Positions 1-64,000 of a stretch of DNA of 64,000 bases are shown here, piece after piece. The notes under the pieces were generated by a model. That model made no database searches and was not told the origin of the DNA. It saw nothing but the letters and a program-made list of their open reading frames with translations. Location: contig RDYL01000003.1 in assembly GCA_004293165.1 (NCBI GenBank), forward strand, positions 62,001 through 126,000. Direction: 5' to 3'. A program made the translations under genes and the position numbers. Positions within the stretch are counted from its first letter, which is position 1, and the number at the start of each line of letters is the position of its first letter. The stretch comes from Flavobacteriia bacterium. Lineage in GTDB: Bacteria > Bacteroidota > Bacteroidia > Flavobacteriales > Flavobacteriaceae.

Positions 1-1
1 T

Positions 2-445
2 GTAGAAGGAAATATTGGTCGTCATGATACCAACCGTATGCGAATGGCGGTTCATGAAAGCGATGAAAAAGGAAAACCAGCGGTAACACATTATAAAGTT
101 TTAGAACGATTTGGATATGTAACTTTAGTTTCTTGTCAGTTAGAAACAGGAAGAACACACCAAATTCGTGTGCATATGAAACACATTGGTCACACGCTTT
201 TTAACGACGAACGTTACGGTGGTGATGCTATTTTAAAGGGAACTACGTTTACCAAATACAAGCAATTTGTAGATAATTGTTTTAAAGTATTACCAAGACA
301 AGCACTTCACGCGAAAACATTAGGGTTTGAACACCCAATAACAAAAGAATTTTTACGTTTTGATACGCCAATTCCACAAGATTTACAGGAATGTATTGAA
401 AAATGGCGTGTGTATTCAAAAGCACAAACATTTACAGAAGAATAA
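2..445 (+). CDS. RluA-family 23S rRNA pseudouridine synthase, C-terminal part
   Basis: Partial gene: the reading frame is open to the left edge of the window, so the start and the catalytic HRLD-type motif lie outside. The visible part has the family's GRTHQIRVHMKHIGHTL segment and the later LPRQALHAKTLGFEHP segment, both typical of RluA/RluC/RluD enzymes, which isomerise uridine to pseudouridine in large-subunit rRNA. An apparent ATG at 38 is internal, because in-frame coding continues upstream of it (VEGNIGRHDTNR). RluD is the likeliest subtype but cannot be fixed without the N-terminus. A strong hairpin follows the stop. Confidence 0.9.
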   Translation, partial: VEGNIGRHDTNRMRMAVHESDEKGKPAVTHYKVLERFGYVTLVSCQLETGRTHQIRVHMKHIGHTLFNDERYGGDAILKGTTFTKYKQFVDNCFKVLPRQALHAKTLGFEHPITKEFLRFDTPIPQDLQECIEKWRVYSKAQTFTEE

Positions 446-448
446 AAT

Positions 449-470
449 AAATCCCACTATTGTGGGATTT
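449..470. terminator. Bidirectional intrinsic terminator
   Basis: Perfect 9-bp stem AAATCCCAC/GTGGGATTT with a TATT loop, between the convergent pseudouridine synthase and the secreted protein gene at 476. The AT-rich flanks would serve both directions. Confidence 0.75.
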
Positions 471-475
471 ATTAG

Positions 476-955
476 TTAATTTAAAATAATTTCTGAATTT
501 GGAATCTGAAATAATTTTATAAAATAATTTTCTAAACAGTTTAAATTGATTAGATTTTTTTCGGTTGTATGAAAATTACTTTGTCCTATTCTTAAAACAT
601 AGTTTTCTAATCTATTATTTTTATTAGTTTCTCCTTCACCTTCAAAAATAATATCAGAAACAGTTACTATATATTTTTCGTCTATAATTTCTACAGTAAA
701 ATTCAAATTAAAGGATTGTTCAAAATACCAACCACCTCCTTTACAATCACAATTTAAATTTATTCCCTTACCTGAATTATCTTCCTTGTTTACAGAAATT
801 TTGGTATGATTTTTATCAATCAAATTTAAAATATCTGTTGAATTTGTTTTAAATCCTAATTGCCAAGTTACCTCTTTTCTTTCTGCTTTAAAATGATGAT
901 TTTGAGCAAAAGATAAAGATGTGATGAGCAATAAGCCGATAAAATACTTTTTCAT
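476..955 (-). CDS. Hypothetical secreted protein (159 aa)
   Basis: Not a family I recognise. It starts with a clear Sec signal peptide (MKKYFIGLLLITSLSFAQ), so it is probably periplasmic or exported. The mature part is about 140 residues with alternating hydrophobic and polar stretches that suggest beta structure, and it has a CDCKGGGWYFEQSF segment near residue 70 with two cysteines that could pair. It is a single gene convergent with the pseudouridine synthase and lies 52 bp downstream of the peroxidase gene on the same strand, so it may be co-transcribed with it. No function can be assigned. Confidence 0.7.
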   Translation of the reverse strand: MKKYFIGLLLITSLSFAQNHHFKAERKEVTWQLGFKTNSTDILNLIDKNHTKISVNKEDNSGKGINLNCDCKGGGWYFEQSFNLNFTVEIIDEKYIVTVSDIIFEGEGETNKNNRLENYVLRIGQSNFHTTEKNLINLNCLENYFIKLFQIPNSEIILN

Positions 956-1007
956 GCTTTTTATTTTAGTTTAGCAAATTTAAACTTTTTTAAAGGATAT
1001 TTAGAAA

Positions 1008-2189
1008 TTAATTAAAAGGATTTGACCATTTTTCATTAATATATACATCTGTTCCAGAAAGCGTTTTCAAAAAAGCTATCACAGCATTTACCTCAGTTGC
1101 CGTTAAATTTAATTGTTGTCCAACACCACCTGGGGTTAATCTTGGGTCTAAATTGTTATTTCCTGGCGCTAAGTTTATCGTCCCATAATGTCCAATAGCA
1201 GTCTGTAAATCTGATATTACTCCAGTATGCATCATTGGTCCGTTTTGAGTTCCATCTGTTCTAACTAAATTCCTTAAAGAAGGAGCTCTTGTATTTCCAG
1301 TATCTATTCCAGTTCTTGCAATTGTACCAATAATTCCATTGTTTAGAGTATTTGGATCTATGTCAAACTCAGGAGCTCTATGACAACCAGCACAACCCAA
1401 ACCTCCAGAAGTTCTTACGCCACTAGTATTAAAAACAGGAGGCGATAAAAATAAATTTTTACCTTGGTTTTCTTGTGCTGTGAAATTTGAGAAAGGTTGT
1501 CCGTCATTATTAGCTAATGCTCTTCCTGCATCGTATTTTGAATCAAAAGATTGAATGCTTCTAATAAACTGTGCTAATGCACTTTGAATTTTTACCTCTG
1601 TAATTTCTTCTGATCCATAAACAAACTTGAAAAGTTCTTTGTAATACCCAATTCCATTTAATCTAGTAATTAAATTATCAAAGGTCAAATCACCATTTAA
1701 TCCACTAAAGCCCATTTCTCCATGATCTTTAATAGGCATGGTAGTTTGCGTTTCTAAATTTAAAGCGCGTTCATTCCAAAAGAATTTAGTTTCTGTAGCA
1801 AATCTAGAATTAATTAAACGCATCGAATGCCTTCCAGTTGTTCCATTAACACCTGAACTTGCCACATTGGTATCACTAAATGCAAATTCTTGCTTGTGAC
1901 AACTTGAACACGAAATAGTATTATTGGATGATAAATTTTTATCATAAAATAAAACGCGTCCTAAAGTAGCCCCTTTATCAGTAATTGAATTTCCTTGGGA
2001 ATTGTCTTTAGTGATATAGGGTGGAACTGTTTGATTTCCATAATTTGCTAAATTATTTAAATCTAAAGACGAGCCAAATTCAGCTTCTACAAACGGATAA
2101 GTAGCGATATCTTCGTAATTGTCATCTGAATTGTTACAAGAAGTCAATCCGAATATAGTCAATAGACTGACCATAATTTGATTTTTCAT
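1008..2189 (-). CDS. Di-haem cytochrome c peroxidase family lipoprotein
   Basis: Member of the CcpA/MauG family, which reduces hydrogen peroxide in the periplasm using electrons from c-type cytochromes or modifies protein substrates. Two haem c attachment motifs are visible: C94-SS-C97-H98 and C266-AG-C269-H270. The N-terminus is a lipoprotein signal with a lipobox ending at Cys18, so it is likely anchored to a membrane facing the periplasm. Length (393 aa) is normal for the family. The His/Met distal ligands that separate CcpA from MauG types cannot be settled by eye. It stands alone, with no mau genes nearby. Confidence 0.88.
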   Translation of the reverse strand: MKNQIMVSLLTIFGLTSCNNSDDNYEDIATYPFVEAEFGSSLDLNNLANYGNQTVPPYITKDNSQGNSITDKGATLGRVLFYDKNLSSNNTISCSSCHKQEFAFSDTNVASSGVNGTTGRHSMRLINSRFATETKFFWNERALNLETQTTMPIKDHGEMGFSGLNGDLTFDNLITRLNGIGYYKELFKFVYGSEEITEVKIQSALAQFIRSIQSFDSKYDAGRALANNDGQPFSNFTAQENQGKNLFLSPPVFNTSGVRTSGGLGCAGCHRAPEFDIDPNTLNNGIIGTIARTGIDTGNTRAPSLRNLVRTDGTQNGPMMHTGVISDLQTAIGHYGTINLAPGNNNLDPRLTPGGVGQQLNLTATEVNAVIAFLKTLSGTDVYINEKWSNPFN

Positions 2190-2282
2190 ATGCTTAGTAT
2201 TTAAGTTATTATTTCTTTAGACAACATAAAATAAAAAAGGTTTAATGTAAGAGCATGTTTTTTTTATACTTTAAAATATTCC

Positions 2283-2290
2283 TATATTTG
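2283..2290 (+). promoter_or_regulatory. -7 box of the fabG promoter
   Basis: TATATTTG, an exact match to the Bacteroidota -7 consensus TAnnTTTG, 36 bp before the ATG at 2327. It lies downstream of the earlier in-frame ATG at 2255, which argues against that longer start. Confidence 0.65.
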
Positions 2291-2326
2291 GACTTTATTT
2301 TAAACAAACTAACACGAATATTGACC

Positions 2327-3073
2327 ATGAAATTATTAGAAGGAAAAGTTGCCATTATTACAGGTGCAAGCCGTGGAATTGGTAGTGGGATAGCAAAAAT
2401 TTTTGCAGAACAAGGCGCTAATGTTGCTTTTACCTATAGTTCGTCTGTAGAATCGGCTTTGGCTTTAGAAAATGAATTAAACGCTTTAGGAATTAAAGCT
2501 AAAGGATACAAATCAAACGCTGCCGATTTTAATGAAGCACAAAAATTAGTAGATGATGTAATTGCTGAATTTGGAACTATTGATGTATTAATCAATAATG
2601 CAGGAATTACAAAAGATAACTTATTAATGCGTATGTCGGAAGAAGATTTTGACAAAGTAATCGAAATCAACTTAAAGTCAGTTTTTAATATGACTAAGGC
2701 TGTTCAAAAAATTATGTTGAAAAACCGTAAAGGTTCTATCGTAAATATGAGTAGTGTAGTAGGAGTAAAAGGGAATGCTGGTCAAGCTAATTATGCTGCT
2801 TCTAAAGCTGGTATGAACGGATTTACAAAATCTATCGCCTTAGAATTAGGTTCAAGAAATATTCGTTGCAACGCAATAGCTCCAGGTTTTATTGAAACAG
2901 AAATGACTGCTAAATTGAATGAAGATGTAGTAAAAGGCTGGAGAGAAGCTATTCCTTTAAAAAGGGGTGGAACTCCAGAGGATGTAGCAAACGTTTGTGT
3001 TTTCTTAGCTTCTGACATGAGTGCTTATGTAACGGGTCAAGTTATTAATGTTGATGGAGGAATGCTGACATAA
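2327..3073 (+). CDS. fabG: 3-oxoacyl-[acyl-carrier-protein] reductase
   Basis: NADPH-dependent reductase of the fatty acid elongation cycle, from the short-chain dehydrogenase superfamily (248 aa, standard length). The nucleotide-binding TGASRGIG motif is at residues 12-19, NNAG follows near residue 90, and the catalytic Tyr/Lys pair lies in YAASK (Tyr156, Lys160) after the serine in NMSSVVG. The C-terminus has the FabG-type VTGQVINVDGGM segment. The frame is open from an ATG at 2255, but the 24 extra residues are hydrophobic, not family-like, and precede the predicted promoter. The VWA-protein gene starts 32 bp downstream and may be read through. Confidence 0.93.
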   Translation: MKLLEGKVAIITGASRGIGSGIAKIFAEQGANVAFTYSSSVESALALENELNALGIKAKGYKSNAADFNEAQKLVDDVIAEFGTIDVLINNAGITKDNLLMRMSEEDFDKVIEINLKSVFNMTKAVQKIMLKNRKGSIVNMSSVVGVKGNAGQANYAASKAGMNGFTKSIALELGSRNIRCNAIAPGFIETEMTAKLNEDVVKGWREAIPLKRGGTPEDVANVCVFLASDMSAYVTGQVINVDGGMLT

Positions 3074-3105
3074 AAATATAATTACTTTTAACAATTCATA
3101 AAAAA

Positions 3106-5133
3106 ATGACGACAACTACCATTTTATTTCTATTATTATCAGTAATTATTGCTGCTGGATTGTCGTTTTATCAATATTTATATAAAGTCAAAAATCAGTC
3201 AAAATTGTATTGGTTTTTGGCTTTTTTACGTTTTGTTAGTCTGTTTTCTATCTTTTTATTGCTAATCAACCCAATTATTAGCCGAAAAATCAACGAAATC
3301 AAGAAAGCACCTTTGCCTATTGTTGTGGATAATTCCAAATCAATTACCGAATTAAAAGCAATTAAAGAAGCAGCTGAATTATATCTTAAAATTGTTGAAA
3401 ACAAAGCGATTGCCGAAAAATACGATGTGCAATTATTTTCATTTGATGATGAATTTAAGTCACTCGAACAATTAGATTTTAAAGGAAATCAATCGCATAT
3501 TGATGGTGTTGCTAAAAATTTAAAACAGTTATATAGAAACACAAATTATCCTGTAGTTTTATTTACTGATGGAAACCAAACCATGGGAAATGATTATGTG
3601 TTCAGCTTTCAGGAAAATACAAGTGTCTTACCCGTTGTTTTAGGGGATACCACTACGGTTTTCGATTTAAAAATCAATCAAATTAACGTTAATAAATACG
3701 CGTTTTTAAAGAATAAATTTCCAGTTGAAGTATTCTTGCAATACAATGGCAATCAAACTATTTCAACAACTTTCGCTATTCAGAATGGTAATCAAACCAT
3801 TTATAAACAAACTGTTAGTTTTTCGAAAGATAAAAGAGCACAGTCTATTTCTATTTTGTTAAATGCAGACAAAGTTGGGATTGCAAAATATAAAGCCTTA
3901 ATTTCTTCCAATATAAAAGAGAAAAACACGGTTAATAACACCAAAAATTTTGCAGTAGAAGTTATTGATCAACGTAGTGAAATTGCTTTAATTTCCGCAA
4001 TAAATCATCCAGATTTAGGTGTTTTAAAGCGAAGTATCGAAACTAATCAACAACGCAAAGTTTCCATCCTAAAACCAGATGAAGTAAAGTCATTACAGAA
4101 TTATAATATTTTGGTTTTATATCAGCCAACCACTTCTTTTAAAGCTATTTTTGAACAAAATAAAGCAGCCCAGATTAACACTTTTGTCATCACAGGAACT
4201 GCAACCGATTTTAATTTTTTAAACCAAGTCCAAAGCGATTTGTTATTTAAAATGTCGGCACAAAAAGAAGATTATTTGGCTACTTATGAATCGAACTTTA
4301 ATTTGTTTTCGCAAGCTAATATTGGTTTTGAAAATTTTCCTCCTTTGGAACATAATTTTGGTGCAATTTCAATAAAAAGTAACGTAAATACCTTACTTTC
4401 TGCTAGAATTCGAAATGTACAATTACCAAATCCATTGTTAACTTTTACTGAAAATGGAAGCAAAAGAAATGCTTATTTATTAGGTGAAAACATCTGGAAA
4501 TGGCGCTTGGAAAACAAATTAAATAAAAAGTCTTTTGAAGATTTTGATTTGTTTACTGATAAAATTATTCAGTTTTTAGTAACAAACGCTTCAAAAAAGA
4601 ATTTAAACGTAACGTATGCAAGTTTTTATAATTCAGGTGAAAACATAGAAATTATAGCCGAATATTTCAATAAAAACTATGAGTTTGACGATAAAGCTCA
4701 ACTAACAATTCAAGTTGTAAATTCTAAAACAAAAGCTGCTAAGAAATACGATTTACTCAAAGCTACAAATTCATTTAAAGTTAATTTAGACGGATTAGAA
4801 GCTGGAAATTATACTTTTAAGGTGACTGAAAAACAATCGAATTCAAGTTTTTCTGGATCTTTTGAAGTGTTAGATTTTGAAATTGAAAAACAATTCGTAA
4901 ATCCAGATAAGAATAGATTAGAACAATTGGCTTCCAATACCAACGGAGCTGTTTTTTATCCAAATCAAATAGAGAAATTAATTCAATCGTTAATTGAAAA
5001 CGAAAATTACATTCCAACACAAAAAGAAACTATTAAAAAGACTCCACTAATCGATTGGATTTGGTTACTTGTTTTAGTTGTACTTTCTTTAGCTACTGAA
5101 TGGTTTGTTAGAAAGTATAATGGATTGTTATAA
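3106..5133 (+). CDS. VWA-domain membrane protein (675 aa)
   Basis: Two N-terminal membrane segments (about residues 5-25 and 36-60) are followed by a von Willebrand A-like domain. It opens with IVVDNSKSI, a DxSxS metal-ion (MIDAS) motif near residue 75, and has VVLFTDGNQTMG further on. The rest looks like beta-sandwich domains, and a last membrane helix (DWIWLLVLVVLSLATEW) sits near the C-terminus. The layout resembles Bacteroidota BatA-like or large VWA proteins with a non-catalytic glutamine-amidotransferase-like fold. Function is unknown; a periplasmic binding or scaffold role is an inference. It follows fabG and converges with the epimerase gene. Confidence 0.72.
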   Translation: MTTTTILFLLLSVIIAAGLSFYQYLYKVKNQSKLYWFLAFLRFVSLFSIFLLLINPIISRKINEIKKAPLPIVVDNSKSITELKAIKEAAELYLKIVENKAIAEKYDVQLFSFDDEFKSLEQLDFKGNQSHIDGVAKNLKQLYRNTNYPVVLFTDGNQTMGNDYVFSFQENTSVLPVVLGDTTTVFDLKINQINVNKYAFLKNKFPVEVFLQYNGNQTISTTFAIQNGNQTIYKQTVSFSKDKRAQSISILLNADKVGIAKYKALISSNIKEKNTVNNTKNFAVEVIDQRSEIALISAINHPDLGVLKRSIETNQQRKVSILKPDEVKSLQNYNILVLYQPTTSFKAIFEQNKAAQINTFVITGTATDFNFLNQVQSDLLFKMSAQKEDYLATYESNFNLFSQANIGFENFPPLEHNFGAISIKSNVNTLLSARIRNVQLPNPLLTFTENGSKRNAYLLGENIWKWRLENKLNKKSFEDFDLFTDKIIQFLVTNASKKNLNVTYASFYNSGENIEIIAEYFNKNYEFDDKAQLTIQVVNSKTKAAKKYDLLKATNSFKVNLDGLEAGNYTFKVTEKQSNSSFSGSFEVLDFEIEKQFVNPDKNRLEQLASNTNGAVFYPNQIEKLIQSLIENENYIPTQKETIKKTPLIDWIWLLVLVVLSLATEWFVRKYNGLL

Positions 5134-5976
5134 AAGGCTTATTATAATTTCTCTTTGAAAAACACCATTTTTTTCTAACAACTGAATACCTTCTTTTTCC
5201 ATTAAATTTCCATTGTGATTTGAATTATCGGCTAAACCACACCAAGGTTCAATGCACAAAAATGGCGCATTTGGTTTTGTCCAAATCCCTAAATAAGGAA
5301 ATCCTTTAAAATTAACAGAAAGAAAAGGTTGGTTCTTTTTCAAAAGAGTTAGGTTGTTGGATTTCAAATGTTTAAAAACCAAAGCGTCTTTCTCAAAATA
5401 CGAATAATCTAAATTAATTTGTCCGTTTTCAGAATGTATTTTTCTGTATGAATTGTTAAACTGTTCATTTTCTAATTCATAGGATACAAATTCTTCTGCT
5501 TCATTAAATTGTAAGGAATAATCTGAAAATGAATCTTCAATGGTAAATGCAGGATGTGCTCCAATGGAAAATGGCATAGTTACATTCGATTTATTTTCAA
5601 CAGAATATTTCATTTTTAATTCATTTCCGTCTAATTCATATTCCAATTGTAATTGAAACTCAAACGGATAATTTTTCAAAGTTTCGGAATTACTTTCTAA
5701 GACAAAAACAACAGAATTTTCGGTTTGATTCAGAATTTGAAATTCGAAATTTCTTGCGAAGCCGTGTCGTGGTAATTCATAAGTTTTATCAGCAATGGTG
5801 TAAGCATCATTTTTTAATCTTCCTACAATAGGAAATAAAATGGGTGACGTTTTATTCCAATGGGTTTCATCAACCGTCCAAATATAATTTTGGTGATCTT
5901 TTTCTAAACGAATTAATTCGGCACCAAGAGAATCAATTGATGCCGAAATTTTAGTATTTGAAAGTGTAATTATCAT
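5128..5976 (-). CDS. Aldose 1-epimerase family protein (GalM/LacX-like)
   Basis: Galactose-mutarotase fold enzyme, expected to interconvert anomers of aldohexoses or hexose 6-phosphates. It shows the family's RHGFARN and IGAHPAF segments (putative catalytic histidines), and the acidic residue in CIEPWCGLAD near the end fits the catalytic glutamate. Length from the chosen start is 282 aa. The open frame extends upstream to 6093, but MIITLSNTKIS at 5976 matches family N-termini and sits just after the stop of the gene at 5979, so this is the better start. The last few bases overlap the end of the convergent VWA gene. Confidence 0.82.
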   Translation of the reverse strand: MIITLSNTKISASIDSLGAELIRLEKDHQNYIWTVDETHWNKTSPILFPIVGRLKNDAYTIADKTYELPRHGFARNFEFQILNQTENSVVFVLESNSETLKNYPFEFQLQLEYELDGNELKMKYSVENKSNVTMPFSIGAHPAFTIEDSFSDYSLQFNEAEEFVSYELENEQFNNSYRKIHSENGQINLDYSYFEKDALVFKHLKSNNLTLLKKNQPFLSVNFKGFPYLGIWTKPNAPFLCIEPWCGLADNSNHNGNLMEKEGIQLLEKNGVFQREIIISLL

Positions 5977-5978
5977 AA

Positions 5979-7523
5979 TTAATCTTCTGAAATTCCTTTC
6001 CAAGTTCTTATTACTTTGGATAAAAAGAAAAGTGTTAGAATTGATAAAACAAAGTTTAAACAAAACATATGAAATACATGATCTTCCATCCATTCATATT
6101 CTGGTGATGTGTAGTTATAATTGTATCTATGTTCACCTCTTAAGTAATGTTCTTGAATTAAGAAATAAATTAATGGAATAATTCCTATGAAAGACCATAA
6201 AAATAAATTCAATGCAATTCTACTGAGTTGTAAATTCTTTTTGTTGAAATATATTAAGAAGAAATAAAACATTATCCCTAGAATAGTAAATAAAATTAAA
6301 TAAGCATACATATCTCCTACGCCTGTAATTGCTGTTAAAATACCGTAAACAATGTTAATAACACCAGTTGTAACAACTGCAATCAACCAACTTTTTCCAG
6401 TTGTAACACGAAAAGAAAAAATCAAAATAGACAATCCAAAGGCACCATATAAAAATCCTAAAATAATTTCAATTTTGAAAAAGGAATCTGTGTGTGCTTC
6501 TGAAACCATGTCATATTTGTCTTTTAGTACATCCTGTTGTACAAAATACTTCGAATACTTACGTTCGCCATTGCCAATTTTTGTTGCATAGTCATAATTA
6601 TTATAGGAATTATCAGTTTCATATTGTTTTAAATAAGGTTGAATGTATAAAAATTCATCAGATTCTGGAGCTTTGTAAACAATTTCAAACCATTTATCCA
6701 TATTTAAATTAGTGGCTAAATCATGTTCTCTAATCAGGCTTAAGTAATTGTCCATTAATTTTTTAACTTCAGCTTGATTGTCCTGATGTAGCCAATTTTG
6801 AACTTGAATTTTATTTAACGAATCTTGTTCTCTTGAAATCACAGTGAATTCAAATGTATTACGATTAACTAATGAAAATTGGTCGTATTTTTTTCCGTTA
6901 AAGATGATGTGGTTTTTATAAGTGTATCCAGAAACCGCCTCAACTGCTAAACTTTCTTGTTCAGTGGAATATGCCGCAGTATTTGCATCTTCGGGATTAT
7001 AATTAAGTGTCACTTTATTCCCTAAACTATCAATTAATCCAGAGGCTAATGAATCTATTTCTGTTTCACCAAAACTTCCATCTATAAACATATCAGCGGT
7101 AGCAATAGTTTTGCAACGATTGGTTGTTTCTTCAAGAGAATAATAATTTTTTTGATGCAATTGTTTCCCAACAGAAAATGGTATGTAGAATGTAATTAAT
7201 AATGCACTAACAACAAATATTTGCAACCATTCGTAAAACAAACTATATTTTGATTTACTGTAAAACGATTTCAATGAATTGTTTTTAAAATAGTTAATCA
7301 GCCATAAAATAATTATAATTATAACAAGCAAAACACCAAATAGTATGCAAGTTACTTCAATATCTAAATTATTTCTGTTCGAAAAATCGATGGTTCCATC
7401 TAAATAGCCTAAACCAAAAAAGATGAGGTGGAGTAGTAATCCAATGGCAACCATAGGAACAAATTTGGTGTTCCAAAGCAATGGATATTTTAATAATAAT
7501 TTTTTCTGTATATCTTTAAACAT
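5979..7523 (-). CDS. Multi-spanning membrane protein, probable partner of the adjacent ABC ATPase
   Basis: 514 aa with about three membrane segments near the N-terminus (residues 20-130), a large extracytoplasmic region (about 130-350), and about five more segments to the C-terminus. I recognise no named domain. It begins 13 bp after the ABC ATPase gene and has the TM-loop-TM layout of some ABC-2 type permeases, so a permease role is reasonable but inferred only from context. An epimerase gene follows within 3 bp, indicating one transcript. Confidence 0.65.
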   Translation of the reverse strand: MFKDIQKKLLLKYPLLWNTKFVPMVAIGLLLHLIFFGLGYLDGTIDFSNRNNLDIEVTCILFGVLLVIIIIILWLINYFKNNSLKSFYSKSKYSLFYEWLQIFVVSALLITFYIPFSVGKQLHQKNYYSLEETTNRCKTIATADMFIDGSFGETEIDSLASGLIDSLGNKVTLNYNPEDANTAAYSTEQESLAVEAVSGYTYKNHIIFNGKKYDQFSLVNRNTFEFTVISREQDSLNKIQVQNWLHQDNQAEVKKLMDNYLSLIREHDLATNLNMDKWFEIVYKAPESDEFLYIQPYLKQYETDNSYNNYDYATKIGNGERKYSKYFVQQDVLKDKYDMVSEAHTDSFFKIEIILGFLYGAFGLSILIFSFRVTTGKSWLIAVVTTGVINIVYGILTAITGVGDMYAYLILFTILGIMFYFFLIYFNKKNLQLSRIALNLFLWSFIGIIPLIYFLIQEHYLRGEHRYNYNYTSPEYEWMEDHVFHMFCLNFVLSILTLFFLSKVIRTWKGISED

Positions 7524-7535
7524 GATTTTATTTTT

Positions 7536-8678
7536 TTAGTTCACAAAAAAGCGACGTGTTGAATTTGAAATATTTCGCATATAAGTCATTGGAATCGATT
7601 GGTTTATAACCACTTTCAAGAAATCGTTCATTTGAATATTTTCTGGAAAAGTTGCAATAAAAGTTCCACCATTTTGTTCCAAAGAAATTAATTCTAAAGC
7701 GGTAAAAGCTTGTTTTAAATCGCTTAAATTCAATGAACTTTCGAATTCGATAATGCAATTTTTTGCTACATCATTTTCGGTATTCAAATTCTTTTGCGAA
7801 CCACGTTTTAAGAAAACCACTTGATTTGATGTTTTTTCCACTTCATACAATTGTTGCGAACTCAACACAATTGCGATAGGTCTAAAAGCCGAATTAGCGA
7901 TGTTTCTAAAATCGTCTAAAATGGTTTGTTGTGCTAAAATATCTAAGTTTGCCAAAGGTTCGTCAATCAATAAAATCTTTGGTTTACGAAGTAACATTCG
8001 GGCCAATTCGAAACGCATTTTGTAACCAGAAGACAAATTATTCCAGTAATGCTTTCTAAATTTTCGCAATCCTAAACGCGTGATGACTAAATCGACTACC
8101 AAATTATTTTCTTCTGGCGAATAGCCGTAGCAACTTGCAGTGAATTCTAAATTTTCGTACATAGAACCTCGCCAAGTGTCAGTTCGTTGTGGAATGTAGA
8201 CTAATTTTGTTCGCAAATCATACAAATCATCGTATTCAAATTGGTAATTTATGGTTCCAGAAGTTGGATGCAATTCACCACATAAGCTACGAAGTAAAGT
8301 AGTTTTTCCGTTTCCATTTTCGCCAACCAAACCAATGATTTCACCTGTTTTAATATCTAAGTTAATCGGACCTAATCCAAAAGAAGCATTGTAAATTTTT
8401 TGTAGATTTTTAACTGAAATAATTGTTTGATGATAATGGCATTCTTTTTTATTTAAAAACGCGTAAAGTTCATCTAACAAGGATTTTAAGCGTGTTTTTT
8501 TATCTTCGTCTTCTTTTTCATTATGGTCTAACCAATTTAAAAATTCATTGGTTTTAGTGTAAAAATCAATGTTTTCCGTATCTAAAGCAAAATCGATTAC
8601 TCGTTTTATGGTTTGATTGAAGTCGTTAAATTCGAGAAGTTCTTGCACCTCGCGGAATTGTTTTTCAAATTCGGTCAT
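7536..8678 (-). CDS. ABC transporter ATP-binding protein with N-terminal extension
   Basis: Residues 1-115 are a helical, charged extension (start MTEFEKQFREVQELLEF) that ordinary ABC subunits lack. The nucleotide-binding domain follows: Walker A in GENGNGKTTL, Walker B in KILLIDEPLANLD, and a Q-loop in VYIPQRTDTW. The signature is LSSGYK rather than LSGGQ, a variant seen in some export ATPases. About 90 residues follow the D-loop, as in multidrug/ABC-2 ATPases. With the membrane protein immediately downstream it probably forms an ABC-2 like complex; the substrate is unknown. It starts 5 bp after the GNAT gene. Confidence 0.85.
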   Translation of the reverse strand: MTEFEKQFREVQELLEFNDFNQTIKRVIDFALDTENIDFYTKTNEFLNWLDHNEKEDEDKKTRLKSLLDELYAFLNKKECHYHQTIISVKNLQKIYNASFGLGPINLDIKTGEIIGLVGENGNGKTTLLRSLCGELHPTSGTINYQFEYDDLYDLRTKLVYIPQRTDTWRGSMYENLEFTASCYGYSPEENNLVVDLVITRLGLRKFRKHYWNNLSSGYKMRFELARMLLRKPKILLIDEPLANLDILAQQTILDDFRNIANSAFRPIAIVLSSQQLYEVEKTSNQVVFLKRGSQKNLNTENDVAKNCIIEFESSLNLSDLKQAFTALELISLEQNGGTFIATFPENIQMNDFLKVVINQSIPMTYMRNISNSTRRFFVN

Positions 8679-8683
8679 ATATT

Positions 8684-9244
8684 TTATTTTATAAAATTTC
8701 GTTTTAGTAAACCATACATTACGGTATCGGTAAATTCGTTATTATAGTAAAAATCTTCTTTAAAATGAGCTTCTTTTACAAAGCCAACTTTTTGTAAAAC
8801 ACGTTCCGAGGCAACATGTCTTGAATCTATAACTGCAACAATAGAATGAAAATTTAAGGTGTTGAAAGCAAAATTTAATAATGTTTTCACCGCTTCGGTA
8901 ACATACCCTTTTCCCCAATGCTCGGATGTAATCATATAGCCTAACTCAGTTCTAAAATGTTCAGGTTGTGTTCTATAAAAGCCCATAATTCCGATGCATT
9001 TATCACTTCCTTTTTCGGTTACTGCCCAATTGATATCTAAATTTTCGTCTATTTTGTCGTTAATCATTTTAATGTGCGCCAAAGCACCTTCAATATCTAC
9101 AACCAAAGGTCTCGGAATAAATTTCATAGTTTCAGGATTCCCTCGAAATACTATAATTTCAGGAGCATCTTCATGGGTTAATTTTCGAAAACGTAAACGT
9201 TCAGATTCAAGTATAGGAAAAGGTGAGAAGTTAAGTTGTAGCAT
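8684..9244 (-). CDS. GNAT N-acetyltransferase, RimJ/RimL-like
   Basis: Full-length (186 aa) acetyl-CoA dependent acetyltransferase. It opens with the RimJ/RimL-type ESERLRFRKLTHEDAPEI, has ELGYMITSEHWGKGYVTEAV where the Q/RxxGxG/A acetyl-CoA pyrophosphate loop is expected (HWGKGYVTEA), and ends with SERVLQKVGFV, the conserved family segment. Substrate may be a ribosomal protein N-terminus, an amino acid or an aminoglycoside-like amine; sequence alone does not say. It is tightly packed with the ABC ATPase gene downstream and 24 bp from the DUF2238 gene upstream. Confidence 0.87.
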   Translation of the reverse strand: MLQLNFSPFPILESERLRFRKLTHEDAPEIIVFRGNPETMKFIPRPLVVDIEGALAHIKMINDKIDENLDINWAVTEKGSDKCIGIMGFYRTQPEHFRTELGYMITSEHWGKGYVTEAVKTLLNFAFNTLNFHSIVAVIDSRHVASERVLQKVGFVKEAHFKEDFYYNNEFTDTVMYGLLKRNFIK

Positions 9245-9268
9245 TTATTTTTTATAATTTGAATCTTG

Positions 9269-9877
9269 TTATTGAGATTTAATTTGCTTTTGAATTGCTT
9301 TGTCGTGTTTCTTACTAAATAAAATTAACATACAAATAGCGCCTATTGTTGCGTATAACATATCTGATTGCGTATCCCAAACGTAGCCTTGCGTTCCTAA
9401 AAAAGCATCGCCACCATCTCCAGTGCAAAGTGAAACGCCCCATTCTAACCATTCATAGGCCGCACTAATTGCCAAACAGACAGCAACAATAACGAAGTTA
9501 AAGAAACTTTGATTAGCAATTACATTTTTGCGAATAAATAATTCTCGTGTAATCATGGCTGGAATAAAACCTTGTGCAAAATGTCCGACTTTATCATAGT
9601 TGTTTCGAGTTTGATGAAACGTTTCTTTTATCCATTCAAACGGAGGTACTTCGGCATAGGTGTAATGTCCGCCAAGGAATAAGATGTAGCAATGAATTAA
9701 AATAAAGAAATATGTAAAATTCGTAAATCGAAAATTTTTATAAGTAAAAGTCAAAATCAGGAAACCGATAATTGCTGGTAAAACTTCTAAAAACCAAGTA
9801 AAATATTCTTTTGGCTGAATTCCTGAAATTAGCAGTCCAATAAAGAATAATACGGAATAAAGTTGTAGTTTTTTCAT
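9269..9877 (-). CDS. DUF2238 (YjdF-like) integral membrane protein
   Basis: 202 aa with about five or six membrane segments. The pattern DKVGHFAQGFIPAMITRE followed by AAYEWLEWG and DTQSDMLYATIGA is the DUF2238 signature as I remember it, with conserved His, Glu and Asp residues near the membrane face. The family has no established biochemical role. It lies 5 bp after the MFS transporter gene in the same direction, so they are likely co-transcribed. Confidence 0.8.
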   Translation of the reverse strand: MKKLQLYSVLFFIGLLISGIQPKEYFTWFLEVLPAIIGFLILTFTYKNFRFTNFTYFFILIHCYILFLGGHYTYAEVPPFEWIKETFHQTRNNYDKVGHFAQGFIPAMITRELFIRKNVIANQSFFNFVIVAVCLAISAAYEWLEWGVSLCTGDGGDAFLGTQGYVWDTQSDMLYATIGAICMLILFSKKHDKAIQKQIKSQ

Positions 9878-9882
9878 TTAAT

Positions 9883-11127
9883 TTATTCGTTAAAGTCTAA
9901 ATCCTTATTATGTGTTTCAGCAATAGTTAGAGTAGAGTAGATGCCTAGTGCAAAAGCAAAGAAACCTACAATTGCAGCTGCAACAATCACGCCATTATTT
10001 ACTTTTAATACGTCAAATACCAATAACATTACTGGAACTAATCCGCGAACCATATTAGGAATAGTCGTGGTAGCCGTACTTCTAATATTAGTGCCAAATT
10101 GCTCAGCTCCAACGGTTACAAACATCGCCCAATAACCCGTTCCTAATCCTAACCAAGCGCAATAAAAGTAATACATATTTTCTGATTTATTTCCTCCAAA
10201 AAGTAGCAAACTAGCTCCAATGATAGTGAACAACATCATATAGAAAATCGCTTTTTTGCGTGAATGTAACCAATGCGAAATAAAACCACTAGCAAAATCA
10301 CCAACCGAGATTCCAACATACGCCCACATTATTGCTTTTCCAGGTTGAATATTGTCAATACCCATTACAGGTGCAAACTGATTGGCCATTACCGCTAAAA
10401 TTCCAATACAAAACCATGTTGGTAAACCAATAGCTATACATTTCATATATTTTACGAAACGATTCCAATTGGTAAAAAACGAAAAGAAATTCCCTTTTTT
10501 GATATTATTATCGTGTTTGATATCGTTATAAATTCCAGATTCTGCTACACTGATTCGTAATGCTAAAAGTATTAATCCTAAAGCACCGCCAATGTAATAC
10601 GCAATTGTCCAATCACCTGCTAATTCAACTGTTAATTGTGCTACAACGGCTCCAAGTAAGCCAAAACCAGCTACGATGGAAGTTCCAATAGCTCGTAATT
10701 GTTTGGGTAATGATTCAGATACTAAAGTAATTCCTGCTCCGAGTTCACCAGCTAAACCAATTCCTGCTATGAATCTCAACCAAGCATACAACATGGTTTT
10801 ATCTTCCACAGGAAAGTGAGGTAAATAACCACAAGCAATGTTAGCCAAAGAATACACTAAAATGGAACCAAATAAAACCGAAAGTCTTCCTTTTTTATCT
10901 CCTAAAATACCCCACAGAATTCCTCCTAAAAGTAAACCTACCATTTGATAATTTAAGATTAGTGTCCCAGCAGTATCAACATCTAAGTTCATATCTTTTA
11001 AGCTAGGAACACGAACAATCCCGAAAAGAAGCAAGTCGTAAATATCAACAAAATAGCCTAGAGCAGCTACAATTACAGGAAAAGATAATAAATGTTGTAG
11101 TTTTTCTTTCAGAGTAAAGTTTTCCAT
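9883..11127 (-). CDS. MFS transporter (metabolite/H+ symporter-like)
   Basis: 414 aa with twelve predicted membrane helices in two halves. The loop between helices 2 and 3 carries GILGDKKGRLSVL, the MFS motif A, and helix 5 has GAGITLVSESLPKQLRA, as in sugar and organic-acid symporters. A substrate cannot be read from sequence. It is the first gene of a leftward run, with the DUF2238 gene 5 bp after it. ClpB lies upstream behind its own terminator. Confidence 0.85.
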   Translation of the reverse strand: MENFTLKEKLQHLLSFPVIVAALGYFVDIYDLLLFGIVRVPSLKDMNLDVDTAGTLILNYQMVGLLLGGILWGILGDKKGRLSVLFGSILVYSLANIACGYLPHFPVEDKTMLYAWLRFIAGIGLAGELGAGITLVSESLPKQLRAIGTSIVAGFGLLGAVVAQLTVELAGDWTIAYYIGGALGLILLALRISVAESGIYNDIKHDNNIKKGNFFSFFTNWNRFVKYMKCIAIGLPTWFCIGILAVMANQFAPVMGIDNIQPGKAIMWAYVGISVGDFASGFISHWLHSRKKAIFYMMLFTIIGASLLLFGGNKSENMYYFYCAWLGLGTGYWAMFVTVGAEQFGTNIRSTATTTIPNMVRGLVPVMLLVFDVLKVNNGVIVAAAIVGFFAFALGIYSTLTIAETHNKDLDFNE

Positions 11128-11173
11128 TTGGTTTCATTTGTTTCAAAAATAGAAAATAATTGGTTAAAAATAG

Positions 11174-11210
11174 AAAAAGAAACACCGATTCAATTCTAAA
11201 TCGGTGTTTC
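11174..11210 (-). terminator. Terminator of clpB
   Basis: Perfect 12-bp stem GAAACACCGATT/AATCGGTGTTTC with an 8-nt loop, followed on the minus strand by TTTTTC and more T-rich sequence. It lies 60 bp after the clpB stop. Confidence 0.8.
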
Positions 11211-11270
11211 CCAAACTAAAACAAACTCATTATGAACCCATGAATTTGAGGGTATTTCTATTAATTGGTT

Positions 11271-13874
11271 TTACTTAACCAATTCACTTTCATTTCTAAA
11301 AACTAATTGTCCATCAAAACTGTCTAACAAAATAATACTATCAACAGTAACTTTACCAGCCAATATTTCTTTAGAAAGTTGGTTTAAAACTTCGCGTTGA
11401 ATTACTCGTTTAACAGGTCGTGCACCGTATTGAGGATCAAAACCTTTTTGTGCCAAGTATTCAATAGCTTCTGGTGTCGCATCCATTGTAATTTGTTGAT
11501 GCGACAACATTTTAATAACGCTTTTCAACTGCAAACCAACAATTTCTTTGATATTTGCATTGGTTAATGGCGTAAACATTACAATTTCGTCAATTCTGTT
11601 GATGAATTCTGGTCGAACAATTTGTTTCAACAATCCTAAAACTTCTACTTTGGCGGCTTCAGTTGCAGCATCAATTCCTCCTTTTAAATTTTCAAATTTC
11701 TCCTGTATAATAGCACTTCCCATATTAGAAGTCATGATGATAATCGTATTTTTGAAATCGGCCACACGCCCTTTATTATCAGTCAATCGTCCTTCATCTA
11801 ACACTTGTAACAAGATATTAAACGTATCAGGATGTGCTTTTTCAATTTCATCTAATAAAACTACTGTATATGGTTTTCTTCTAACTGCTTCGGTTAATTG
11901 TCCACCTTCGTCGTAACCTACATAACCTGGAGGCGCACCTACTAATCGACTTACGCTATGACGTTCTTGGTATTCACTCATGTCGATTCTAGTCATCGCA
12001 TTTTCATCATCGAACAAATATTCGGCTAATGCTTTGGCTAATTCGGTTTTCCCAACACCTGTAGTTCCTAAGAATAAGAATGAACCAATTGGTTTTTTCA
12101 TATCTTGTAAGCCAGCGCGACTTCTACGAACAGCATCGCTCACGGCTTCAATAGCTTCTTCCTGACCCACAACTCTTCGATGTAATTCTTCTTCTAAACG
12201 TAGTAATTTTTCTCTTTCGCCTTGCAACATTTTCATTACGGGAATTCCGGTCCATTTGGCAACGACTTCGGCAATATCTTCGCGAGTAACTTCTTCTTTG
12301 ATTAAGGAAGTTCCTGCTTGGTTTTCGGCTAACTGAATTTGTAAAGTATCTAATCGTTCTTGTGCTTCTTTAATTTTTCCGTAACGAATTTCGGCTACTT
12401 TTCCGTAATCTCCATTACGTTCCGCTTGTTCGGCTTCAATTTTGAAATCTTCAATTTCTTGTTTTACATTTTGAATATTGTCTACAACATCTTTTTCCGA
12501 TTTCCATTTGGTGAAAATCTCGTTGCGTTCTTCTTTTAAATTGGCTAAATCTAAACCTAAACCTTTCAATTTAGTTTCATCATTCTCACGTTTAATAGCC
12601 TCAATTTCGATTTCCAATTGCATGATTTTTCTATCCAAAACATCTAATTCTTCTGGTTTGGAATTGATTTCCATACGCAATTTTGAAGCTGCTTCGTCCA
12701 TCAAATCAATCGCTTTATCCGGTAAGAAACGATTGGTAATATAACGTTGTGATAATTCGACAGCCGCAATAATAGCATCGTCTTTGATACGTACTTTGTG
12801 GTGTGTTTCATATTTCTCTTTGATACCACGCAAAATCGAAATCGCACTTTCGGTATCGGGTTCATCGACCATTACTTTTTGGAAACGTCTTTCTAGTGCT
12901 TTGTCTTTTTCAAAATATTTTTGATATTCGTCCAAAGTTGTTGCTCCGATAGCACGCAATTCACCACGAGCTAAAGCAGGTTTTAAGATGTTTGCGGCGT
13001 CCATAGCACCTTCGCCACCGCCAGCACCAACTAAAGTATGTATTTCGTCAATAAAAAGTACAATATCACCTTCGGCAGAAGTAACTTCTTTTACCACCGC
13101 TTTTAATCGTTCTTCAAATTCACCTTTGTACTTTGCGCCTGCAATCAATGCACCCATATCTAATGAATAAACGATTTTATTTTTTAGATTTTCAGGAACA
13201 TCGCCATCTACAATTCGGTGTGCTAAACCTTCGGCAATGGCTGTTTTACCAACACCAGGTTCACCAACTAACATCGGATTGTTTTTGGTTCGGCGTGTTA
13301 AAATTTGTAAAACTCTACGAATTTCTTCATCACGGCCAATAACAGGGTCAAGTTTACCGCTTTTAGCCAGTTCGTTGAGGTTTTTTGCGTATTTATTCAG
13401 TGAATTGTACGTTTCTTCTGCCGAAGCCGAAGTTACGCGTTCGCCTTTGCGCATTTCGTCGATAGCGGCTTGCAAACCTTTTTCAGTTACACCTTGATCT
13501 TTTAAAATTTGCGCGACTTTACTTTTTGATTTGAAAATGGCTAAAATTAAATGTTCGATAGAAACGAATTCGTCGTTCATTTTTTTAGCAATGATTTCCG
13601 CTTCGTTCATTGCAGTTCCTGCATCGCGAGAGAATTGCATTTCTCCTCCAGACACTTTTGGAAAACTTTGAATGGCGCTGTCCAATACTTTTTTGAAAAG
13701 CTCCACATTAACGTTGAGTTTTTTCAAAATGAAGGGAGTTACGTTTTCGTCCACTTCCAAAATTCCTTTAAAAAGGTGTTCGTTTTCTAGCTGTTGTTGC
13801 CCAAAACTTTGTGCAATTTGCTGTGCTTGTTGCAAAGCTTCTTGCGATTTGATTGTGAATTTATTGATGTTCAT
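11271..13874 (-). CDS. clpB: ATP-dependent chaperone ClpB
   Basis: Hexameric AAA+ disaggregase (867 aa, standard). In order: N-terminal Clp_N repeats (1-145), first AAA+ module with Walker [15 protein letters not shown] near residue 205 and Walker [16 protein letters not shown], the long coiled-coil middle domain (about 395-525) that separates ClpB from ClpA/ClpC, and a second AAA+ module with [16 protein letters not shown] and [13 protein letters not shown]. There is no IGF/IGL-type ClpP-binding loop that I can see, fitting a disaggregase that refolds with DnaK. The upstream region has a sigma54-like promoter and a distal inverted repeat. Confidence 0.97.
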
Positions 13875-13916
13875 ATTCTAATTAATCCTTTTTATAGAGT
13901 TGTTCGATAGTGATTA

Positions 13917-13932
13917 TTCAATATATGTTCCA
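13917..13932 (-). promoter_or_regulatory. Putative sigma54-type promoter of clpB
   Basis: On the minus strand TGGAAC, 5 nt, TTGAA. The sigma54 consensus is TGGCAC, 5 nt, TTGCA/T, so each box differs at one position and spacing is exact. It would start transcription about 32 nt before the clpB ATG. No TAnnTTTG box was seen in this upstream region. Confidence 0.45.
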
Positions 13933-13943
13933 ATCATTAAAGG

Positions 13944-14000
13944 ATGTCAAAATGTCTTTGTTTTCTGTGTTTTGTAGTTGTTTTAATGACATTTTGACAT
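13944..14000 (-). promoter_or_regulatory. 13-bp inverted repeat upstream of clpB
   Basis: ATGTCAAAATGTC at 13944-13956 and its exact reverse complement GACATTTTGACAT at 13988-14000, centres 44 bp apart (about four helical turns). Position, upstream of the sigma54-like boxes, suits an activator binding pair; a heat-shock repressor site is the alternative. Confidence 0.55.
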
Positions 14001-14034
14001 TTTTTAGAGTTAAAAACACTTATAAAGTTACAAA

Positions 14035-14064
14035 AAAAGACAGTTGGTTGTACTACTGTCTTTT
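14035..14064 (-). terminator. Hairpin terminator downstream of the 14.2-kb gene
   Basis: AAAAGACAGT/ACTGTCTTTT stem with a 10-nt loop and seven T residues on the minus strand. It is placed to end transcription of the leftward frameshifted gene (stop at 14190) before the clpB promoter. The AT-rich stretch between them (14065-14189) holds nothing else I can identify. Confidence 0.6.
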
Positions 14065-14189
14065 GTTAATAAAGTTTTAAAATTATATTTTAGGTAATCT
14101 AATATTCAATAAAATTAGTTTGTTTATTTTTTTAAAAAACTTGATATTTATTTACAATTTTATTAGAACTTTTTAGTCTAAATCAAAAT

Positions 14190-14869
14190 CTATTGACTTG
14201 ATACTTTTTTTAATTTTTTATTTAAATCTGTTATTGTTTTTTCAATCATTTCGTTATCATTCATGAAATCCTTGTCTTTTGAAGAATAAGGAAATCGTTG
14301 ATTAAATTCATAAGGATAAACGCCTTCTCTTTTAGCGTAATTGTAAAAAAATAATATTCCCCCTTTACAACATCTGTTTTTACTGTAATGTCATTTTTTA
14401 AAAGTTTTACAGTTGTAATTATTTGAGAGGACTTGGACTTACTGAAAACTGTTATTCTTCCTTGAATTTGTCCTGTGTATACATAATTTTGTTCATAACT
14501 TTCAATTCGACTAATCAAATTGGTTCGTTCTTCTCTAATAGCACTATTATATATATGTTCTTTTGTGTTAATTTTTTCTGGACTAATTGTTACACTATCT
14601 ATATTGATTTCTAAAGTATAATTTGAATTAATAATATTCTTTTCGGAAAATTCGAATTTTACATTTTTTGTCTTAGATTTTATATTCATTAAATTTTCTA
14701 GAACGCTTTCTTTAATATTTTTATCTACATTACCAGTTAATTTAACAAAAATATAATTTTTTTCAAGTTTATTTTTTTGGTTAAATACATCGTAACTATC
14801 AAATTTCAATTCGTTTTTTGTAAAACTGAATAACAATAATGAAAGTAAGCTAATAAATATTTTTTTCAT
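14190..14869 (-). pseudogene. Secreted protein gene with homopolymer frameshift near its 3' end
   Basis: The N-terminus is a signal peptide (MKKIFISLLSLLLFSFTK) and the protein is an unrecognised periplasmic or exported protein of about 225 aa. As sequenced the frame ends early at 14261 with a low-quality tail. On the minus strand the T run (plus-strand A7, 14345-14351) breaks the frame: with one more T, translation continues YNYAKREGVYPYEFNQ and on to a TAG at 14190, a 51-residue tail with normal composition, ending in the lysine-rich LNKKLKKVSSQ. Either a sequencing error or a real indel; a length-variable (phase-variable) tract is also possible. Confidence 0.65.
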
Positions 14870-14930
14870 AATTTAAAAAATTTAGAATAGCCTTCCAAAA
14901 AAACAAAAACTATGCTATAAAATTTTAAAA

Positions 14931-16217
14931 TTATAATTTTAAATCAACCGCTGGTAACAATTTACTCGAAACTTCTCCAAATCCAATTCGTAAGTTATCA
15001 TTTTGGCAAAATCCTCTAATAATAACAGTATCGTTGTCGTTGATGAATTTACGCTCAGAACCATCATTCATTTTTAATGGTTTTTGTCCGCCCCAACTCA
15101 ATTCTAACATAGAACCAAAAGAATCTTCTGTTGGACCTGAAATAGTTCCACTTCCCATCATGTCACCTGAATTTACTCTACATCCATTAATGGTATGATG
15201 CGCTAATTGTTGCGCCATTGACCAATACATATATTTAAAATTCGAACGAGAAACTACAGTTTCTACTGCATTTTCTGGATGAATAGCTACTTCTAAATTG
15301 ATATCAAATGCTTTTGCGCCTTTTTGTTGTAAGTATGGTAGTGGTTCTGGTGATTGCTCAGGTCCTTTTACTCTAAAAGGTTCTAAAGCATCCATTGTTA
15401 CAATCCATGGTGAAATTGATGAAGCAAAGTTTTTTGCTAAGAAGGGTCCAAGTGGTACATATTCCCATTTTTGAATATCACGCGCACTCCAGTCGTTAAA
15501 TAAAACCATTCCGAAAATATGTTCTTCGGCTTCTTCAACAGGAATTGGTTCTCCCATTAAATTAGCATCTGTAGTAATAAAAGCAGTTTCTAATTCAAAA
15601 TCCACTAATTTAGAAGGTCCAAACACAGGACTAGTTTCACCATTTGGCAAGGTTTGTCCATAAGGTCTGTGTACTGGAATTCCAGAAGGAACAATTGTAG
15701 AACTTCTTCCATGGTAGCCAACAGGAATATGTAACCAGTTTGGTAATAATGCATTTTCTGGATCACGGAACATTTTACCTACATTGGTGGCATGCTCTTT
15801 TGAACTATAAAAATCGGTATAATCACCAATTTGAACAGGTAAAAGCATTTCAATATCTTCTACTTTGAATATTACAACATCTTTGTGTGCTTTATTGTCT
15901 CTTAATTTAGGATTATTTTCGTCAAAAAGTTCTGCTAAACGATTACGAACTAGTCGCCAAGTTTTTTTTCCATCAGAAATAAAATCATTTAAAGTATCTT
16001 GCATGAACATATCGTCTGTTAAGTCAATGCCTTCAAAATAACCTAATTGTTGTAAAGCGCCCATATCAATGGCACAATTTCCAATTCGAGTCCCAATAGT
16101 TATAACGTCATCTTTTGTAATGAAAACACCAAAAGGAATGTTTTGAATAGGGAAGTCGCTGTTTTTAGGTACAGGAATCCATGATTTTCTGTTAATATCG
16201 TTTGCGATAATTGGCAT
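14931..16217 (-). CDS. fahA: Fumarylacetoacetase
   Basis: Last enzyme of tyrosine/homogentisate catabolism, hydrolysing 4-fumarylacetoacetate to fumarate and acetoacetate. 428 aa, normal length. N-terminal SH3-like region (IPVPKNSDFPIQNIPFGVF) and the large C-terminal beta-roll catalytic domain. Visible active-site elements are HATNVGKMFR, YHGRSSTIVPSG, FELETAFI and the metal-binding FNDWSARDIQKWEYVPLG; the family segment SGDMMGSGTISGP is near residue 345. It stands alone here, divergent from glyA, with the rest of the pathway elsewhere. Confidence 0.96.
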   Translation of the reverse strand: MPIIANDINRKSWIPVPKNSDFPIQNIPFGVFITKDDVITIGTRIGNCAIDMGALQQLGYFEGIDLTDDMFMQDTLNDFISDGKKTWRLVRNRLAELFDENNPKLRDNKAHKDVVIFKVEDIEMLLPVQIGDYTDFYSSKEHATNVGKMFRDPENALLPNWLHIPVGYHGRSSTIVPSGIPVHRPYGQTLPNGETSPVFGPSKLVDFELETAFITTDANLMGEPIPVEEAEEHIFGMVLFNDWSARDIQKWEYVPLGPFLAKNFASSISPWIVTMDALEPFRVKGPEQSPEPLPYLQQKGAKAFDINLEVAIHPENAVETVVSRSNFKYMYWSMAQQLAHHTINGCRVNSGDMMGSGTISGPTEDSFGSMLELSWGGQKPLKMNDGSERKFINDNDTVIIRGFCQNDNLRIGFGEVSSKLLPAVDLKL

Positions 16218-16294
16218 AAATATATTGTTAGTTTGTTGTTGAAAAAATATGAATCAAATATAAAATTATCTATCAATGTAACAAACCTTTTTTG

Positions 16295-16302
16295 TAATTT
16301 TG
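16295..16302 (+). promoter_or_regulatory. -7 box of the glyA promoter
   Basis: TAATTTTG matches TAnnTTTG exactly, 27 bp before the glyA ATG at 16330. No clear TTTG was found about 19 nt upstream. Confidence 0.6.
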
Positions 16303-16329
16303 ACCTAATTTTAACGAATATTTATTGCA

Positions 16330-17604
16330 ATGCAACGCGACGAACAAATTTTTGAACTAATTCTTGACGAACAAGATAGACAAATTCACGGAATTGAATT
16401 AATTGCTTCTGAAAACTTTGTAAGTGACCAAGTGATGGAAGCTGCTGGTTCATGTTTAACAAATAAATATGCCGAAGGCTATCCTGGTAAGCGTTACTAT
16501 GGTGGTTGTGAAGTGGTAGATGTTGTTGAACAAATTGCTATTGATAGAGCTAAAGCTTTATTTGGAGCGGAATATGTAAACGTTCAACCACATTCGGGTT
16601 CTCAAGCAAATACTGCAGTTTTTGCAGCGTGTTTAAAACCAGGTGATACGATTTTAGGTTTTGATTTATCGCATGGTGGTCATTTAACACATGGTTCTCC
16701 AGTTAATTTTTCGGGAAAATTATACAATCCTGTTTTTTACGGAGTAGAAGAGGAGACGGGCGTTTTGAATTATGATAAAATTCAAGAAATAGCTTTAGCC
16801 AACAAACCAAAAATGATTATTGCAGGAGCATCTGCTTATTCTCGCGATATGGATTTTGCTCGTTTTAGAGCAATTGCAGATAGCGTTGGTGCTTTGTTAT
16901 TAGCTGATATTTCACACCCAGCCGGATTAATTGCAAAAGGATTATTAAACGATCCAGTTCCTCATTGTCATATTATAACGACAACCACTCATAAGACTTT
17001 AAGAGGTCCTAGAGGTGGAATGATTATGATGGGTAAAGATTTTGAAAATCCATGGGGATTAACAACTCCAAAAGGAGAAATCAGAATGATGTCACATGTA
17101 TTAGATATGTCGGTTTTTCCTGGAAATCAAGGTGGGCCTTTGATGCATATTATTGCTGCTAAAGCGGTTGCTTTTGGGGAGTGTTTAACAGATGAGTTTT
17201 TCCGTTATGCGATGCAAGTAAAGAAAAATGCACAAGCAATGGCAGAAGCTTTCAATAAAAGAGGTTATAAATTAATTTCAGGTGGTACCGATAACCACAT
17301 GATGTTGATTGATTTAAGAAATAAAGGAATTTCAGGTAAAGATGCCGAAAATGCATTGGTCAAAGCTGAAATTACAGTAAATAAAAATATGGTTCCATTT
17401 GATGATAAATCACCATTTGTTACTTCTGGTATCCGTGTAGGTACTCCAGCAATTACAACTCGTGGTTTAGTAGAAGAAGATATGGAAACGGTTGTTGCTT
17501 TAATTGATAAAGTGTTAATGAATTATACTGATGAAGCTGTTTTGGAACAAGTGGCAGAAGAAGTAAATGAATTAATGAGCGAAAGAGCAATGTTTGTGTT
17601 CTAA
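16330..17604 (+). CDS. glyA: Serine hydroxymethyltransferase
   Basis: PLP enzyme interconverting serine plus tetrahydrofolate with glycine plus 5,10-methylene-THF, the main source of one-carbon units. 424 aa, usual bacterial length. The N-terminal [11 protein letters not shown] and the [15 protein letters not shown] segment are diagnostic. The Schiff-base lysine is in [14 protein letters not shown] (about residue 221), and [11 protein letters not shown] near residue 380 contains the substrate-carboxylate arginine. Single gene, followed by a terminator at 17741. Confidence 0.97.
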
Positions 17605-17740
17605 TTTCAAACAAAACAAAAAACTTGTGGATTAAATACCTCTAAAAGCATAGAGAATTTGTCTGTTATAAGTGATTTTGATAGTGAAAAATTAATTCAG
17701 ATTTTATGTAAAAGCATAATTACACTTTTGTTATAATAAA

Positions 17741-17773
17741 CACCCACAAATAATAAAAGATTATTTGTGGGTG
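17741..17773. terminator. Bidirectional terminator between glyA and the LOG gene
   Basis: Perfect 13-bp stem CACCCACAAATAA/TTATTTGTGGGTG with a 7-nt loop, AT-rich on both sides. The 136 bp before it (17605-17740) hold no gene that I see. Confidence 0.75.
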
Positions 17774-17800
17774 ATTTTATTATAAAGAACGTATATTTTA

Positions 17801-18526
17801 TTAAAAATTAGGAGATAAGTTGTATTTTTTATAAAAGTTATCTAACGCTTCTAATACCTCATCTTCTGTATCAACTACTTTGATTAAGTTCATATCTTCT
17901 GGATTGGCATTTTTCATTTTATCAATCATAACAGTTTTAATCCAGTCTAATAAACCAGACCAAAATTCAGTTCCAACCAAAATAATTGGGAATTTTCCAA
18001 TTTTCTTGGTTTGAATCAATGTTACTGCTTCGAACAATTCGTCTAATGTTCCAAAACCACCTGGCATTACAACGAAACCTTGTGAATATTTTACAAACAT
18101 TACTTTTCTTACGAAGAAGTAATCAAAATTTAAGTTTTTGTCTTTATCAATATAAGGATTATAATGTTGTTCAAAAGGCAATTCGATGTTTAAACCTACC
18201 GAAATTCCACCGCCATAATGCGCTCCTTTGTTACCAGCTTCCATGATACCGGGACCACCACCTGTAATTACACCATATCCAGCTTTACTGATTTTGAAAG
18301 CAATTTTTTCCGCTAATAAATAGTTTTTATCTTCTGGTTTTGTTCTTGCAGAACCAAAAATAGACACACAAGGTCCTATTCTTCCCATGGATTCATACCC
18401 ATTTACGAATTCCGACATGATTTTAAAAATTGCCCAAGAATCGTTTGATCGTATTTCGTTCCAAGTTTTTTGCTTGAATTTTTCTTGAATTCTGTGATCT
18501 TCGTTTTCGTATTGATCTGCTGCCAT
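17801..18526 (-). CDS. LOG-family nucleotide phosphoribohydrolase (TIGR00730-like)
   Basis: 241 aa protein with the lysine-decarboxylase-like Rossmann fold. Signature motifs are GGGPGIMEAGNKGA and PGGFGTLDELFE; the family's PGGxGTxxE glutamate and arginine are the catalytic residues. Homologues release ribose 5-phosphate from cytokinin or AMP-type nucleotides, while annotated lysine decarboxylase function is a misnomer. The N-terminal about 60 residues extend past the minimal family, common in Bacteroidota. Single gene. Confidence 0.88.
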   Translation of the reverse strand: MAADQYENEDHRIQEKFKQKTWNEIRSNDSWAIFKIMSEFVNGYESMGRIGPCVSIFGSARTKPEDKNYLLAEKIAFKISKAGYGVITGGGPGIMEAGNKGAHYGGGISVGLNIELPFEQHYNPYIDKDKNLNFDYFFVRKVMFVKYSQGFVVMPGGFGTLDELFEAVTLIQTKKIGKFPIILVGTEFWSGLLDWIKTVMIDKMKNANPEDMNLIKVVDTEDEVLEALDNFYKKYNLSPNF

Positions 18527-18612
18527 AATAATTTTATTTATTTGTTGAAAAACAAAATATTAAAGTTAATAATAAAGTTTTAGCAGTGTTGTTGTTTGTA
18601 GTAATTAGGTTG

Positions 18613-21447
18613 CTAAGATAATTCTTTTTTCAAAAACTGCGCTGTATAACTTTTTTTATTTTTGACAATTTCTTCGGGAGTTCCTTTTGCTACAACCTCT
18701 CCACCACCTTTTCCACCTTCGTAACCAATATCAATTACATAATCGGCTAATTTTACAACATCTAAATTATGCTCAATAATTAAAACCGTATTTCCTTTTT
18801 CAACCAACACATTAATTACATCCATCAAAACTCGAATGTCTTCAAAATGCAAACCTGTTGTAGGTTCATCTAAAATATAAAAGGTATTTCCGGTATCTTT
18901 TTTTGAAAGTTCTGTGGCTAATTTGATTCGTTGCGCTTCACCTCCTGAAAGTGTTGTACTTTGTTGGCCTAATGTAATATAACCTAATCCAACATCTTGA
19001 ATGGTTTTTACTTTTCGATAGATTTTTGGAATATTTTCAAAGAATTCAACCGCTTCATCAACGGTCATGTTCAACACATCGGAAATTGATTTTCCTTTAT
19101 AACGAATTTCCAATGTTTCTCTATTGAATCGTTTTCCCATACAGGTTTCGCATTCCACATAAACATCTGGTAAAAAGCTCATTTCAATGGTTCTAACACC
19201 TGAACCTTCGCAAGTTTCACAACGACCACCTTTTACATTAAAACTAAATCTTCCTGGTTTGTAACCACGAATCATTGCTTCAGGCGTTTGCGTATATAAA
19301 CTTCTAATTTCTGAAAAAACATCGGTATACGTCGCTGGATTGGAACGCGGTGTTCTTCCAATCGGACTTTGGTCGATGTCGATAACTTTATCAATATGTT
19401 CTAAACCTTCTATTTTCTTGTAAGGCTGTGGTTTTTTTACCGCATTAAAAAAATGTGCGTTTAATATCGGATACAAGGTTTCGTTAATCAATGTCGATTT
19501 TCCACTTCCCGAAACACCCGTAACGCAAACTAATTTTCCCAATGGAATTTCAATTGAAACATTTTTTAAATTATTTCCTGTTGCACCTGATAATTTAATA
19601 GATTTTCCGTTGCCTTCTCTACGCGTTTTTGGCACTTCAATTTTCATTTTACCGTTCAAATATTGTGCGGTAATCGTATCTTCTTTTAGTAATTCTCTCG
19701 GTGTTCCTTTACTGATGATTTGTCCACCAAAGCGACCTGCTTTTGGACCAATATCAATCACATAATCGGCACGTTCAATCATGTCTTTGTCGTGTTCTAC
19801 TACGATTACTGAATTACCAATATCACGCAAACTTTCTAAGGATTTAATCAAGCGTTCGTTGTCTCTTTGGTGCAAACCAATACTTGGTTCATCTAAAATA
19901 TACAAAACACCAACTAGTTGCGAACCAATTTGTGTGGCCAATCGAATACGTTGCGCTTCACCACCAGAAAGTGATTTTGAACTTCTGTTTAATGATAAAT
20001 AATTCAAACCAACGTCTAACAAAAATTGCAATCTCGCTGTAATTTCCTTTACAACCTCAACAGCAATAACTTTTTGTTTTTCAGATAAATGATTGTCTAA
20101 ATCTGCAAACCATTCGGATAATTCGGCAATATCCATTTGAACTAATTCGCCGATGTTTTTCCCGTTTAATTTGAAATATAACGATTCTTTTCTCAAACGT
20201 GTGCCTTCGCATTCTGGACAATCATTTTCGTCCATAAATTCTTTTGCCCAACGTTTAATGCTTGCCGAATCGGAATTATCATATTGATTTTTAATGAAGT
20301 TTGAAATTCCTTCAAAATCGATTTTATAATCTTTGGTAATTCCCATCACCTTTGAAACGACTGAAAATTTTTCGCTTCCACCATACAAAATCATATCCAT
20401 TGCTTGTTGCGGAATGGTTTCGATAGCATCGGTAATTTTGAAATCATATTTTTGAGCAATAATTTCCAATTGCTTGAAAATCCAAGAACTTTTATATTCG
20501 CCCAAAGGAGCAAAACCACCATTTTTAATTGATGATTTTGGATTTGGAATGATTTTTTGTAAGTTGATTTCATTCACAGTTCCTAATCCGTTACAACATG
20601 GACAAGCGCCTTTTGGAGAATTAAATGAAAAATTATTTGGTTCCGGATTTGGATACGAAATTCCAGAAGTCGGACACATTAAATTACGACTGTAAAAGCG
20701 AACTTCTTGGCTTTCTTGTTCAATCACCATCATTACGTCATCACCATGATACATAGCTGTTTTGATACTTTCCGATAAACGTTTGTCGGTATCTTCTTCC
20801 GTATCAATTGCCATTCTATCAATTACAATTTCAATATCATGCGTTTTATAACGATCGACTTTCATGCCGAATTCTAAATCCCGAATCTGGCCATTCACAC
20901 GAACTTTTAAAAAACCTTGTTTGGCAATTTGCTCAAATAACTCACGATAATGTCCTTTACGAGAACGAACAACAGGCGCTAAAATATTGATGCGTTTTCC
21001 GTTAAAGTCCTCTAAAATCAATTGTTTTATTTGTTCATCTGAATACGAAACCATTTTCTCACCTGAATTGTAACTGAAAGCATCAGCTCCTCTAGCATAC
21101 AACAAACGTAAGAAATCGTATATTTCTGTAATAGTTCCAACGGTTGAACGAGGTGATTTACTTGTAGTTTTTTGTTCAATGGCAATCACAGGCGAAAGTC
21201 CGTCGATTTTATCTACATCCGGACGCTCTAATCCGCCCAAAAACTGACGCGCATAAGCAGAAAACGTTTCAATATATCTACGTTGTCCTTCGGCATAAAT
21301 AGTATCAAAAGCTAATGACGATTTCCCAGACCCCGAAAGACCAGTAATTACTACCAGTTTTTCGCGCGGAATAGATACATCAATATTTTTAAGATTATGG
21401 GCTCTAGCGCCAATAATTTCGATAGTTTCCTCAGTTGTGTGTTGCAT
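18613..21447 (-). CDS. uvrA: Excinuclease ABC subunit A
   Basis: Damage-recognition ATPase of nucleotide excision repair, 944 aa from the chosen start. Two ABC modules: the first with Walker [14 protein letters not shown] near residue 35, the second with [12 protein letters not shown] near 640. Both have [12 protein letters not shown]-type signatures and [16 protein letters not shown] Walker B segments. Zinc-binding CxxC pairs appear as CPTSG/CPCCNG, CPECEG, and [14 protein letters not shown]. An upstream ATG at 21459 is in frame, but a -7 box at 21464-21471 would place the transcript start next to it, so 21447 is preferred. Confidence 0.96.
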
Positions 21448-21463
21448 AATTTTTCGCAAAACG

Positions 21464-21471
21464 CAAAGATA
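21464..21471 (-). promoter_or_regulatory. -7 box of the uvrA promoter
   Basis: Minus-strand TATCTTTG, an exact TAnnTTTG match, 17 nt before the ATG at 21447. No LexA-like box was noticed nearby. Confidence 0.55.
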
Positions 21472-21532
21472 CTGATTTTAGTGCGAAAATTTAGGTTGAA
21501 GTAAGAATAAGAATTTGTTAAATAAAGTCCGT

Positions 21533-23350
21533 TTATTCAATAATCATAGATTTTAAACGATGTCTATATTTTTCTAAAATTAATTGTTTGTGCATAAACC
21601 CAAGAAAAATTCCGTTTTTCAGCACTGGTAAAACTTTACATTCAGAAGCATCAAATTTATCCATGATGGTTTCAAGGGTTTCATCGTAAATGATTATTTC
21701 TTTTGGTTGTTGCATAATTTCTTCAACCGCAGTATATTTTACTTTGAATTGAGAGAAAACAATAGGTCGAATTTCATCCAAATGAATTAATCCCAATAAT
21801 CTACTTTTATCGTCTAAAACTGGAAAAATATGTTCATCTGATTGTTGGATTTTTTGAACCAATTCTTCCAAATTATTTTGCAAAATAATCGGCTTAAAAT
21901 CGGTCTGAATTAACTTTGCAACATCAATAGAATTTAGAATATTTGAATCGCGGTTATCTGTAAAAACTTCCCCTTTATCGGCTAAATTTTTAATATCAAA
22001 CGAATAGGGTTCAAAACGTTTAGAAATTGCAAAACTCACAGAAGACACTATCATTAAGGGAACCATCAAATTGTAACCACCTGTAATTTCGGCAATAAGA
22101 AAAATAGCCGTTAGTGGTGCATGAAACAATCCACTCAAAATACCAGCCATACCAACTAAAGTAAAATTACCAATAGGTAATTTAGCAAAACCAATGATAT
22201 TAAAGAAATAAGCTACGCAAAATCCTAAATAAGAACCCACAAATAATGAAGGCGCAAAATTTCCACCATTTCCGCCAGCGCCTAAAGTTAAACTTGTTGC
22301 GTAAACTTTAATCAACATTGTAGCTCCAACAAATAGCAATAAAATCCATTTTGATTCTTGAAAACGTTCGAAAATTGTATTTTGAACCAATCGTTCTGGG
22401 TTGCTGTCGGCTAATAATTTAATGCTTTCATACCCTTCACCAAAAAGCGATGGAAACAAAAAAATCAATACACCCAAAATAGTTGCTCCAAAAAGAGCTT
22501 TATTAATTATATTTAATTTCAATCTACTGAAATAGTGTTCAATTTTCCTAAAAGTTCTAGCATAATTAATCGAAACTAATCCACTTAAAACCCCTAATAA
22601 AATATAATATGGTAAATTATGATAATCGAAAAATTGGACTTTTTTAAACGAAAACAAGATGTCTTCATTCAACATTACTGTTGAAACCAAAGCTCCTGTT
22701 GCTGCACTTATCATAATTGGAATAAACGCAGTAATACTAATTTCTGCCAAAACCACTTCGATGGCAAACAAAACTCCAGCAATGGGCGCATTAAAAGCAG
22801 CTCCAACACCTGCAGCCACTCCACAAGCTAAAAGCAGCGTTCTATCTTTATAACTTAGTCGATAATTTTGCGCATAATTACTCCCAAAAGCGGCACCCGT
22901 AATGGTAATAGGTGATTCTAACCCTGCACTTCCTCCCATCCCCACGGTAAAGGAACTCGTTATAATTTGTGCAAACATTTGTTTTCTAGGCATAATACCT
23001 CGCTTTTTGGCTACGGCATACATAATTTGCGATGTTCCTTTTTCAATAGAACCATCCAACACTTTTTTGATAATGATTACGGTGATGATGATTCCAATAA
23101 TAGGCAAAGTACTATTACTAAATGGAAGATGTAAAATATCATCTAACTCTTGGGATGATTTAAAAACCCAGTGCGCAAATGTTTTAAGAATAATTACAGC
23201 TAAAGCCGATGAAATTCCAACAAGAACACAAGATAAATAAATAAACTGACGCGGAGTTAAAAGCGATTTCAAAAGAAAAATAAACCGTTCTAAACGTCTG
23301 AAAGTTTTATATAAAAACGTTTGTAAGGAAAATGGTTTACTTCTTGGCAT
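21533..23350 (-). CDS. ClC-family chloride channel/antiporter with two CBS domains
   Basis: 605 aa. The N-terminal 430 residues hold about ten membrane helices. Recognisable ion-pathway elements are GMGGSAGLESP (equivalent of GxEGP, keeping the gating glutamate) and GGNGGNFAPSLFVG (GxFxP motif). Two CBS modules follow (about residues 455-590), which regulate channels by binding adenine nucleotides. Probably moves chloride or fluoride across the inner membrane, either as a channel or as a 2Cl-/H+ exchanger; the proton glutamate cannot be confirmed by eye. Single gene between uvrA and the acpH-like gene. Confidence 0.9.
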   Translation of the reverse strand: MPRSKPFSLQTFLYKTFRRLERFIFLLKSLLTPRQFIYLSCVLVGISSALAVIILKTFAHWVFKSSQELDDILHLPFSNSTLPIIGIIITVIIIKKVLDGSIEKGTSQIMYAVAKKRGIMPRKQMFAQIITSSFTVGMGGSAGLESPITITGAAFGSNYAQNYRLSYKDRTLLLACGVAAGVGAAFNAPIAGVLFAIEVVLAEISITAFIPIMISAATGALVSTVMLNEDILFSFKKVQFFDYHNLPYYILLGVLSGLVSINYARTFRKIEHYFSRLKLNIINKALFGATILGVLIFLFPSLFGEGYESIKLLADSNPERLVQNTIFERFQESKWILLLFVGATMLIKVYATSLTLGAGGNGGNFAPSLFVGSYLGFCVAYFFNIIGFAKLPIGNFTLVGMAGILSGLFHAPLTAIFLIAEITGGYNLMVPLMIVSSVSFAISKRFEPYSFDIKNLADKGEVFTDNRDSNILNSIDVAKLIQTDFKPIILQNNLEELVQKIQQSDEHIFPVLDDKSRLLGLIHLDEIRPIVFSQFKVKYTAVEEIMQQPKEIIIYDETLETIMDKFDASECKVLPVLKNGIFLGFMHKQLILEKYRHRLKSMIIE

Positions 23351-23399
23351 TACTTTTTATTTAATTACGAAATTAAGTTATATAATTAGAAGTTAAAAA

Positions 23400-23993
23400 C
23401 TATACTCCATTTAATTCCTTTAATTTATATTGGCAAGAAAGAATTAATTCTTCAAAAAAAAGAAAAAATTCCGATTCAAATTCAAAATAAAAATCTTTCA
23501 ATTCTAAAATAGCCTCCTGCATATTAGCTCTATGTTTGGTTTTATAATCCATTTGAAAAAGAATCATCTCCATGCCTGAAATCGTTGCATAGCTAACAAA
23601 CCAGTTTCTAGCAATCATATAAGGCATCATGCTAATAATTTTATCTGTAAGAATGTTTCTGTTTGCTTCTAATAATTTATAAAAATCATTAGCATACTTC
23701 TCTAATTTTTCGTCTGAATAAATACTCCAATTTTTTGCTAAAAAATGATCATACAATATATCCATTATTACCCCTGAATAAAGGCCATATTTCTCATGCA
23801 AACGATGCTTGCTTTTTCGATAAATGGGATGCGAATCGGTAAAACTATCAATATGTCGGTGTAATAAAATTCCTTTTTTAATTTCGGTATCAAATTTTTC
23901 GTAGTCATTCCCTTTGATACTATCTGCCATAAAGTTACCTATTTTTAACAAATTGTGATTACCCGATAAATAAACATGTGCTAAATAGTTCAT
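23400..23993 (-). CDS. Acyl carrier protein phosphodiesterase-like protein
   Basis: 197 aa, DUF479/AcpH family: HD-type all-helical hydrolase that removes the 4'-phosphopantetheine group from holo-ACP. It begins MNYLAHVYLSGNHN, and has GNFMADSIKG, GILLHRHIDSFTDSHP and DILYDHFLAKNW, which give the metal-binding His/Asp residues. The frame opens upstream at 24065, but M at 23993 matches family N-termini. It is divergent from the phosphoglucosamine mutase gene with 102 bp between. Confidence 0.85.
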   Translation of the reverse strand: MNYLAHVYLSGNHNLLKIGNFMADSIKGNDYEKFDTEIKKGILLHRHIDSFTDSHPIYRKSKHRLHEKYGLYSGVIMDILYDHFLAKNWSIYSDEKLEKYANDFYKLLEANRNILTDKIISMMPYMIARNWFVSYATISGMEMILFQMDYKTKHRANMQEAILELKDFYFEFESEFFLFFEELILSCQYKLKELNGV

Positions 23994-24066
23994 AGTATTC
24001 TTAGTTCTTTTCGTAAATATATAAAAAAAAATTTTGCGACATTGTGTCTTTGCGAGATACATCAAT

Positions 24067-24074
24067 TATATTTG
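24067..24074 (+). promoter_or_regulatory. -7 box upstream of the phosphoglucosamine mutase gene
   Basis: TATATTTG exact match, 21 bp before the ATG at 24096; a TTG at 24042 is 22 nt upstream. It lies downstream of the earlier in-frame ATG at 24042, supporting the later start. Confidence 0.65.
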
Positions 24075-24095
24075 TATAACAAAAAAGTAAAACAA

Positions 24096-25493
24096 ATGAC
24101 ATTAATAAAATCAATATCAGGAATTCGTGGCACTATTGGTGGATCGGTTGGTGATAATTTAACTCCAGTTGATGCTGTAAAATTTGCCTCAGCTTATGGT
24201 TCTTTTTTAAAAATAAGACACGCTTCTAAAAGTAGCGAACGATTAAAAGTAGTTATCGGTAGAGATGCACGAATTTCAGGACCGATGATACATAATTTAG
24301 TAATGAATACGTTGGTTGGGCTAGGAATTGATGTAATTGATTTAGGATTATCTACAACACCCACAGTGGAAATAGCTGTACCCCTTGAAAAAGCAGATGG
24401 TGGAATTATTTTAACTGCTTCCCATAATCCTAAACAATGGAATGCACTTAAATTATTAAATGAAAAAGGTGAATTTTTAAGTGGAAAAGAAGGTGAATTA
24501 ATCTTAGAAATTGCCGAAAAAGAAGCCTTTGATTTTTCTGATGTTGATAATTTAGGAGAAGTTATTGAGAACAATGCCTACATGGATATTCATATTGATG
24601 AAGTACTTGAATTACCTTTAGTGGATGCCGATTTGGTAAAAACAAAGAAATTCAAAGTTGTTGTTGATGGTGTGAATTCTTCCGGCGGAATTATTATCCC
24701 AAATTTACTTGAACAAATGGGTGTTGAAGTCGTAAAATTGTATTGCGAACCAAACGGTCATTTTCCCCACAATCCAGAACCTTTAAAAGAACATTTAGGC
24801 GATATCTGTAAATTGGTTATTGAAGAAAAGGCCGATTTTGGAATTGTAGTGGACCCTGATGTGGATAGATTAGCTTTCATTTCAAATGATGGTGAAATGT
24901 TTGGTGAAGAATATACTTTAGTAGCTGTTGCCGATTATGTTTTATCTAAAACACCCGGAAATACAGTTTCTAATATGTCATCTTCTCGTGCTTTGAGAGA
25001 TATTACTGAAAAACACGGTGGAACCTACCAAGCAAGTGCTGTAGGAGAAGTAAATGTGGTAGAATTAATGAAGAAAACCAATGCTATTATTGGTGGTGAA
25101 GGAAATGGAGGGATTATTTATCCTTCATCTCACTACGGAAGAGATAGTATGGTGGGTGTAGCTTTGTTTTTAACTTACTTGGCAAATCAAGATAAGACAG
25201 TTGCTGAAATTAGAGCTTCTTATCCTCAATACTATATGAGTAAAAACAAGATTGAGTTAACACCTCAAATTGATGTGGATAATGTCTTGGCTACATTGAC
25301 CGAAAAGTATAAATCAGAAAACATTACAACAATTGACGGGGTAAAAATTGATTTTCCAACAGAATGGGTTCATTTAAGAAAATCAAATACGGAACCAATA
25401 ATTAGAATTTATACCGAAGCTCCAACGCAAACCGAAGCTGATGTTTTGGCAGAACGATTTGTTAAAGAACTAAAAGAAATAGCAGGAATTTAA
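24096..25493 (+). CDS. glmM: Phosphoglucosamine mutase/phosphohexomutase
   Basis: 465 aa alpha-D-phosphohexomutase. Four domains in order: SGIRGTIGG start, phosphoserine loop TASHNPKQWNALK (catalytic Ser near residue 108), metal-binding DPDVDRLAF, sugar-binding GEGNGGI, and phosphate-binding RKSNTEPIIRIY near the end. The GlmM reaction converts glucosamine 6-phosphate to the 1-phosphate for peptidoglycan and LPS precursors. The Bacteroidota enzymes of this subgroup are hard to separate from phosphoglucomutase/phosphomannomutase by eye, so the symbol is the likeliest choice rather than certain. Confidence 0.85.
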   Translation: MTLIKSISGIRGTIGGSVGDNLTPVDAVKFASAYGSFLKIRHASKSSERLKVVIGRDARISGPMIHNLVMNTLVGLGIDVIDLGLSTTPTVEIAVPLEKADGGIILTASHNPKQWNALKLLNEKGEFLSGKEGELILEIAEKEAFDFSDVDNLGEVIENNAYMDIHIDEVLELPLVDADLVKTKKFKVVVDGVNSSGGIIIPNLLEQMGVEVVKLYCEPNGHFPHNPEPLKEHLGDICKLVIEEKADFGIVVDPDVDRLAFISNDGEMFGEEYTLVAVADYVLSKTPGNTVSNMSSSRALRDITEKHGGTYQASAVGEVNVVELMKKTNAIIGGEGNGGIIYPSSHYGRDSMVGVALFLTYLANQDKTVAEIRASYPQYYMSKNKIELTPQIDVDNVLATLTEKYKSENITTIDGVKIDFPTEWVHLRKSNTEPIIRIYTEAPTQTEADVLAERFVKELKEIAGI

Positions 25494-25502
25494 AAAGAGA
25501 AA

Positions 25503-25530
25503 GGTCAGATTTTAAATCTGACCTTTTTTA
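25503..25530. terminator. Bidirectional terminator
   Basis: GGTCAGATTT/AAATCTGACC stem with one centre base and a T run, between the convergent glmM and endonuclease genes. Confidence 0.75.
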
Positions 25531-25531
25531 T

Positions 25532-27517
25532 TTACTTCACAATTATTTTTTTTGTGGTGGATTGGAATCCATTTGATACTTTAACTAAATACATCCCGGC
25601 ATTTAAATCTATATTTATTCGAATTTCATTTTCAAAATTTTGACTTTGAACCATTTGACCTGTAATTGTATAAATTTCAACCTTTGAATTTCCTTCTAGT
25701 CCAGCTACAATTATATAATCGGTTGTTGGGTTAGGATAAACCGCAACCTTATTTTCAATAGGATTTTGTATAGACAAACTTGACGACCATGGCTGACCAA
25801 AATTGGCTCCAAAAATATAATCTACTAACAGTGGATAATCAATAAAAGGATTACGATTCATTTGCCAAGTATAAATGTAATTATTTCTATTCATTTCAAA
25901 ATCGTCTCTTGGATCAGAATGGTTCCAAACTAACAAAGTTGCTAAATCACCAATATTTCCAGAAGCTATAGATGTACTTGGTAAATATTCGCTTGGATCG
26001 CCATTAACTACATTCAATCCGTCAAAACGAACAGCCATATAAAACAATGCTCTGGCTACATCGCCTCGCCAAGAACCTTGAGTTCCTGAAGGACCTGCAT
26101 AAACCGTTGCTGAATTTACAGTTCCGTAATTTTTATTATTTCTTGAAGTGTTTTCCTGACCATTCTCTGCTCTTATATGATGCGCATCTGAAACACCGTC
26201 TACAAAACTTGCTGCACTTGTAGAATTCCAAACACCAATTCCATCCGCAGTATCACCATTAGCAACCTCAAAACCTCCTCTAGATTGACAAAAAATATGT
26301 TCTCTATTCCATTTACCCACTATACTGCTTGTGGTTTGTTGATCTAATTTTGCCATTGGAATCTCTAAATACATATCCCATATTTGATTGGAATTCTCTG
26401 GATTTTGATCTGCAGTTCGTATAATATCCCATATATCTGCATAACTATGTAATCGTACCGTGGGTGCTGCAATAATATCTTGAACCGCTTGTTTTAAAGC
26501 ATTACCTGATAATCCTTCTAACGAATCGTAATAACCTGTTGGGATTGTTGGTGTAACTATATTATAAGTAGGATTTATAGGCGTTCCAAATGTTTGCACA
26601 ACATAATCGTTGTCGTAAACTCTAAGAATTAAATTATCATTATTAATAACGTATCCTGTGGGTACACTTTGAATATCAATTAACAATTCTTCATCACCTT
26701 CGTCCGTTATATCATCAAACAAGGTACATGTATTTGAAGCGGTTGTTTGTCCTACTGGTATTAAAACAGTTAAGTTTGTATTGGTATAATCATTTACCAT
26801 GAAATTTCCGTTTACCAACGTAAAATTAAATAGCAAATCTGAACCGGTCACAGGTTGACTCGTTGTAAAAACAAAATCAAAAACATCGCCTTCATTATAA
26901 TTGGTTTGAGAAGTAGATACTGTGATATAATTCAAAATAATTCCCGAACCATCATTATTCATTCCAGGAGTTGGTGTTTTTACTTCGTATGTCCCATCAT
27001 TTTTACGTTGAATAGATTGAGTAGTTCCCAAACCGTTCATGTTTTCGTTTGTTGAAACAGTAAGCCCAAAGATTGCCATTAAATTTGTAGCGGTTGCAGC
27101 TGCAGTAGAATAGGCTATTGCATTTACTAAGTTAGTTGACGTTGCCAATGTTCCGTCAGGAAAATCTGTTGCATTTGCTTGATATAAAGCAATAACATCG
27201 GGTCCGTTTTGAATTTTACCGTTTGGAATAACAAGTGTTGGCGCAGGAGAAACTGCTGTGTTTCCTGATAAAAAAATTCCGTTTATATCAGTAGAATAAC
27301 CGTCTAAATCTATTGCGTAATAACTTAATGAATTGGTTTCATTGTATAAAACTAATACATAACCATCCAATGAGAAATTTGGTGTAGTAGATTTTAATTC
27401 TATAAATTCATTCACATCTGAGCCTGTCATATCAACATCTATTTCGTTAATAACGACCTGAGAATAAATAGAAATTCCTGATAAAAGAAATATAAGGATG
27501 AGTATTTTTCTAAACAT
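25532..27517 (-). CDS. Secreted endonuclease I family protein with LTD and T9SS sorting domains
   Basis: 661 aa. Signal peptide (MFRKILILIFLLSGISIYSQ), then a lamin-tail-like domain (VVINEIDVDMTGSDVNEFIEL, about 20-180), a Calx-beta-like region (about 195-310), and the endonuclease I (EndA/NucM) domain, with WNREHIFCQSRGGF and DAHHIRAENGQENTSRNN giving the catalytic HNH-like His and Asn/Glu residues. The last 75 residues (VYPNPTTDYIIVAG to KKIIVK) are a type A T9SS sorting signal. Expected to be secreted and attached to the surface or released as a nuclease for scavenging DNA. M7 of the open frame is used as start because it begins a typical signal. Confidence 0.9.
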   Translation of the reverse strand: MFRKILILIFLLSGISIYSQVVINEIDVDMTGSDVNEFIELKSTTPNFSLDGYVLVLYNETNSLSYYAIDLDGYSTDINGIFLSGNTAVSPAPTLVIPNGKIQNGPDVIALYQANATDFPDGTLATSTNLVNAIAYSTAAATATNLMAIFGLTVSTNENMNGLGTTQSIQRKNDGTYEVKTPTPGMNNDGSGIILNYITVSTSQTNYNEGDVFDFVFTTSQPVTGSDLLFNFTLVNGNFMVNDYTNTNLTVLIPVGQTTASNTCTLFDDITDEGDEELLIDIQSVPTGYVINNDNLILRVYDNDYVVQTFGTPINPTYNIVTPTIPTGYYDSLEGLSGNALKQAVQDIIAAPTVRLHSYADIWDIIRTADQNPENSNQIWDMYLEIPMAKLDQQTTSSIVGKWNREHIFCQSRGGFEVANGDTADGIGVWNSTSAASFVDGVSDAHHIRAENGQENTSRNNKNYGTVNSATVYAGPSGTQGSWRGDVARALFYMAVRFDGLNVVNGDPSEYLPSTSIASGNIGDLATLLVWNHSDPRDDFEMNRNNYIYTWQMNRNPFIDYPLLVDYIFGANFGQPWSSSLSIQNPIENKVAVYPNPTTDYIIVAGLEGNSKVEIYTITGQMVQSQNFENEIRINIDLNAGMYLVKVSNGFQSTTKKIIVK

Positions 27518-27678
27518 AACAACTATTTTAATCAAAATTACGAATATAATATTGAAATGACTTCAATTTTATCTAGACAAACTCTATTTAAGCATTAATT
27601 AATTTTATTTTTAAATATTATGATTATTTAAAGCAACTTTTTACTTTATTTGTCATCTAACATTAAATAAGTAATCAT

Positions 27679-30495
27679 TTGAAATTTGTTATCAAAATAG
27701 TTTTTTTATTTTTTCCTTTCTATATTTTTTCTCAGCATTCTTCCAAAATGAATGTTAGAATTAATGTTGAAGAAAAAACGCTATTGGTCAATCAAGTTTT
27801 AACCTATAACAATACAAGTAATGATACTTTAAAATACATTATTTTAAACGATTGGAATAATGCCTTTTCTTCAAAATCGTCAGCTTTAGCAAAACGATTT
27901 TCGGATGAATTTATTAGATCTTTTCATTTAGCTACCGAAAAAGAAAGAGGTTTCACAGATGTTAAAAATATCATTGACAGTAATTTTAACCCGCTTCCTT
28001 GGAGTCGACCTGATGGGAAAATAGATTTAATTAAAATTGAATTAACACAACCTATATTGCCTTGTTCTAAACAGAGTTTCACTTTTGTATATTCCGTAAA
28101 AATTCCTGATTCTAAATTCACAAAATACGGATTCGATAATGATGGCAGAATTACGTTAAAAAATTGGTATTTAAATCCAGCACGATATATACACAAACAA
28201 TTTACGCAATATAGTAATGAAAACATTGATGATATTCCAAATGCTTTTTCTGATTTTGAAATAGAATTTGAACTACCTACTAACTACTCATTATCTAGTA
28301 ATTTACAAGAAATAGACACCCTGAACTTATCAAATTCTAAAAAAATTATATTAAAAGCTAGTAACAAACCTGAAGCGATACTTACGCTTCAACCCAATAA
28401 TACTTACCAAAACTATAAAAATGAAATTATTGAAGTAAGTTGTGGACTAGAAGACAATAGAGTTAATGAAATTGACAAAGTAATCATTTTTGACAAAGTT
28501 AGTCGTTTTACTGCTGATAAATTAGGCATGCCGCTTTCTTCAAAAATATTGATTACACAAGAAGATTACTCCCGACAACCTTTTTATGGATTAAATCAAC
28601 TCCCAAGTTTTTTAAGTCCGTTTTCTGATAATTTAATTTTTGAATTGAAATTTTTAAAAACCTATTTGAATAATTATTTAAAAGAAAATTTAAATCTAGA
28701 CCAACGAAAAGACTATTGGATTTATGATGGCATCCAAATGTTTTTAATGATGCAATATGTTGAGGAATATTATCCTAACTTAAAAATGACAGGAAACATC
28801 GCTAACTTAAAAATATTAAAATCTTATCACTTTGTTAATCTAAATTTCAACGAACAATATAGCTATTTACATATGCTAATGGCTCGAAAAAACTTAGACC
28901 AAGCCCTTAATGAGCCAAAAAATAGATTGATTAAATTTAACGAACAAATTGCTAGTAAATATAGAGCTGGGTTAAGTTTAAAATATTTAGACAGTTATTT
29001 AGAAAACGACATTGTTCATAATACCATAAAAGAATTTATTCAGGAAAATCAATATTTTGGCACCAATTCACGTCAGTTTGAAACGGTTTTATTAAAAAAT
29101 AGTCCAAAAGATATCAATTGGTTTTTTAGAACTATAATTGAAACCAGAGATTTAATCGATTATAAATTTGGAAAAGTTACCAAAACTAATGATTCTATTG
29201 CTGTTAATATCATAAATAGAACAAATACAAATATTCCAATTTCTATATATCAATTAAAAGACAATCAAGTAATTAATAAAATTTGGGTTACAAATATTAA
29301 AACGGATTCTACAATCGTAATTCCAAGATTAGGAGCCGATAAGCTAACATTAAATTACAATAACGAGGTTCCAGAATACAACTTACGAAATAACTGGAAA
29401 TCATTAAAAGGATTTTTCTCTAACAATAGGCCATTTAAATTATCATTTTTTAAAGATATAGAAGAACCTCACTACAATCAACTTTTCTTTGTACCTGAAG
29501 TAGAATTTAATTTATATGATGGAATATCACCAGGTATAAGATTCAATAATAAATCTATTTTAAACAAACCTTTTACGTTTAGTGCAACACCAATGTATTC
29601 TTCAAACACAGGAAAATTTGTTGGAAAAGCAACATTTTTAGTCGAAGATAATATTAGAGATGAAGGAAAATTATATCGAATAAGATACTTATTAAGAGGT
29701 AGTTTATTTCATTATGCACAAGATGCTACATACACCGATATTGTCCCAACTATACAGTTTTTATTTAGAGATAAAAATCTTAGGGTTAATAAAAATGAAT
29801 TTATACAACTAAGACAAGTTTATATCGATAGAGAAAAATCGGCTTTTATTAATAAAAACACTGAAAATTATAACATTTTTAATGCAAAATATGGTAATTT
29901 TCAATCTGAAGGCACCAAACATTTTTCAATTTCAAATGATTTACAAATTTCGAGCAAATTTGGGAAAGTAGCTACCGAATTACATTATAGAAAATTGTTT
30001 GAAAACAACAGACAAATTAGTTTACGATTTTATGCTGGAGCCTTTATGTTTAATAGCTCAAATTCTGATTTTTTCAGCTTTGGTTTAGATCGACCAAACG
30101 ATTATATGTTTGATTACAACTTACTAGGAAGAAGTGAAACAACAGGAATTTATAGCCAACAATACGTTTACGGAGAAGGCGGATTTAAATCTAAGTTAGA
30201 TACAAGATATGCAAATCAATGGATTACAACTGTAAATGGTACTTTTAATATTTGGAATTGGATTCAAATATATGGTGATGCGGGAATGTTAAAAAACAAA
30301 TATGATAAGGTAAAATTTGTTTATGATTCAGGTTTACACTTCAATTTAGTTCCAGATTATTTTGAATTATTTTTACCTGTATATTCATCAAATGGATTTT
30401 CGTTAAACGATGCAAATTATGGCCAACAAATTCGATTCGTTGTAACTTTAAGTCCAAAAACATTAATTTCGCTATTTACTAGAAAATGGCTTTAA
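27679..30495 (+). CDS. Degenerate M1-aminopeptidase-like exported protein (938 aa)
   Basis: TTG start followed at once by a signal peptide (MKFVIKIVFLFFPFYIFSQ). The first 200 residues are a beta-rich domain like the M1 N-terminal saddle. The HExxH zinc site expected around residue 310 is absent: the equivalent helix reads FELKFLKTYLNN, and YWIYDGIQMFL has Asp in place of the Glu of the usual GxxE helix. The C-terminal about 320 residues (after ISPGIRFNNKSI) have amphipathic strands like an outer-membrane barrel. Probably a non-catalytic paralogue of the M1/barrel proteins of Flavobacteria; function unknown. Confidence 0.65.
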   Translation: MKFVIKIVFLFFPFYIFSQHSSKMNVRINVEEKTLLVNQVLTYNNTSNDTLKYIILNDWNNAFSSKSSALAKRFSDEFIRSFHLATEKERGFTDVKNIIDSNFNPLPWSRPDGKIDLIKIELTQPILPCSKQSFTFVYSVKIPDSKFTKYGFDNDGRITLKNWYLNPARYIHKQFTQYSNENIDDIPNAFSDFEIEFELPTNYSLSSNLQEIDTLNLSNSKKIILKASNKPEAILTLQPNNTYQNYKNEIIEVSCGLEDNRVNEIDKVIIFDKVSRFTADKLGMPLSSKILITQEDYSRQPFYGLNQLPSFLSPFSDNLIFELKFLKTYLNNYLKENLNLDQRKDYWIYDGIQMFLMMQYVEEYYPNLKMTGNIANLKILKSYHFVNLNFNEQYSYLHMLMARKNLDQALNEPKNRLIKFNEQIASKYRAGLSLKYLDSYLENDIVHNTIKEFIQENQYFGTNSRQFETVLLKNSPKDINWFFRTIIETRDLIDYKFGKVTKTNDSIAVNIINRTNTNIPISIYQLKDNQVINKIWVTNIKTDSTIVIPRLGADKLTLNYNNEVPEYNLRNNWKSLKGFFSNNRPFKLSFFKDIEEPHYNQLFFVPEVEFNLYDGISPGIRFNNKSILNKPFTFSATPMYSSNTGKFVGKATFLVEDNIRDEGKLYRIRYLLRGSLFHYAQDATYTDIVPTIQFLFRDKNLRVNKNEFIQLRQVYIDREKSAFINKNTENYNIFNAKYGNFQSEGTKHFSISNDLQISSKFGKVATELHYRKLFENNRQISLRFYAGAFMFNSSNSDFFSFGLDRPNDYMFDYNLLGRSETTGIYSQQYVYGEGGFKSKLDTRYANQWITTVNGTFNIWNWIQIYGDAGMLKNKYDKVKFVYDSGLHFNLVPDYFELFLPVYSSNGFSLNDANYGQQIRFVVTLSPKTLISLFTRKWL

Positions 30496-30641
30496 TAGTT
30501 TTTTGCCTAATTAAATGATAATTTCGCAACTTATATTCGTTTTTTAATAGATTCATTGCGTTTTTCAAATTAAAACTATTGATAATTTAATAATAATTAA
30601 AAAAATATTATTACCCCTATTGTTTTATAACTGGTTTTAAT

Positions 30642-30649
30642 TAAATTTG
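30642..30649 (+). promoter_or_regulatory. -7 box of the E1 gene promoter
   Basis: TAAATTTG exact match, with ATTG 19 nt upstream at 30619-30622 as a -33 element. Start codon is 30 bp downstream. Confidence 0.6.
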
Positions 30650-30678
30650 TTGAATTATCAATTTCGTATAAACAGCTT

Positions 30679-33081
30679 ATGAAAACAGCAACAACACCAG
30701 AAGTAGTATCTTTTGAAGATTTCAAAAATGAAGTCATCAACGATTATAAAATTGCTAAAATCAGTAGAGAATGTAGTCTTTTAGGAAGAAAAGAAGTACT
30801 TACTGGTAAAGCTAAATTTGGTATTTTTGGTGATGGTAAAGAGGTTCCGCAATTAGCATTAGCAAAAGCATTCCAAAATGGAGACTTTCGTTCTGGATAT
30901 TACCGTGATCAAACTTTTATGATGGCAATTGGCCATTTAACTATTGAGCAATTTTTTGCTGGATTATATGGACATACCGATATTAATTTTGATCCTATGA
31001 GCGCAGGTCGTCAAATGGGTGGTCACTTTGCTACACATTCATTAGACGAAAATGGAAATTGGAACAATTTAACGCAACAAAAGAATTCGAGTTCTGATAT
31101 TTCTCCTACTGCAGGGCAAATGCCTCGTTTATTAGGATTAGCTCAGGCTTCAAAAATATATAGAAATGTTTCAGGTATCAACCAAACGAACTTCTCCAAA
31201 AACGGAAACGAAGTAGCTTGGGGAACAATCGGAAATGCATCAACTTCAGAAGGTTTATTCTTTGAAACCATCAATGCTGCTGGTGTTTTACAAGTACCAA
31301 TGGTAATGAGCGTTTGGGACGACGAATACGGAATTTCTGTTCATGCACGATACCAAACAACAAAAGAAAACATCTCAGAAATTTTAAAAGGATTTCAACG
31401 TGATGAAGATAATAAAGGATACGAAATATTACGTGTTAAGGGTTGGGATTACCCAGCATTAGTGGAAACATATCAAAAAGCATCACAAATTGCACGTGAA
31501 GAACATGTTCCAGTTTTAGTTCACGTTCAAGAATTAACTCAACCACAAGGGCATTCAACTTCTGGAAGTCACGAACGTTATAAAAACGCTGAACGATTGG
31601 CTTGGGAAACCGAGTTTGATTGTTTAGCTAAAATGAAAACTTGGCTAATTGAAAACAATCTTGCTACTTCTGAAGAATTAGATGCAATTGACAATCAAGC
31701 TAAAAAAGATGTTTTAGAAGGTAAAAAAGTGGCTTGGGCAAACTTTACCGCACCTATCAAAGCAGAACAACAAGAATTAGCTGGTTTATTGAATTCTATC
31801 GCTTCACAAAGTGAAAACAAGGTTTTTATTGAGAAAATAGCCAATGATGTTGCTTCAATCAAAGAGCCTATTCGAAAAGATATTTTAGTGGCTGCTCGTA
31901 AAGCCTTGCGCATGATTATTAGAGAAAACTCTCGTGCCTCATTAGCATCATGGATAGAAAATTATTTGGCAAAAATTCAACCAAAATTTAGTTCGCACTT
32001 GTTTTCAGAATCAGAAAAGACGGTGTTAAAAACGAAAGAAGTCGCTCCAACATATGATGCAACAGCTGAAGATGTAGATGCGCGTTTGGTATTAAGAGAT
32101 AATTTTGATGCTATATTTTCAAAATACCCTGAAGCATTAATTTTTGGTGAAGATGCTGGAAATATTGGTGATGTTAACCAAGGCTTAGAAGGAATGCAAG
32201 AAAAATACGGAGAATTACGTGTTGCCGATGTCGGAATTCGCGAAGCTACGATTCTTGGACAAGGAATTGGAATGGCAATGAGAGGATTGCGTCCAATTGC
32301 TGAAATTCAATATTTAGATTATTTGTTGTACGCTATTCAAATCATGAGTGATGATTTAGCTACTTTACAATATAGGACAGCGGGTAGACAAAAAGCACCG
32401 TTGATTATCAGAACTCGTGGGCACCGTTTAGAAGGTGTTTGGCATTCAGGTTCTCCAATGGGAATGATTATCAATGCCATTAGAGGAATTCACGTTTTAG
32501 TTCCAAGAAATATGACTAAAGCTGCTGGGTTTTACAACACTCTTTTAGAATCTGACGAGCCAGCTTTGGTGGTTGAATGTTTAAATGGCTACCGTTTAAA
32601 AGAAAAAATGCCAACGAATTTAGGTGAATTCAAAACGCCTATCGGAATGGTAGAAACTATTAAAAATGGAAGTGACATTACCTTAGTCTCTTACGGTTCT
32701 ACTTTACGCTTGGTAGAACAAGCAGCAAATGAATTAGAATCGGTTGGAATTAGTGCTGAAATCATTGATATTCAATCGTTATTACCTTTCGATATCAATC
32801 ACGACATTGTGAAATCGGTAGCAAAAACGAATCGTTTATTAGTAATTGACGAAGACGTTCCAGGTGGAGCAAGTGCTTATATTTTACAAGAAATTGTAGA
32901 AAACCAAAGAGGATACCAATATTTAGATAGTGCACCGCAAACATTAGCTTCAAAAGCACACAGACCTGCATATGGAACTGATGGTGATTACTTCTCAAAA
33001 CCTTCAGCAGAAGACATTTTTGAGAAAGTATATGCGATTATGAATGAGGCAAATCCAACAAAATATCCAAATTTGTATTAA
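30679..33081 (+). CDS. 2-oxoisovalerate (branched-chain 2-oxoacid) dehydrogenase E1, fused alpha and beta subunits
   Basis: 800 aa thiamine-diphosphate enzyme that starts oxidative breakdown of the branched-chain 2-oxoacids from valine, leucine and isoleucine. The N-terminal half is the alpha subunit (YYRDQTFMMAIG, GDGK, TPTAGQ-like ISPTAGQMPRL; the ThDP/Mg motif GNASTSEG and later NaA). The C-terminal half is the beta subunit (LIFGEDAGNIGDVNQGLEG, EATILGQGIGMAMRGLRPIAEIQ, GVWHSGSPMGM). In many bacteria the two subunits are separate genes; this fused form is usual in Bacteroidota. The stop overlaps the next start. Confidence 0.92.
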   Translation: MKTATTPEVVSFEDFKNEVINDYKIAKISRECSLLGRKEVLTGKAKFGIFGDGKEVPQLALAKAFQNGDFRSGYYRDQTFMMAIGHLTIEQFFAGLYGHTDINFDPMSAGRQMGGHFATHSLDENGNWNNLTQQKNSSSDISPTAGQMPRLLGLAQASKIYRNVSGINQTNFSKNGNEVAWGTIGNASTSEGLFFETINAAGVLQVPMVMSVWDDEYGISVHARYQTTKENISEILKGFQRDEDNKGYEILRVKGWDYPALVETYQKASQIAREEHVPVLVHVQELTQPQGHSTSGSHERYKNAERLAWETEFDCLAKMKTWLIENNLATSEELDAIDNQAKKDVLEGKKVAWANFTAPIKAEQQELAGLLNSIASQSENKVFIEKIANDVASIKEPIRKDILVAARKALRMIIRENSRASLASWIENYLAKIQPKFSSHLFSESEKTVLKTKEVAPTYDATAEDVDARLVLRDNFDAIFSKYPEALIFGEDAGNIGDVNQGLEGMQEKYGELRVADVGIREATILGQGIGMAMRGLRPIAEIQYLDYLLYAIQIMSDDLATLQYRTAGRQKAPLIIRTRGHRLEGVWHSGSPMGMIINAIRGIHVLVPRNMTKAAGFYNTLLESDEPALVVECLNGYRLKEKMPTNLGEFKTPIGMVETIKNGSDITLVSYGSTLRLVEQAANELESVGISAEIIDIQSLLPFDINHDIVKSVAKTNRLLVIDEDVPGGASAYILQEIVENQRGYQYLDSAPQTLASKAHRPAYGTDGDYFSKPSAEDIFEKVYAIMNEANPTKYPNLY

Positions 33082-33644
33082 TGAAAGTCGCTGTCATTGA
33101 TAATTACGATAGCTTTACTTATAATTTAGTTCATTATTTAGAGGATTTGAATGTGGAAGTTACTGTATTTAGAAATGATGAATTTGAATTATTAGATTTA
33201 GAAAAATTTGAGAAAATACTTTTGTCTCCTGGACCTGGAATTCCTGACGAAGCTGGTTTATTAAAAGAAGTTATCAAAAAATATGCTCCTACAAAAAGTA
33301 TTTTAGGTATTTGTTTAGGATTACAAGCTATTGGTGAAATCTTTGGTGGGAAATTATCCAATCTAGAAAAGGTATATCATGGCGTTGCAACAAAAATTTT
33401 TATAAAAGAAAAAGATTCTATTTTTAATAACTTACCTAATGAATTATATGTTGGAAGATATCATTCTTGGGTAATCTCAAATAAAAACCTTCCAATAGAT
33501 TTGATTATAACTTCTACTGATGAAAATGGTCAAATAATGTCATTGAAACATTCTGTTTATGATGTTAGAGGTGTTCAATTCCATCCTGAAAGCATTTTAA
33601 CAGTGCATGGAAAACAAATTTTAAAAAATTGGATTGAAAATTAG
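33081..33644 (+). CDS. Glutamine amidotransferase of anthranilate/aminodeoxychorismate synthase (TrpG/PabA)
   Basis: 187 aa class I glutamine amidotransferase. It starts MKVAVIDNYDSFTYNLVHYL, shows SPGPGIPDEAG, the catalytic Cys in GICLGLQAIGE (about residue 75) and the His/Glu pair in VQFHPESIL. It supplies ammonia to TrpE or PabB for anthranilate or 4-amino-4-deoxychorismate. Neither partner gene is in the window, so TrpG and PabA cannot be told apart. The ATG overlaps the previous stop (TAATG at 33079), so translation is probably coupled to the E1 gene. Confidence 0.87.
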   Translation: MKVAVIDNYDSFTYNLVHYLEDLNVEVTVFRNDEFELLDLEKFEKILLSPGPGIPDEAGLLKEVIKKYAPTKSILGICLGLQAIGEIFGGKLSNLEKVYHGVATKIFIKEKDSIFNNLPNELYVGRYHSWVISNKNLPIDLIITSTDENGQIMSLKHSVYDVRGVQFHPESILTVHGKQILKNWIEN

Positions 33645-33939
33645 TTTTAACGAAATAGATTACATTTTTTATAAAATTTAACTTTTATGTAAAAGTAATC
33701 GTATAATTACAAAACTAAGATACAACTATGAACTTTCTAAAATATTTTTAGCTATTAAGTTGTTTGAATAAATAATATAAAGAACGCTTTTTCTATTACA
33801 AACTCTTGCTACTTTTTTTAGTAATTTTATTTTAATCTATTATTAAAGCACTAAAGAATGTGATATTTTTACATAATATTATTATAATCAATTTTCAGTA
33901 CAAAAAGCAATACCATTTAAGGGGTAAAATTAATCTATA
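33645..33939. other. Intergenic stretch with no recognised feature
   Basis: 295 bp of very AT-rich DNA. It has a small palindrome ACTTTTA/TAAAAGT near 33680 and nothing that I can call a gene, RNA or terminator with confidence. Confidence 0.5.
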
Positions 33940-34500
33940 TTAACATCCATCTATTCTTATACTCAATTTTCCATTGGTATTAGAAAGGATAAAAGGTATT
34001 TTTTCTAATGTACAACGAGGTTCAATAGTAAATTGGATATACCCACTGACTTCAAAATCATCGTTAGATAATACTTTTAAAGTTTTTTTGTAATTGGTGT
34101 TTTCACGAACCCAATTTACAAGACTTCCATGGTTATTGAGTTCTCCTTTTGAAAGGGGTGTTTCAATAATTGCCTCGTCGACTAATATTTTTTCGGGATC
34201 AGTAATATTAATGATAAATTTACCTGTAAAGTCTCCTTTTTCATTGGGTGAAATAAAATAAGAGCCATTTTTTAAATTCATTTGTACCGATAGCCTATAT
34301 TCATTTTTAATCACTTCATCTACTCTAATAATTGAAGTGTAAAGTTGATCAACATGTACTACATCATCGTTAAAATGAGTTGGCATCATATTAATGCTAT
34401 CTAGTTCATGTGCATTAGTGACGGTTTCTTGAGAATTCACACTTGTGCAACTACAGTTGAACAATAGAATCAGTAAAAAATAAATTAATTTGTGGTTCAT
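33940..34500 (-). CDS. Hypothetical lipoprotein (186 aa)
   Basis: Signal peptide with a lipobox (LLILLFNCSC), so it is probably lipid-anchored in the cell envelope. The mature domain is about 165 aa, looks beta-rich, and has two cysteines (Cys in EPRCTLEK, and in the final DGC) that could form a disulfide. I recognise no family. It is 51 bp downstream of the propeller lipoprotein gene on the same strand, and both are divergent from the membrane-bound regulator at 35839. Confidence 0.6.
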   Translation of the reverse strand: MNHKLIYFLLILLFNCSCTSVNSQETVTNAHELDSINMMPTHFNDDVVHVDQLYTSIIRVDEVIKNEYRLSVQMNLKNGSYFISPNEKGDFTGKFIINITDPEKILVDEAIIETPLSKGELNNHGSLVNWVRENTNYKKTLKVLSNDDFEVSGYIQFTIEPRCTLEKIPFILSNTNGKLSIRIDGC

Positions 34501-34551
34501 GATTGAAATTTTTTAAATTAATAATATAAATAAAGTAAAATGTTTTTAGTG

Positions 34552-35670
34552 TTACCAAGGTCCAAATCTGGTAACATTTACAAATGCATTATTTTCTAAT
34601 CGATATGCCCCTTTAAAACCGACAAACCATAATCGGTTTTGTTGATCTTGGTAAATTTGAAATGGTAATGGGCTAAATTCACCTTCCTTAATTTGAATTT
34701 TTTGAATTTTTTCACCATTATAACTATAAATATCGCGCTTATTTGCAGTAAACCAAATGGTACCGCTTATATCTTCAAAAATATAGCCTACGCCTTCATT
34801 TTCAATTAGTAGTTTTTCAGTTAAGTTATAAAATGAATTTCCATCGTATCGAAAAAGTCCATTAGCTGTTGAAACCAAATAATTTCCATTCGAAATTTCT
34901 ATAATTTGATTTACAAAATTGGATAGAAGTTTATCTTTTGCTGAAATGTTTATTAACGCCTTTCCATCATAAACATAAGCTCCGCCATTAGTGGCAAACC
35001 ACATATTCCCTTTACTGTCTTCTATAATTGAATGGATCATTTTAGAAGTACTAACTCCCATATTAGGATTTACTATCCCTTCAGGAATTTCAAACGATGT
35101 AAAAACTTGTCCATCAAAAGTAAAAACACCTTGTGTTGTTCCAATCCAAAGGGTTCCTTTAGTATCCATTATCATGCTCCAAAGCGCACCAATTGCTTCA
35201 ATATCTTTCACATAATAATTGGTAAAAAATTCGCCATCATATTTTGCAATCCCATTATTATATCCTATCCAAATATTTCCTGCTTTATCTTCAAGAATAA
35301 CATGAACTGTTATACCATTACCTTTCAAATCTTTAATCGAAAAATAAACAACACCACTTTTATCCTTACGACAAAGTCCATCTTGTGTACCAAACCAAAA
35401 ATTTCCTTTACTATCTTGAAGTACTGTACGAACAACACCACTTATTTGGTATCCTTGGCTTTCTTTATCGTGTGGACTGATTTTATACTCGGGTAAAGTT
35501 TCAGCTTTCATACTAATACTGTCTTCGTGTATTTTAAATTGTTCAGGCCTAATTTTTAATGGCAATTCATTTTTTTCAACTTGACCCGCACAAGATGAAA
35601 ATAAAGAAAAACAAAACATTGAAATAGTAATTGTTTTAAAATTGAAGAAAAATAATTTTATTCCTTTCAT
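34552..35670 (-). CDS. Two-component-regulator-type propeller lipoprotein
   Basis: 372 aa with a lipobox (CFSLFSSC) and about seven propeller repeats, each with a W-F/I-G/A-T core followed by a G-x-x-x-Y-D/N-G turn: GNFWFGTQDGL, GNIWIGYNNGI, GTLWIGTTQGV, GNMWFATNGGA, GNYLVSTANGL, GTIWFTANKRD, NRLWFVGFKGA. This Reg_prop unit is normally the periplasmic sensor of hybrid two-component systems, but here there is no kinase or regulator domain: the protein ends after the propeller. It is likely a surface or periplasmic ligand-binding lipoprotein. Divergent from the winged-helix membrane regulator. Confidence 0.78.
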   Translation of the reverse strand: MKGIKLFFFNFKTITISMFCFSLFSSCAGQVEKNELPLKIRPEQFKIHEDSISMKAETLPEYKISPHDKESQGYQISGVVRTVLQDSKGNFWFGTQDGLCRKDKSGVVYFSIKDLKGNGITVHVILEDKAGNIWIGYNNGIAKYDGEFFTNYYVKDIEAIGALWSMIMDTKGTLWIGTTQGVFTFDGQVFTSFEIPEGIVNPNMGVSTSKMIHSIIEDSKGNMWFATNGGAYVYDGKALINISAKDKLLSNFVNQIIEISNGNYLVSTANGLFRYDGNSFYNLTEKLLIENEGVGYIFEDISGTIWFTANKRDIYSYNGEKIQKIQIKEGEFSPLPFQIYQDQQNRLWFVGFKGAYRLENNAFVNVTRFGPW

Positions 35671-35838
35671 AATTGGTCTAATTCAGCTTTTAAAATTGTT
35701 ACAAGAATAAATGTAACCTAGTATTTATTAAATTCAATGTAAAACTAAACTAGTCAAACCTTTCAAATGTAAAAAAAATGCAAAATAAGTGTCAATGCTT
35801 TTAAAAAACGGCAAAAATTTATGTTATTTGCATTACTT

Positions 35839-36714
35839 ATGAATCTAAGAAAAATATATTTCTACTGTAGTTTATGCATAGCAGTTTTTGCTTCCATAAT
35901 GCTTTTATCATCAAATAAAAAGAGTGAACCAGTTCCAGAACTAGTCAAAATTACTTTGCGCGATGTTGGTAACAAATTGTTATTGTCCAATAGAGATAGT
36001 ACCTCACTTATTTTACCTATTCAAAAAATAGGCGATTCAAAATATCAACTTTCCTTTGAAAAAGCACTTGCTATTCACCCTGATAGTTTAATTGCAATTG
36101 TCGCTCGTAGTTTTAAACAAGCAAACCTTCCTGTCGATTACCAAATTGAAGTAAAACAATGTGAAGATTTAGAAGTCGCTTATAGTTTTCTAAAATATGC
36201 TAACCAAGGAAAAAGTATCATACCGTGTCGCGGACGTATCATTCCACAAAAATGCTATATAATAGAAGTGCGTTTTTTAGAAAAAATAGCAAATTCACTT
36301 AACAAATACTTTTGGTTTTGGATTGTACTCTTATTAGTAAGTCTTATTTTAACTTTTGTGTTCTTTCCTAAGAGAAAAAAAACAAAACCAACTAATTTAA
36401 TTAACGAAAATAGCATTTTGATTGGTAAATTTCATTTCTACCCAAGCGAAAACAAACTAATGTTAGAAACAAAAGAAATTAGTCTTTCTAAAAAAGAAGT
36501 TGAATTGTTAAGCCTATTTGTTGCGAATCAAAATAAAATCATCAAACGAGAGGAACTTTCTAAAAAAGTATGGGAAGATCATGGTGTTTTTGTTGGCAGA
36601 AGCTTAGACACCTACATTTCTAAGTTACGTAAAAAACTAATTGAAGATGAAACCCTGAAATTAACGAATATTCACGGGATTGGTTACATCCTTGAGACAA
36701 AAGATAAAGAGTAA
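35839..36714 (+). CDS. Membrane-tethered winged-helix transcriptional regulator
   Basis: 291 aa (an earlier in-frame ATG at 35821 is possible). N-terminal signal-anchor helix (about 5-25), a periplasmic domain of about 130 residues with three cysteines, a second membrane segment FWFWIVLLLVSLILTFVFF (about 157-176) with KRKK after it, then a cytoplasmic OmpR/PhoB-type winged helix (about 195-290) with SLSKKEVELLSLF, the recognition helix in GRSLDTYISKLRKKL, and the NIHGIGYIL beta-wing. The order is sensor first and DNA-binding domain last, unlike ToxR. It probably regulates the adjacent divergent lipoproteins in response to an envelope signal. Confidence 0.8.
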   Translation: MNLRKIYFYCSLCIAVFASIMLLSSNKKSEPVPELVKITLRDVGNKLLLSNRDSTSLILPIQKIGDSKYQLSFEKALAIHPDSLIAIVARSFKQANLPVDYQIEVKQCEDLEVAYSFLKYANQGKSIIPCRGRIIPQKCYIIEVRFLEKIANSLNKYFWFWIVLLLVSLILTFVFFPKRKKTKPTNLINENSILIGKFHFYPSENKLMLETKEISLSKKEVELLSLFVANQNKIIKREELSKKVWEDHGVFVGRSLDTYISKLRKKLIEDETLKLTNIHGIGYILETKDKE

Positions 36715-36837
36715 TATTAGCCAGTAACCCGAAATTAAACAATATTATCAGCGATACATTTTAATAAATAATTTTATTACTTATTAGTTTTTTTTCGTTC
36801 TTCCCACAATAAAAATTTAAATTTAACAACAAACTAT

Positions 36838-36845
36838 TATATTTG
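36838..36845 (+). promoter_or_regulatory. -7 box of the M28 peptidase gene
   Basis: TATATTTG exact match, 31 bp before the ATG at 36876; it lies across the earlier in-frame ATG at 36843, arguing for the later start. Confidence 0.6.
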
Positions 36846-36875
36846 TTATTGAAAAAAAAATTTACACATGCTATT

Positions 36876-37898
36876 ATGAGAAAAATAATGTTATTTGGTG
36901 TTGTTTTCACCATGTTTGTTAGCTGTTCATCTGCACAAAAAACCACAAAAAAACAAGCAGACGCCAGTAATTACATAACTACTATTAAAGCTGAAGAACT
37001 AAGCAAGCATCTATATATTGTTGCTGGAGATGAAATGCAAGGTAGAAATACTGGAGAACCTGGACAAAAAAAAGCAGGTGAGTATTTGATTAGCGAATAC
37101 AAAAAAATGGGAATCAGTTTTCCTCCAGGAGCAACTGATTTTTATCAAAAAGTTCCTTCTGAATTCATGAAAAGAGGATTTGCTCCAAAATTGAATGATT
37201 CAGAAAATATTTGGGCATTCATTAAAGGTTCTGAAAAACCAGAAGAAATTTTAGTTATTTCTGCACATTACGACCACGTAGGAATGAAAAATGGTGAAAT
37301 TTATAATGGTGCCGACGATGATGGTTCAGGAACTGTAGCGTTATTAGAAATTGCTCAAGCATTTAAAGAAGCTGAGAAAAAAGGACAAGGACCAAAGCGT
37401 TCTATCTTATTTTTACACGTAACAGGTGAAGAACATGGTTTACATGGTTCTAGATACTATTCAGAAAATCCATTATTTTCATTAGAAAACACTATTGCAG
37501 ATATCAATATTGATATGATTGGACGTAGAGACACACTTCATCCAGCTACTAACAATTATATTTATGTAATTGGTTCTGATAGATTAAGTAGCGAGTTACA
37601 TACTATAAACGAAGAAGTAAATACTAAATTCACAAAATTAGAATTAGACTACAAGTATAACGACCGAAACGACCCTGAAAGAATTTATTTCCGTTCTGAC
37701 CATTATAATTTTGCTAAAAAAGGAATTCCTTCCATTTTCTTTTTTAATGGTATTCATGCAGATTATCACTTACCAAGTGACACTCCTGATAAAATTGAAT
37801 ATGATGCTTTAGCAAAACGTGCCCAACTAGCTTTTGCCCTAGCTTGGGAATTAGCCAATAGAAAAGAAAGAATAAAAGTCGATAAAAACGGGGAATAA
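36876..37898 (+). CDS. M28-family metallopeptidase lipoprotein
   Basis: 340 aa secreted aminopeptidase-type enzyme of the M28 family, usually two zinc ions. The lipobox VSCSS follows a short signal (MRKIMLFGVVFTMF). The metal site is visible as SAHYDHVG (His and Asp), NGADDDGSG (bridging Asp), HVTGEEHGLHGS (Glu, general base), NIDMIGRR (Asp) and a final DYHLPSDT. It probably removes N-terminal residues from peptides in the periplasm or at the surface. Single gene, ended by a terminator at 37921. Confidence 0.9.
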   Translation: MRKIMLFGVVFTMFVSCSSAQKTTKKQADASNYITTIKAEELSKHLYIVAGDEMQGRNTGEPGQKKAGEYLISEYKKMGISFPPGATDFYQKVPSEFMKRGFAPKLNDSENIWAFIKGSEKPEEILVISAHYDHVGMKNGEIYNGADDDGSGTVALLEIAQAFKEAEKKGQGPKRSILFLHVTGEEHGLHGSRYYSENPLFSLENTIADINIDMIGRRDTLHPATNNYIYVIGSDRLSSELHTINEEVNTKFTKLELDYKYNDRNDPERIYFRSDHYNFAKKGIPSIFFFNGIHADYHLPSDTPDKIEYDALAKRAQLAFALAWELANRKERIKVDKNGE

Positions 37899-37920
37899 GT
37901 TCATTATTTTATAAAAACTA

Positions 37921-37944
37921 AAAATACCGCTTCTGCGGTATTTT
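37921..37944. terminator. Bidirectional terminator
   Basis: AAAATACCGC/GCGGTATTTT stem with a TTCT loop and T run, serving the convergent M28 peptidase gene and crtZ. Confidence 0.8.
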
Positions 37945-38388
37945 TTAGTTTTTATAATATTTAAAAGGAACTATTAACATTCCAAAGCATTCGCCGTGTT
38001 CTTTTCCAATATGTTTGTGATGCATTTTATGGGCTCTTCTAACTGCTCTAGCATATTTATTATCTGCATTTCTGAAGATTTTAAAACGTTGGTGTATAAA
38101 AATATCATGGACTAAAAAATAGGCAATTCCATAGGCTAAAATTCCTAAACCTATTGATATTCCTAATTCGAATGAACCAATACTCCACGTATAAAAACAA
38201 GTAATACTAACAATGGCATAAAAAATAAAAAAGGCATCATTTCTTTCAAACCAAGAATCATGATCTTTTTTATGGTGGTCTGCATGTAAACTCCATAAAA
38301 AGCCATGCATTACATACTTATGCGTAAACCAAGCCATAAATTCCATAATAAAAAAGGTGATAAAAAAAACTAAAACGTGAATCCACAT
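37945..38388 (-). CDS. crtZ: Beta-carotene hydroxylase
   Basis: 147 aa integral membrane di-iron hydroxylase that adds the 3 and 3' hydroxyls to beta-carotene to make zeaxanthin. The histidine clusters HKYVMH, HADHH, HDIFIHQRF and HKMHHKH give the family's iron ligands. Short size fits bacterial CrtZ. It is the last gene of the carotenoid operon, 79 bp after crtB. A lycopene cyclase (crtY or crtYcd), needed between phytoene desaturation and hydroxylation, is not in the visible cluster. Confidence 0.9.
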   Translation of the reverse strand: MWIHVLVFFITFFIMEFMAWFTHKYVMHGFLWSLHADHHKKDHDSWFERNDAFFIFYAIVSITCFYTWSIGSFELGISIGLGILAYGIAYFLVHDIFIHQRFKIFRNADNKYARAVRRAHKMHHKHIGKEHGECFGMLIVPFKYYKN

Positions 38389-38467
38389 AATATTTTAAAT
38401 TTTAATAATTAAATTTTATTGAAAGCTATAGAAACGTAATTCAGCATGGCAAAACACCCATCACCGA

Positions 38468-39307
38468 TTAAATAATGTTTAATCTATATTTGACATAACA
38501 TCTTGCTAATAATTGTACTTTTTGATAATCAGAAACTCTTATTCTAGTATTTTTAATTTCAAGAGAAGGGGTTTTTTGAAGTTTTTTCAATAACTTTTTA
38601 TAATATCTATAAGCTGTATACACTCCAAATTTAGCTTCTAACGGAAGATTTTTTATTCCTTCGAATGCCGCTTCAAAATCACTTTCAATATCTGCAATTA
38701 TTTCTTGTTTTGATTTTTCGTCTAAATGATTCAAATCGGTATTAGGAAAATAAGTTCTACTTAAATCTTCAAAATCTGCTTTTAAATCTCTTAGGAAATT
38801 TACTTTTTGAAATGCAGAGCCTAAACGCATCGCTGAATCTTTTAGTTCATTGAATCTTGTTTCGTTTCCATTTACAAAAACTTTCAAACACATTAAACCC
38901 ACTACATCAGCAGAACCATAAATGTATTCTTGATATTCTTCTGTTGTTTTGTATTCGCTTTTGCTTAAATCTAATTTCATACTTTTCATAAAAGCATCAA
39001 TCATCTCTTGTGGAATATTGTATTTATTCACTGTGTGTTGAAATGAATTTAAAATAGGATTTAAACTTATTTTATGTGAAAGAGCATCTTTTAAATCTTC
39101 CTCAAATTTATCAAAAAGAAATGCTTTATCATAATCATGGAACGAATCTACAATTTCGTCTGCAAAACGAACAAAACCATAAATATTATAAATATCTTGT
39201 CTAATACTAGGCGCCAGCATTTTTACGGCACTCGAGAAAGAGGTACTATATGCTTTAGTAACTTTTACACTACAATCGTTAGATATTTTGTCAAATATTG
39301 CCTTCAT
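38468..39307 (-). CDS. crtB: Phytoene synthase
   Basis: 279 aa enzyme of the squalene/phytoene synthase family that condenses two geranylgeranyl diphosphates to phytoene. The two aspartate-rich metal motifs are present: VRFADEIVDS (about residue 50) and LRDLKADFEDLSRTYFP (about residue 175). Carotenoid context (crtI 3 bp upstream) favours CrtB over a squalene synthase. Confidence 0.93.
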   Translation of the reverse strand: MKAIFDKISNDCSVKVTKAYSTSFSSAVKMLAPSIRQDIYNIYGFVRFADEIVDSFHDYDKAFLFDKFEEDLKDALSHKISLNPILNSFQHTVNKYNIPQEMIDAFMKSMKLDLSKSEYKTTEEYQEYIYGSADVVGLMCLKVFVNGNETRFNELKDSAMRLGSAFQKVNFLRDLKADFEDLSRTYFPNTDLNHLDEKSKQEIIADIESDFEAAFEGIKNLPLEAKFGVYTAYRYYKKLLKKLQKTPSLEIKNTRIRVSDYQKVQLLARCYVKYRLNII

Positions 39308-39309
39308 GC

Positions 39310-40770
39310 TTATTGATATTTTTCTATTAAATCTGATACTAATTTTCCTGAGATTAAGGAAGGAGGTACTCCTGGTCCTGGTACAGTTAATTGACCAGTA
39401 AAATATAAGTTTTTTACTTTTTTACTTTTCAATTTAGGTCTTAAAAAAGCGGTTTGCAGTAAGGTATTTGCCATACCATACGCATTCCCTTTGTACGAAT
39501 TATAATCTTTTATAAAATCATTTACACAAAATGATTCTTTAAAGATAATATTATTTTTTACTTTTTGATCAGTTAATTGTTCAAGACGAGTAATTATTTT
39601 TTCAAAATACAATTCACGTAATTCGTTAGTATCTTCCAAACCAGGAGCTAAAGGGATTAAAAAGATACCTGCTTCTTTTCCTTCTGGAGCTGATGAAGCA
39701 TCTGTTTTAGAGGGAAAACTAGCATAAAAAAGCGGATTTTCAGGCCATTTTGGATGGTCATAAATTGCTTCGGCATGCACATCAAAATCCACATCAAAAA
39801 ATAAAGAATGATGTTCTACATTGTCAATTTTTTTGTCAAACCCCACATAAAATAATAGGGAAGAAGGAGCAAATGTTTTATTTTCCCAGTAATTTTCTGA
39901 ATACTGACGATAATTTTTTTCTAATAATGTTTCAGAATGATGATAATCGGCTCCACTTAATACAATATCCGCAGCAACTATTTTATTATTGACTAATATG
40001 CCAGTTGCTTTTCCATTGGTTACATCAATTTTTTCAACGTTAGCATTGGTTTCTATTTTGACACCCAATTCTCTTGCTAATGTTTCCATGGCTAATATTA
40101 CAGAATACATTCCGTTTTTTGGATGCCAAGTGCCTAAGCCAAAATCAGCATAATTCATGAAGTTATAAAATGATGGTGTGTCACTTGGTTTGGCTCCTAA
40201 AAACAAAACGGGAAATTCTAATATTTGAACCAATTTCATGTTTTTGAATCTTTTTCGAACATCTTTTTTAATGTTACTAAAAAATTGATTCACTTTTTTG
40301 GCTGTTTCTAGTGTGATTAATTCTAATGGAGATTCACCTGGACGATAAACTAAATCTTTAATAGCAATGTCATAATTACTTTTGGCTTCTGCCATAAATT
40401 GTTCTAATTGTTTACCACTTCCTTTTTCGATAGATTCAAAAGTGCTAACAATTTCAGATAAATTATCTGCAATCGTTACAAAATCTAAATGCCCAAAATA
40501 CACCTGATAAGCAGGAGATAATTTAATTAATTCATAATAATCAGACGGTTTTTTATTGAAATCAGCAAAGAATCGCTCAAAAACATCTGGCATCCAATAC
40601 CAAGTTGGGCCAATATCAAAAGTAAAGCCTTCTTTTTTAAGTTGACGTGCTCTTCCTCCTATGGTGCTATTTTTCTCATAGATTGTTACATCATTACCTT
40701 GTTTTGCTAAATAGCAAGCCGCAGCCAATGAAGAAAATCCAGAACCGATAATGACAATTTTTTTTTGCAC
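39310..40770 (-). CDS. crtI: Phytoene desaturase
   Basis: 487 aa FAD enzyme of the CrtI type, desaturating phytoene towards lycopene. The FAD-binding fold starts IVIIGSGFSSLAAACYLAKQG, with IGGRARQLKKEGFTFDIGPTWY after it, and the C-terminal NLYFTGQLTVPGPGVPPSL is the family tail. Starting at the upstream ATG (40815) would add 15 residues before the FAD motif and would lie within the promoter; GTG at 40770 (VQKKIVIIG) fits family N-termini and the promoter at 40791-40821. First of the crtI-crtB-crtZ biosynthetic genes, just after the regulator. Confidence 0.93.
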   Translation of the reverse strand: MQKKIVIIGSGFSSLAAACYLAKQGNDVTIYEKNSTIGGRARQLKKEGFTFDIGPTWYWMPDVFERFFADFNKKPSDYYELIKLSPAYQVYFGHLDFVTIADNLSEIVSTFESIEKGSGKQLEQFMAEAKSNYDIAIKDLVYRPGESPLELITLETAKKVNQFFSNIKKDVRKRFKNMKLVQILEFPVLFLGAKPSDTPSFYNFMNYADFGLGTWHPKNGMYSVILAMETLARELGVKIETNANVEKIDVTNGKATGILVNNKIVAADIVLSGADYHHSETLLEKNYRQYSENYWENKTFAPSSLLFYVGFDKKIDNVEHHSLFFDVDFDVHAEAIYDHPKWPENPLFYASFPSKTDASSAPEGKEAGIFLIPLAPGLEDTNELRELYFEKIITRLEQLTDQKVKNNIIFKESFCVNDFIKDYNSYKGNAYGMANTLLQTAFLRPKLKSKKVKNLYFTGQLTVPGPGVPPSLISGKLVSDLIEKYQ

Positions 40771-40780
40771 TTGCTGTTTA

Positions 40781-40821
40781 TTTTGTTTAACAAAAATAAT
40801 AAAAAAGTTAAACAAAACAAA
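40781..40821 (-). promoter_or_regulatory. crtI promoter with overlapping inverted repeat (candidate operator)
   Basis: On the minus strand TTTG (40821-40818), 19 nt, TATTTTTG (40798-40791), a full match to the Bacteroidota promoter. A perfect inverted repeat overlaps it: TTTTGTTTAAC at 40781-40791 and GTTAAACAAAA at 40807-40817, with 15 nt between. A protein bound there would block the polymerase. Related copies lie upstream of the merR gene. Confidence 0.65.
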
Positions 40822-40826
40822 ACTTT

Positions 40827-41726
40827 TTATAAAGTATTTGAAAGTTCTTCTATACTATTAAATATGTGAACGTTATTTGGTATTGTTTTAGATGAAATAA
40901 ACTGTGTCATTCTTCCTAATAAAAGGAGCTCGTGGTTCGTGTTTTCTAATAATTTAGAATACATGTCAGCTAGATATCCGTTTACTTCATCTTGATTAGG
41001 TTCAACAGTTAAATAGCTTACAAAAGTGATTTTTTCAAATGAATTTTTCAAGTCTACTAAACTGTCAGTAGGAATGCTTTCTCCTAGATAAATAGTTTGA
41101 TAACCGTTTAATAGAATTTCGTAGTTTAAATACATTAATCCTAGTTCGTGTATTTCGTTCAACGGAAGAAATAACACAAAAACTTTATCATTTTTAATAG
41201 GTTCTAGTATTTGAACTTTTTCGGTATTAATTAAAAGTTTTTGTTTGATAAGATAGGTGATAAAGTGCTCGTGAGCTGGAGTAATGGTTTCAGTTTGCCA
41301 TAAAAATCCTAATTCTTGCATTAAGGGTACAAAAACAGTGTAAAAGACTTCTCTAAATGATTTCTCGTTAAGTAATTGATTGTAAGTATTAAAAAATAAT
41401 GATTGATCAAAATTCATCATTGCCATTTTAAAAGTACTGATGGCGTGATTTTTTGCACTTTTTTCGGAAATAATATCGTTTGCTAACTTGTTAATTTGTT
41501 CTTGATTAAGCGTGCCAATTTTTGAGATTTTATACCCGTAATTATGAAGCAAGACAATGTTTAATAACTTTTGAAGATTTTTAATATCATAGGAACGAAT
41601 GTTGGTATCCGAGCGCATAGGTTCTAAAACATTATAGCGTTTTTCCCAAATACGAATCGTATGTGCTTTTATGCCAGAAAGATTTTCTAAATCTTTGATA
41701 CTGAAAACATTTTTAACATTGTTCAT
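40827..41726 (-). CDS. MerR-family regulator with B12-binding domain, CarH/LitR-like
   Basis: 299 aa. The N-terminal MerR helix-turn-helix is at 7-75 (FSIKDLENLSGIKAHTIRIWEKRY). Then a four-helix cobalamin-associated region (about 95-165) and a B12-binding Rossmann fold (about 180-299). Trp143, then nine residues, then Glu153-His154 is the W-x9-EH motif of AdoCbl-binding photoreceptors. ExHxxG (Glu191, His193, Gly196) matches the B12 cobalt-ligand motif DxHxxG. It is upstream of crtI in the same direction. CarH represses carotenoid genes in the dark; here the same role is inferred. Confidence 0.85.
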   Translation of the reverse strand: MNNVKNVFSIKDLENLSGIKAHTIRIWEKRYNVLEPMRSDTNIRSYDIKNLQKLLNIVLLHNYGYKISKIGTLNQEQINKLANDIISEKSAKNHAISTFKMAMMNFDQSLFFNTYNQLLNEKSFREVFYTVFVPLMQELGFLWQTETITPAHEHFITYLIKQKLLINTEKVQILEPIKNDKVFVLFLPLNEIHELGLMYLNYEILLNGYQTIYLGESIPTDSLVDLKNSFEKITFVSYLTVEPNQDEVNGYLADMYSKLLENTNHELLLLGRMTQFISSKTIPNNVHIFNSIEELSNTL

Positions 41727-41737
41727 CTTTTACTTTA

Positions 41738-41826
41738 TTTTGTTCAACAAAAGTAACAAAAAAAGTAAACAAAAACATTTTTAGAATGAAAAATGTTTAC
41801 TCAATATTAAAATAAGTTAAACAAAG
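41738..41826 (-). promoter_or_regulatory. Repeated TTTTGTTTAAC-like sites upstream of the MerR gene
   Basis: TTTTGTTCAAC at 41738-41748 (one mismatch to the crtI arm, and itself part of a near-palindrome TTTTGTTCAACAAAA), a GTAAACAAAA at 41765-41774 and GTTAAACAAAG at 41816-41826. A TACTTTTG box (41755-41748) could be the -7. Suggests autoregulation by the same regulator. Confidence 0.5.
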
Positions 41827-41870
41827 ATTGTTTTGGTAGTAAAAGAGGGGAGATTATGTAGTGTTTTTTG

Positions 41871-41953
41871 TGACCATGGAGGGATTTGAACCCTCACGCC
41901 CTTACGAGCACCACCCCCTCAAGATGGCGAGTCTACCGTTTCTCCACATGGCC
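41871..41953 (-). tRNA. tRNA-Leu(GAG)
   Basis: 83-nt cloverleaf on the minus strand. Acceptor GGCCATG pairs with CATGGTC with one G.T pair; D stem GAG/CTC; anticodon stem CCATC/GGTGG with loop TTGAGGG, so the anticodon is GAG; a long variable arm as expected for leucine; T arm GAGGGTTCAAATCCCTC. No encoded CCA. Last gene of the tRNA cluster. Confidence 0.92.
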
Positions 41954-41961
41954 CTAAAAGA

Positions 41962-41986
41962 AAAGACGTTGCATTGCAACGTCTTT
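41962..41986. repeat. REP-like palindrome between tRNA genes
   Basis: 12-bp perfect arms AAAGACGTTGCA/TGCAACGTCTTT around a single T. It shares AGAC, GCATTGC and GTCT at the same positions with the 25-nt palindromes near the RAYT gene. Confidence 0.65.
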
Positions 41987-41995
41987 AGATTATTG

Positions 41996-42068
41996 TGACC
42001 TGGCTGGGGCTCGAACCCAGGACCCCATCATTAAAAGTGATGTGCTCTACCAACTGAGCTACCAAGTC
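41996..42068 (-). tRNA. tRNA-Lys(TTT)
   Basis: 73 nt on the minus strand. Acceptor GACTTGG/CCAGGTC with one T.G pair, anticodon loop CTTTTAA giving TTT, T arm CTGGGTTCGAGCCCCAG. Identical in sequence to the copy at 42099. Confidence 0.95.
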
Positions 42069-42098
42069 GTAGCTTTCAAGAAAATAGTGTTTTTTTTG

Positions 42099-42171
42099 TG
42101 ACCTGGCTGGGGCTCGAACCCAGGACCCCATCATTAAAAGTGATGTGCTCTACCAACTGAGCTACCAAGTC
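42099..42171 (-). tRNA. tRNA-Lys(TTT), second copy
   Basis: Identical over 73 nt to the copy at 41996-42068, 30 bp away, so a tandem duplication. First gene of the leftward tRNA cluster, 25 bp after a TATATTTG box. Confidence 0.95.
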
Positions 42172-42195
42172 ATTTTCTTTTCTTGAATGCGGGTG

Positions 42196-42225
42196 CAAAT
42201 ATATAAACATTTATTTATTTTCCAA
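42196..42225 (-). promoter_or_regulatory. Promoter of the tRNA-Lys-Lys-Leu cluster
   Basis: TATATTTG at 42203-42196 on the minus strand, exact -7 match, 25 bp before the first tRNA-Lys, with TTGG at 42225-42222, 18 nt upstream. Confidence 0.7.
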
Positions 42226-42238
42226 TGGGAATTTATTA

Positions 42239-42246
42239 TAAATTTG
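42239..42246 (+). promoter_or_regulatory. -7 box of the aroK promoter
   Basis: TAAATTTG exact match, 54 bp before the ATG at 42301, divergent from the tRNA promoter 36 bp away. Confidence 0.6.
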
Positions 42247-42300
42247 TCTTTTTTTATAATTAATTTCTTAACCCTTTAATTTATAGAGGATTATTTACAT

Positions 42301-42816
42301 ATGAAAGTAGTGTTGTTAGGTTACATGGGATGTGGTAAGTCGGTAATTGGGGATTTTTTAGCAAAAAAGTTACAAGTATCTTTCTATGATTTGGACAAAG
42401 AAATTGAAAAAGTAACTCAAAGTTCTATCTCCGAATTGTTTCAAAGTAAAGGTGAAATTTATTTTAGAAAAAAGGAAAATGAAGTCTTGAAAACTTTCCT
42501 AAATAAAAAAGAAGACTTTGTTTTGAGTTTAGGAGGCGGTACACCTTGTTATTTTAATAATCATGAATTGTTGCAACAAGATGACTTTTTTTCAATTTAC
42601 TTGAAGGCTTCTACGGATAATTTAGTAAATCGATTGATAAACGAAAAAGACAAACGTCCATTGTTGCACAATCAAGATGAAGTTTCATTGAGAGATTTTA
42701 TCAATAAGCATTTATTCGACCGAAACTTTTATTACCATCAAGCTACTAAAATAATAATTGTAGATAATAAGTCGGTAAAGCAAATTTCAGATGAAATAGA
42801 AACTTTATTAACTTAA
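42301..42816 (+). CDS. aroK: Shikimate kinase
   Basis: 171 aa, P-loop kinase that phosphorylates shikimate at the 3-hydroxyl in the chorismate pathway. Walker A is GYMGCGKSVIG (about residue 8), DLDKEIE near 31 contains the shikimate-binding aspartate, FRKKENEVL (Arg, about 56), and LGGGTP (about 78) is the substrate-binding glycine loop; LID arginine lies in KDKRPLL. Its last 9 bases overlap the end of the convergent phosphoribosyltransferase gene. Confidence 0.94.
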   Translation: MKVVLLGYMGCGKSVIGDFLAKKLQVSFYDLDKEIEKVTQSSISELFQSKGEIYFRKKENEVLKTFLNKKEDFVLSLGGGTPCYFNNHELLQQDDFFSIYLKASTDNLVNRLINEKDKRPLLHNQDEVSLRDFINKHLFDRNFYYHQATKIIIVDNKSVKQISDEIETLLT

Positions 42817-43302
42817 ATAAGCGTACGAATTATTTTCTTCAAAAACTACTTGAATATGTTCTTGTAGCGAAGTTGAAAGCGAAATCCCTTTAAAATCAGC
42901 TTTTACAGGATATTTTTTATGGTTTCTGTCTACTAAAACGGCTGTTTTAAATTTACTTAACGGAACTTCTAAAAAGTGTTTAACACCATAGATTAAAGTA
43001 GTTCCAGAGTTTAACACGTCATCAATTAAAACTAACGATTTATTTTGGTAATCTTCTGTTGGTATTGATGTGGTAATATTGTCTTGTGGGTTTTGTTTAT
43101 TGATTTTAACTTCACAAAGTGTAATTTTTAAATCAGAAATCAAAGCTAATTCAGTGGCTATTTTTTGAGCGAAAATATATCCATTATTCGCAATTCCTGC
43201 TAATATTACCTCCTCATCATTAACAAAAGTTTCAAAAATTTGGTAAGCAATTCGTTTAGTTTTGTGTGCGATTTCTTTGTGAGTTAGTATAATATTTTCC
43301 AT
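42808..43302 (-). CDS. Phosphoribosyltransferase family protein (PyrR-like)
   Basis: 164 aa type I PRTase. The PRPP-binding loop VLIDDVLNSGTTLIYG is clear at about 91-106, and an N-terminal AGIANNGYIFAQKIA is like the PyrR/HPRT core. A start MENIILTHKEIAHKTKRIAYQI resembles PyrR. A uracil PRTase/pyr regulator role is possible, but no pyr genes or attenuator lie nearby, so a purine- or pyrimidine-salvage role is a neutral call. Followed upstream by a methyltransferase and S4 gene on the same strand. Confidence 0.83.
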   Translation of the reverse strand: MENIILTHKEIAHKTKRIAYQIFETFVNDEEVILAGIANNGYIFAQKIATELALISDLKITLCEVKINKQNPQDNITTSIPTEDYQNKSLVLIDDVLNSGTTLIYGVKHFLEVPLSKFKTAVLVDRNHKKYPVKADFKGISLSTSLQEHIQVVFEENNSYAYLS

Positions 43303-43311
43303 GTGTTGTTG

Positions 43312-43878
43312 TTATTTGACTTCAAAGATAAAAAAGAGTTCTTTATTTTCTCGTGGCTTTATTGAATTATATGCGATTTCTAATGTTTTTAAATAAAATG
43401 AATTTGAAAACAGGTTTGTATATTCTGTTTTTGAACCTCCAAATGGTGGACCTTCATTAGTTAAAGGGAAATCAAATAATAAGCCGGCTAATTTTCCTTT
43501 AGGATTTAATAAAGAAGCCATTTTTTTAGCATATTGAGGACGCATTTCGGGAGGTAAGGCGCAAAAAAATGTTTGTTCAATAATTAAATCGTACGATGTA
43601 GTTAAAGAAAAAAAATCAGTATTTATAAGATTTGAGGTGTGCTCAGGTTTTCTTTTTTTGATGTTTTCTAATGGAGTTTTAGCGATATCAACAACAAAAA
43701 CATTATGAAATCCTTTTTCTATTAAGTAGTCAAATTCGTATCCATTTCCAGCACCTGGAATTAAAATTTTAAGATTTTTATCGGTCAACTTATTAATGTA
43801 TTCTTTTAGTGGAGTGGTAATTGTTCCAGCATCCCATCCAGTTTCTCCTTTTAAATAACGTTCTTCCCAGTAATTCAT
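43312..43878 (-). CDS. SAM-dependent methyltransferase (TPMT-like)
   Basis: 188 aa class I methyltransferase. It starts MNYWEERYLKGETGWDAG, as in thiopurine methyltransferase-like proteins, and motif I is LIPGAGNGYEFDYLIEKG (about residue 40). EQTFFCALPPEMR near 105 and the PFGGSKTEY segment are family features. Substrate unknown; related bacterial proteins methylate thiols, selenium or tellurium compounds. It stops 10 bp before the PRTase start and starts 1 bp after the S4 gene stop. Confidence 0.82.
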   Translation of the reverse strand: MNYWEERYLKGETGWDAGTITTPLKEYINKLTDKNLKILIPGAGNGYEFDYLIEKGFHNVFVVDIAKTPLENIKKRKPEHTSNLINTDFFSLTTSYDLIIEQTFFCALPPEMRPQYAKKMASLLNPKGKLAGLLFDFPLTNEGPPFGGSKTEYTNLFSNSFYLKTLEIAYNSIKPRENKELFFIFEVK

Positions 43879-44277
43879 TTATTCTGTTTTATTACTATCT
43901 TCTGCATCGTCTGAATCCCATAAATAATCATCAATATCTCTTCGCTCTTTTTTAGTGGGGCGACCTGTACCGTTTGCACGATAATGTTCTTTCGATAATT
44001 TTAATAATTCTAAATGTTCAAATGCTTCCGCAGGAGTTTCGTCTTTTCTGTACATGTCCACCAATTTAGCACCTAAACGATTTTGAGGGATGTCAATGAT
44101 GGTTAATTTATAATTAATTTGGTCTTTACGAAGTGTAATTTTGTCGGTAGGATAGACTTCTCTTGAAGCTTTTGCAACCTGACCATTCACTGTTATATGC
44201 CCTTTTTTTACCGCTTCAGTTGCTATACTTCGGGTTTTGTAATAACGTAAACACCATAAAAGTTTATCTATACGCAT
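43879..44277 (-). CDS. S4-domain RNA-binding protein (Hsp15-like)
   Basis: 132 aa. The S4 domain occupies the N-terminal 60 residues (MRIDKLLWCLRYYKTRS, VKKGHITVNGQVAKASREV), and the C-terminus is a charged tail. Hsp15 (HslR) binds stalled 50S subunits bearing a nascent chain to free them. Starting at M5 of the open frame (44277) matches family N-termini. It leads a leftward run with the methyltransferase and PRTase genes. Confidence 0.85.
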   Translation of the reverse strand: MRIDKLLWCLRYYKTRSIATEAVKKGHITVNGQVAKASREVYPTDKITLRKDQINYKLTIIDIPQNRLGAKLVDMYRKDETPAEAFEHLELLKLSKEHYRANGTGRPTKKERRDIDDYLWDSDDAEDSNKTE

Positions 44278-44358
44278 AATATAAATCAAAAAACCATGTT
44301 AATATTTCTGCAAAAATAAATGAAAATTGTATCTTGCGCTCACAAAAAAAGCATAATA

Positions 44359-45345
44359 ATGAAGAGTTTGATTAAAATAGTATTGGTTTTAAGTTTATTT
44401 ATGGGTTTTTATTCATGTCAACCAGATGATGGAACTGATGTAATTCCAGCAAGACCTTATGCAGATGTTTATGCTGAGGATATTTTAAAAATAGAAGAGT
44501 TTTTAGATACTCATTATGTAACTATTGATGGGAACTTTAATACAGTTTTTACAAAAATTCCTGATGGAGGTTCTCAAATTCCTGTTTCTGATATGCAGGA
44601 ATTAGAATTTAAAGAAGTAGATCTTCATGATATCACTTATAAGGTTTATTATTTGAAATTGAGAGAAGGTACTGGTGAAAATCCTACAAGAGTTGATTCA
44701 ACACTTGTAGCTTATAAAGGAAATACAATTTATAAAGGAACTGTTAATGGAAATACGGTTTATGATCAATCTGTATTTGAAGAGAATGTTAATCCTATTT
44801 GGTTTAGTTTAGATGGAGTAATTAGAGGTTGGTCTGCAATAATTCCTGAATTTAAAAAAGGATCTTACAATTCAAATCCTGATGGTACTATTTCTTACAG
44901 CGACTTTGGTGTAGGTGTTGTTTTTATTCCTTCTGGTTTGGCTTATTTTAATTCTATAAGACCCGGAATTCAAGCATATTCTAATTTAGTTTTTAATTTT
45001 AAATTGTATAATTTAAGAAGAAGAGATCATGATAGAGATGGTATTTTGTCGATGCATGAATATGGACCTAATTTTGATGAGGATGCAATTGATACAGATG
45101 GTGATGAAAGACCAGATTATATCGATGTTGATGATGATGCTGATGGAGTATTAACGAAAACAGAACGTTCATTTACATATTTGGATGGTACAGAAACTAG
45201 AACAGGTTATTATCCATTTAATGGGGCTCTTGTTGATAATCCTTCTACTCCATATGATGATACAAAGGGTATCCCTAGTTGTTCAAATGATTTCACAACA
45301 GCTACTAGGTTAAGAAGGCATTTAGATCCTACTTGTAGAAATTAA
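44359..45345 (+). CDS. FKBP-type peptidyl-prolyl isomerase lipoprotein with calcium-binding tail
   Basis: 328 aa from the ATG at 44359 (an ATG at 44320 is in frame but precedes a better lipoprotein signal). Lipobox GFYSC. An FKBP-like domain runs about 90-225: VDSTLVAYKGN, WFSLDGVIRGWSAIIPEFKKG, FIPSGLAYF. The last 90 residues hold acidic loops like thrombospondin type-3/EF-hand repeats (DHDRDGILSMHE, DTDGDERPDYIDVDDDADG), likely calcium-binding. FKBP lipoproteins of this sort are common in Flavobacteria; a gliding or secretion role is possible but not shown by the sequence. Confidence 0.83.
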   Translation: MKSLIKIVLVLSLFMGFYSCQPDDGTDVIPARPYADVYAEDILKIEEFLDTHYVTIDGNFNTVFTKIPDGGSQIPVSDMQELEFKEVDLHDITYKVYYLKLREGTGENPTRVDSTLVAYKGNTIYKGTVNGNTVYDQSVFEENVNPIWFSLDGVIRGWSAIIPEFKKGSYNSNPDGTISYSDFGVGVVFIPSGLAYFNSIRPGIQAYSNLVFNFKLYNLRRRDHDRDGILSMHEYGPNFDEDAIDTDGDERPDYIDVDDDADGVLTKTERSFTYLDGTETRTGYYPFNGALVDNPSTPYDDTKGIPSCSNDFTTATRLRRHLDPTCRN

Positions 45346-45361
45346 TGTATATTTAAATATT

Positions 45362-45390
45362 AAAGACCGATGAAAATTGGTCTTTTTTTT
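45362..45390 (+). terminator. Terminator of the FKBP gene
   Basis: AAAGACCGAT/ATTGGTCTTT stem (one G.T pair) closed by a GAAA tetraloop, then a run of T. Confidence 0.8.
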
Positions 45391-45475
45391 ATACAAAAAA
45401 AAACTCCAATTTTCATTGGAGTGATTTTTACTAAACTAACCCTAACTATATGAGAATTCTATTCTTATTACTATG
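45391..45475 (-). ncRNA. Candidate small RNA ending in an intrinsic terminator
   Basis: On the minus strand a GATATTTG box (45483-45476, 7 of 8 match to TAnnTTTG) is followed about 60 nt later by an ACTCCAAT/ATTGGAGT hairpin with a GAAA loop and eight T. The stretch between has no start codon in a useful frame. A transcript of about 75-80 nt would result. It could equally be only the long 3' UTR and terminator of the DUF4197 gene, whose end is about 110 nt upstream. Confidence 0.3.
45395..45422 (-). terminator. Minus-strand terminator
   Basis: ACTCCAAT/ATTGGAGT stem with a GAAA loop on the minus strand and eight T residues (45402-45395). Ends the leftward DUF4197 unit, or the candidate small RNA. 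Confidence 0.75.
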
Positions 45476-45588
45476 CAAATATCCGATGAATTTTTGAATT
45501 GTAATGTTAAGGTTGTGTTATTCTTATGTTATTGATTATTAAAATTTTAAAGTTTTTTTTTGAAAATAAATAAATTTCGTAGAAAGAA

Positions 45589-46300
45589 TTATTTTTGATC
45601 TTGTAAAGCAAATACTTTTCTTAATAAATCAGAACTTCTTGAGGCTAAATTAGTTCGAATATCTTTTTCTTCCACTGCAATCATTTTGAAAACTCCTTCC
45701 ATAGCTTTTTTAGTGGTATAGTCTGTTAAATCGGGATTTACTTTTTTAACTAGCGGAATGCTATTGTACTTAGTGATAATTTCTTTCCAAACTTTATCAG
45801 CGCCAACTTTGGTGTACGAATTTTTAATTACGGGATTAAATTTGGTATACAAAGCAGTAGAAGTTGTATTTTGTAAATAGGTTGTTGCCGAACTTTCGTT
45901 ACCCATTAAAATGTTTTTGGCATCGTTGAACGACATTTGTTTTACAGCATCCACAAAAACTGGTGTCGCTTCTTTAACAGCATCTTCCGCAGCACGATTA
46001 ATTACTTTTAAACCTTCGTCAGCTAATTTACCCATACCTATTTGACGTAGTTTCTTATCGACTGTTTGAAGTTCTTCGGGTAATAATATTTTTACAGCTT
46101 CATTTTTAAAAAAAACCATCTGTTGCGGTTAATTTTGAAACTTGTTTAGCAATACCATTGTTCAATGCTTCTTTTAATCCATTTCCTATTTCTGCCTGAC
46201 TCAATACACCGGTTCCTTGTGGTAATTGATCTAAAACTTGTTGCATTTCGGCACAACCAAACAAACCAAATGCTACTAAACTAAGGGCGATTTTTCTCAT
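45589..46300 (-). pseudogene. DUF4197 family lipoprotein gene split by a homopolymer frameshift
   Basis: The N-terminal part (46300-46106) starts MRKIALSLVAFGLFGCAEMQQ, a lipobox signal, and ends ...KLTATDGFF at a stop. The C-terminal part (46119-45589) begins within FFKNEAVKILLPEELQ and carries the rest of DUF4197. DUF4197 proteins read TDGFFKNEAVK continuously, so the break is one extra T in a run of eight (plus-strand A8, 46108-46115). The full protein would be about 236 aa, lipid-anchored, function unknown. The rest of the frame has no other defect, so this may be a sequence error. Confidence 0.85.
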
Positions 46301-46428
46301 ATTTTTCTGTTTTACTAACTTATTTCCAAAGATAGTGCCATTTTTTGACTGAATTTATTCTAAAATTTGAATGAAATAAAATTATTAAATTCGTAAATTG
46401 CACCCTTAAAAACGAATAAAAATTACAG

Positions 46429-49400
46429 ATGGAACTACAAACTCCTTATATTCCTAAAAATAAAGTAAGAATTGTGACCGCAGCGTCACTTTTTGATGGA
46501 CACGATGCAGCCATTAATATCATGCGTAGAATTATTCAAGCTACGGGTGTTGAGGTTATTCACCTTGGACATGATAGAAGTGTGGAAGAAGTTGTAAATA
46601 CAGCTATTCAAGAAGATGCGAATGCGATTGCAATGACATCTTACCAAGGAGGTCATAACGAATATTTCAAATACATGTATGATTTGCTTAAAGAAAAAGG
46701 AGCAGGTCACATCAAAATATTTGGTGGAGGTGGAGGTGTTATCTTACCTTCTGAAATTTCAGAATTACACGAATACGGTATCGAAAGAATTTATTCGCCA
46801 GATGACGGTCGTGCCATGGGATTACAAGGTATGATAAACGATTTAGTGCAACGTTCGGATTATCCAATTGGAGATAAATTAACGGGAGAATTATCGCATA
46901 TCGAAGATAAAAATCCAACTGCAATTGCACGATTAATTTCTGCAGCTGAGAATTTTCCAGAAATTGCAAAATCAGTTTTTGACCAAATTCACCAAAAGAA
47001 TGAAACGTCAAAAATCCCAGTTTTAGGAATCACAGGAACGGGTGGTGCCGGAAAATCATCGTTAGTAGATGAATTAGTACGTCGTTTTTTAATCGATTTC
47101 CCTGAAAAAACTATTGGATTAATTTCGGTTGACCCATCAAAACGTAAAACGGGAGGTGCTTTGTTAGGCGATAGAATTCGTATGAATGCGATTAATAATT
47201 CTCGTGTTTATATGCGTTCGTTGGCTACACGTCAATCTAATTTGGCTTTATCAAAATATGTGGCTGAAGCAATTGAAGTGTTGAAAGCTGCTAAATATGA
47301 CATCATTATTTTAGAAACATCTGGAATTGGACAATCGGATACCGAAATTTTAGAACATTCTGATGTTTCATTATACGTAATGACACCAGAATTTGGAGCA
47401 GCAACACAATTAGAAAAAATCGATATGTTAGATTTTGCTGATTTAGTTGCTTTGAATAAATTTGACAAACGTGGTGCTTTAGATGCCATTCGTGATGTAA
47501 AAAAACAATACCAACGCAATCATAATTTATGGGATGTAGATACTGATAAAATGCCAATTTTTGGGACAATCGCCTCGCAATTCAACGACCCAGGAATGAA
47601 CACGTTGTACAAATCTATCATGGATAAGATTGTAGCCAAAACAGGAGCTGATTTAAAATCGACTTTTGAAATTACACGTGAAATGAGCGAGAAAATTTTC
47701 GTAATTCCGCCTCACAGAACACGTTATTTATCTGAAATTGCAGAAAACAATAGAAAATACGACGAAACAGCACTTTCGCAAGTAGAAGTAGCTCAAAAAT
47801 TATACGGAATTTGCAAAACTATAGAAACCGTTAACGGAAATGTTCCACAAATAGATAAAGCAGGAATTGTTGAAAGTTCTTTGAACATTACTGCTGATAA
47901 CAAAGATTTTGTTTCGTTATTGACTAAAGAATTCGACCGTGTAAAAATGAATTTGGACCCATACAACTGGGAAATCATTTTAACTTGGGACGAAAAAGTA
48001 AACAAATACAAAAATCCTGTTTATAGTTTTAAAGTTCGTGATAAAGAAATCAAAATTGCAACGCATACTGAATCGTTATCACATTCTCAAATTCCAAAAG
48101 TTTCTTTGCCAAAATACCAAGCTTGGGGAGATATATTAAAATGGAATTTACAAGAAAATGTTCCAGGTGAATTCCCATTCGCATCAGGATTATATCCGTT
48201 CAAACGCGAAGGTGAAGATCCAAGTAGAATGTTTGCAGGAGAAGGAGGACCAGAACGTACCAACAAACGTTTCCATTATGTTTCTGCGGGATTACCAGCA
48301 AAACGTTTATCAACCGCTTTTGACTCGGTAACTTTATATGGAAATGATCCACATATTCGTCCTGATATTTATGGAAAAATTGGAAATGCAGGAGTTTCAA
48401 TTTGTTGCTTAGATGATGCGAAGAAATTATATTCAGGTTTCGATTTAAGTCATCCATTAACTTCCGTTTCGATGACAATTAATGGTCCAGCACCAATGTT
48501 GTTAGGATTCTTCATGAATGCTGCTATCGATCAAAACTGTGAGAAATATGTCATTGAAAACGGTTTACAAGATGAAGTTGAAGCTAAAATCAACGAAATC
48601 TACAAGAAAAAAGGAGTAGAGCGTCCAAGATATCAAGGAACTTTACCAGAAGGAAATAATGGCTTAGGTTTAATGCTTTTAGGAGTTACAGGTGACCAAG
48701 TTTTACCTTTTGATGTATATCAAGATATTAAAATTAAAACGTTAGCACAAGTTCGTGGAACAGTTCAAGCTGATATTTTAAAAGAAGATCAAGCACAAAA
48801 TACTTGTATTTTCTCTACGGAATTTGCATTGCGTTTGATGGGTGACGTTCAAGAATATTTCATTAAGCAAAACGTTCGTAATTTCTATTCCGTTTCGATT
48901 TCGGGATATCATATTGCTGAAGCAGGAGCGAATCCTATTACACAATTAGCTTTCACGTTAGCAAATGGTTTCACTTATGTAGAATATTATTTAAGTCGTG
49001 GAATGAACATCAACGATTTCGGTCCGAACTTATCATTTTTCTTCTCAAACGGAATTGATCCAGAATATGCGGTAATCGGTCGTGTAGCACGTAAAATTTG
49101 GGCGAAAGCCTTGAAAAATAAATACGGAGCCAACGAAAGAGCACAAATGTTGAAATACCACATTCAAACTTCGGGACGTTCGTTACACGCACAAGAGATT
49201 GATTTTAATGATATTCGTACGACTTTACAAGCTTTATATGCGATTTACGACAACTGTAACTCGTTGCATACGAATGCTTACGACGAAGCGATTACGACTC
49301 CAACTGAAGAATCAGTGCGTAGAGCAATGGCAATTCAGTTGATTATTAATAAAGAATTAGGTTTAGCGAAAAATGAAAACCCAATTCAAGGTTCGTTCAT

Positions 49401-49854
49401 AATTGAAGAATTAACCGATTTAGTAGAAGATGCTGTTTTACAAGAATTTGACAGAATCACAGAACGTGGAGGAGTTCTTGGCGCAATGGAAACCATGTAC
49501 CAACGTTCAAAAATTCAAGAAGAATCATTGTATTACGAAACCTTGAAACACACAGGAGAATTCCCAATTATTGGTGTAAATACCTTCTTGAGTTCTAAAG
49601 GTTCGCCAACAGTTATTCCAGCTGAGGTTATTCGTGCAACGGAGGAAGAAAAACAATATCAAATCGATATGTTAACCGATTTGCATAAAACAAGTGCAGA
49701 AAAAGTAGCCGAGCACATTAATATTTTACAAGAAGCAGCGATTAAGAACCAAAACATTTTCGAAAAATTAATGGATGCAACTAAGGTTTGTTCGTTAGGG
49801 CAAATCACCAATGCGTTATTCGAGGTTGGTGGTCAGTATCGACGCAATATGTAA
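46429..49854 (+). CDS. icmF: Fused isobutyryl-CoA mutase (IcmF)
   Basis: 1141 aa. Order: B12-binding domain (cobalt-ligand motif DGHDAA, residues 23-28), G3E-type GTPase chaperone of the MeaB kind (Walker [15 protein letters not shown] about 200; LNKFDKRG-type specificity loop about 345), then the mutase TIM barrel, with [26 protein letters not shown] and [12 protein letters not shown]. Fusing GTPase and mutase is the hallmark of IcmF, which interconverts isobutyryl-CoA and n-butyryl-CoA using adenosylcobalamin. A palindrome and T run follow, which may end transcription. Confidence 0.94.
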
Positions 49855-49877
49855 TATTTCGAATGTATATATTTTGT

Positions 49878-49902
49878 AGAGACAAGGCAATGCCTTGTCT
49901 CT
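49878..49902. repeat. REP-like palindrome, probably also the icmF terminator
   Basis: Perfect 12-bp arms AGAGACAAGGCA/TGCCTTGTCTCT around one A, followed by a run of T (49902-49909). The same palindrome, with T in the centre, is inside the RAYT gene at 50284. Confidence 0.85.
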
Positions 49903-49990
49903 TTTTTTTGAATCCATTCAAAAAAAATCAAAATCATTTTCAATTCCCAAAATAATTTCATTATTTCGTAATATTATAACATTCAACGCC

Positions 49991-50557
49991 ATGCAAAATA
50001 AATTTCAAAACAAATACCGCATTCCTTCCGCACGTCTACAAACCTGGGATTATGCCAACAATGGTGCCTATTTTATTACCATTTGCACCCAAAATCGAGA
50101 ACATTTTTTTGGAAATATTAAAAACGGAATTATGCAATTATCCGAAATCGGGAAATTGGCAGCACAATTTTGGTATGAAATACCCAATCATTTTTCAATG
50201 ATTGAATTGGGTAATTTTGTGGTGATGCCAAATCATGTTCATGGGATATTGATTATTGACAAAACGAATGATGAACCATTCGTAGAGACAAGGCATTGCC
50301 TTGTCTCTAACATCGAAACCAATTCAATTATTGGTTCATCCCGATTTCAAAATCAGGAAAAAAATACCATTTCATCAATCGTAGGTTCATATAAATCCAT
50401 AGTCACCAAAATGTCACGACAAATCAACCCCAATTTCGGGTGGCAATCCCGATTTCACGATCATATCATTCGTAATTCGGAATCATTTGAAAAAATTCAA
50501 CATTATATTGAACAAAATCCATCAAAATGGAAAGAAGATACATTTTATAAATTATGA
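49991..50557 (+). CDS. REP-associated tyrosine transposase (RAYT)
   Basis: 188 aa single-strand transposase of the Y1/TnpA_REP group. It begins MQNKFQNKYRIPSARLQTWD and has TICTQNREHFFG, then the HuH histidines in VVMPNHVHGIL and the catalytic tyrosine in the final HDHIIRNSESFEKIQHYIE (Tyr after the helix). An upstream in-frame ATG (49895) reads through the palindrome and has atypical sequence, so it was not used. Domesticated RAYTs act on the REP palindromes around them; the same palindrome is found just upstream and within this gene. Confidence 0.88.
   Translation: MQNKFQNKYRIPSARLQTWDYANNGAYFITICTQNREHFFGNIKNGIMQLSEIGKLAAQFWYEIPNHFSMIELGNFVVMPNHVHGILIIDKTNDEPFVETRHCLVSNIETNSIIGSSRFQNQEKNTISSIVGSYKSIVTKMSRQINPNFGWQSRFHDHIIRNSESFEKIQHYIEQNPSKWKEDTFYKL
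50284..50308. repeat. REP-like palindrome inside the RAYT coding region
   Basis: Arms AGAGACAAGGCA/TGCCTTGTCTCT identical to the copy at 49878, one centre base differing. It is in frame and adds residues VETRHCLVS to the transposase. Confidence 0.85.
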
Positions 50558-51030
50558 AACCAATCATCAAAACCTTCCCAATAACAAAATTCATCGGAAT
50601 GAATAGTGTAATTTCCTATTCAGATTACCGAATAGGAGAATTGTGGGGTAATTTTATGCCACGACGAAATGAAATTCAAAATACAATAGGAACGGATTTA
50701 TTCAATATTCAAATCAATCCCGATAATTTTGATTTTAATCCGCAAACTGAGTTTGTGAAATGGGCTGTGATTCCTGTAACAGATTTTAAATCTATTCCAG
50801 ATGGAATGCAACAGTTAATAGTTGAAGAAGGATTGTATGCGGTTTTCAATCATGTGGGAGATGCAGTAAAAGCAAGAGAAACTTTTGGTTATATTTTTGG
50901 TGTTTGGTTGCCTAACTCGGAATATCAATTAGATAATCGTCCGCATTTCGAAATATTAGGAGCGAAATATAAAAATAATTCACCCGATTCTGAAGAAGAA
51001 ATTTGGATTCCTGTTAAAAGAAAAGCTTAA
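50554..51030 (+). CDS. GyrI-like/AraC effector-binding domain protein
   Basis: 158 aa, single SOUL/GyrI-like fold. The family ending WLPNSEYQLDNRPHFEILG and EEEIWIPVKRKA is clear. There is no helix-turn-helix, so it is a stand-alone small-molecule binding protein; some such proteins bind or hydrolyse toxic compounds, and the ligand is unknown. Its start overlaps the end of the RAYT gene by 4 bases (ATGA), an arrangement that may be chance or show co-translation. Confidence 0.83.
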   Translation: MKPIIKTFPITKFIGMNSVISYSDYRIGELWGNFMPRRNEIQNTIGTDLFNIQINPDNFDFNPQTEFVKWAVIPVTDFKSIPDGMQQLIVEEGLYAVFNHVGDAVKARETFGYIFGVWLPNSEYQLDNRPHFEILGAKYKNNSPDSEEEIWIPVKRKA

Positions 51031-51398
51031 AATTCTCCATCCACATAAAACCATTTTTCGTTTTCTAATTTAAAAGTTGAATGTTCGTAATGTACTTGTG
51101 CTTTTAAATTTTCATCTAAATAATACGCTTTGAAGGTAACTGTGTTTTCTGTTGAGGCTAGAACTTCTAGTTTTAACCATTTGTTGGCTTGACTCCAATC
51201 TAAAATATCTTTTTTGTTGTGGAATCGTCTTTTTGAAATATGAGTAGTGTTTACCAAGTAATCGGCGGCACCCGTTGCAAAAGCACTATAACGAGAACGC
51301 ATTAAGGTTTCTGCTGTGGGTGTGTTTTTAATTCCTTTGATATAAGGTTCACAGCAATTTTGAAAGGAAACGTTATTTCCGCAATAGCAACCCGACAT
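51027..51398 (-). CDS. YchJ family protein (UPF0225) with SEC-C motif
   Basis: 123 aa. It starts with a zinc-binding SEC-C motif (CYCGN, then CC in FQNCCEPY) followed by AETLMRSRYSAFATGAADYLVNTTH, the NTF2-like domain of YchJ proteins. The function is not established. The stop overlaps the end of the convergent GyrI-like gene by 4 bases. The small basic protein gene begins upstream and ends 4 bp after this start, so the two are adjacent on the same strand. Confidence 0.85.
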   Translation of the reverse strand: MSGCYCGNNVSFQNCCEPYIKGIKNTPTAETLMRSRYSAFATGAADYLVNTTHISKRRFHNKKDILDWSQANKWLKLEVLASTENTVTFKAYYLDENLKAQVHYEHSTFKLENEKWFYVDGEF

Positions 51399-51401
51399 AA
51401 A

Positions 51402-51542
51402 TTACGATTTAGATTCGTTGAATTTTCGTTGAATTTCTTTTAATTTTTCTGCTCGAGCATTTTTTTTGGCTTTTTCTTTCGATTGCTCTTTGTGTAATTT
51501 GTCGTTGTGTGCTTTAATATTTTTTGGATTATTTCTTCCCAT
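51402..51542 (-). CDS. Small lysine-rich protein (46 aa)
   Basis: Starts ATG at 51542 and stops at 51402: MGRNNPKNIKAHNDKLHKEQ followed by a run of charged residues (EKAKKNAR, EKLKEIQRK) and ending NESKS. About one third Lys/Arg, no hydrophobic core, so probably a disordered or helical nucleic-acid or ribosome-binding protein. Too short for common gene callers but the codon use and its position directly upstream of YchJ on the same strand support a real gene. No known family recalled with certainty. Confidence 0.6.
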   Translation of the reverse strand: MGRNNPKNIKAHNDKLHKEQSKEKAKKNARAEKLKEIQRKFNESKS

Positions 51543-51649
51543 TTTTATAGCCTTTATATAGATTTCAAAGATACTAATTTATATCGTATAAAAGTTTGGC
51601 ACAAGAATTGGTTATATTTACACAAGAAATAATTTAAAATTTAAATATT

Positions 51650-52168
51650 ATGAAGAAAATTACTTTATTGATAGCTTTTATCGGGATGATAGCACTACAA
51701 AGTTGTACAGTTAACGAAGAAAATGATAATGTTGATAACGATACTATTGCTGAGGTTTTTGAATTGAGAAACGTTAATTTTAGTTATAATAGTTCAACTG
51801 GGGGATACTTTATTTATAGAAGTTTAAATCCTCAAATTTACGCTTCTGATAATATTTTAATTTATAGAATGTCAGATTTAATAGATTCAAATACACCAGT
51901 TTGGCAATTAATTCCTCGAACAGTATATTTTAGTAATGGAGATGAACTTGATTATGATTATGATTTTAGTAAAGAAGATTTTACTATTTATGCAAATGGG
52001 ACTTATGATTTATCAGAAACACCAGAATATATTTTTAATCAAACTTTTAGGATTGTAATAATACCAGGATATTTTTCAAGTAGAAGAGCTGTTCAAGTTG
52101 ATTTTAATGATTATAATGCTGTAATAGAAACTTTTGGTATTAATCCAAATAATATAAAAAATCTTTAA
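51650..52168 (+). CDS. Hypothetical lipoprotein (172 aa)
   Basis: Signal peptide with a lipobox (MIALQSC) and a mature domain rich in Tyr, Asn and Phe that is probably all-beta (FSYNSSTGGYFIYRS, FRIVIIPGYFSSRRAVQVDFNDYNAVI). I recognise it only as a common type of Flavobacterium lipoprotein with no known role. A strong terminator follows (52172). Confidence 0.65.
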   Translation: MKKITLLIAFIGMIALQSCTVNEENDNVDNDTIAEVFELRNVNFSYNSSTGGYFIYRSLNPQIYASDNILIYRMSDLIDSNTPVWQLIPRTVYFSNGDELDYDYDFSKEDFTIYANGTYDLSETPEYIFNQTFRIVIIPGYFSSRRAVQVDFNDYNAVIETFGINPNNIKNL

Positions 52169-52171
52169 ACT

Positions 52172-52204
52172 AAAAGAGCTATCCGATACGATAGCTCTTT
52201 TTTA
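52172..52204. terminator. Bidirectional terminator
   Basis: AAAAGAGCTATC/GATAGCTCTTTT perfect stem with a CGATAC loop and T run, between the lipoprotein gene and the convergent DUF1543 gene. Confidence 0.8.
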
Positions 52205-52765
52205 TTCTGAAATTTTATCAATCTTTAAATAACCAATATGCTTTTCATCTTCTGAAGTCGCATTGGTTTTTGTTATTTTTAAACGGTACTGCAATTTGAA
52301 TTTTTCCGAAAGAATATCTTCAATGTTGTGAATATCATCTACATCAATGCCATATTTATCATCAATATGCGATTCGGCTCCTTTGAAACCATAATGTTTG
52401 TAAAATGTAGTTTGTTTCGCTTTTTTAATCGCTTTGGCTTTTGTTTTCGCAACCACTATTACTTTATAATGATATTCTTCAAATTCACCTTCTTTGTAAC
52501 CACCTAAATTTAAAAAGAATAATTGTTCTTCTTGTGTAAATGGTGTTTCTTTAGATACAACTTCAATTGAAAACCCATTAACAGTTGTGATTTTTTGCCA
52601 TGCGTCAATATGTATTCTACCATTTGCTTCTGGCCAAAAAGCATTCATATCTGGAACTAAATCTTTTAAACCTGTTCCTATCCCGAAAAAAATATCGTGT
52701 TGTTCGGTAAAACGTCCTTTTGGAGTACATCCGAGCATTATCATGTGTAAATTTATTGTTTTCAT
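52202..52765 (-). CDS. DUF1543 domain protein
   Basis: 187 aa. Chosen start MKTINLHMIMLGCTPKG (52765) matches family N-termini; the open frame to 52840 adds residues that look unrelated. Contains the family's EQHDIFFGIG, ANGRIHIDAW and a second similar half (YHYKVIVVAKTKAKAIKKAK, SHIDDKYGIDVDDI). No function is known. Its start is divergent from the glutamine synthetase gene. Confidence 0.8.
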   Translation of the reverse strand: MKTINLHMIMLGCTPKGRFTEQHDIFFGIGTGLKDLVPDMNAFWPEANGRIHIDAWQKITTVNGFSIEVVSKETPFTQEEQLFFLNLGGYKEGEFEEYHYKVIVVAKTKAKAIKKAKQTTFYKHYGFKGAESHIDDKYGIDVDDIHNIEDILSEKFKLQYRLKITKTNATSEDEKHIGYLKIDKISE

Positions 52766-52839
52766 AGTGTAAAAGTAATATTTTTTATGTTTAACCCCTA
52801 AAAAAATAGGGTGCAAATAAATATTTATTAAAAAATTCA

Positions 52840-52847
52840 TATATTTG
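52840..52847 (+). promoter_or_regulatory. -7 box of the glutamine synthetase promoter
   Basis: TATATTTG exact match, 41 bp before ATG 52889. An ATG at 52859 would leave a leader of only about 5 nt, so the later start is preferred. Confidence 0.65.
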
Positions 52848-52888
52848 CATAACTTTTCATGGGTATAACTTTAAACACACACGAACTT

Positions 52889-55075
52889 ATGTCAACATTT
52901 CGTTTTCAAGCTTTAAGAAAAGCAACAGACAGAAAGCCAGTTCACGTAGAAGAATTGGATAGAAAATCAGTTATTTTTGGTAGTAATGTCTTTGGTGACA
53001 AAGCTATGCGACAATTTTTAACTCCAGATGCTTATAAAGCAGTTAAAGCAGCAGCTGACGGTGTTAAAATTGATAGAAAAATTGCAGACTATATTGCACT
53101 TGGGATGAAAGAATGGGCTTTGTCTAAAGGTGTGACACATTATACACATTGGTTTCAGCCATTAACAGGTACAACTGCTGAAAAGCACGATGCTTTTTTT
53201 GAAACATTCCCTGATGGAAGTGATCCAGTTGAAAAATTTGGAGGAAGTCAATTAGCACAACAAGAGCCAGATGCATCTTCTTTTCCAAATGGGGGAATTC
53301 GTAACACTTTTGAAGCGAGAGGTTACACAGCTTGGGATCCAACATCACCAGCATTTATTTTTGGAACAACTTTATGTATCCCAACAGTTTTCGTATCGTA
53401 TACAGGAGAAGCATTAGATAACAAAACGCCTTTATTAAGAGCGTTACATGCTATCGATTCAGCGGCTATCGACGTAGCAAAATATTTCGATAAAAACGTA
53501 AAAAGAGTAACACCAACTTTAGGTTGGGAACAAGAATATTTCTTGGTAGATAGCGCTTTAGCTTCATCAAGACCCGACTTATTAGCAACAGGAAGAACTT
53601 TATTAGGACACACTGCAGCTAAAGGGCAACAATTAGACGACCATTATTTTGGTTCAATTCCAACAAGAGTTTTAACTTATATGCGTGACTTAGAAAACGA
53701 ATGTATGTTATTAGGAATTCCAGTTAAAACACGTCACAATGAAGTAGCGCCTAACCAATTTGAGTTAGCACCTATCTTCGAAGAAACAAATTTAGCGGTA
53801 GATCACAATTCATTATTAATGGATGTGATGCAAAAAGTAGGAGAGCGTCACGATTTTAAAGTTTTATTCCACGAAAAACCATTCAAAGGTGTAAATGGTT
53901 CTGGAAAACACAATAACTGGTCATTAGCAACTGATACTGGAATTAACTTATTAAGTCCAGGAAAAACGCCAATGAGTAACTTACAATTCTTAACGTTTTT
54001 CATCAACACAATTAAAGCGGTTCATGACAACGAAGAATTATTGAGAGCGTCAATAGCTTCTGCAAGTAACGACCACCGTTTAGGAGCTAACGAAGCACCA
54101 CCAGCAATTATTTCGGTTTTCATCGGACAACAATTGACTAAAGTATTAGCGGAATTAGAAGGAGTTTCTCAAGGGAAATTATCTCCAGAAGAAAAAACAG
54201 ATTTAAAATTAAACGTAGTAGGAAAATTACCAGACGTTTTATTAGATAATACAGACAGAAACAGAACTTCTCCATTTGCTTTCACAGGAAACAAATTTGA
54301 GTTTAGAGCAGTTGGTTCTTCTGCAAATTGTGCGGTTTCTATGACTACTTTAAATACGATTGTAGCTAAACAATTAAAAGATTTCAAAATTGAGGTAGAT
54401 GCTTTAATTGAGAAAAATGATTTAAAGAAAGACGAAGCGATTTTCAATGTCTTGAGAGAATATATTAAAGGTACAAAAGCTATTTTATTTGAAGGCGACG
54501 GTTATAGCGATGCTTGGGAAAAAGAAGCTAAAAAACGTGGTTTAAGCAATCACAAAACAACACCTCAAGCATTAAAAGCAAAAGTTTCTAAAAAAACAAT
54601 TGAATTGTTTAGTGAAATGGGCGTAATGAATCATGTTGAAGTAGAATCACGTTACGAAATTGAATTGGAAGAATATGTGAAGAAAATCCAAATCGAAGGT
54701 CGTGTTTTAGGTGATATTGCTCGTAATCATGTGGTTCCAACAGCTATTCGTTACCAAAATGTGTTAATAGAAAACGTAAAAGGATTAAAAGAAATCTTTG
54801 GTAAAGACTTTGAAAAAATTGCTAAAGAACAAATTTCGTTAATCAAAGAAATTTCAGAACACATAGAAGGTATCAACACCAAAGTGGGAAAAATGACCGA
54901 CGAACGTAAAAAAGCAAACGCCTTAACAAGCACAGAAAAAATGGCGGATGCATACTGCGATAAAGTAAAACCTTACTTTGAAGAAATTCGTTACCACGCT
55001 GACAAATTAGAATTGTTAGTAGACGACGAACTTTGGACATTAACAAAATACAGAGAATTGTTATTTACCAAGTAA
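52889..55075 (+). CDS. glnN: Glutamine synthetase type III
   Basis: 728 aa, the size class of GSIII, which makes glutamine from glutamate, ammonia and ATP. Starts MSTFRFQALRKATDRKPV, as in Bacteroidota GSIII, with GSNVFGDKAMRQFL, PTLGWEQEYFLVD (metal site), RHNEVAPNQFELAPIFE, and the glutamate-binding NGSGKHNNWS loop near residue 330. The RLGANEAPPAI segment is GSIII-specific. Probably nitrogen-regulated; no site is identified. The terminator follows directly. Confidence 0.95.
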   Translation: MSTFRFQALRKATDRKPVHVEELDRKSVIFGSNVFGDKAMRQFLTPDAYKAVKAAADGVKIDRKIADYIALGMKEWALSKGVTHYTHWFQPLTGTTAEKHDAFFETFPDGSDPVEKFGGSQLAQQEPDASSFPNGGIRNTFEARGYTAWDPTSPAFIFGTTLCIPTVFVSYTGEALDNKTPLLRALHAIDSAAIDVAKYFDKNVKRVTPTLGWEQEYFLVDSALASSRPDLLATGRTLLGHTAAKGQQLDDHYFGSIPTRVLTYMRDLENECMLLGIPVKTRHNEVAPNQFELAPIFEETNLAVDHNSLLMDVMQKVGERHDFKVLFHEKPFKGVNGSGKHNNWSLATDTGINLLSPGKTPMSNLQFLTFFINTIKAVHDNEELLRASIASASNDHRLGANEAPPAIISVFIGQQLTKVLAELEGVSQGKLSPEEKTDLKLNVVGKLPDVLLDNTDRNRTSPFAFTGNKFEFRAVGSSANCAVSMTTLNTIVAKQLKDFKIEVDALIEKNDLKKDEAIFNVLREYIKGTKAILFEGDGYSDAWEKEAKKRGLSNHKTTPQALKAKVSKKTIELFSEMGVMNHVEVESRYEIELEEYVKKIQIEGRVLGDIARNHVVPTAIRYQNVLIENVKGLKEIFGKDFEKIAKEQISLIKEISEHIEGINTKVGKMTDERKKANALTSTEKMADAYCDKVKPYFEEIRYHADKLELLVDDELWTLTKYRELLFTK

Positions 55076-55085
55076 TTAGATATAG

Positions 55086-55115
55086 AAATCCCAATCGAAA
55101 GATTGGGATTTTTTT
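55086..55115 (+). terminator. Terminator of glnN
   Basis: AAATCCCAATC/GATTGGGATTT with a GAAA loop and seven T. Confidence 0.85.
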
Positions 55116-55138
55116 GTCTTATAAATAGCTATATAAAA

Positions 55139-55164
55139 AAAAGCACCTCTTTAGAGGTGCTTTT
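55139..55164. terminator. Terminator of tRNA-Tyr
   Basis: AAAAGCACCTCT/AGAGGTGCTTTT with a TT loop, one base from the 3' end of tRNA-Tyr on the minus strand. Confidence 0.8.
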
Positions 55165-55165
55165 G

Positions 55166-55247
55166 TGGGGAGAGCAGGATTCGAACCTGCGAAGATGTAA
55201 TCAGCGGATTTACAGTCCGCCCTCGTTGGCCGCTTGAGTATCTCCCC
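55166..55247 (-). tRNA. tRNA-Tyr(GTA)
   Basis: 82 nt on the minus strand. Acceptor GGGGAGA/TCTCCCC, anticodon stem GCGGA/TCCGC with loop CTGTAAA giving GTA, long variable arm, T arm GCAGGTTCGAATCCTGC. Single gene with its own promoter and terminator. Confidence 0.95.
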
Positions 55248-55278
55248 AAGCCATCATGCTTATTTGACTAAGCGGTTG

Positions 55279-55309
55279 CAAATATAGAATTGTTTTTTAT
55301 TCCTGCAAA
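55279..55309 (-). promoter_or_regulatory. Promoter of tRNA-Tyr
   Basis: TTTG (55309-55306), 19 nt, TATATTTG (55286-55279): a full match to the Bacteroidota consensus, 31 bp before the tRNA 5' end. Confidence 0.75.
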
Positions 55310-55365
55310 GTTATTTTCTACTATTTTGCAGACTATTTTATAACTTTCTGTAAATGAAAAACATA

Positions 55366-55393
55366 AAAAAAATCTTCTTCGGAAGATTTTTTT
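55366..55393 (-). terminator. Terminator of the TlpA-like gene
   Basis: AATCTTC/GAAGATT stem with a TTCG tetraloop (read on the plus strand), flanked by A and T runs, 21 bp after the stop at 55414. Confidence 0.75.
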
Positions 55394-55413
55394 AAATATA
55401 GTTTGTGTAGGAA

Positions 55414-56538
55414 TTATTTAACTCCTAAAAGTTCTTTTACTTTCGCTTTTAGAGCATCACCTCTTAAATCTTTTGCAACAATAGTTCCTTTAGCATCTAA
55501 AATAAAAGTAGCTGGAATTGCTTGAACATTGTATTTTTTAGCAATAGGATCTTCCCAAAATTTAAGATTAGAAACATGTGCCCAAGTTAATTTGTCTTTA
55601 GCAATAGCTTCCTTCCATTTAGCAGCGTCTTTGTCTAAAGAAACCCCAATAATATTTAAACCTTGTGCGTGAAATTCATTATATAAAGCAACCACATTAG
55701 GATTTTCAGCTCTACAAGGACCACACCAAGAAGCCCAAAAATCAATAATAGTAACTTTTCCTAAAGTTTCTTTTAACGAAACTGTTTTCCCGTCAGGAGT
55801 AGGTCCCGAAAATAAAGGTGCTGGTTTACCTATAACAATAGCAGTCATAGCATCTAAAGTAGTTTTAATTTTCTTACCACTTTTAGTAGCAGCTAATTCC
55901 TTACTTAAACCATTATAGTACGATTTAACTTCTTCTGGAGTTAAATACTGTCTCATTAAAAAATTCTCTAATAACAATACAGATAAATAAGCATCCGGAT
56001 TTTCTTTTATAAATTTCTTAGAATAATTATTCATTTCATCCTGAAACTTTTTATATTCTTTTAATAATTTATTAACCGTAACGGTATCGTTGCTCATACG
56101 GGCTTTTTGCATAGCAGGACCGTTGCTTTTTTCAAATTTTACAACTTTTTCAGAAATCACTCTGGTTTCAGTATTAAATTGTTGAAACTTATCATTATTT
56201 GGAGTTCCGCCTAAAGTAGATTTATGAATCGAATCTTTAACAATATCAACAGTAATATTTCCTTCTTCTAAAATAATAGGTAAATTAATTTCTTCACCTT
56301 CAAATCGAATAAAACCAATGTCAATACCATCTGTAATACCTTGTAGTTCAAACTTTCCATCAGTAACAACAGCGGTATCTTTAGCGGTAGAACCCGTTTC
56401 AGTTTGTATTTCTACAAATACTTTTTTTCCATCTTTAATTCCAGCAGCTTTACCAGAAATTAAAAACTCATTATCTTTAAGATTGTTACACGAAACAACC
56501 AAAAGCATAGAAGCAACAATAAGTACTATTTTTTTCAT
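55414..56538 (-). CDS. TlpA-like thioredoxin lipoprotein (DUF4369 plus AhpC/TSA-type)
   Basis: 374 aa. Lipobox at VVSCN, then a DUF4369-type N-terminal domain (about 25-130), a helical linker (about 140-230), and a thioredoxin-fold domain with the WCGPC active site in FWASWCGPCRAEN (about residue 270). A TlpA family disulfide reductase anchored in the envelope, probably reducing cytochrome or other periplasmic thiols. Single gene, upstream of and divergent from rpsA. Confidence 0.9.
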   Translation of the reverse strand: MKKIVLIVASMLLVVSCNNLKDNEFLISGKAAGIKDGKKVFVEIQTETGSTAKDTAVVTDGKFELQGITDGIDIGFIRFEGEEINLPIILEEGNITVDIVKDSIHKSTLGGTPNNDKFQQFNTETRVISEKVVKFEKSNGPAMQKARMSNDTVTVNKLLKEYKKFQDEMNNYSKKFIKENPDAYLSVLLLENFLMRQYLTPEEVKSYYNGLSKELAATKSGKKIKTTLDAMTAIVIGKPAPLFSGPTPDGKTVSLKETLGKVTIIDFWASWCGPCRAENPNVVALYNEFHAQGLNIIGVSLDKDAAKWKEAIAKDKLTWAHVSNLKFWEDPIAKKYNVQAIPATFILDAKGTIVAKDLRGDALKAKVKELLGVK

Positions 56539-56629
56539 TTTATCAATTAAATTTCTGCAAATGTATTTAAAATTACTTATTTTAAAAAATATAAATAGTA
56601 TTCAAACCATAAAAACTAGTGGTAAAGGT

Positions 56630-56660
56630 TTTGTAAATCAAAAATATAGTTGTAATTTTG
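56630..56660 (+). promoter_or_regulatory. rpsA promoter
   Basis: TTTG (56630-56633), 19 nt, TAATTTTG (56653-56660): full consensus match. Transcription would start near 56667, leaving a leader of about 110 nt. Confidence 0.75.
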
Positions 56661-56778
56661 CACACCTTTTGGCGAATAGCGTTTCCTTTAGGTATCAATC
56701 ATTTACGTAAAACACTGCTGTTGTTTTCTAATCGCATCAAGAAACGCAAGAATCACGGCATACAAATTTTTAATCAGC
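56661..56778 (+). promoter_or_regulatory. rpsA leader, possible structured control region
   Basis: 118 nt between promoter and start, long for this genome. GCGTTTC (56679-56685) is the reverse complement of GAAACGC (56741-56747), closing a 55-nt loop. No ORF. An S1-binding or ribosomal-protein leader is plausible. Confidence 0.45.
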
Positions 56779-58548
56779 ATGTCTGAAATTAACAAAACAC
56801 AAGAAGAGTTTTTAGCGAATTTTAACTGGCATAACTTCCAAGAAGGAATTGATCCAGTAGATGAAAAAAACTTACAAGAATTTGAAGATCTAGTAACTAA
56901 AACATTCATCGCTACAGATCAAGAAGAAGTAGTAGAAGGAGTAGTAGTTAGAATTACAGAAAGAGATGCAATTGTAGACATCAACGCTAAATCTGAAGGT
57001 GTTATTTCTTTAAACGAATTCCGTTACAATCCAAACTTAAAAGTTGGTGATAAAGTAGAAGTACTTATCGACGTTCGTGAAGATAAAACAGGTCAATTAG
57101 TATTATCTCACAGAAAAGCTAGAACTATCAAAGCATGGGATAGAGTTATTTCTGCTAACGAAACAGGTGAAATCGTGAACGGTTTCGTTAAATGTAGAAC
57201 TAAAGGTGGTATGATTGTAGATGTTTTCGGAATTGAAGCATTCTTACCAGGATCACAAATTGATGTGAAACCTATCCGTGATTACGATCAATATGTGAAC
57301 AAAACTATGGAATTCAAAGTAGTTAAAATTAACCACGAATTCAAAAACGTAGTAGTATCTCACAAAGCGCTTATCGAAGCTGATATTGAAGTACAGAAAA
57401 AAGAAATTATTGGTCAATTAGAAAAAGGACAAGTATTAGAAGGTGTTGTTAAAAACATTACTTCTTACGGTGTATTTATCGACTTAGGTGGTGTAGATGG
57501 ATTAATCCATATTACAGACTTATCTTGGTCAAGAATCAATCACCCAAGCGAAGTTCTTGAATTAGATCAAAAATTAAACGTGGTAATCCTTGATTTCGAT
57601 GATGAGAAAACAAGAATCCAATTAGGTTTAAAACAATTAAACGCTCATCCATGGGATGCTTTAGGAGCTGAATTAAAAGTCGGTGATAAAGTAAAAGGTA
57701 AAGTAGTTGTTTTAGCTGATTACGGTGCTTTCATCGAAGTTGCTGAAGGTGTAGAAGGTTTAATCCACGTTTCTGAAATGTCTTGGTCTACTCACTTAAG
57801 AAGTGCTCAAGATTTCATGAAAATTGGAGACGAGGTTGAAGCAGTTGTTTTAACTTTAGATAGAGACGAAAGAAAAATGTCTTTAGGTATCAAACAAATG
57901 ACGCAAGATCCATGGACTGATATCACTGCTAAATACCCAGTAGGTTCTAAACACACTGGAATAGTTAGAAACTTTACTAACTTCGGAATTTTCGTAGAGC
58001 TAGAAGAAGGTATCGATGGTTTAGTATACATCTCTGATTTATCTTGGACTAAGAAAATCAAACACCCATCTGAATTTGTAAACGTAGGTGAAAAATTAGA
58101 CGTAGTTGTATTAGAATTAGACGTTGAAGGTCGTAAATTATCTTTAGGTCACAAACAAACTACTGCTAACCCTTGGGATAAATACGAAGATGCATTCGCT
58201 GTTGGAACTATTCACAACGGAACTATTGCTGAAATCGTTGACAAAGGAGCTACTGTAGAATTTGGTGACGATATCGTTGCTTTCATTCCTACACGTCACT
58301 TAGAAAAAGAAGACGGTAAAAAATTGAAAAAAGGAGATACTGCTGACTTTAAAGTTATTGAGTTCAATAAAGAATTCAAAAGAGTAGTAGCTTCTCATAC
58401 AGCTATCTTCAGAGAAGAAGAAGAGAAAAACGTTAAAGCTGCTGTTGAAACTACATCAAATAGTTCAGCGCAACAAACATCTACTTTAGGTGATAACAAC
58501 GACATTCTTGCTGAATTAAAAGCTAAAATGGAAAAAGGAGGTAAATAA
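56779..58548 (+). CDS. rpsA: 30S ribosomal protein S1
   Basis: 589 aa with about six S1 RNA-binding repeats starting near residue 50, each seen as a G-x-V-x-x-I-x-x-x-G-x-F/V-I/V-D/E-L pattern (for example VLEGVVKNITSYGVFIDLG and KGKVVVLADYGAFIEVAEG). Recruits mRNA to the ribosome, especially relevant here since SD sites are absent. The acidic N-terminal extension (EEFLANFNWHNFQEGID) and serine-rich C-terminus are usual in Bacteroidota. Confidence 0.95.
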   Translation: MSEINKTQEEFLANFNWHNFQEGIDPVDEKNLQEFEDLVTKTFIATDQEEVVEGVVVRITERDAIVDINAKSEGVISLNEFRYNPNLKVGDKVEVLIDVREDKTGQLVLSHRKARTIKAWDRVISANETGEIVNGFVKCRTKGGMIVDVFGIEAFLPGSQIDVKPIRDYDQYVNKTMEFKVVKINHEFKNVVVSHKALIEADIEVQKKEIIGQLEKGQVLEGVVKNITSYGVFIDLGGVDGLIHITDLSWSRINHPSEVLELDQKLNVVILDFDDEKTRIQLGLKQLNAHPWDALGAELKVGDKVKGKVVVLADYGAFIEVAEGVEGLIHVSEMSWSTHLRSAQDFMKIGDEVEAVVLTLDRDERKMSLGIKQMTQDPWTDITAKYPVGSKHTGIVRNFTNFGIFVELEEGIDGLVYISDLSWTKKIKHPSEFVNVGEKLDVVVLELDVEGRKLSLGHKQTTANPWDKYEDAFAVGTIHNGTIAEIVDKGATVEFGDDIVAFIPTRHLEKEDGKKLKKGDTADFKVIEFNKEFKRVVASHTAIFREEEEKNVKAAVETTSNSSAQQTSTLGDNNDILAELKAKMEKGGK

Positions 58549-58570
58549 TCTCTAAATTTCTAAATATTTT

Positions 58571-58600
58571 AAATCCCGAAAGAAATTTCGGGATTTTTTA
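58571..58600 (+). terminator. Terminator of rpsA
   Basis: AAATCCCGAAA/TTTCGGGATTT stem with a GAAA loop and T run. Confidence 0.85.
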
Positions 58601-58651
58601 TTGTGTAGTATATTTGTTTATCGTAATATTGTAATATAATAATTTAATAAG

Positions 58652-58740
58652 ATTGTTAAAAACGTCAGTTAGAGTGATTTTATAAAGTAAGAATGCTAAT
58701 TTTTACTTTATAAATGGTATCGAGAACCGTTTTTAACAAT
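58652..58740. repeat. Nested inverted repeats upstream of the ars operon
   Basis: Outer arms ATTGTTAAAAACG (58652-58664) and CGTTTTTAACAAT (58728-58740), and inner arms TTATAAAGTAA (58680-58690) and TTACTTTATAA (58703-58713), all perfect. It can form one long hairpin or cruciform. It may be a short mobile (MITE-like) repeat or an operator for arsR. Confidence 0.65.
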
Positions 58741-58765
58741 TATACCAAACAAGTAAATTTTAATC

Positions 58766-59089
58766 ATGGGAGCATCTAAATCAGAATCCTTTTCAGTAGA
58801 ACAAAACGAAATGGCAACCTTATTCAAAGCCTTGTCACATCCAGCTCGTATAGCTATTGTCGACTATTTGTTAACTGTAGATACCTGTATTTGTGGCGAT
58901 ATCGTAAACGAATTACCGCTAGCACAACCTACAATTTCACAACACTTAAAAGAACTTAAAAACGCCAACATCATCAAAGGAACCATCGAGGGAACCGCTA
59001 TATGCTATTGCATCAATCCGGATACAATTGATAAAATAGAAAATCACTTTGGTATAATTCGTCATAAGTTAAAAAGCAAATGTTGCTAA
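58766..59089 (+). CDS. arsR: ArsR-family arsenic-responsive repressor
   Basis: 107 aa winged helix. ALSHPARIAIVDYLLTVDTCICGDIV carries a CxC metalloid site in the third helix (Cys in TCIC), and the recognition helix is LAQPTISQHLKELK. The final residues KSKCC add two more cysteines. Represses the ars genes until arsenite binds. First of the operon DUF6428-arsC-acr3. Confidence 0.9.
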   Translation: MGASKSESFSVEQNEMATLFKALSHPARIAIVDYLLTVDTCICGDIVNELPLAQPTISQHLKELKNANIIKGTIEGTAICYCINPDTIDKIENHFGIIRHKLKSKCC

Positions 59090-59097
59090 TTTTCTCT

Positions 59098-59122
59098 TGT
59101 CACCCTGAGCGAAGTCGAAGGG
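59098..59122. repeat. Short dispersed repeat of the CCCTGAGCGAAGTCGAAGGG type
   Basis: CCCTGAGCGAAGTCGAAGGG with CCCT/AGGG ends, in the 56-bp gap between arsR and the DUF6428 gene. The sequence is a very common intergenic repeat in Bacteroidota as I recall it. It could fold into a small hairpin. Confidence 0.55.
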
Positions 59123-59145
59123 ATTTAATCTTAATACTTTAAATT

Positions 59146-59622
59146 ATGAAATTATCAGAAATCAAAAACCAACTAAAAAACTTAACTACAATTGCCTTTC
59201 AATTACCAAATGGTGATTTAGTACCCAATCATTTCCATGTAACGGAAGTAGGTAAAATTACTAAACATTTCATCGATTGTGGAGGTGTTGTCCGCACAGA
59301 AGAAGTAGCCAACTTCCAACTTTGGGAAGCCAATGATTACGACCACAGATTACATCCTGAAAAATTGGTTCATATTATTGAATTGTCAGAAGCTAAATTA
59401 CAAATTCCAGATTTAGAAATCGAAGTCGAATACCAAATGAAGGAAACCATCGGAAAATTCAGTTTAGATTTCGACGGAACTAACTTCCAATTGAAATCAA
59501 AACTAACCGATTGTTTAGCAAAAGACAACTGCGGTATTCCACCAGAAAAAATGAAAATCAAAATAGGCGAGTGGAAACCAAAAGAAACCTCTTGTTGCAC
59601 ACCAGATTCGGGTTGTTGTTAA
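59146..59622 (+). CDS. DUF6428 protein of the arsenic operon
   Basis: 158 aa, a family usually found in Bacteroidota ars operons. Two related halves rich in beta strands (FHVTEVGKITKHFIDCGG; LHPEKLVHIIELSEAKL), then a cysteine-rich tail ETSCCTPDSGCC, which could bind arsenite or act as a metallochaperone. No measured function that I know. Between arsR and arsC on the same strand. Confidence 0.85.
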   Translation: MKLSEIKNQLKNLTTIAFQLPNGDLVPNHFHVTEVGKITKHFIDCGGVVRTEEVANFQLWEANDYDHRLHPEKLVHIIELSEAKLQIPDLEIEVEYQMKETIGKFSLDFDGTNFQLKSKLTDCLAKDNCGIPPEKMKIKIGEWKPKETSCCTPDSGCC

Positions 59623-59681
59623 TTTTTTTAATTTAATAGTAGCTAATCACTAATTACTTTTCACTATTCACTTAAATAATT

Positions 59682-60293
59682 ATGTTAGAAAATCTTTCAA
59701 AAACCATCGAATTAATTACTAAAATTGCAGTTTCAGACGAACGTAAAGCAATTTTAAAGCCACTAGCAGATTACATTCAAAACAAAGTCAATAATAATGA
59801 AGAGATTCGTTTGAACTTCATTTGTACACACAATTCCAGAAGAAGTCATTTATCGCAAATTTGGGCACAAACTATGGCGTTTCATTTCGGAATCAAGAAT
59901 GTATATTGCTATTCTGGCGGAACGGAAGCCACAGCCATGTTTCCAAAAGTAGGCGAAACCTTAATAAATCAAGGATTTCAAATTCAGAAGTTAAGCCTAG
60001 AACAAAATCCAGTTTATGCAGTAAAATTCGATGACAATCAACATCCAATCATCTGTTTTTCAAAAGCGTATTTCGATGATTTTAATCCGAAAAACAACTT
60101 TGGAGCCATCATGACTTGCAATAACGCCGACGAAGGTTGTCCCATGGTTTTTGGTGCAGAAGCTAGATTCCCAATCAAATATGACGATCCAAAAGCATTT
60201 GATGGTACGGATCTAATGAACGAAAAATATGCAGAACGTAGTATACAAATTGCCAGCGAAATGCTTTTTGTGTTTTCTCAAATAAAAAAGTAA
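59682..60293 (+). CDS. arsC: Arsenate reductase-like low-molecular-weight phosphatase
   Basis: 203 aa, longer than the 130-140 aa typical of LMW-PTP-type ArsC. The P-loop is FICTHNSRRSHLSQIW (C-x5-R, with a catalytic Cys about residue 47), and further cysteines occur in MTCNNADEGCP, probably for the thioredoxin-coupled disulfide relay. Reduces arsenate to arsenite for export. Starts 59 bp after the DUF6428 gene and ends 4 bp before acr3. Confidence 0.88.
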   Translation: MLENLSKTIELITKIAVSDERKAILKPLADYIQNKVNNNEEIRLNFICTHNSRRSHLSQIWAQTMAFHFGIKNVYCYSGGTEATAMFPKVGETLINQGFQIQKLSLEQNPVYAVKFDDNQHPIICFSKAYFDDFNPKNNFGAIMTCNNADEGCPMVFGAEARFPIKYDDPKAFDGTDLMNEKYAERSIQIASEMLFVFSQIKK

Positions 60294-60297
60294 TAAA

Positions 60298-61329
60298 ATG
60301 AAAAAACGATTAGGATTTTTAGACCGTTATTTAACCCTTTGGATTTTCTTAGCGATGTTAATTGGTGTTGCCATTGGATATTTTATTCCCAATTCAGCTG
60401 ATTTTATCAATTCATTTTCATCTGGAACTACCAATGTTCCGTTGGCAATTGGCTTGATTTTAATGATGTATCCACCCTTAACCAAAATCGATTTTTCAAA
60501 AGTGCCGCAAATGTTTGAAAAGCCAAAGTTGTTATCGGCTTCGTTTATTATCACTTGGATTGTAGGTCCTTTTTTAATGTTTTTATTGGCGACTTTCTTT
60601 TTGAAAGACTATCCAGAATATATGACGGGATTGATTATCATCGGAATTGCGCCTTGTATTGCCATGGTTATCGTTTGGAATGAACTTGCCGAAGGAAACA
60701 GAGAATTAACTGCTGGTTTAATCGGAATTAATAGTTTGTTGCAAGTGTTTTTCTTCAGTTTGTATGCTTATTTCTATTTAGAAATCATGTTACCTTTATT
60801 TGGAATCAAAGAGTTAGCATTAAATATCACTATTTCAGAAATTGCTCAAACAGTTGGAATCTATTTAGGAATTCCGTTTGCATTAGCAGTTATGAGTCGT
60901 TTTGCGATTAAAAGATATTTAGGAGATAAGTTTTTCAATCAAACGTTTATTCCATTTGTTTCTCCAATTACGTTAATAGCACTTTTATTCACGATTGTAG
61001 TGATGTTCAGTTTAAAAGGCGAAATGATTGTAGATTTACCAATGGATGTGGTTAGAATTGCTATTCCTTTAGTCATTTTCTTTGCGATTATGTTCTTCTT
61101 GATGTTTTTTGTAGCGAAGAAAATAGGAGCTAGTTATAGAGATACAGTAGCGTTGTCGTTTACCGCTTCAGGAAATAACTTTGAGTTAGCTATTGCAGTT
61201 TCCATCGGTGTTTTCGGAATCAATAGCGGACAAGCATTTGCGGGTGTTATCGGACCGTTAGTTGAAGTTCCTGCTTTGATAATCTTAGTAAATGTAGCCT
61301 TTTGGTTGAGAAAGAAATATTTTAAATAA
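60298..61329 (+). CDS. acr3: Arsenite efflux transporter, Acr3 family
   Basis: 343 aa with about ten membrane helices. The Cys in GIAPCIAMVIVWNELAEGN (about residue 120) is the arsenite-binding Cys of Acr3, with a conserved glutamate after it; the SFTASGNNFELAIAV segment is the Acr3 helix signature. Exports arsenite across the inner membrane, last gene of the operon and ended by the terminator at 61329. Confidence 0.93.
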   Translation: MKKRLGFLDRYLTLWIFLAMLIGVAIGYFIPNSADFINSFSSGTTNVPLAIGLILMMYPPLTKIDFSKVPQMFEKPKLLSASFIITWIVGPFLMFLLATFFLKDYPEYMTGLIIIGIAPCIAMVIVWNELAEGNRELTAGLIGINSLLQVFFFSLYAYFYLEIMLPLFGIKELALNITISEIAQTVGIYLGIPFALAVMSRFAIKRYLGDKFFNQTFIPFVSPITLIALLFTIVVMFSLKGEMIVDLPMDVVRIAIPLVIFFAIMFFLMFFVAKKIGASYRDTVALSFTASGNNFELAIAVSIGVFGINSGQAFAGVIGPLVEVPALIILVNVAFWLRKKYFK

Positions 61330-61356
61330 AAAAACGCTCTTTTAAGAGCGTTTTTT
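61329..61356. terminator. Bidirectional terminator
   Basis: AAAAAACGCTCTT/AAGAGCGTTTTTT stem with a TT loop between the convergent acr3 and lipase genes. Confidence 0.85.
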
Positions 61357-61359
61357 GTT

Positions 61360-63105
61360 TTATTCTTTAATCACTTTAATGGTTTTCTGTTCCAAATCGT
61401 TTTCTAACACAATTAAGTATATTCCACTTTCTAAACTAATTAAATCTAAACTATTAGAAGTCGTATTTTCAAATGTTTGTGTTTCGATTAATTGACCTAA
61501 CATACTGTAAATACTAGCTTTTGTTATAGAAATATTTTCTAAATGCAAAATATCTTTAACGGGATTAGGATAAAAAGTAAAAGAAGCAAAACTATTGTCG
61601 TTAACACTTAAAGTAGTCGTAATAGTAAATTGATAGGGTGTGGTATAATTAGTGTTTGTTGGGTTAGTACTTGTTAATTTTAAGTAATAGTTACCAGGAG
61701 CAAGTGTTCTTGTAAAAATAAGTGTAGCGCCACTATTGTTTTGAGTAGCACCAATATCTATTCCACTTGCATCTAAAATAGTTCCATTCATGGATGAAGT
61801 TACAATACTACTTACAGAAACAATTGCGTTAACGTTGTCTACAACACTAAATTTGAAATAATCATTATCGGCAGCTGTTGGATTTTGTACGGTTGTATAG
61901 CCAATATAATTTTTATTTGTTGTAATGCCATAAGCTAATTCCTTGAAATTAGGTTCGTCTAAACCTTGCATCATTTGGTAAGGATAACCGGGTAATTCAG
62001 TATGATTTTCAATGATATCATAACCCGAATTGAAGTAAAATAATTTAGCAGGATAAGTTAATCCAGTTAAATAAGTATTCATATTTGAAGAAGGTTCAGG
62101 AACCACGCCATCAGTAGTGATATTACCTCCAAACGCATTGGTTATTCGTCCAATTACACATGAAAAATCAATTAGATTATCTATCGATTTTTGGTTTAAG
62201 CCCTGAATGGTTTCTCCTGAAATGCCATTGCAATTAACATCAACATTGTAAAAATCTGGAGAATAGGAGTTGTCATTCATGCTTGTGCTGTTTTGAATTT
62301 CAGTGCCTCCAAATAAAAAATGACTTCCTTCGCCACTATAATAGTAAGTGGTTTTTAAATCTCTTATAGCTTCAGAACTTACATCCGTTCCGGTCATAAA
62401 CGCTAAAACATTATCACTTGCGTTACTTCCGCCATGGGGAGTTCCTAAAGTTAATAACTTAGCTACATGGTGTTGATTATCGGATTGCCAATTATACGCG
62501 TTTTGAATGTATTCTCTGGATGCTAAACCACCCATGCTGTGCCCAATCAAAATAACTTTGTCTTTTCCGGTTACTTCCATTACTCTTTGAATGGCTACTT
62601 TTACTGCAGCGCCTTGCTTAGCAATTGCTGATTGATTACTCAAAACAGTTGTTCCAACTGCGCCATTTGGGTTTACATTAAAATTTACATAGAAATAGTC
62701 TCCATTTTGCACAAACGATTCAAATGCAGCAATATCAGCTCCTGCAGTAGGATAAAAGTTTTTATTAGTTGTGGTATTGTTGTTGTCTGCATTTAAACAG
62801 AAATCAAACCGTCCTCCATAGGTAAATGAATATTGTGTATCGTAATAATCGGTAGATGTATTCCAAGTTTCCGAACTTGAATTTAATCCGTGAATAAAGA
62901 GAATAGGATAAGGTAATTTGCTTTCAAACACCCTACTAGTTGTATTTCTAACAGGGGTTTTTAATGGAAAAATACTGTCGTTTCTGTATTCAAAATACTC
63001 GAATTCGGCTTGTCTAGGTTTAAATTCAATCCGATGATTTTGAGAAAATCCAACGGAAGAAATGAATAGTAAAGTAAATGATAAAAAAAAGGTAATTTTA
63101 TTCAT
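61360..63105 (-). CDS. Secreted alpha/beta-hydrolase (lipase/esterase) with T9SS sorting domain
   Basis: 581 aa. Signal peptide (MNKITFFLSFTLLFISSVGFSQ), then a PGAP1/lipase-like hydrolase: PILFIHGLNSSSETW oxyanion hole and VILIGHSMGGLASREYI nucleophile elbow (Ser in GHSMG, about residue 195). A beta-sandwich region follows (about 385-500), and the last 75 residues from FYPNPVKDILHL are a type A T9SS sorting domain. Start at 63105 rather than 63111 because MNKI begins a normal signal. Single gene. Confidence 0.9.
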   Translation of the reverse strand: MNKITFFLSFTLLFISSVGFSQNHRIEFKPRQAEFEYFEYRNDSIFPLKTPVRNTTSRVFESKLPYPILFIHGLNSSSETWNTSTDYYDTQYSFTYGGRFDFCLNADNNNTTTNKNFYPTAGADIAAFESFVQNGDYFYVNFNVNPNGAVGTTVLSNQSAIAKQGAAVKVAIQRVMEVTGKDKVILIGHSMGGLASREYIQNAYNWQSDNQHHVAKLLTLGTPHGGSNASDNVLAFMTGTDVSSEAIRDLKTTYYYSGEGSHFLFGGTEIQNSTSMNDNSYSPDFYNVDVNCNGISGETIQGLNQKSIDNLIDFSCVIGRITNAFGGNITTDGVVPEPSSNMNTYLTGLTYPAKLFYFNSGYDIIENHTELPGYPYQMMQGLDEPNFKELAYGITTNKNYIGYTTVQNPTAADNDYFKFSVVDNVNAIVSVSSIVTSSMNGTILDASGIDIGATQNNSGATLIFTRTLAPGNYYLKLTSTNPTNTNYTTPYQFTITTTLSVNDNSFASFTFYPNPVKDILHLENISITKASIYSMLGQLIETQTFENTTSNSLDLISLESGIYLIVLENDLEQKTIKVIKE

Positions 63106-63195
63106 GCACATTATTCTGAGGATAATAATTAGTGCAATATATAAAATATGTGTTAAATTTTCTAAAATAATTTAATTATGACGAAAATTCAATAA

Positions 63196-63220
63196 AAATA
63201 AAAGCTCCAACTGGAGCTTT
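63196..63220 (-). terminator. Terminator of the redox operon
   Basis: AAAGCTCCA/TGGAGCTTT stem with an AC loop, followed on the minus strand by T-rich sequence, 5 bp after the stop of the 85-aa gene. Confidence 0.75.
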
Positions 63221-63224
63221 CTAA

Positions 63225-63482
63225 TTATTTATCTATAGAACCTAAAACACGTTTCATGAAATCGTTCAAGGCTGTTTTTTTGTCTTTGCCTTCTTTTATC
63301 ATTTGGGTTACTTCAAGTGCACCATACATGTTTGAAATTAATTCGGCAATTACATCTAATTCTTCATCTTTTAATGATGAAACTTCACAAAGATTCTCTA
63401 GAACCTCAATAGTTTCAACTAAATAATCTTGGTCGTTATCTTCAATAAATTGAGTTAACTGTTTTATAACGGGTAATTTCAT
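63225..63482 (-). CDS. Small protein downstream of thioredoxin (DUF6952-like, 85 aa)
   Basis: All-helical, acidic (EDNDQDYLVETIEVLENLCEV, KDEELDVIAELISNMYGALE). I recall this as the DUF6952 family, typically next to thioredoxin and peroxiredoxin genes in Flavobacteria, but that is from memory. Ends in LNDFMKRVLGSIDK. Function unknown; a role in the same redox unit is inferred from synteny. Confidence 0.72.
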   Translation of the reverse strand: MKLPVIKQLTQFIEDNDQDYLVETIEVLENLCEVSSLKDEELDVIAELISNMYGALEVTQMIKEGKDKKTALNDFMKRVLGSIDK

Positions 63483-63490
63483 ATTTGTTT

Positions 63491-63533
63491 TTGTTTCAAG
63501 TTTAAGGTTTCAGGTTGTTTACAAACTTGAAAC
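63491..63533. repeat. Inverted repeat between the thioredoxin and 85-aa genes
   Basis: Perfect 11-bp arms GTTTCAAGTTT (63493-63503) and AAACTTGAAAC (63523-63533). Within a polycistronic leftward unit it could act as an RNA processing or stability element. Confidence 0.55.
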
Positions 63534-63539
63534 TTATAA

Positions 63540-63848
63540 TTAAACTACTTCTGCAACCAATTCAGCTAAAACTTCAGCTTTATTAGTTTGTGTTTGATTC
63601 ACTAATGCACCATTTTTAAATGTAGCAAAAGTTGGTAAGTTATCTACTTTAGCTAATTTTCTAGATTCTGGAAACTTTTCAGCATCTACAATTACAAAAG
63701 GAATGGTTTCGTTTTGTGAAGCCATCATTTTGAATTTTGGTTTCATGATACGACAATTTCCACACCATGAAGCTGAAAATTGTACCACAACCGTTTCGTT
63801 GTTTGCAATTACTTCGGCTAAATTATCTTGTTCTATTTCTGTAAACAT
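63540..63848 (-). CDS. Thioredoxin-family protein
   Basis: 102 aa. The WCGNC active site is in FSASWCGNCRIMKP (about residue 28) and the cis-Pro is in VDNLPTFATFKNG. WCGNC differs from the usual WCGPC; this form is common in small Bacteroidota thioredoxins paired with peroxiredoxins. The upstream gene is a peroxiredoxin, so it probably reduces it. Confidence 0.92.
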   Translation of the reverse strand: MFTEIEQDNLAEVIANNETVVVQFSASWCGNCRIMKPKFKMMASQNETIPFVIVDAEKFPESRKLAKVDNLPTFATFKNGALVNQTQTNKAEVLAELVAEVV

Positions 63849-63866
63849 AATTTTTAAAATTCAATT

Positions 63867-63916
63867 TCAATAGCAATATCTAAATTCAATTATTTGAAAC
63901 TTGATATTGCTATTGA
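63867..63916. repeat. Inverted repeat between the peroxiredoxin and thioredoxin genes
   Basis: Perfect 14-bp arms TCAATAGCAATATC (63867-63880) and GATATTGCTATTGA (63903-63916), with an inner TTCAA/TTGAA pair in the loop. Lies in an otherwise gene-free 81-bp gap. Confidence 0.6.
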
Positions 63917-63929
63917 TTTTTGTTATTGA

Positions 63930-64000
63930 TTAATGTGAAGCTAAATAAGCAGCAGTTGAATTTCTATCTGCATTCATAGCGTCTTTTCCTTCTTCCCAGT
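63930..64000 (-). CDS. Peroxiredoxin (AhpC/TSA-like), C-terminal end only
   Basis: The window edge cuts the gene. The reading frame at 63930-64000 on the minus strand gives WEEGKDAMNADRNSTAAYL and ends ASH before TAA, the C-terminal segment of AhpC-type peroxiredoxins that usually follows CPANW with the resolving Cys. The active-site Cys lies outside. It heads the operon with thioredoxin. Confidence 0.7.
   Translation of the reverse strand, partial: WEEGKDAMNADRNSTAAYLASH

Follow-up and report, generated by a model that had tools for sequence, protein, structure and literature searches.

A CarH/LitR-like, putatively cobalamin-binding MerR regulator and its predicted light-protection regulon in Flavobacterium

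Introduction

Detailed work on CarH-type photoreceptors covers Thermus, Bacillus, myxobacteria and Chloracidobacterium. CarH homologues are spread over several phyla (PMC9304148). The characterised CarH/LitR proteins described in the sources cited are repressors (PMC8156234, PMC9758184). Published systems are described in this article from excerpts of the papers cited. CarH homologues have been defined by the motif Wx9EH together with ExHx2Gx41SxV/Tx22-27GG (PMC8156234), and the SignatureFinder motifs comprise GxxW, EH, GxxH and GxxxP (PMC11796333). In Thermus thermophilus CarH (TtCarH), His132 acts as the upper ligand in the light state, forming a bis-His arrangement; the H132A variant mostly remains tetrameric in light, whereas an earlier report saw disassembly (PMC10442372). 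CtMerR carries Arg at this place, yet passes from tetramer to monomer in light, and the photocobilin SasPcob carries Gln (PMC11796333). The His132 that forms the bis-His arrangement is not common to all light-responsive relatives. On the DNA side, CarH contacts the motif nnnnTnnACAn (PMC9304148). Among the open-access papers searched, a set to which most subscription journals do not contribute, no B12 photoreceptor characterised in Bacteroidota was found.

In this study, we analysed a window of 64,000 nucleotides, meaning the whole stretch of DNA examined, which is part of a Flavobacterium-type genome of 2.57 Mb (G000, contig C10:62001-126000). Of the named relatives returned for this locus, F. 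lacisediminis is the nearest, at 94% protein identity. The window encodes a MerR-family regulator immediately upstream of carotenoid genes, and we consider it probable (about 0.7) that this protein is a CarH/LitR-like cobalamin-binding repressor of a light-protection regulon, bound with AdoCbl in the dark and released in light. New here are a predicted operator and a predicted regulon for Flavobacterium that would extend beyond the crt genes.

Gene organisation and cofactor supply

The genes relevant to the analysis are as follows.

40827-41726, minus strand: merR, MerR-family regulator with a C-terminal B12-binding domain, CarH/LitR-like (299 aa; Pfam, PDB relatives and model)
39310-40770, minus strand: crtI, phytoene desaturase (NCBIfam CrtID, 745.7 bits against a cut-off of 640)
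38468-39307, minus strand: crtB, phytoene synthase (Pfam SQS_PSY, 6.3e-47)
37945-38388, minus strand: CrtZ-like gene, which we take to be a probable beta-carotene hydroxylase from its position and His-rich motifs

Searches of the CrtZ-like product against Pfam and NCBIfam returned no match at E<=0.01. The start codon of crtI is most likely the GTG at 40770, and a GTG start is common to the closest relatives. Three tRNA genes lie upstream of merR, and the window also contains, at 46429-49854, the gene of a mutase that carries MeaB and B12 domains.

The pairing of regulator and desaturase is widespread: crtI comes right after merR in 169 of the 176 distinct loci (193 of 200 before duplicate removal). 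At a threshold of E 1e-20, 131 of the 150 Flavobacterium genomes have a merR homologue and 19 do not; at E 1e-15, one is found in 220 of the 249 genomes sampled from the family. The only second homologue in the source genome (L002) matches through the DNA-binding domain alone and has no B12 domain. As for the cofactor, the genome encodes a cobalamin adenosyltransferase (PF01923) and has one cobalamin riboswitch, scoring 101.8 bits and thus above the cut-off, which presumably precedes a TonB-receptor-like gene near a BtuF-like gene.

The regulator resembles CarH in fold and adenosyl-capping residues

Pfam assigned MerR_1 (1.2e-12) and B12-binding_2 (8.7e-08) to the regulator. By sequence, its nearest solved relatives are T. 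thermophilus LitR/CarH entries (E 1.2e-9 and 1.5e-9), and a 45-member profile reached the same proteins at E about 2e-12. The AlphaFold model (mean pLDDT 86.7, pTM 0.75) found CarH as its best Foldseek match (E 1e-13). Residues 90-299 superposed on the CarH B12 domain with Z 20.4 and an rmsd of 2.4 Å over 195 residues at 17% identity; this entry is the TtCarH H132A variant, and the wild-type entries scored 20.2 and 20.1. Lower scores were obtained for photocobilin (19.8), CtMerR (18.8) and methionine synthase (16.5). Pfam, supplemented by the model and the structural comparison, gives a domain plan of a MerR winged helix, a four-helix bundle and a Rossmann B12 domain. Likeness of fold to CarH is no proof of function.

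The first-pass annotation of this DNA had reported that the regulator keeps W143-x9-E153-H154 and an ExHxxG motif centred on H193, and both stand in the sequence: the former matches Wx9EH, and E191-x-H193 with G196 matches ExHx2G, including the lower-ligand His. Across 176 distinct proteins drawn from 200 loci, with L002 excluded for lack of a B12 domain, W143, E153, H154, E191 and H193 are invariant (176/176) and G196 is kept in 174. Among 22 more distant Bacteroidota loci searched by plain pattern, 21 show Wx9EH and 13 show [DE]xHxxG, some of these frames being possibly cut short. Fold and adenosyl-capping residues together mark the domain as one of the cobalamin-photoreceptor type.

Several features depart from strict CarH. 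The place of TtCarH His132 is taken by Gln144, and Gln is found there in 171 of the 176 relatives and His in one. In the 21 distant loci bearing Wx9EH, this place is occupied by Q, L, S, V, M, T, K or R; a Thermus plasmid homologue has H. The second half of the B12 motif, x41-SxV/T-x22-27-GG, is degenerate in the regulator, which has x40, S-Y-L, x31 and G271-R272; S237 recurs in 126 of 176 relatives, and the second Gly is replaced by Arg in 131 of 176. The SignatureFinder set is incomplete, with GxxW (140), EH (153) and GxxxP (215) present and GxxH absent (N190-E-I-H193). Against the NCBIfam CarH equivalog NF052513, the regulator scored 60.7 bits, below the cut-off of 400. Because of Gln at the His132 place, the degenerate tail motif and the low NCBIfam score, we file the protein as CarH-like rather than as a strict CarH. 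These departures lower the claim that it is a CarH and leave the claim that it works like one unlowered.

Predicted operators at the crtI and merR promoters

In Flavobacterium, promoters are described by a consensus with -7 and -33 elements, and TAnnTTTG is general among them. A crtI promoter of this type, consisting of TTTG, a 19-nt spacer and a -7 element, had been proposed together with overlapping perfect arms, and both were recovered, the promoter on the minus strand. The arms TTTTGTTTAAC (40781-40791) and GTTAAACAAAA (40807-40817) are perfectly complementary over 11 nt and lie 15 nt apart. The crtI coding strand accordingly reads TTTTGTTTAAC-N15-GTTAAACAAAA, in which the -7 element TATTTTTG is overlaid by the second arm, and the repeat listing places a longer inverted pair of 93% (I9) around the arms. 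The arms form a dyad, TTGTTTAA-N12/13-TTTGTTAAACA, and the pattern used for scanning was TTGTTTAA-N-TTTGTTAAACA. The resulting features are listed below.

40818-40821, minus strand: crtI -33 promoter element, TTTG, 19 nt from the -7 element (sequence)
40791-40798, minus strand: crtI -7 promoter element, TATTTTTG, overlapped by dyad 1 (sequence)
40784-40815, minus strand: predicted operator dyad 1 at crtI, TTGTTTAA-N13-TTTGTTAAACA, no mismatch (sequence, conserved in relatives)
40781-40795, no strand assigned: 15-bp palindrome TTTTGTT-W-AACAAAA, the promoter-proximal half of dyad 1 (sequence)
41741-41772, minus strand: predicted operator dyad 2 at the merR promoter, two mismatches, over the -7 element TACTTTTG (also in close relatives)
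41794-41824, minus strand: possible operator dyad 3 upstream of merR, three mismatches, weak (dyad scan)

Similar sites had also been claimed upstream of the regulator's own gene, and this holds: the 41-nt stretch at 40777-40817 is repeated at 41734-41774 with 88% identity and includes the two-mismatch dyad. Across 20 dinucleotide-shuffled windows, no dyad arose at zero or one mismatch, with 0.1 per window at two and 0.8 at three. Dyad 3 is weak on its own because three-mismatch copies are that frequent in shuffled sequence, and a similar site occurs only in several of the closest relatives. Four further three-mismatch dyads lie in the window, at 40783 and 41719 (other strand, same region), at 8771 on the plus strand and at 23973 on the minus strand. 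Another genome of this species (G115) has a single mismatch in its crtI dyad; it falls in the distal half and leaves the promoter-proximal half unchanged.

The arms proposed for crtI are also conserved upstream of crtI in relatives. Within three mismatches, a dyad was found at crtI, merR or both in 112 of 139 Flavobacterium loci, compared with 4.2% of 2,780 shuffled pairs; within two mismatches the figures were 103 of 139 and 0.5%. This test took 139 of 147 loci of the genus and 28 of 29 others, those dropped lacking crtI 0-140 nt downstream or 130 nt of upstream sequence. The shuffled windows and the conservation over loci together rule out a chance origin of the arms. Spacing is narrow, being N12 or N13 in 96 of 98 crtI sites, though 10-17 was permitted. 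Fourteen loci without a crtI site have one at the merR promoter, and 27 of the 139 have no dyad within three mismatches at either gene. In other genera of the family, a dyad within three mismatches is present in 8 of 28 loci and missing from 20, and many loci of these genera retain only TAnnTTTGTTTAAC at the merR promoter.

By inspection, TTGTTAAACAA agrees with nnnnTnnACAn, the contact motif of CarH, whichever strand is read, and the distal half (AAGTTAAACAA in the window) agrees with it on the opposite strand; with just four fixed bases in the motif, this agreement is weak evidence on its own. The half-sites are inverted and about 24 bp apart, or may alternatively be described as TGTnnA direct repeats 21-22 bp apart, that is, two helical turns. 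The contacts thus look CarH-like, arranged as an inverted pair. The promoter-proximal half ends 1-4 nt before the crtI start in 64 of 98 crtI sites (13 nt in the window), and TA occupies the -7 place in 95 of 98. This position of the half-site, over the -7 element and close to the crtI start, favours repression by blocking, and the predicted operator overlaps a carotenoid promoter.

Further sites outline a predicted photoprotection regulon

In the 2.57-Mb genome, TTTGTTNAACAAA occurs at six places, compared with two for the reversed control, and TANNTTTGTTNAACAAA has only three perfect matches, at crtI, merR and msrA-folE. The last of these is a perfect half-site in a promoter 17 nt before msrA, with folE as the next gene. 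We rejected the view that the half-site is just a promoter element: TAnnTTTG is general, yet TANNTTTGTTNAACAAA has only these three perfect matches. With one mismatch allowed, TANNTTTGTTNAACAAA is not enriched in this genome (15 places, compared with 21 for the reversed control), so that single half-sites with one mismatch are meaningless alone. One-mismatch dyads with exact N12 spacing head both operons that contain the three photolyase-family genes of the genome, SRPBCC-like-SDR-photolyase-photolyase and flavin reductase-cryptochrome, the SRPBCC-like label being our assumption for genes without a Pfam match.

Other matches in this genome were discarded as targets. Two exact copies of TTTGTTNAACAAA (L201, L202) and five one-mismatch half-sites (L216, L218, L219, L225, L226) fall within coding frames, and L206, upstream of a gene we take to be ruvX-like, has no proper -7 element. 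L220, which presumably precedes a sugar-phosphate-mutase-like gene, and L224, which lies before the BtuF-like gene in the opposite orientation, were not counted.

Across 150 Flavobacterium genomes, the exact dyad occurs at 129 places in 90 genomes, compared with four for the reversed control, and is absent from 60 genomes; all site counts include close relatives and are uncorrected for kinship. Sixty-five of these places are at merR-crtI and 64 elsewhere. Of these 64, 58 head seven kinds of genes and 57 lie within 200 nt of a start; 58 have N12 between the half-sites and six have N13. The exact pattern fixes the bases, so the base conservation of these 64 sites arises by construction, and the evidence consists of spacing, place and downstream genes only. 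The seven kinds are folE (21 sites); fasciclin (11); SRPBCC-like genes (7, each with SDR and/or photolyase next); msrA (6, all with folE); TetR_C_23 (6, ABC1 being seen in each of the five loci of sufficient length); flavin reductase (5, with photolyase or cryptochrome next in three); and SDR (2). The remaining six (L295, L325, L334, L339, L344, L345) are at other genes or at none.

Among the best 30 of more than 100 msrA matches (81 genomes), an uneven, best-scoring sample that includes the source genome, every one of the seven loci with folE downstream of msrA carries the site, and the other 23 all lack it. The housekeeping folE was rejected as a target: 28 of the 30 best folE matches, 56-62% identical, have no half-site in the 200 nt upstream. 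Fifteen of these 28 genomes have merR and 13 do not. Among the best folE matches of 30 genomes, only L356, of an 81-82% identical type, has a dyad before folE; L355 (95%) is the folE of an msrA-folE operon, with the site before msrA. By these comparisons, the site-bearing folE is an extra copy.

We also compared genomes with and without the regulator, again uncorrected for kinship. Among 124 near-complete genomes, 39 of the 110 that have merR carry non-crt sites, as does 1 of the 14 that lack it (p = 0.026); among all 150, the counts are 50 of 131 and 3 of 19 (p = 0.045). The test was repeated after dropping four genomes whose sole extra site adjoins none of the listed gene families, giving 37 of 110 and 1 of 14 in the near-complete set (p = 0.035) and 47 of 131 and 2 of 19 in the full set (p = 0.021). 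Co-occurrence of regulator and predicted sites is thus no more than modestly significant. The merR-lacking genomes with dyads are G003 (89% complete; two dyads, neither beside a listed gene), G104 (68% complete; at a flavin reductase gene) and G147 (90% complete; at a TetR gene).

Proposed mechanism and alternative explanations

At the level of sequence and model, the testable predictions of a CarH-type switch were borne out, apart from His132 and the SxV/T...GG half of the B12 motif; the first-pass annotation was correct as to the sequence and very probably correct as to function. We infer that the regulator binds these sites, with AdoCbl as cofactor, light as the signal and repression as the effect. 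In the dark, AdoCbl would be held between the four-helix bundle and the Rossmann domain, with W143, E153 and H154 capping the adenosyl group and H193 serving as the lower ligand. The AdoCbl-bound protein would oligomerise and bind TTGTTTAA-N12/13-TTTGTTAAACA dyads, their promoter-proximal half lying on the -7 and start region of crtI, merR, the photolyase/cryptochrome operons and msrA-folE; with this half occupied, RNA polymerase is proposed to be shut out. Blue or green light would then cleave the Co-C bond and loosen the oligomer, jointly switching on carotenoid synthesis, DNA photorepair, pterin/folate supply and methionine-sulfoxide repair. The regulator would also control its own gene. 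Given Gln144 at the His132 place, the light state would have to be stabilised in a different manner. Several observations weigh against this reading: the departures from strict CarH, together with the behaviour of TtCarH H132A in light; the loci and genomes that show no dyad; the half-site's failure to be enriched once a mismatch is allowed; the 23 msrA loci that lack a site; and the modest co-occurrence of regulator and sites.

A broader reading, which we rate only slightly above an even chance as a whole, is that most Flavobacteriaceae possess B12 photoreceptors of a separate branch, which operates without bis-His ligation and which in Flavobacterium governs a photoprotection regulon through an inverted dyad of fixed geometry over the -7 element. 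Under this same estimate, the regulon would comprise carotenoid genes, photolyase/cryptochrome operons, a dedicated second folE, msrA and fasciclin lipoproteins, and B12 and light would jointly set pigment and DNA repair.

Three alternatives were weighed. The same dyads and regulon could answer to another signal, such as oxidative or singlet-oxygen stress, B12 status, or light received through a partner protein in the manner of class II LitR. Gln144 and the degenerate tail motif would suit this idea, as would the precedents of class II LitR, which works through a short LOV partner (PMC9758184), and of M. xanthus CarA, which is B12-independent (PMC8156234). In the excerpts cited, however, class II LitR has no second B12 domain and CarA has no Wx9EH, whereas H193 and the W143/E153/H154 set are invariant in all 176 relatives; moreover, CtMerR tetramers fall apart into monomers in light despite Arg at the 132 place (PMC11796333). 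We therefore regard a different signal as unlikely.

More doubtful still is the proposal that a different transcription factor uses the dyads, such as the TetR_C_23 protein, the gene of which bears a site itself, with the MerR regulator acting elsewhere. Consistent with it, TetR_C_23 genes bear the dyad in 6 of 64 loci, 27 of the 139 merR-crtI loci have no dyad within three mismatches, and three merR-lacking genomes have one. Against it, the promoters of merR and crtI are where sites are concentrated, the sites agree with the half-site motif of CarH, the merR promoter keeps a site in the 14 loci that have none at crtI, and a non-crt dyad is missing from 13 of the 14 near-complete genomes without merR.

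Finally, a classical MerR activator that binds the 19-bp spacer, untwists the promoter and turns crtI on would account for the 19 nt between the -33 and -7 elements, a length typical of MerR-type activated promoters, but it is very improbable, as the conserved half covers the -7 element and stops just short of the start in most crtI sites, a blocking position, and the characterised CarH/LitR proteins described in the sources cited are repressors.

Should the CarH/LitR-like reading be true, B12 and light would jointly gate pigment and DNA repair in Flavobacterium. Flavobacteriaceae are among the commonest heterotroph groups of lit waters. For a very widespread protein family, the analysis supplies a concrete candidate operator, a predicted regulon and a short, testable list of genes. 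Furthermore, the family-wide replacement of His132 by Gln makes DNA release without bis-His ligation directly testable.

Comparison with known systems

T. thermophilus CarH (PDB 5c8d, 5c8e, 3whp) shares with the present regulator the domain plan, Wx9EH, ExHxxG and an operator that overlaps the promoter. It differs in binding three tandem 11-bp direct repeats, whereas the half-sites here are inverted about 24 bp apart, and in having His132, here Gln, and an SxV/T...GG motif that is degenerate here. CtMerR of Chloracidobacterium thermophilum (PDB 8jbs, 8jbt) is likewise a B12-domain MerR protein without His at the 132 place; it differs in having Arg rather than Gln at that place and in keeping GxxH where the regulator has NxxH.

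The CarH and CarA proteins of Myxococcus xanthus and Cystobacter CarH repress crt operons, and the CarA operator contains inverted repeats (PMC9304148). Unlike the promoters described here, theirs are of the TTGACA -35 type, and the operators of myxobacterial CarH consist of 11-bp direct repeats; CarH operators are described as plastic (PMC9304148). Within flavobacteria in the wide sense, Chryseobacterium lacus resembles the present case in its light-induced crtI and crtB and differs in that its authors, in the excerpt cited, found no car or lit operon genes (PMC7064467).

Class II LitR of Pseudomonas (PplR, PmlR2) differs in lacking the second B12-binding domain, and PmlR2 receives the light signal through a LOV protein (PMC9758184). 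Its sites, such as TGTACA-N12-GGTATA, are paired half-sites, as are those described here, and its regulon includes PhrB, CryB, FolE and SDR (PMC9758184): in Flavobacterium, photolyase, cryptochrome, folE and SDR genes likewise lie under one predicted site. Because the Flavobacterium set was found through DNA sites alone, its match to a known LitR light regulon provides independent support.

Predicted Operator Layout in Relatives

In the merR-crtI gap of relatives, at 64 of 98 loci, the predicted operator, a dyad of two inverted half-sites, ends 1–4 nt upstream of the crtI start codon, so that the crtI mRNA at these loci would, judging from sequence, carry little or no 5' leader. In other genera of the Flavobacteriaceae, many of the loci compared over the region upstream of merR (L172–L200) have a short merR-crtI gap; at these loci, the merR promoter retains only TAnnTTTGTTTAAC, with a TTTAACG block located farther upstream, perhaps representing a different operator layout in these genera. 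The window itself contains two tandem, near-identical tRNA genes just upstream of the merR promoter:

41995-42068, tRNA-Lys(ttt)
42098-42171, tRNA-Lys(ttt)

A further window ORF (49895-50557), which we take from its motifs to resemble a REP-associated (Y1-type) transposase, gave no match in a Pfam search at 1e-5.

Genes Associated with the Predicted Operator and Its Half-Site

Among the 64 exact dyads found away from merR-crtI, 11 precede genes for fasciclin-domain, lipoprotein-like proteins. Others lie at the gene of a TetR_C_23 regulator, which in most cases precedes an ABC1 kinase-like gene; in one genome (G017), the dyad-bearing TetR_C_23 gene is located ~10 kb from merR.

Loci with the dyad, by downstream gene
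Fasciclin: L292, L294, L301, L307, L308, L310, L315, L326, L327, L329, L351
TetR_C_23: L291, L300, L323, L328, L336, L354

A perfect half-site is also present 17 nt ahead of the msrA start in the msrA-folE operon (L205/L227; C10:177165-177848 in the window's own genome). Across the best-scoring 30 Flavobacterium msrA loci, an uneven sample drawn from more than 100 listed matches and including the window genome, the half-site tracks folE downstream of msrA, occurring in 7/7 loci with folE next versus 0/23 without it.

The merR region also seems linked to a second folE, as a diverged copy (37–41% identical) lies ~6–7 kb from merR in five genomes (G017, G010, G007, G002, and G019), each of which additionally carries the common folE. 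A diverged extra folE is likewise present in G043, which lacks merR.

Comparison with Another Family

The merR regulator was not found at E 1e-8 in any of the six sampled genomes (G408, G487, G595, G647, G659, and G663) from a different family within the order. Carotenoids are nevertheless reported to be light-induced in a Chryseobacterium (PMC7064467); that family may employ a different light regulator.
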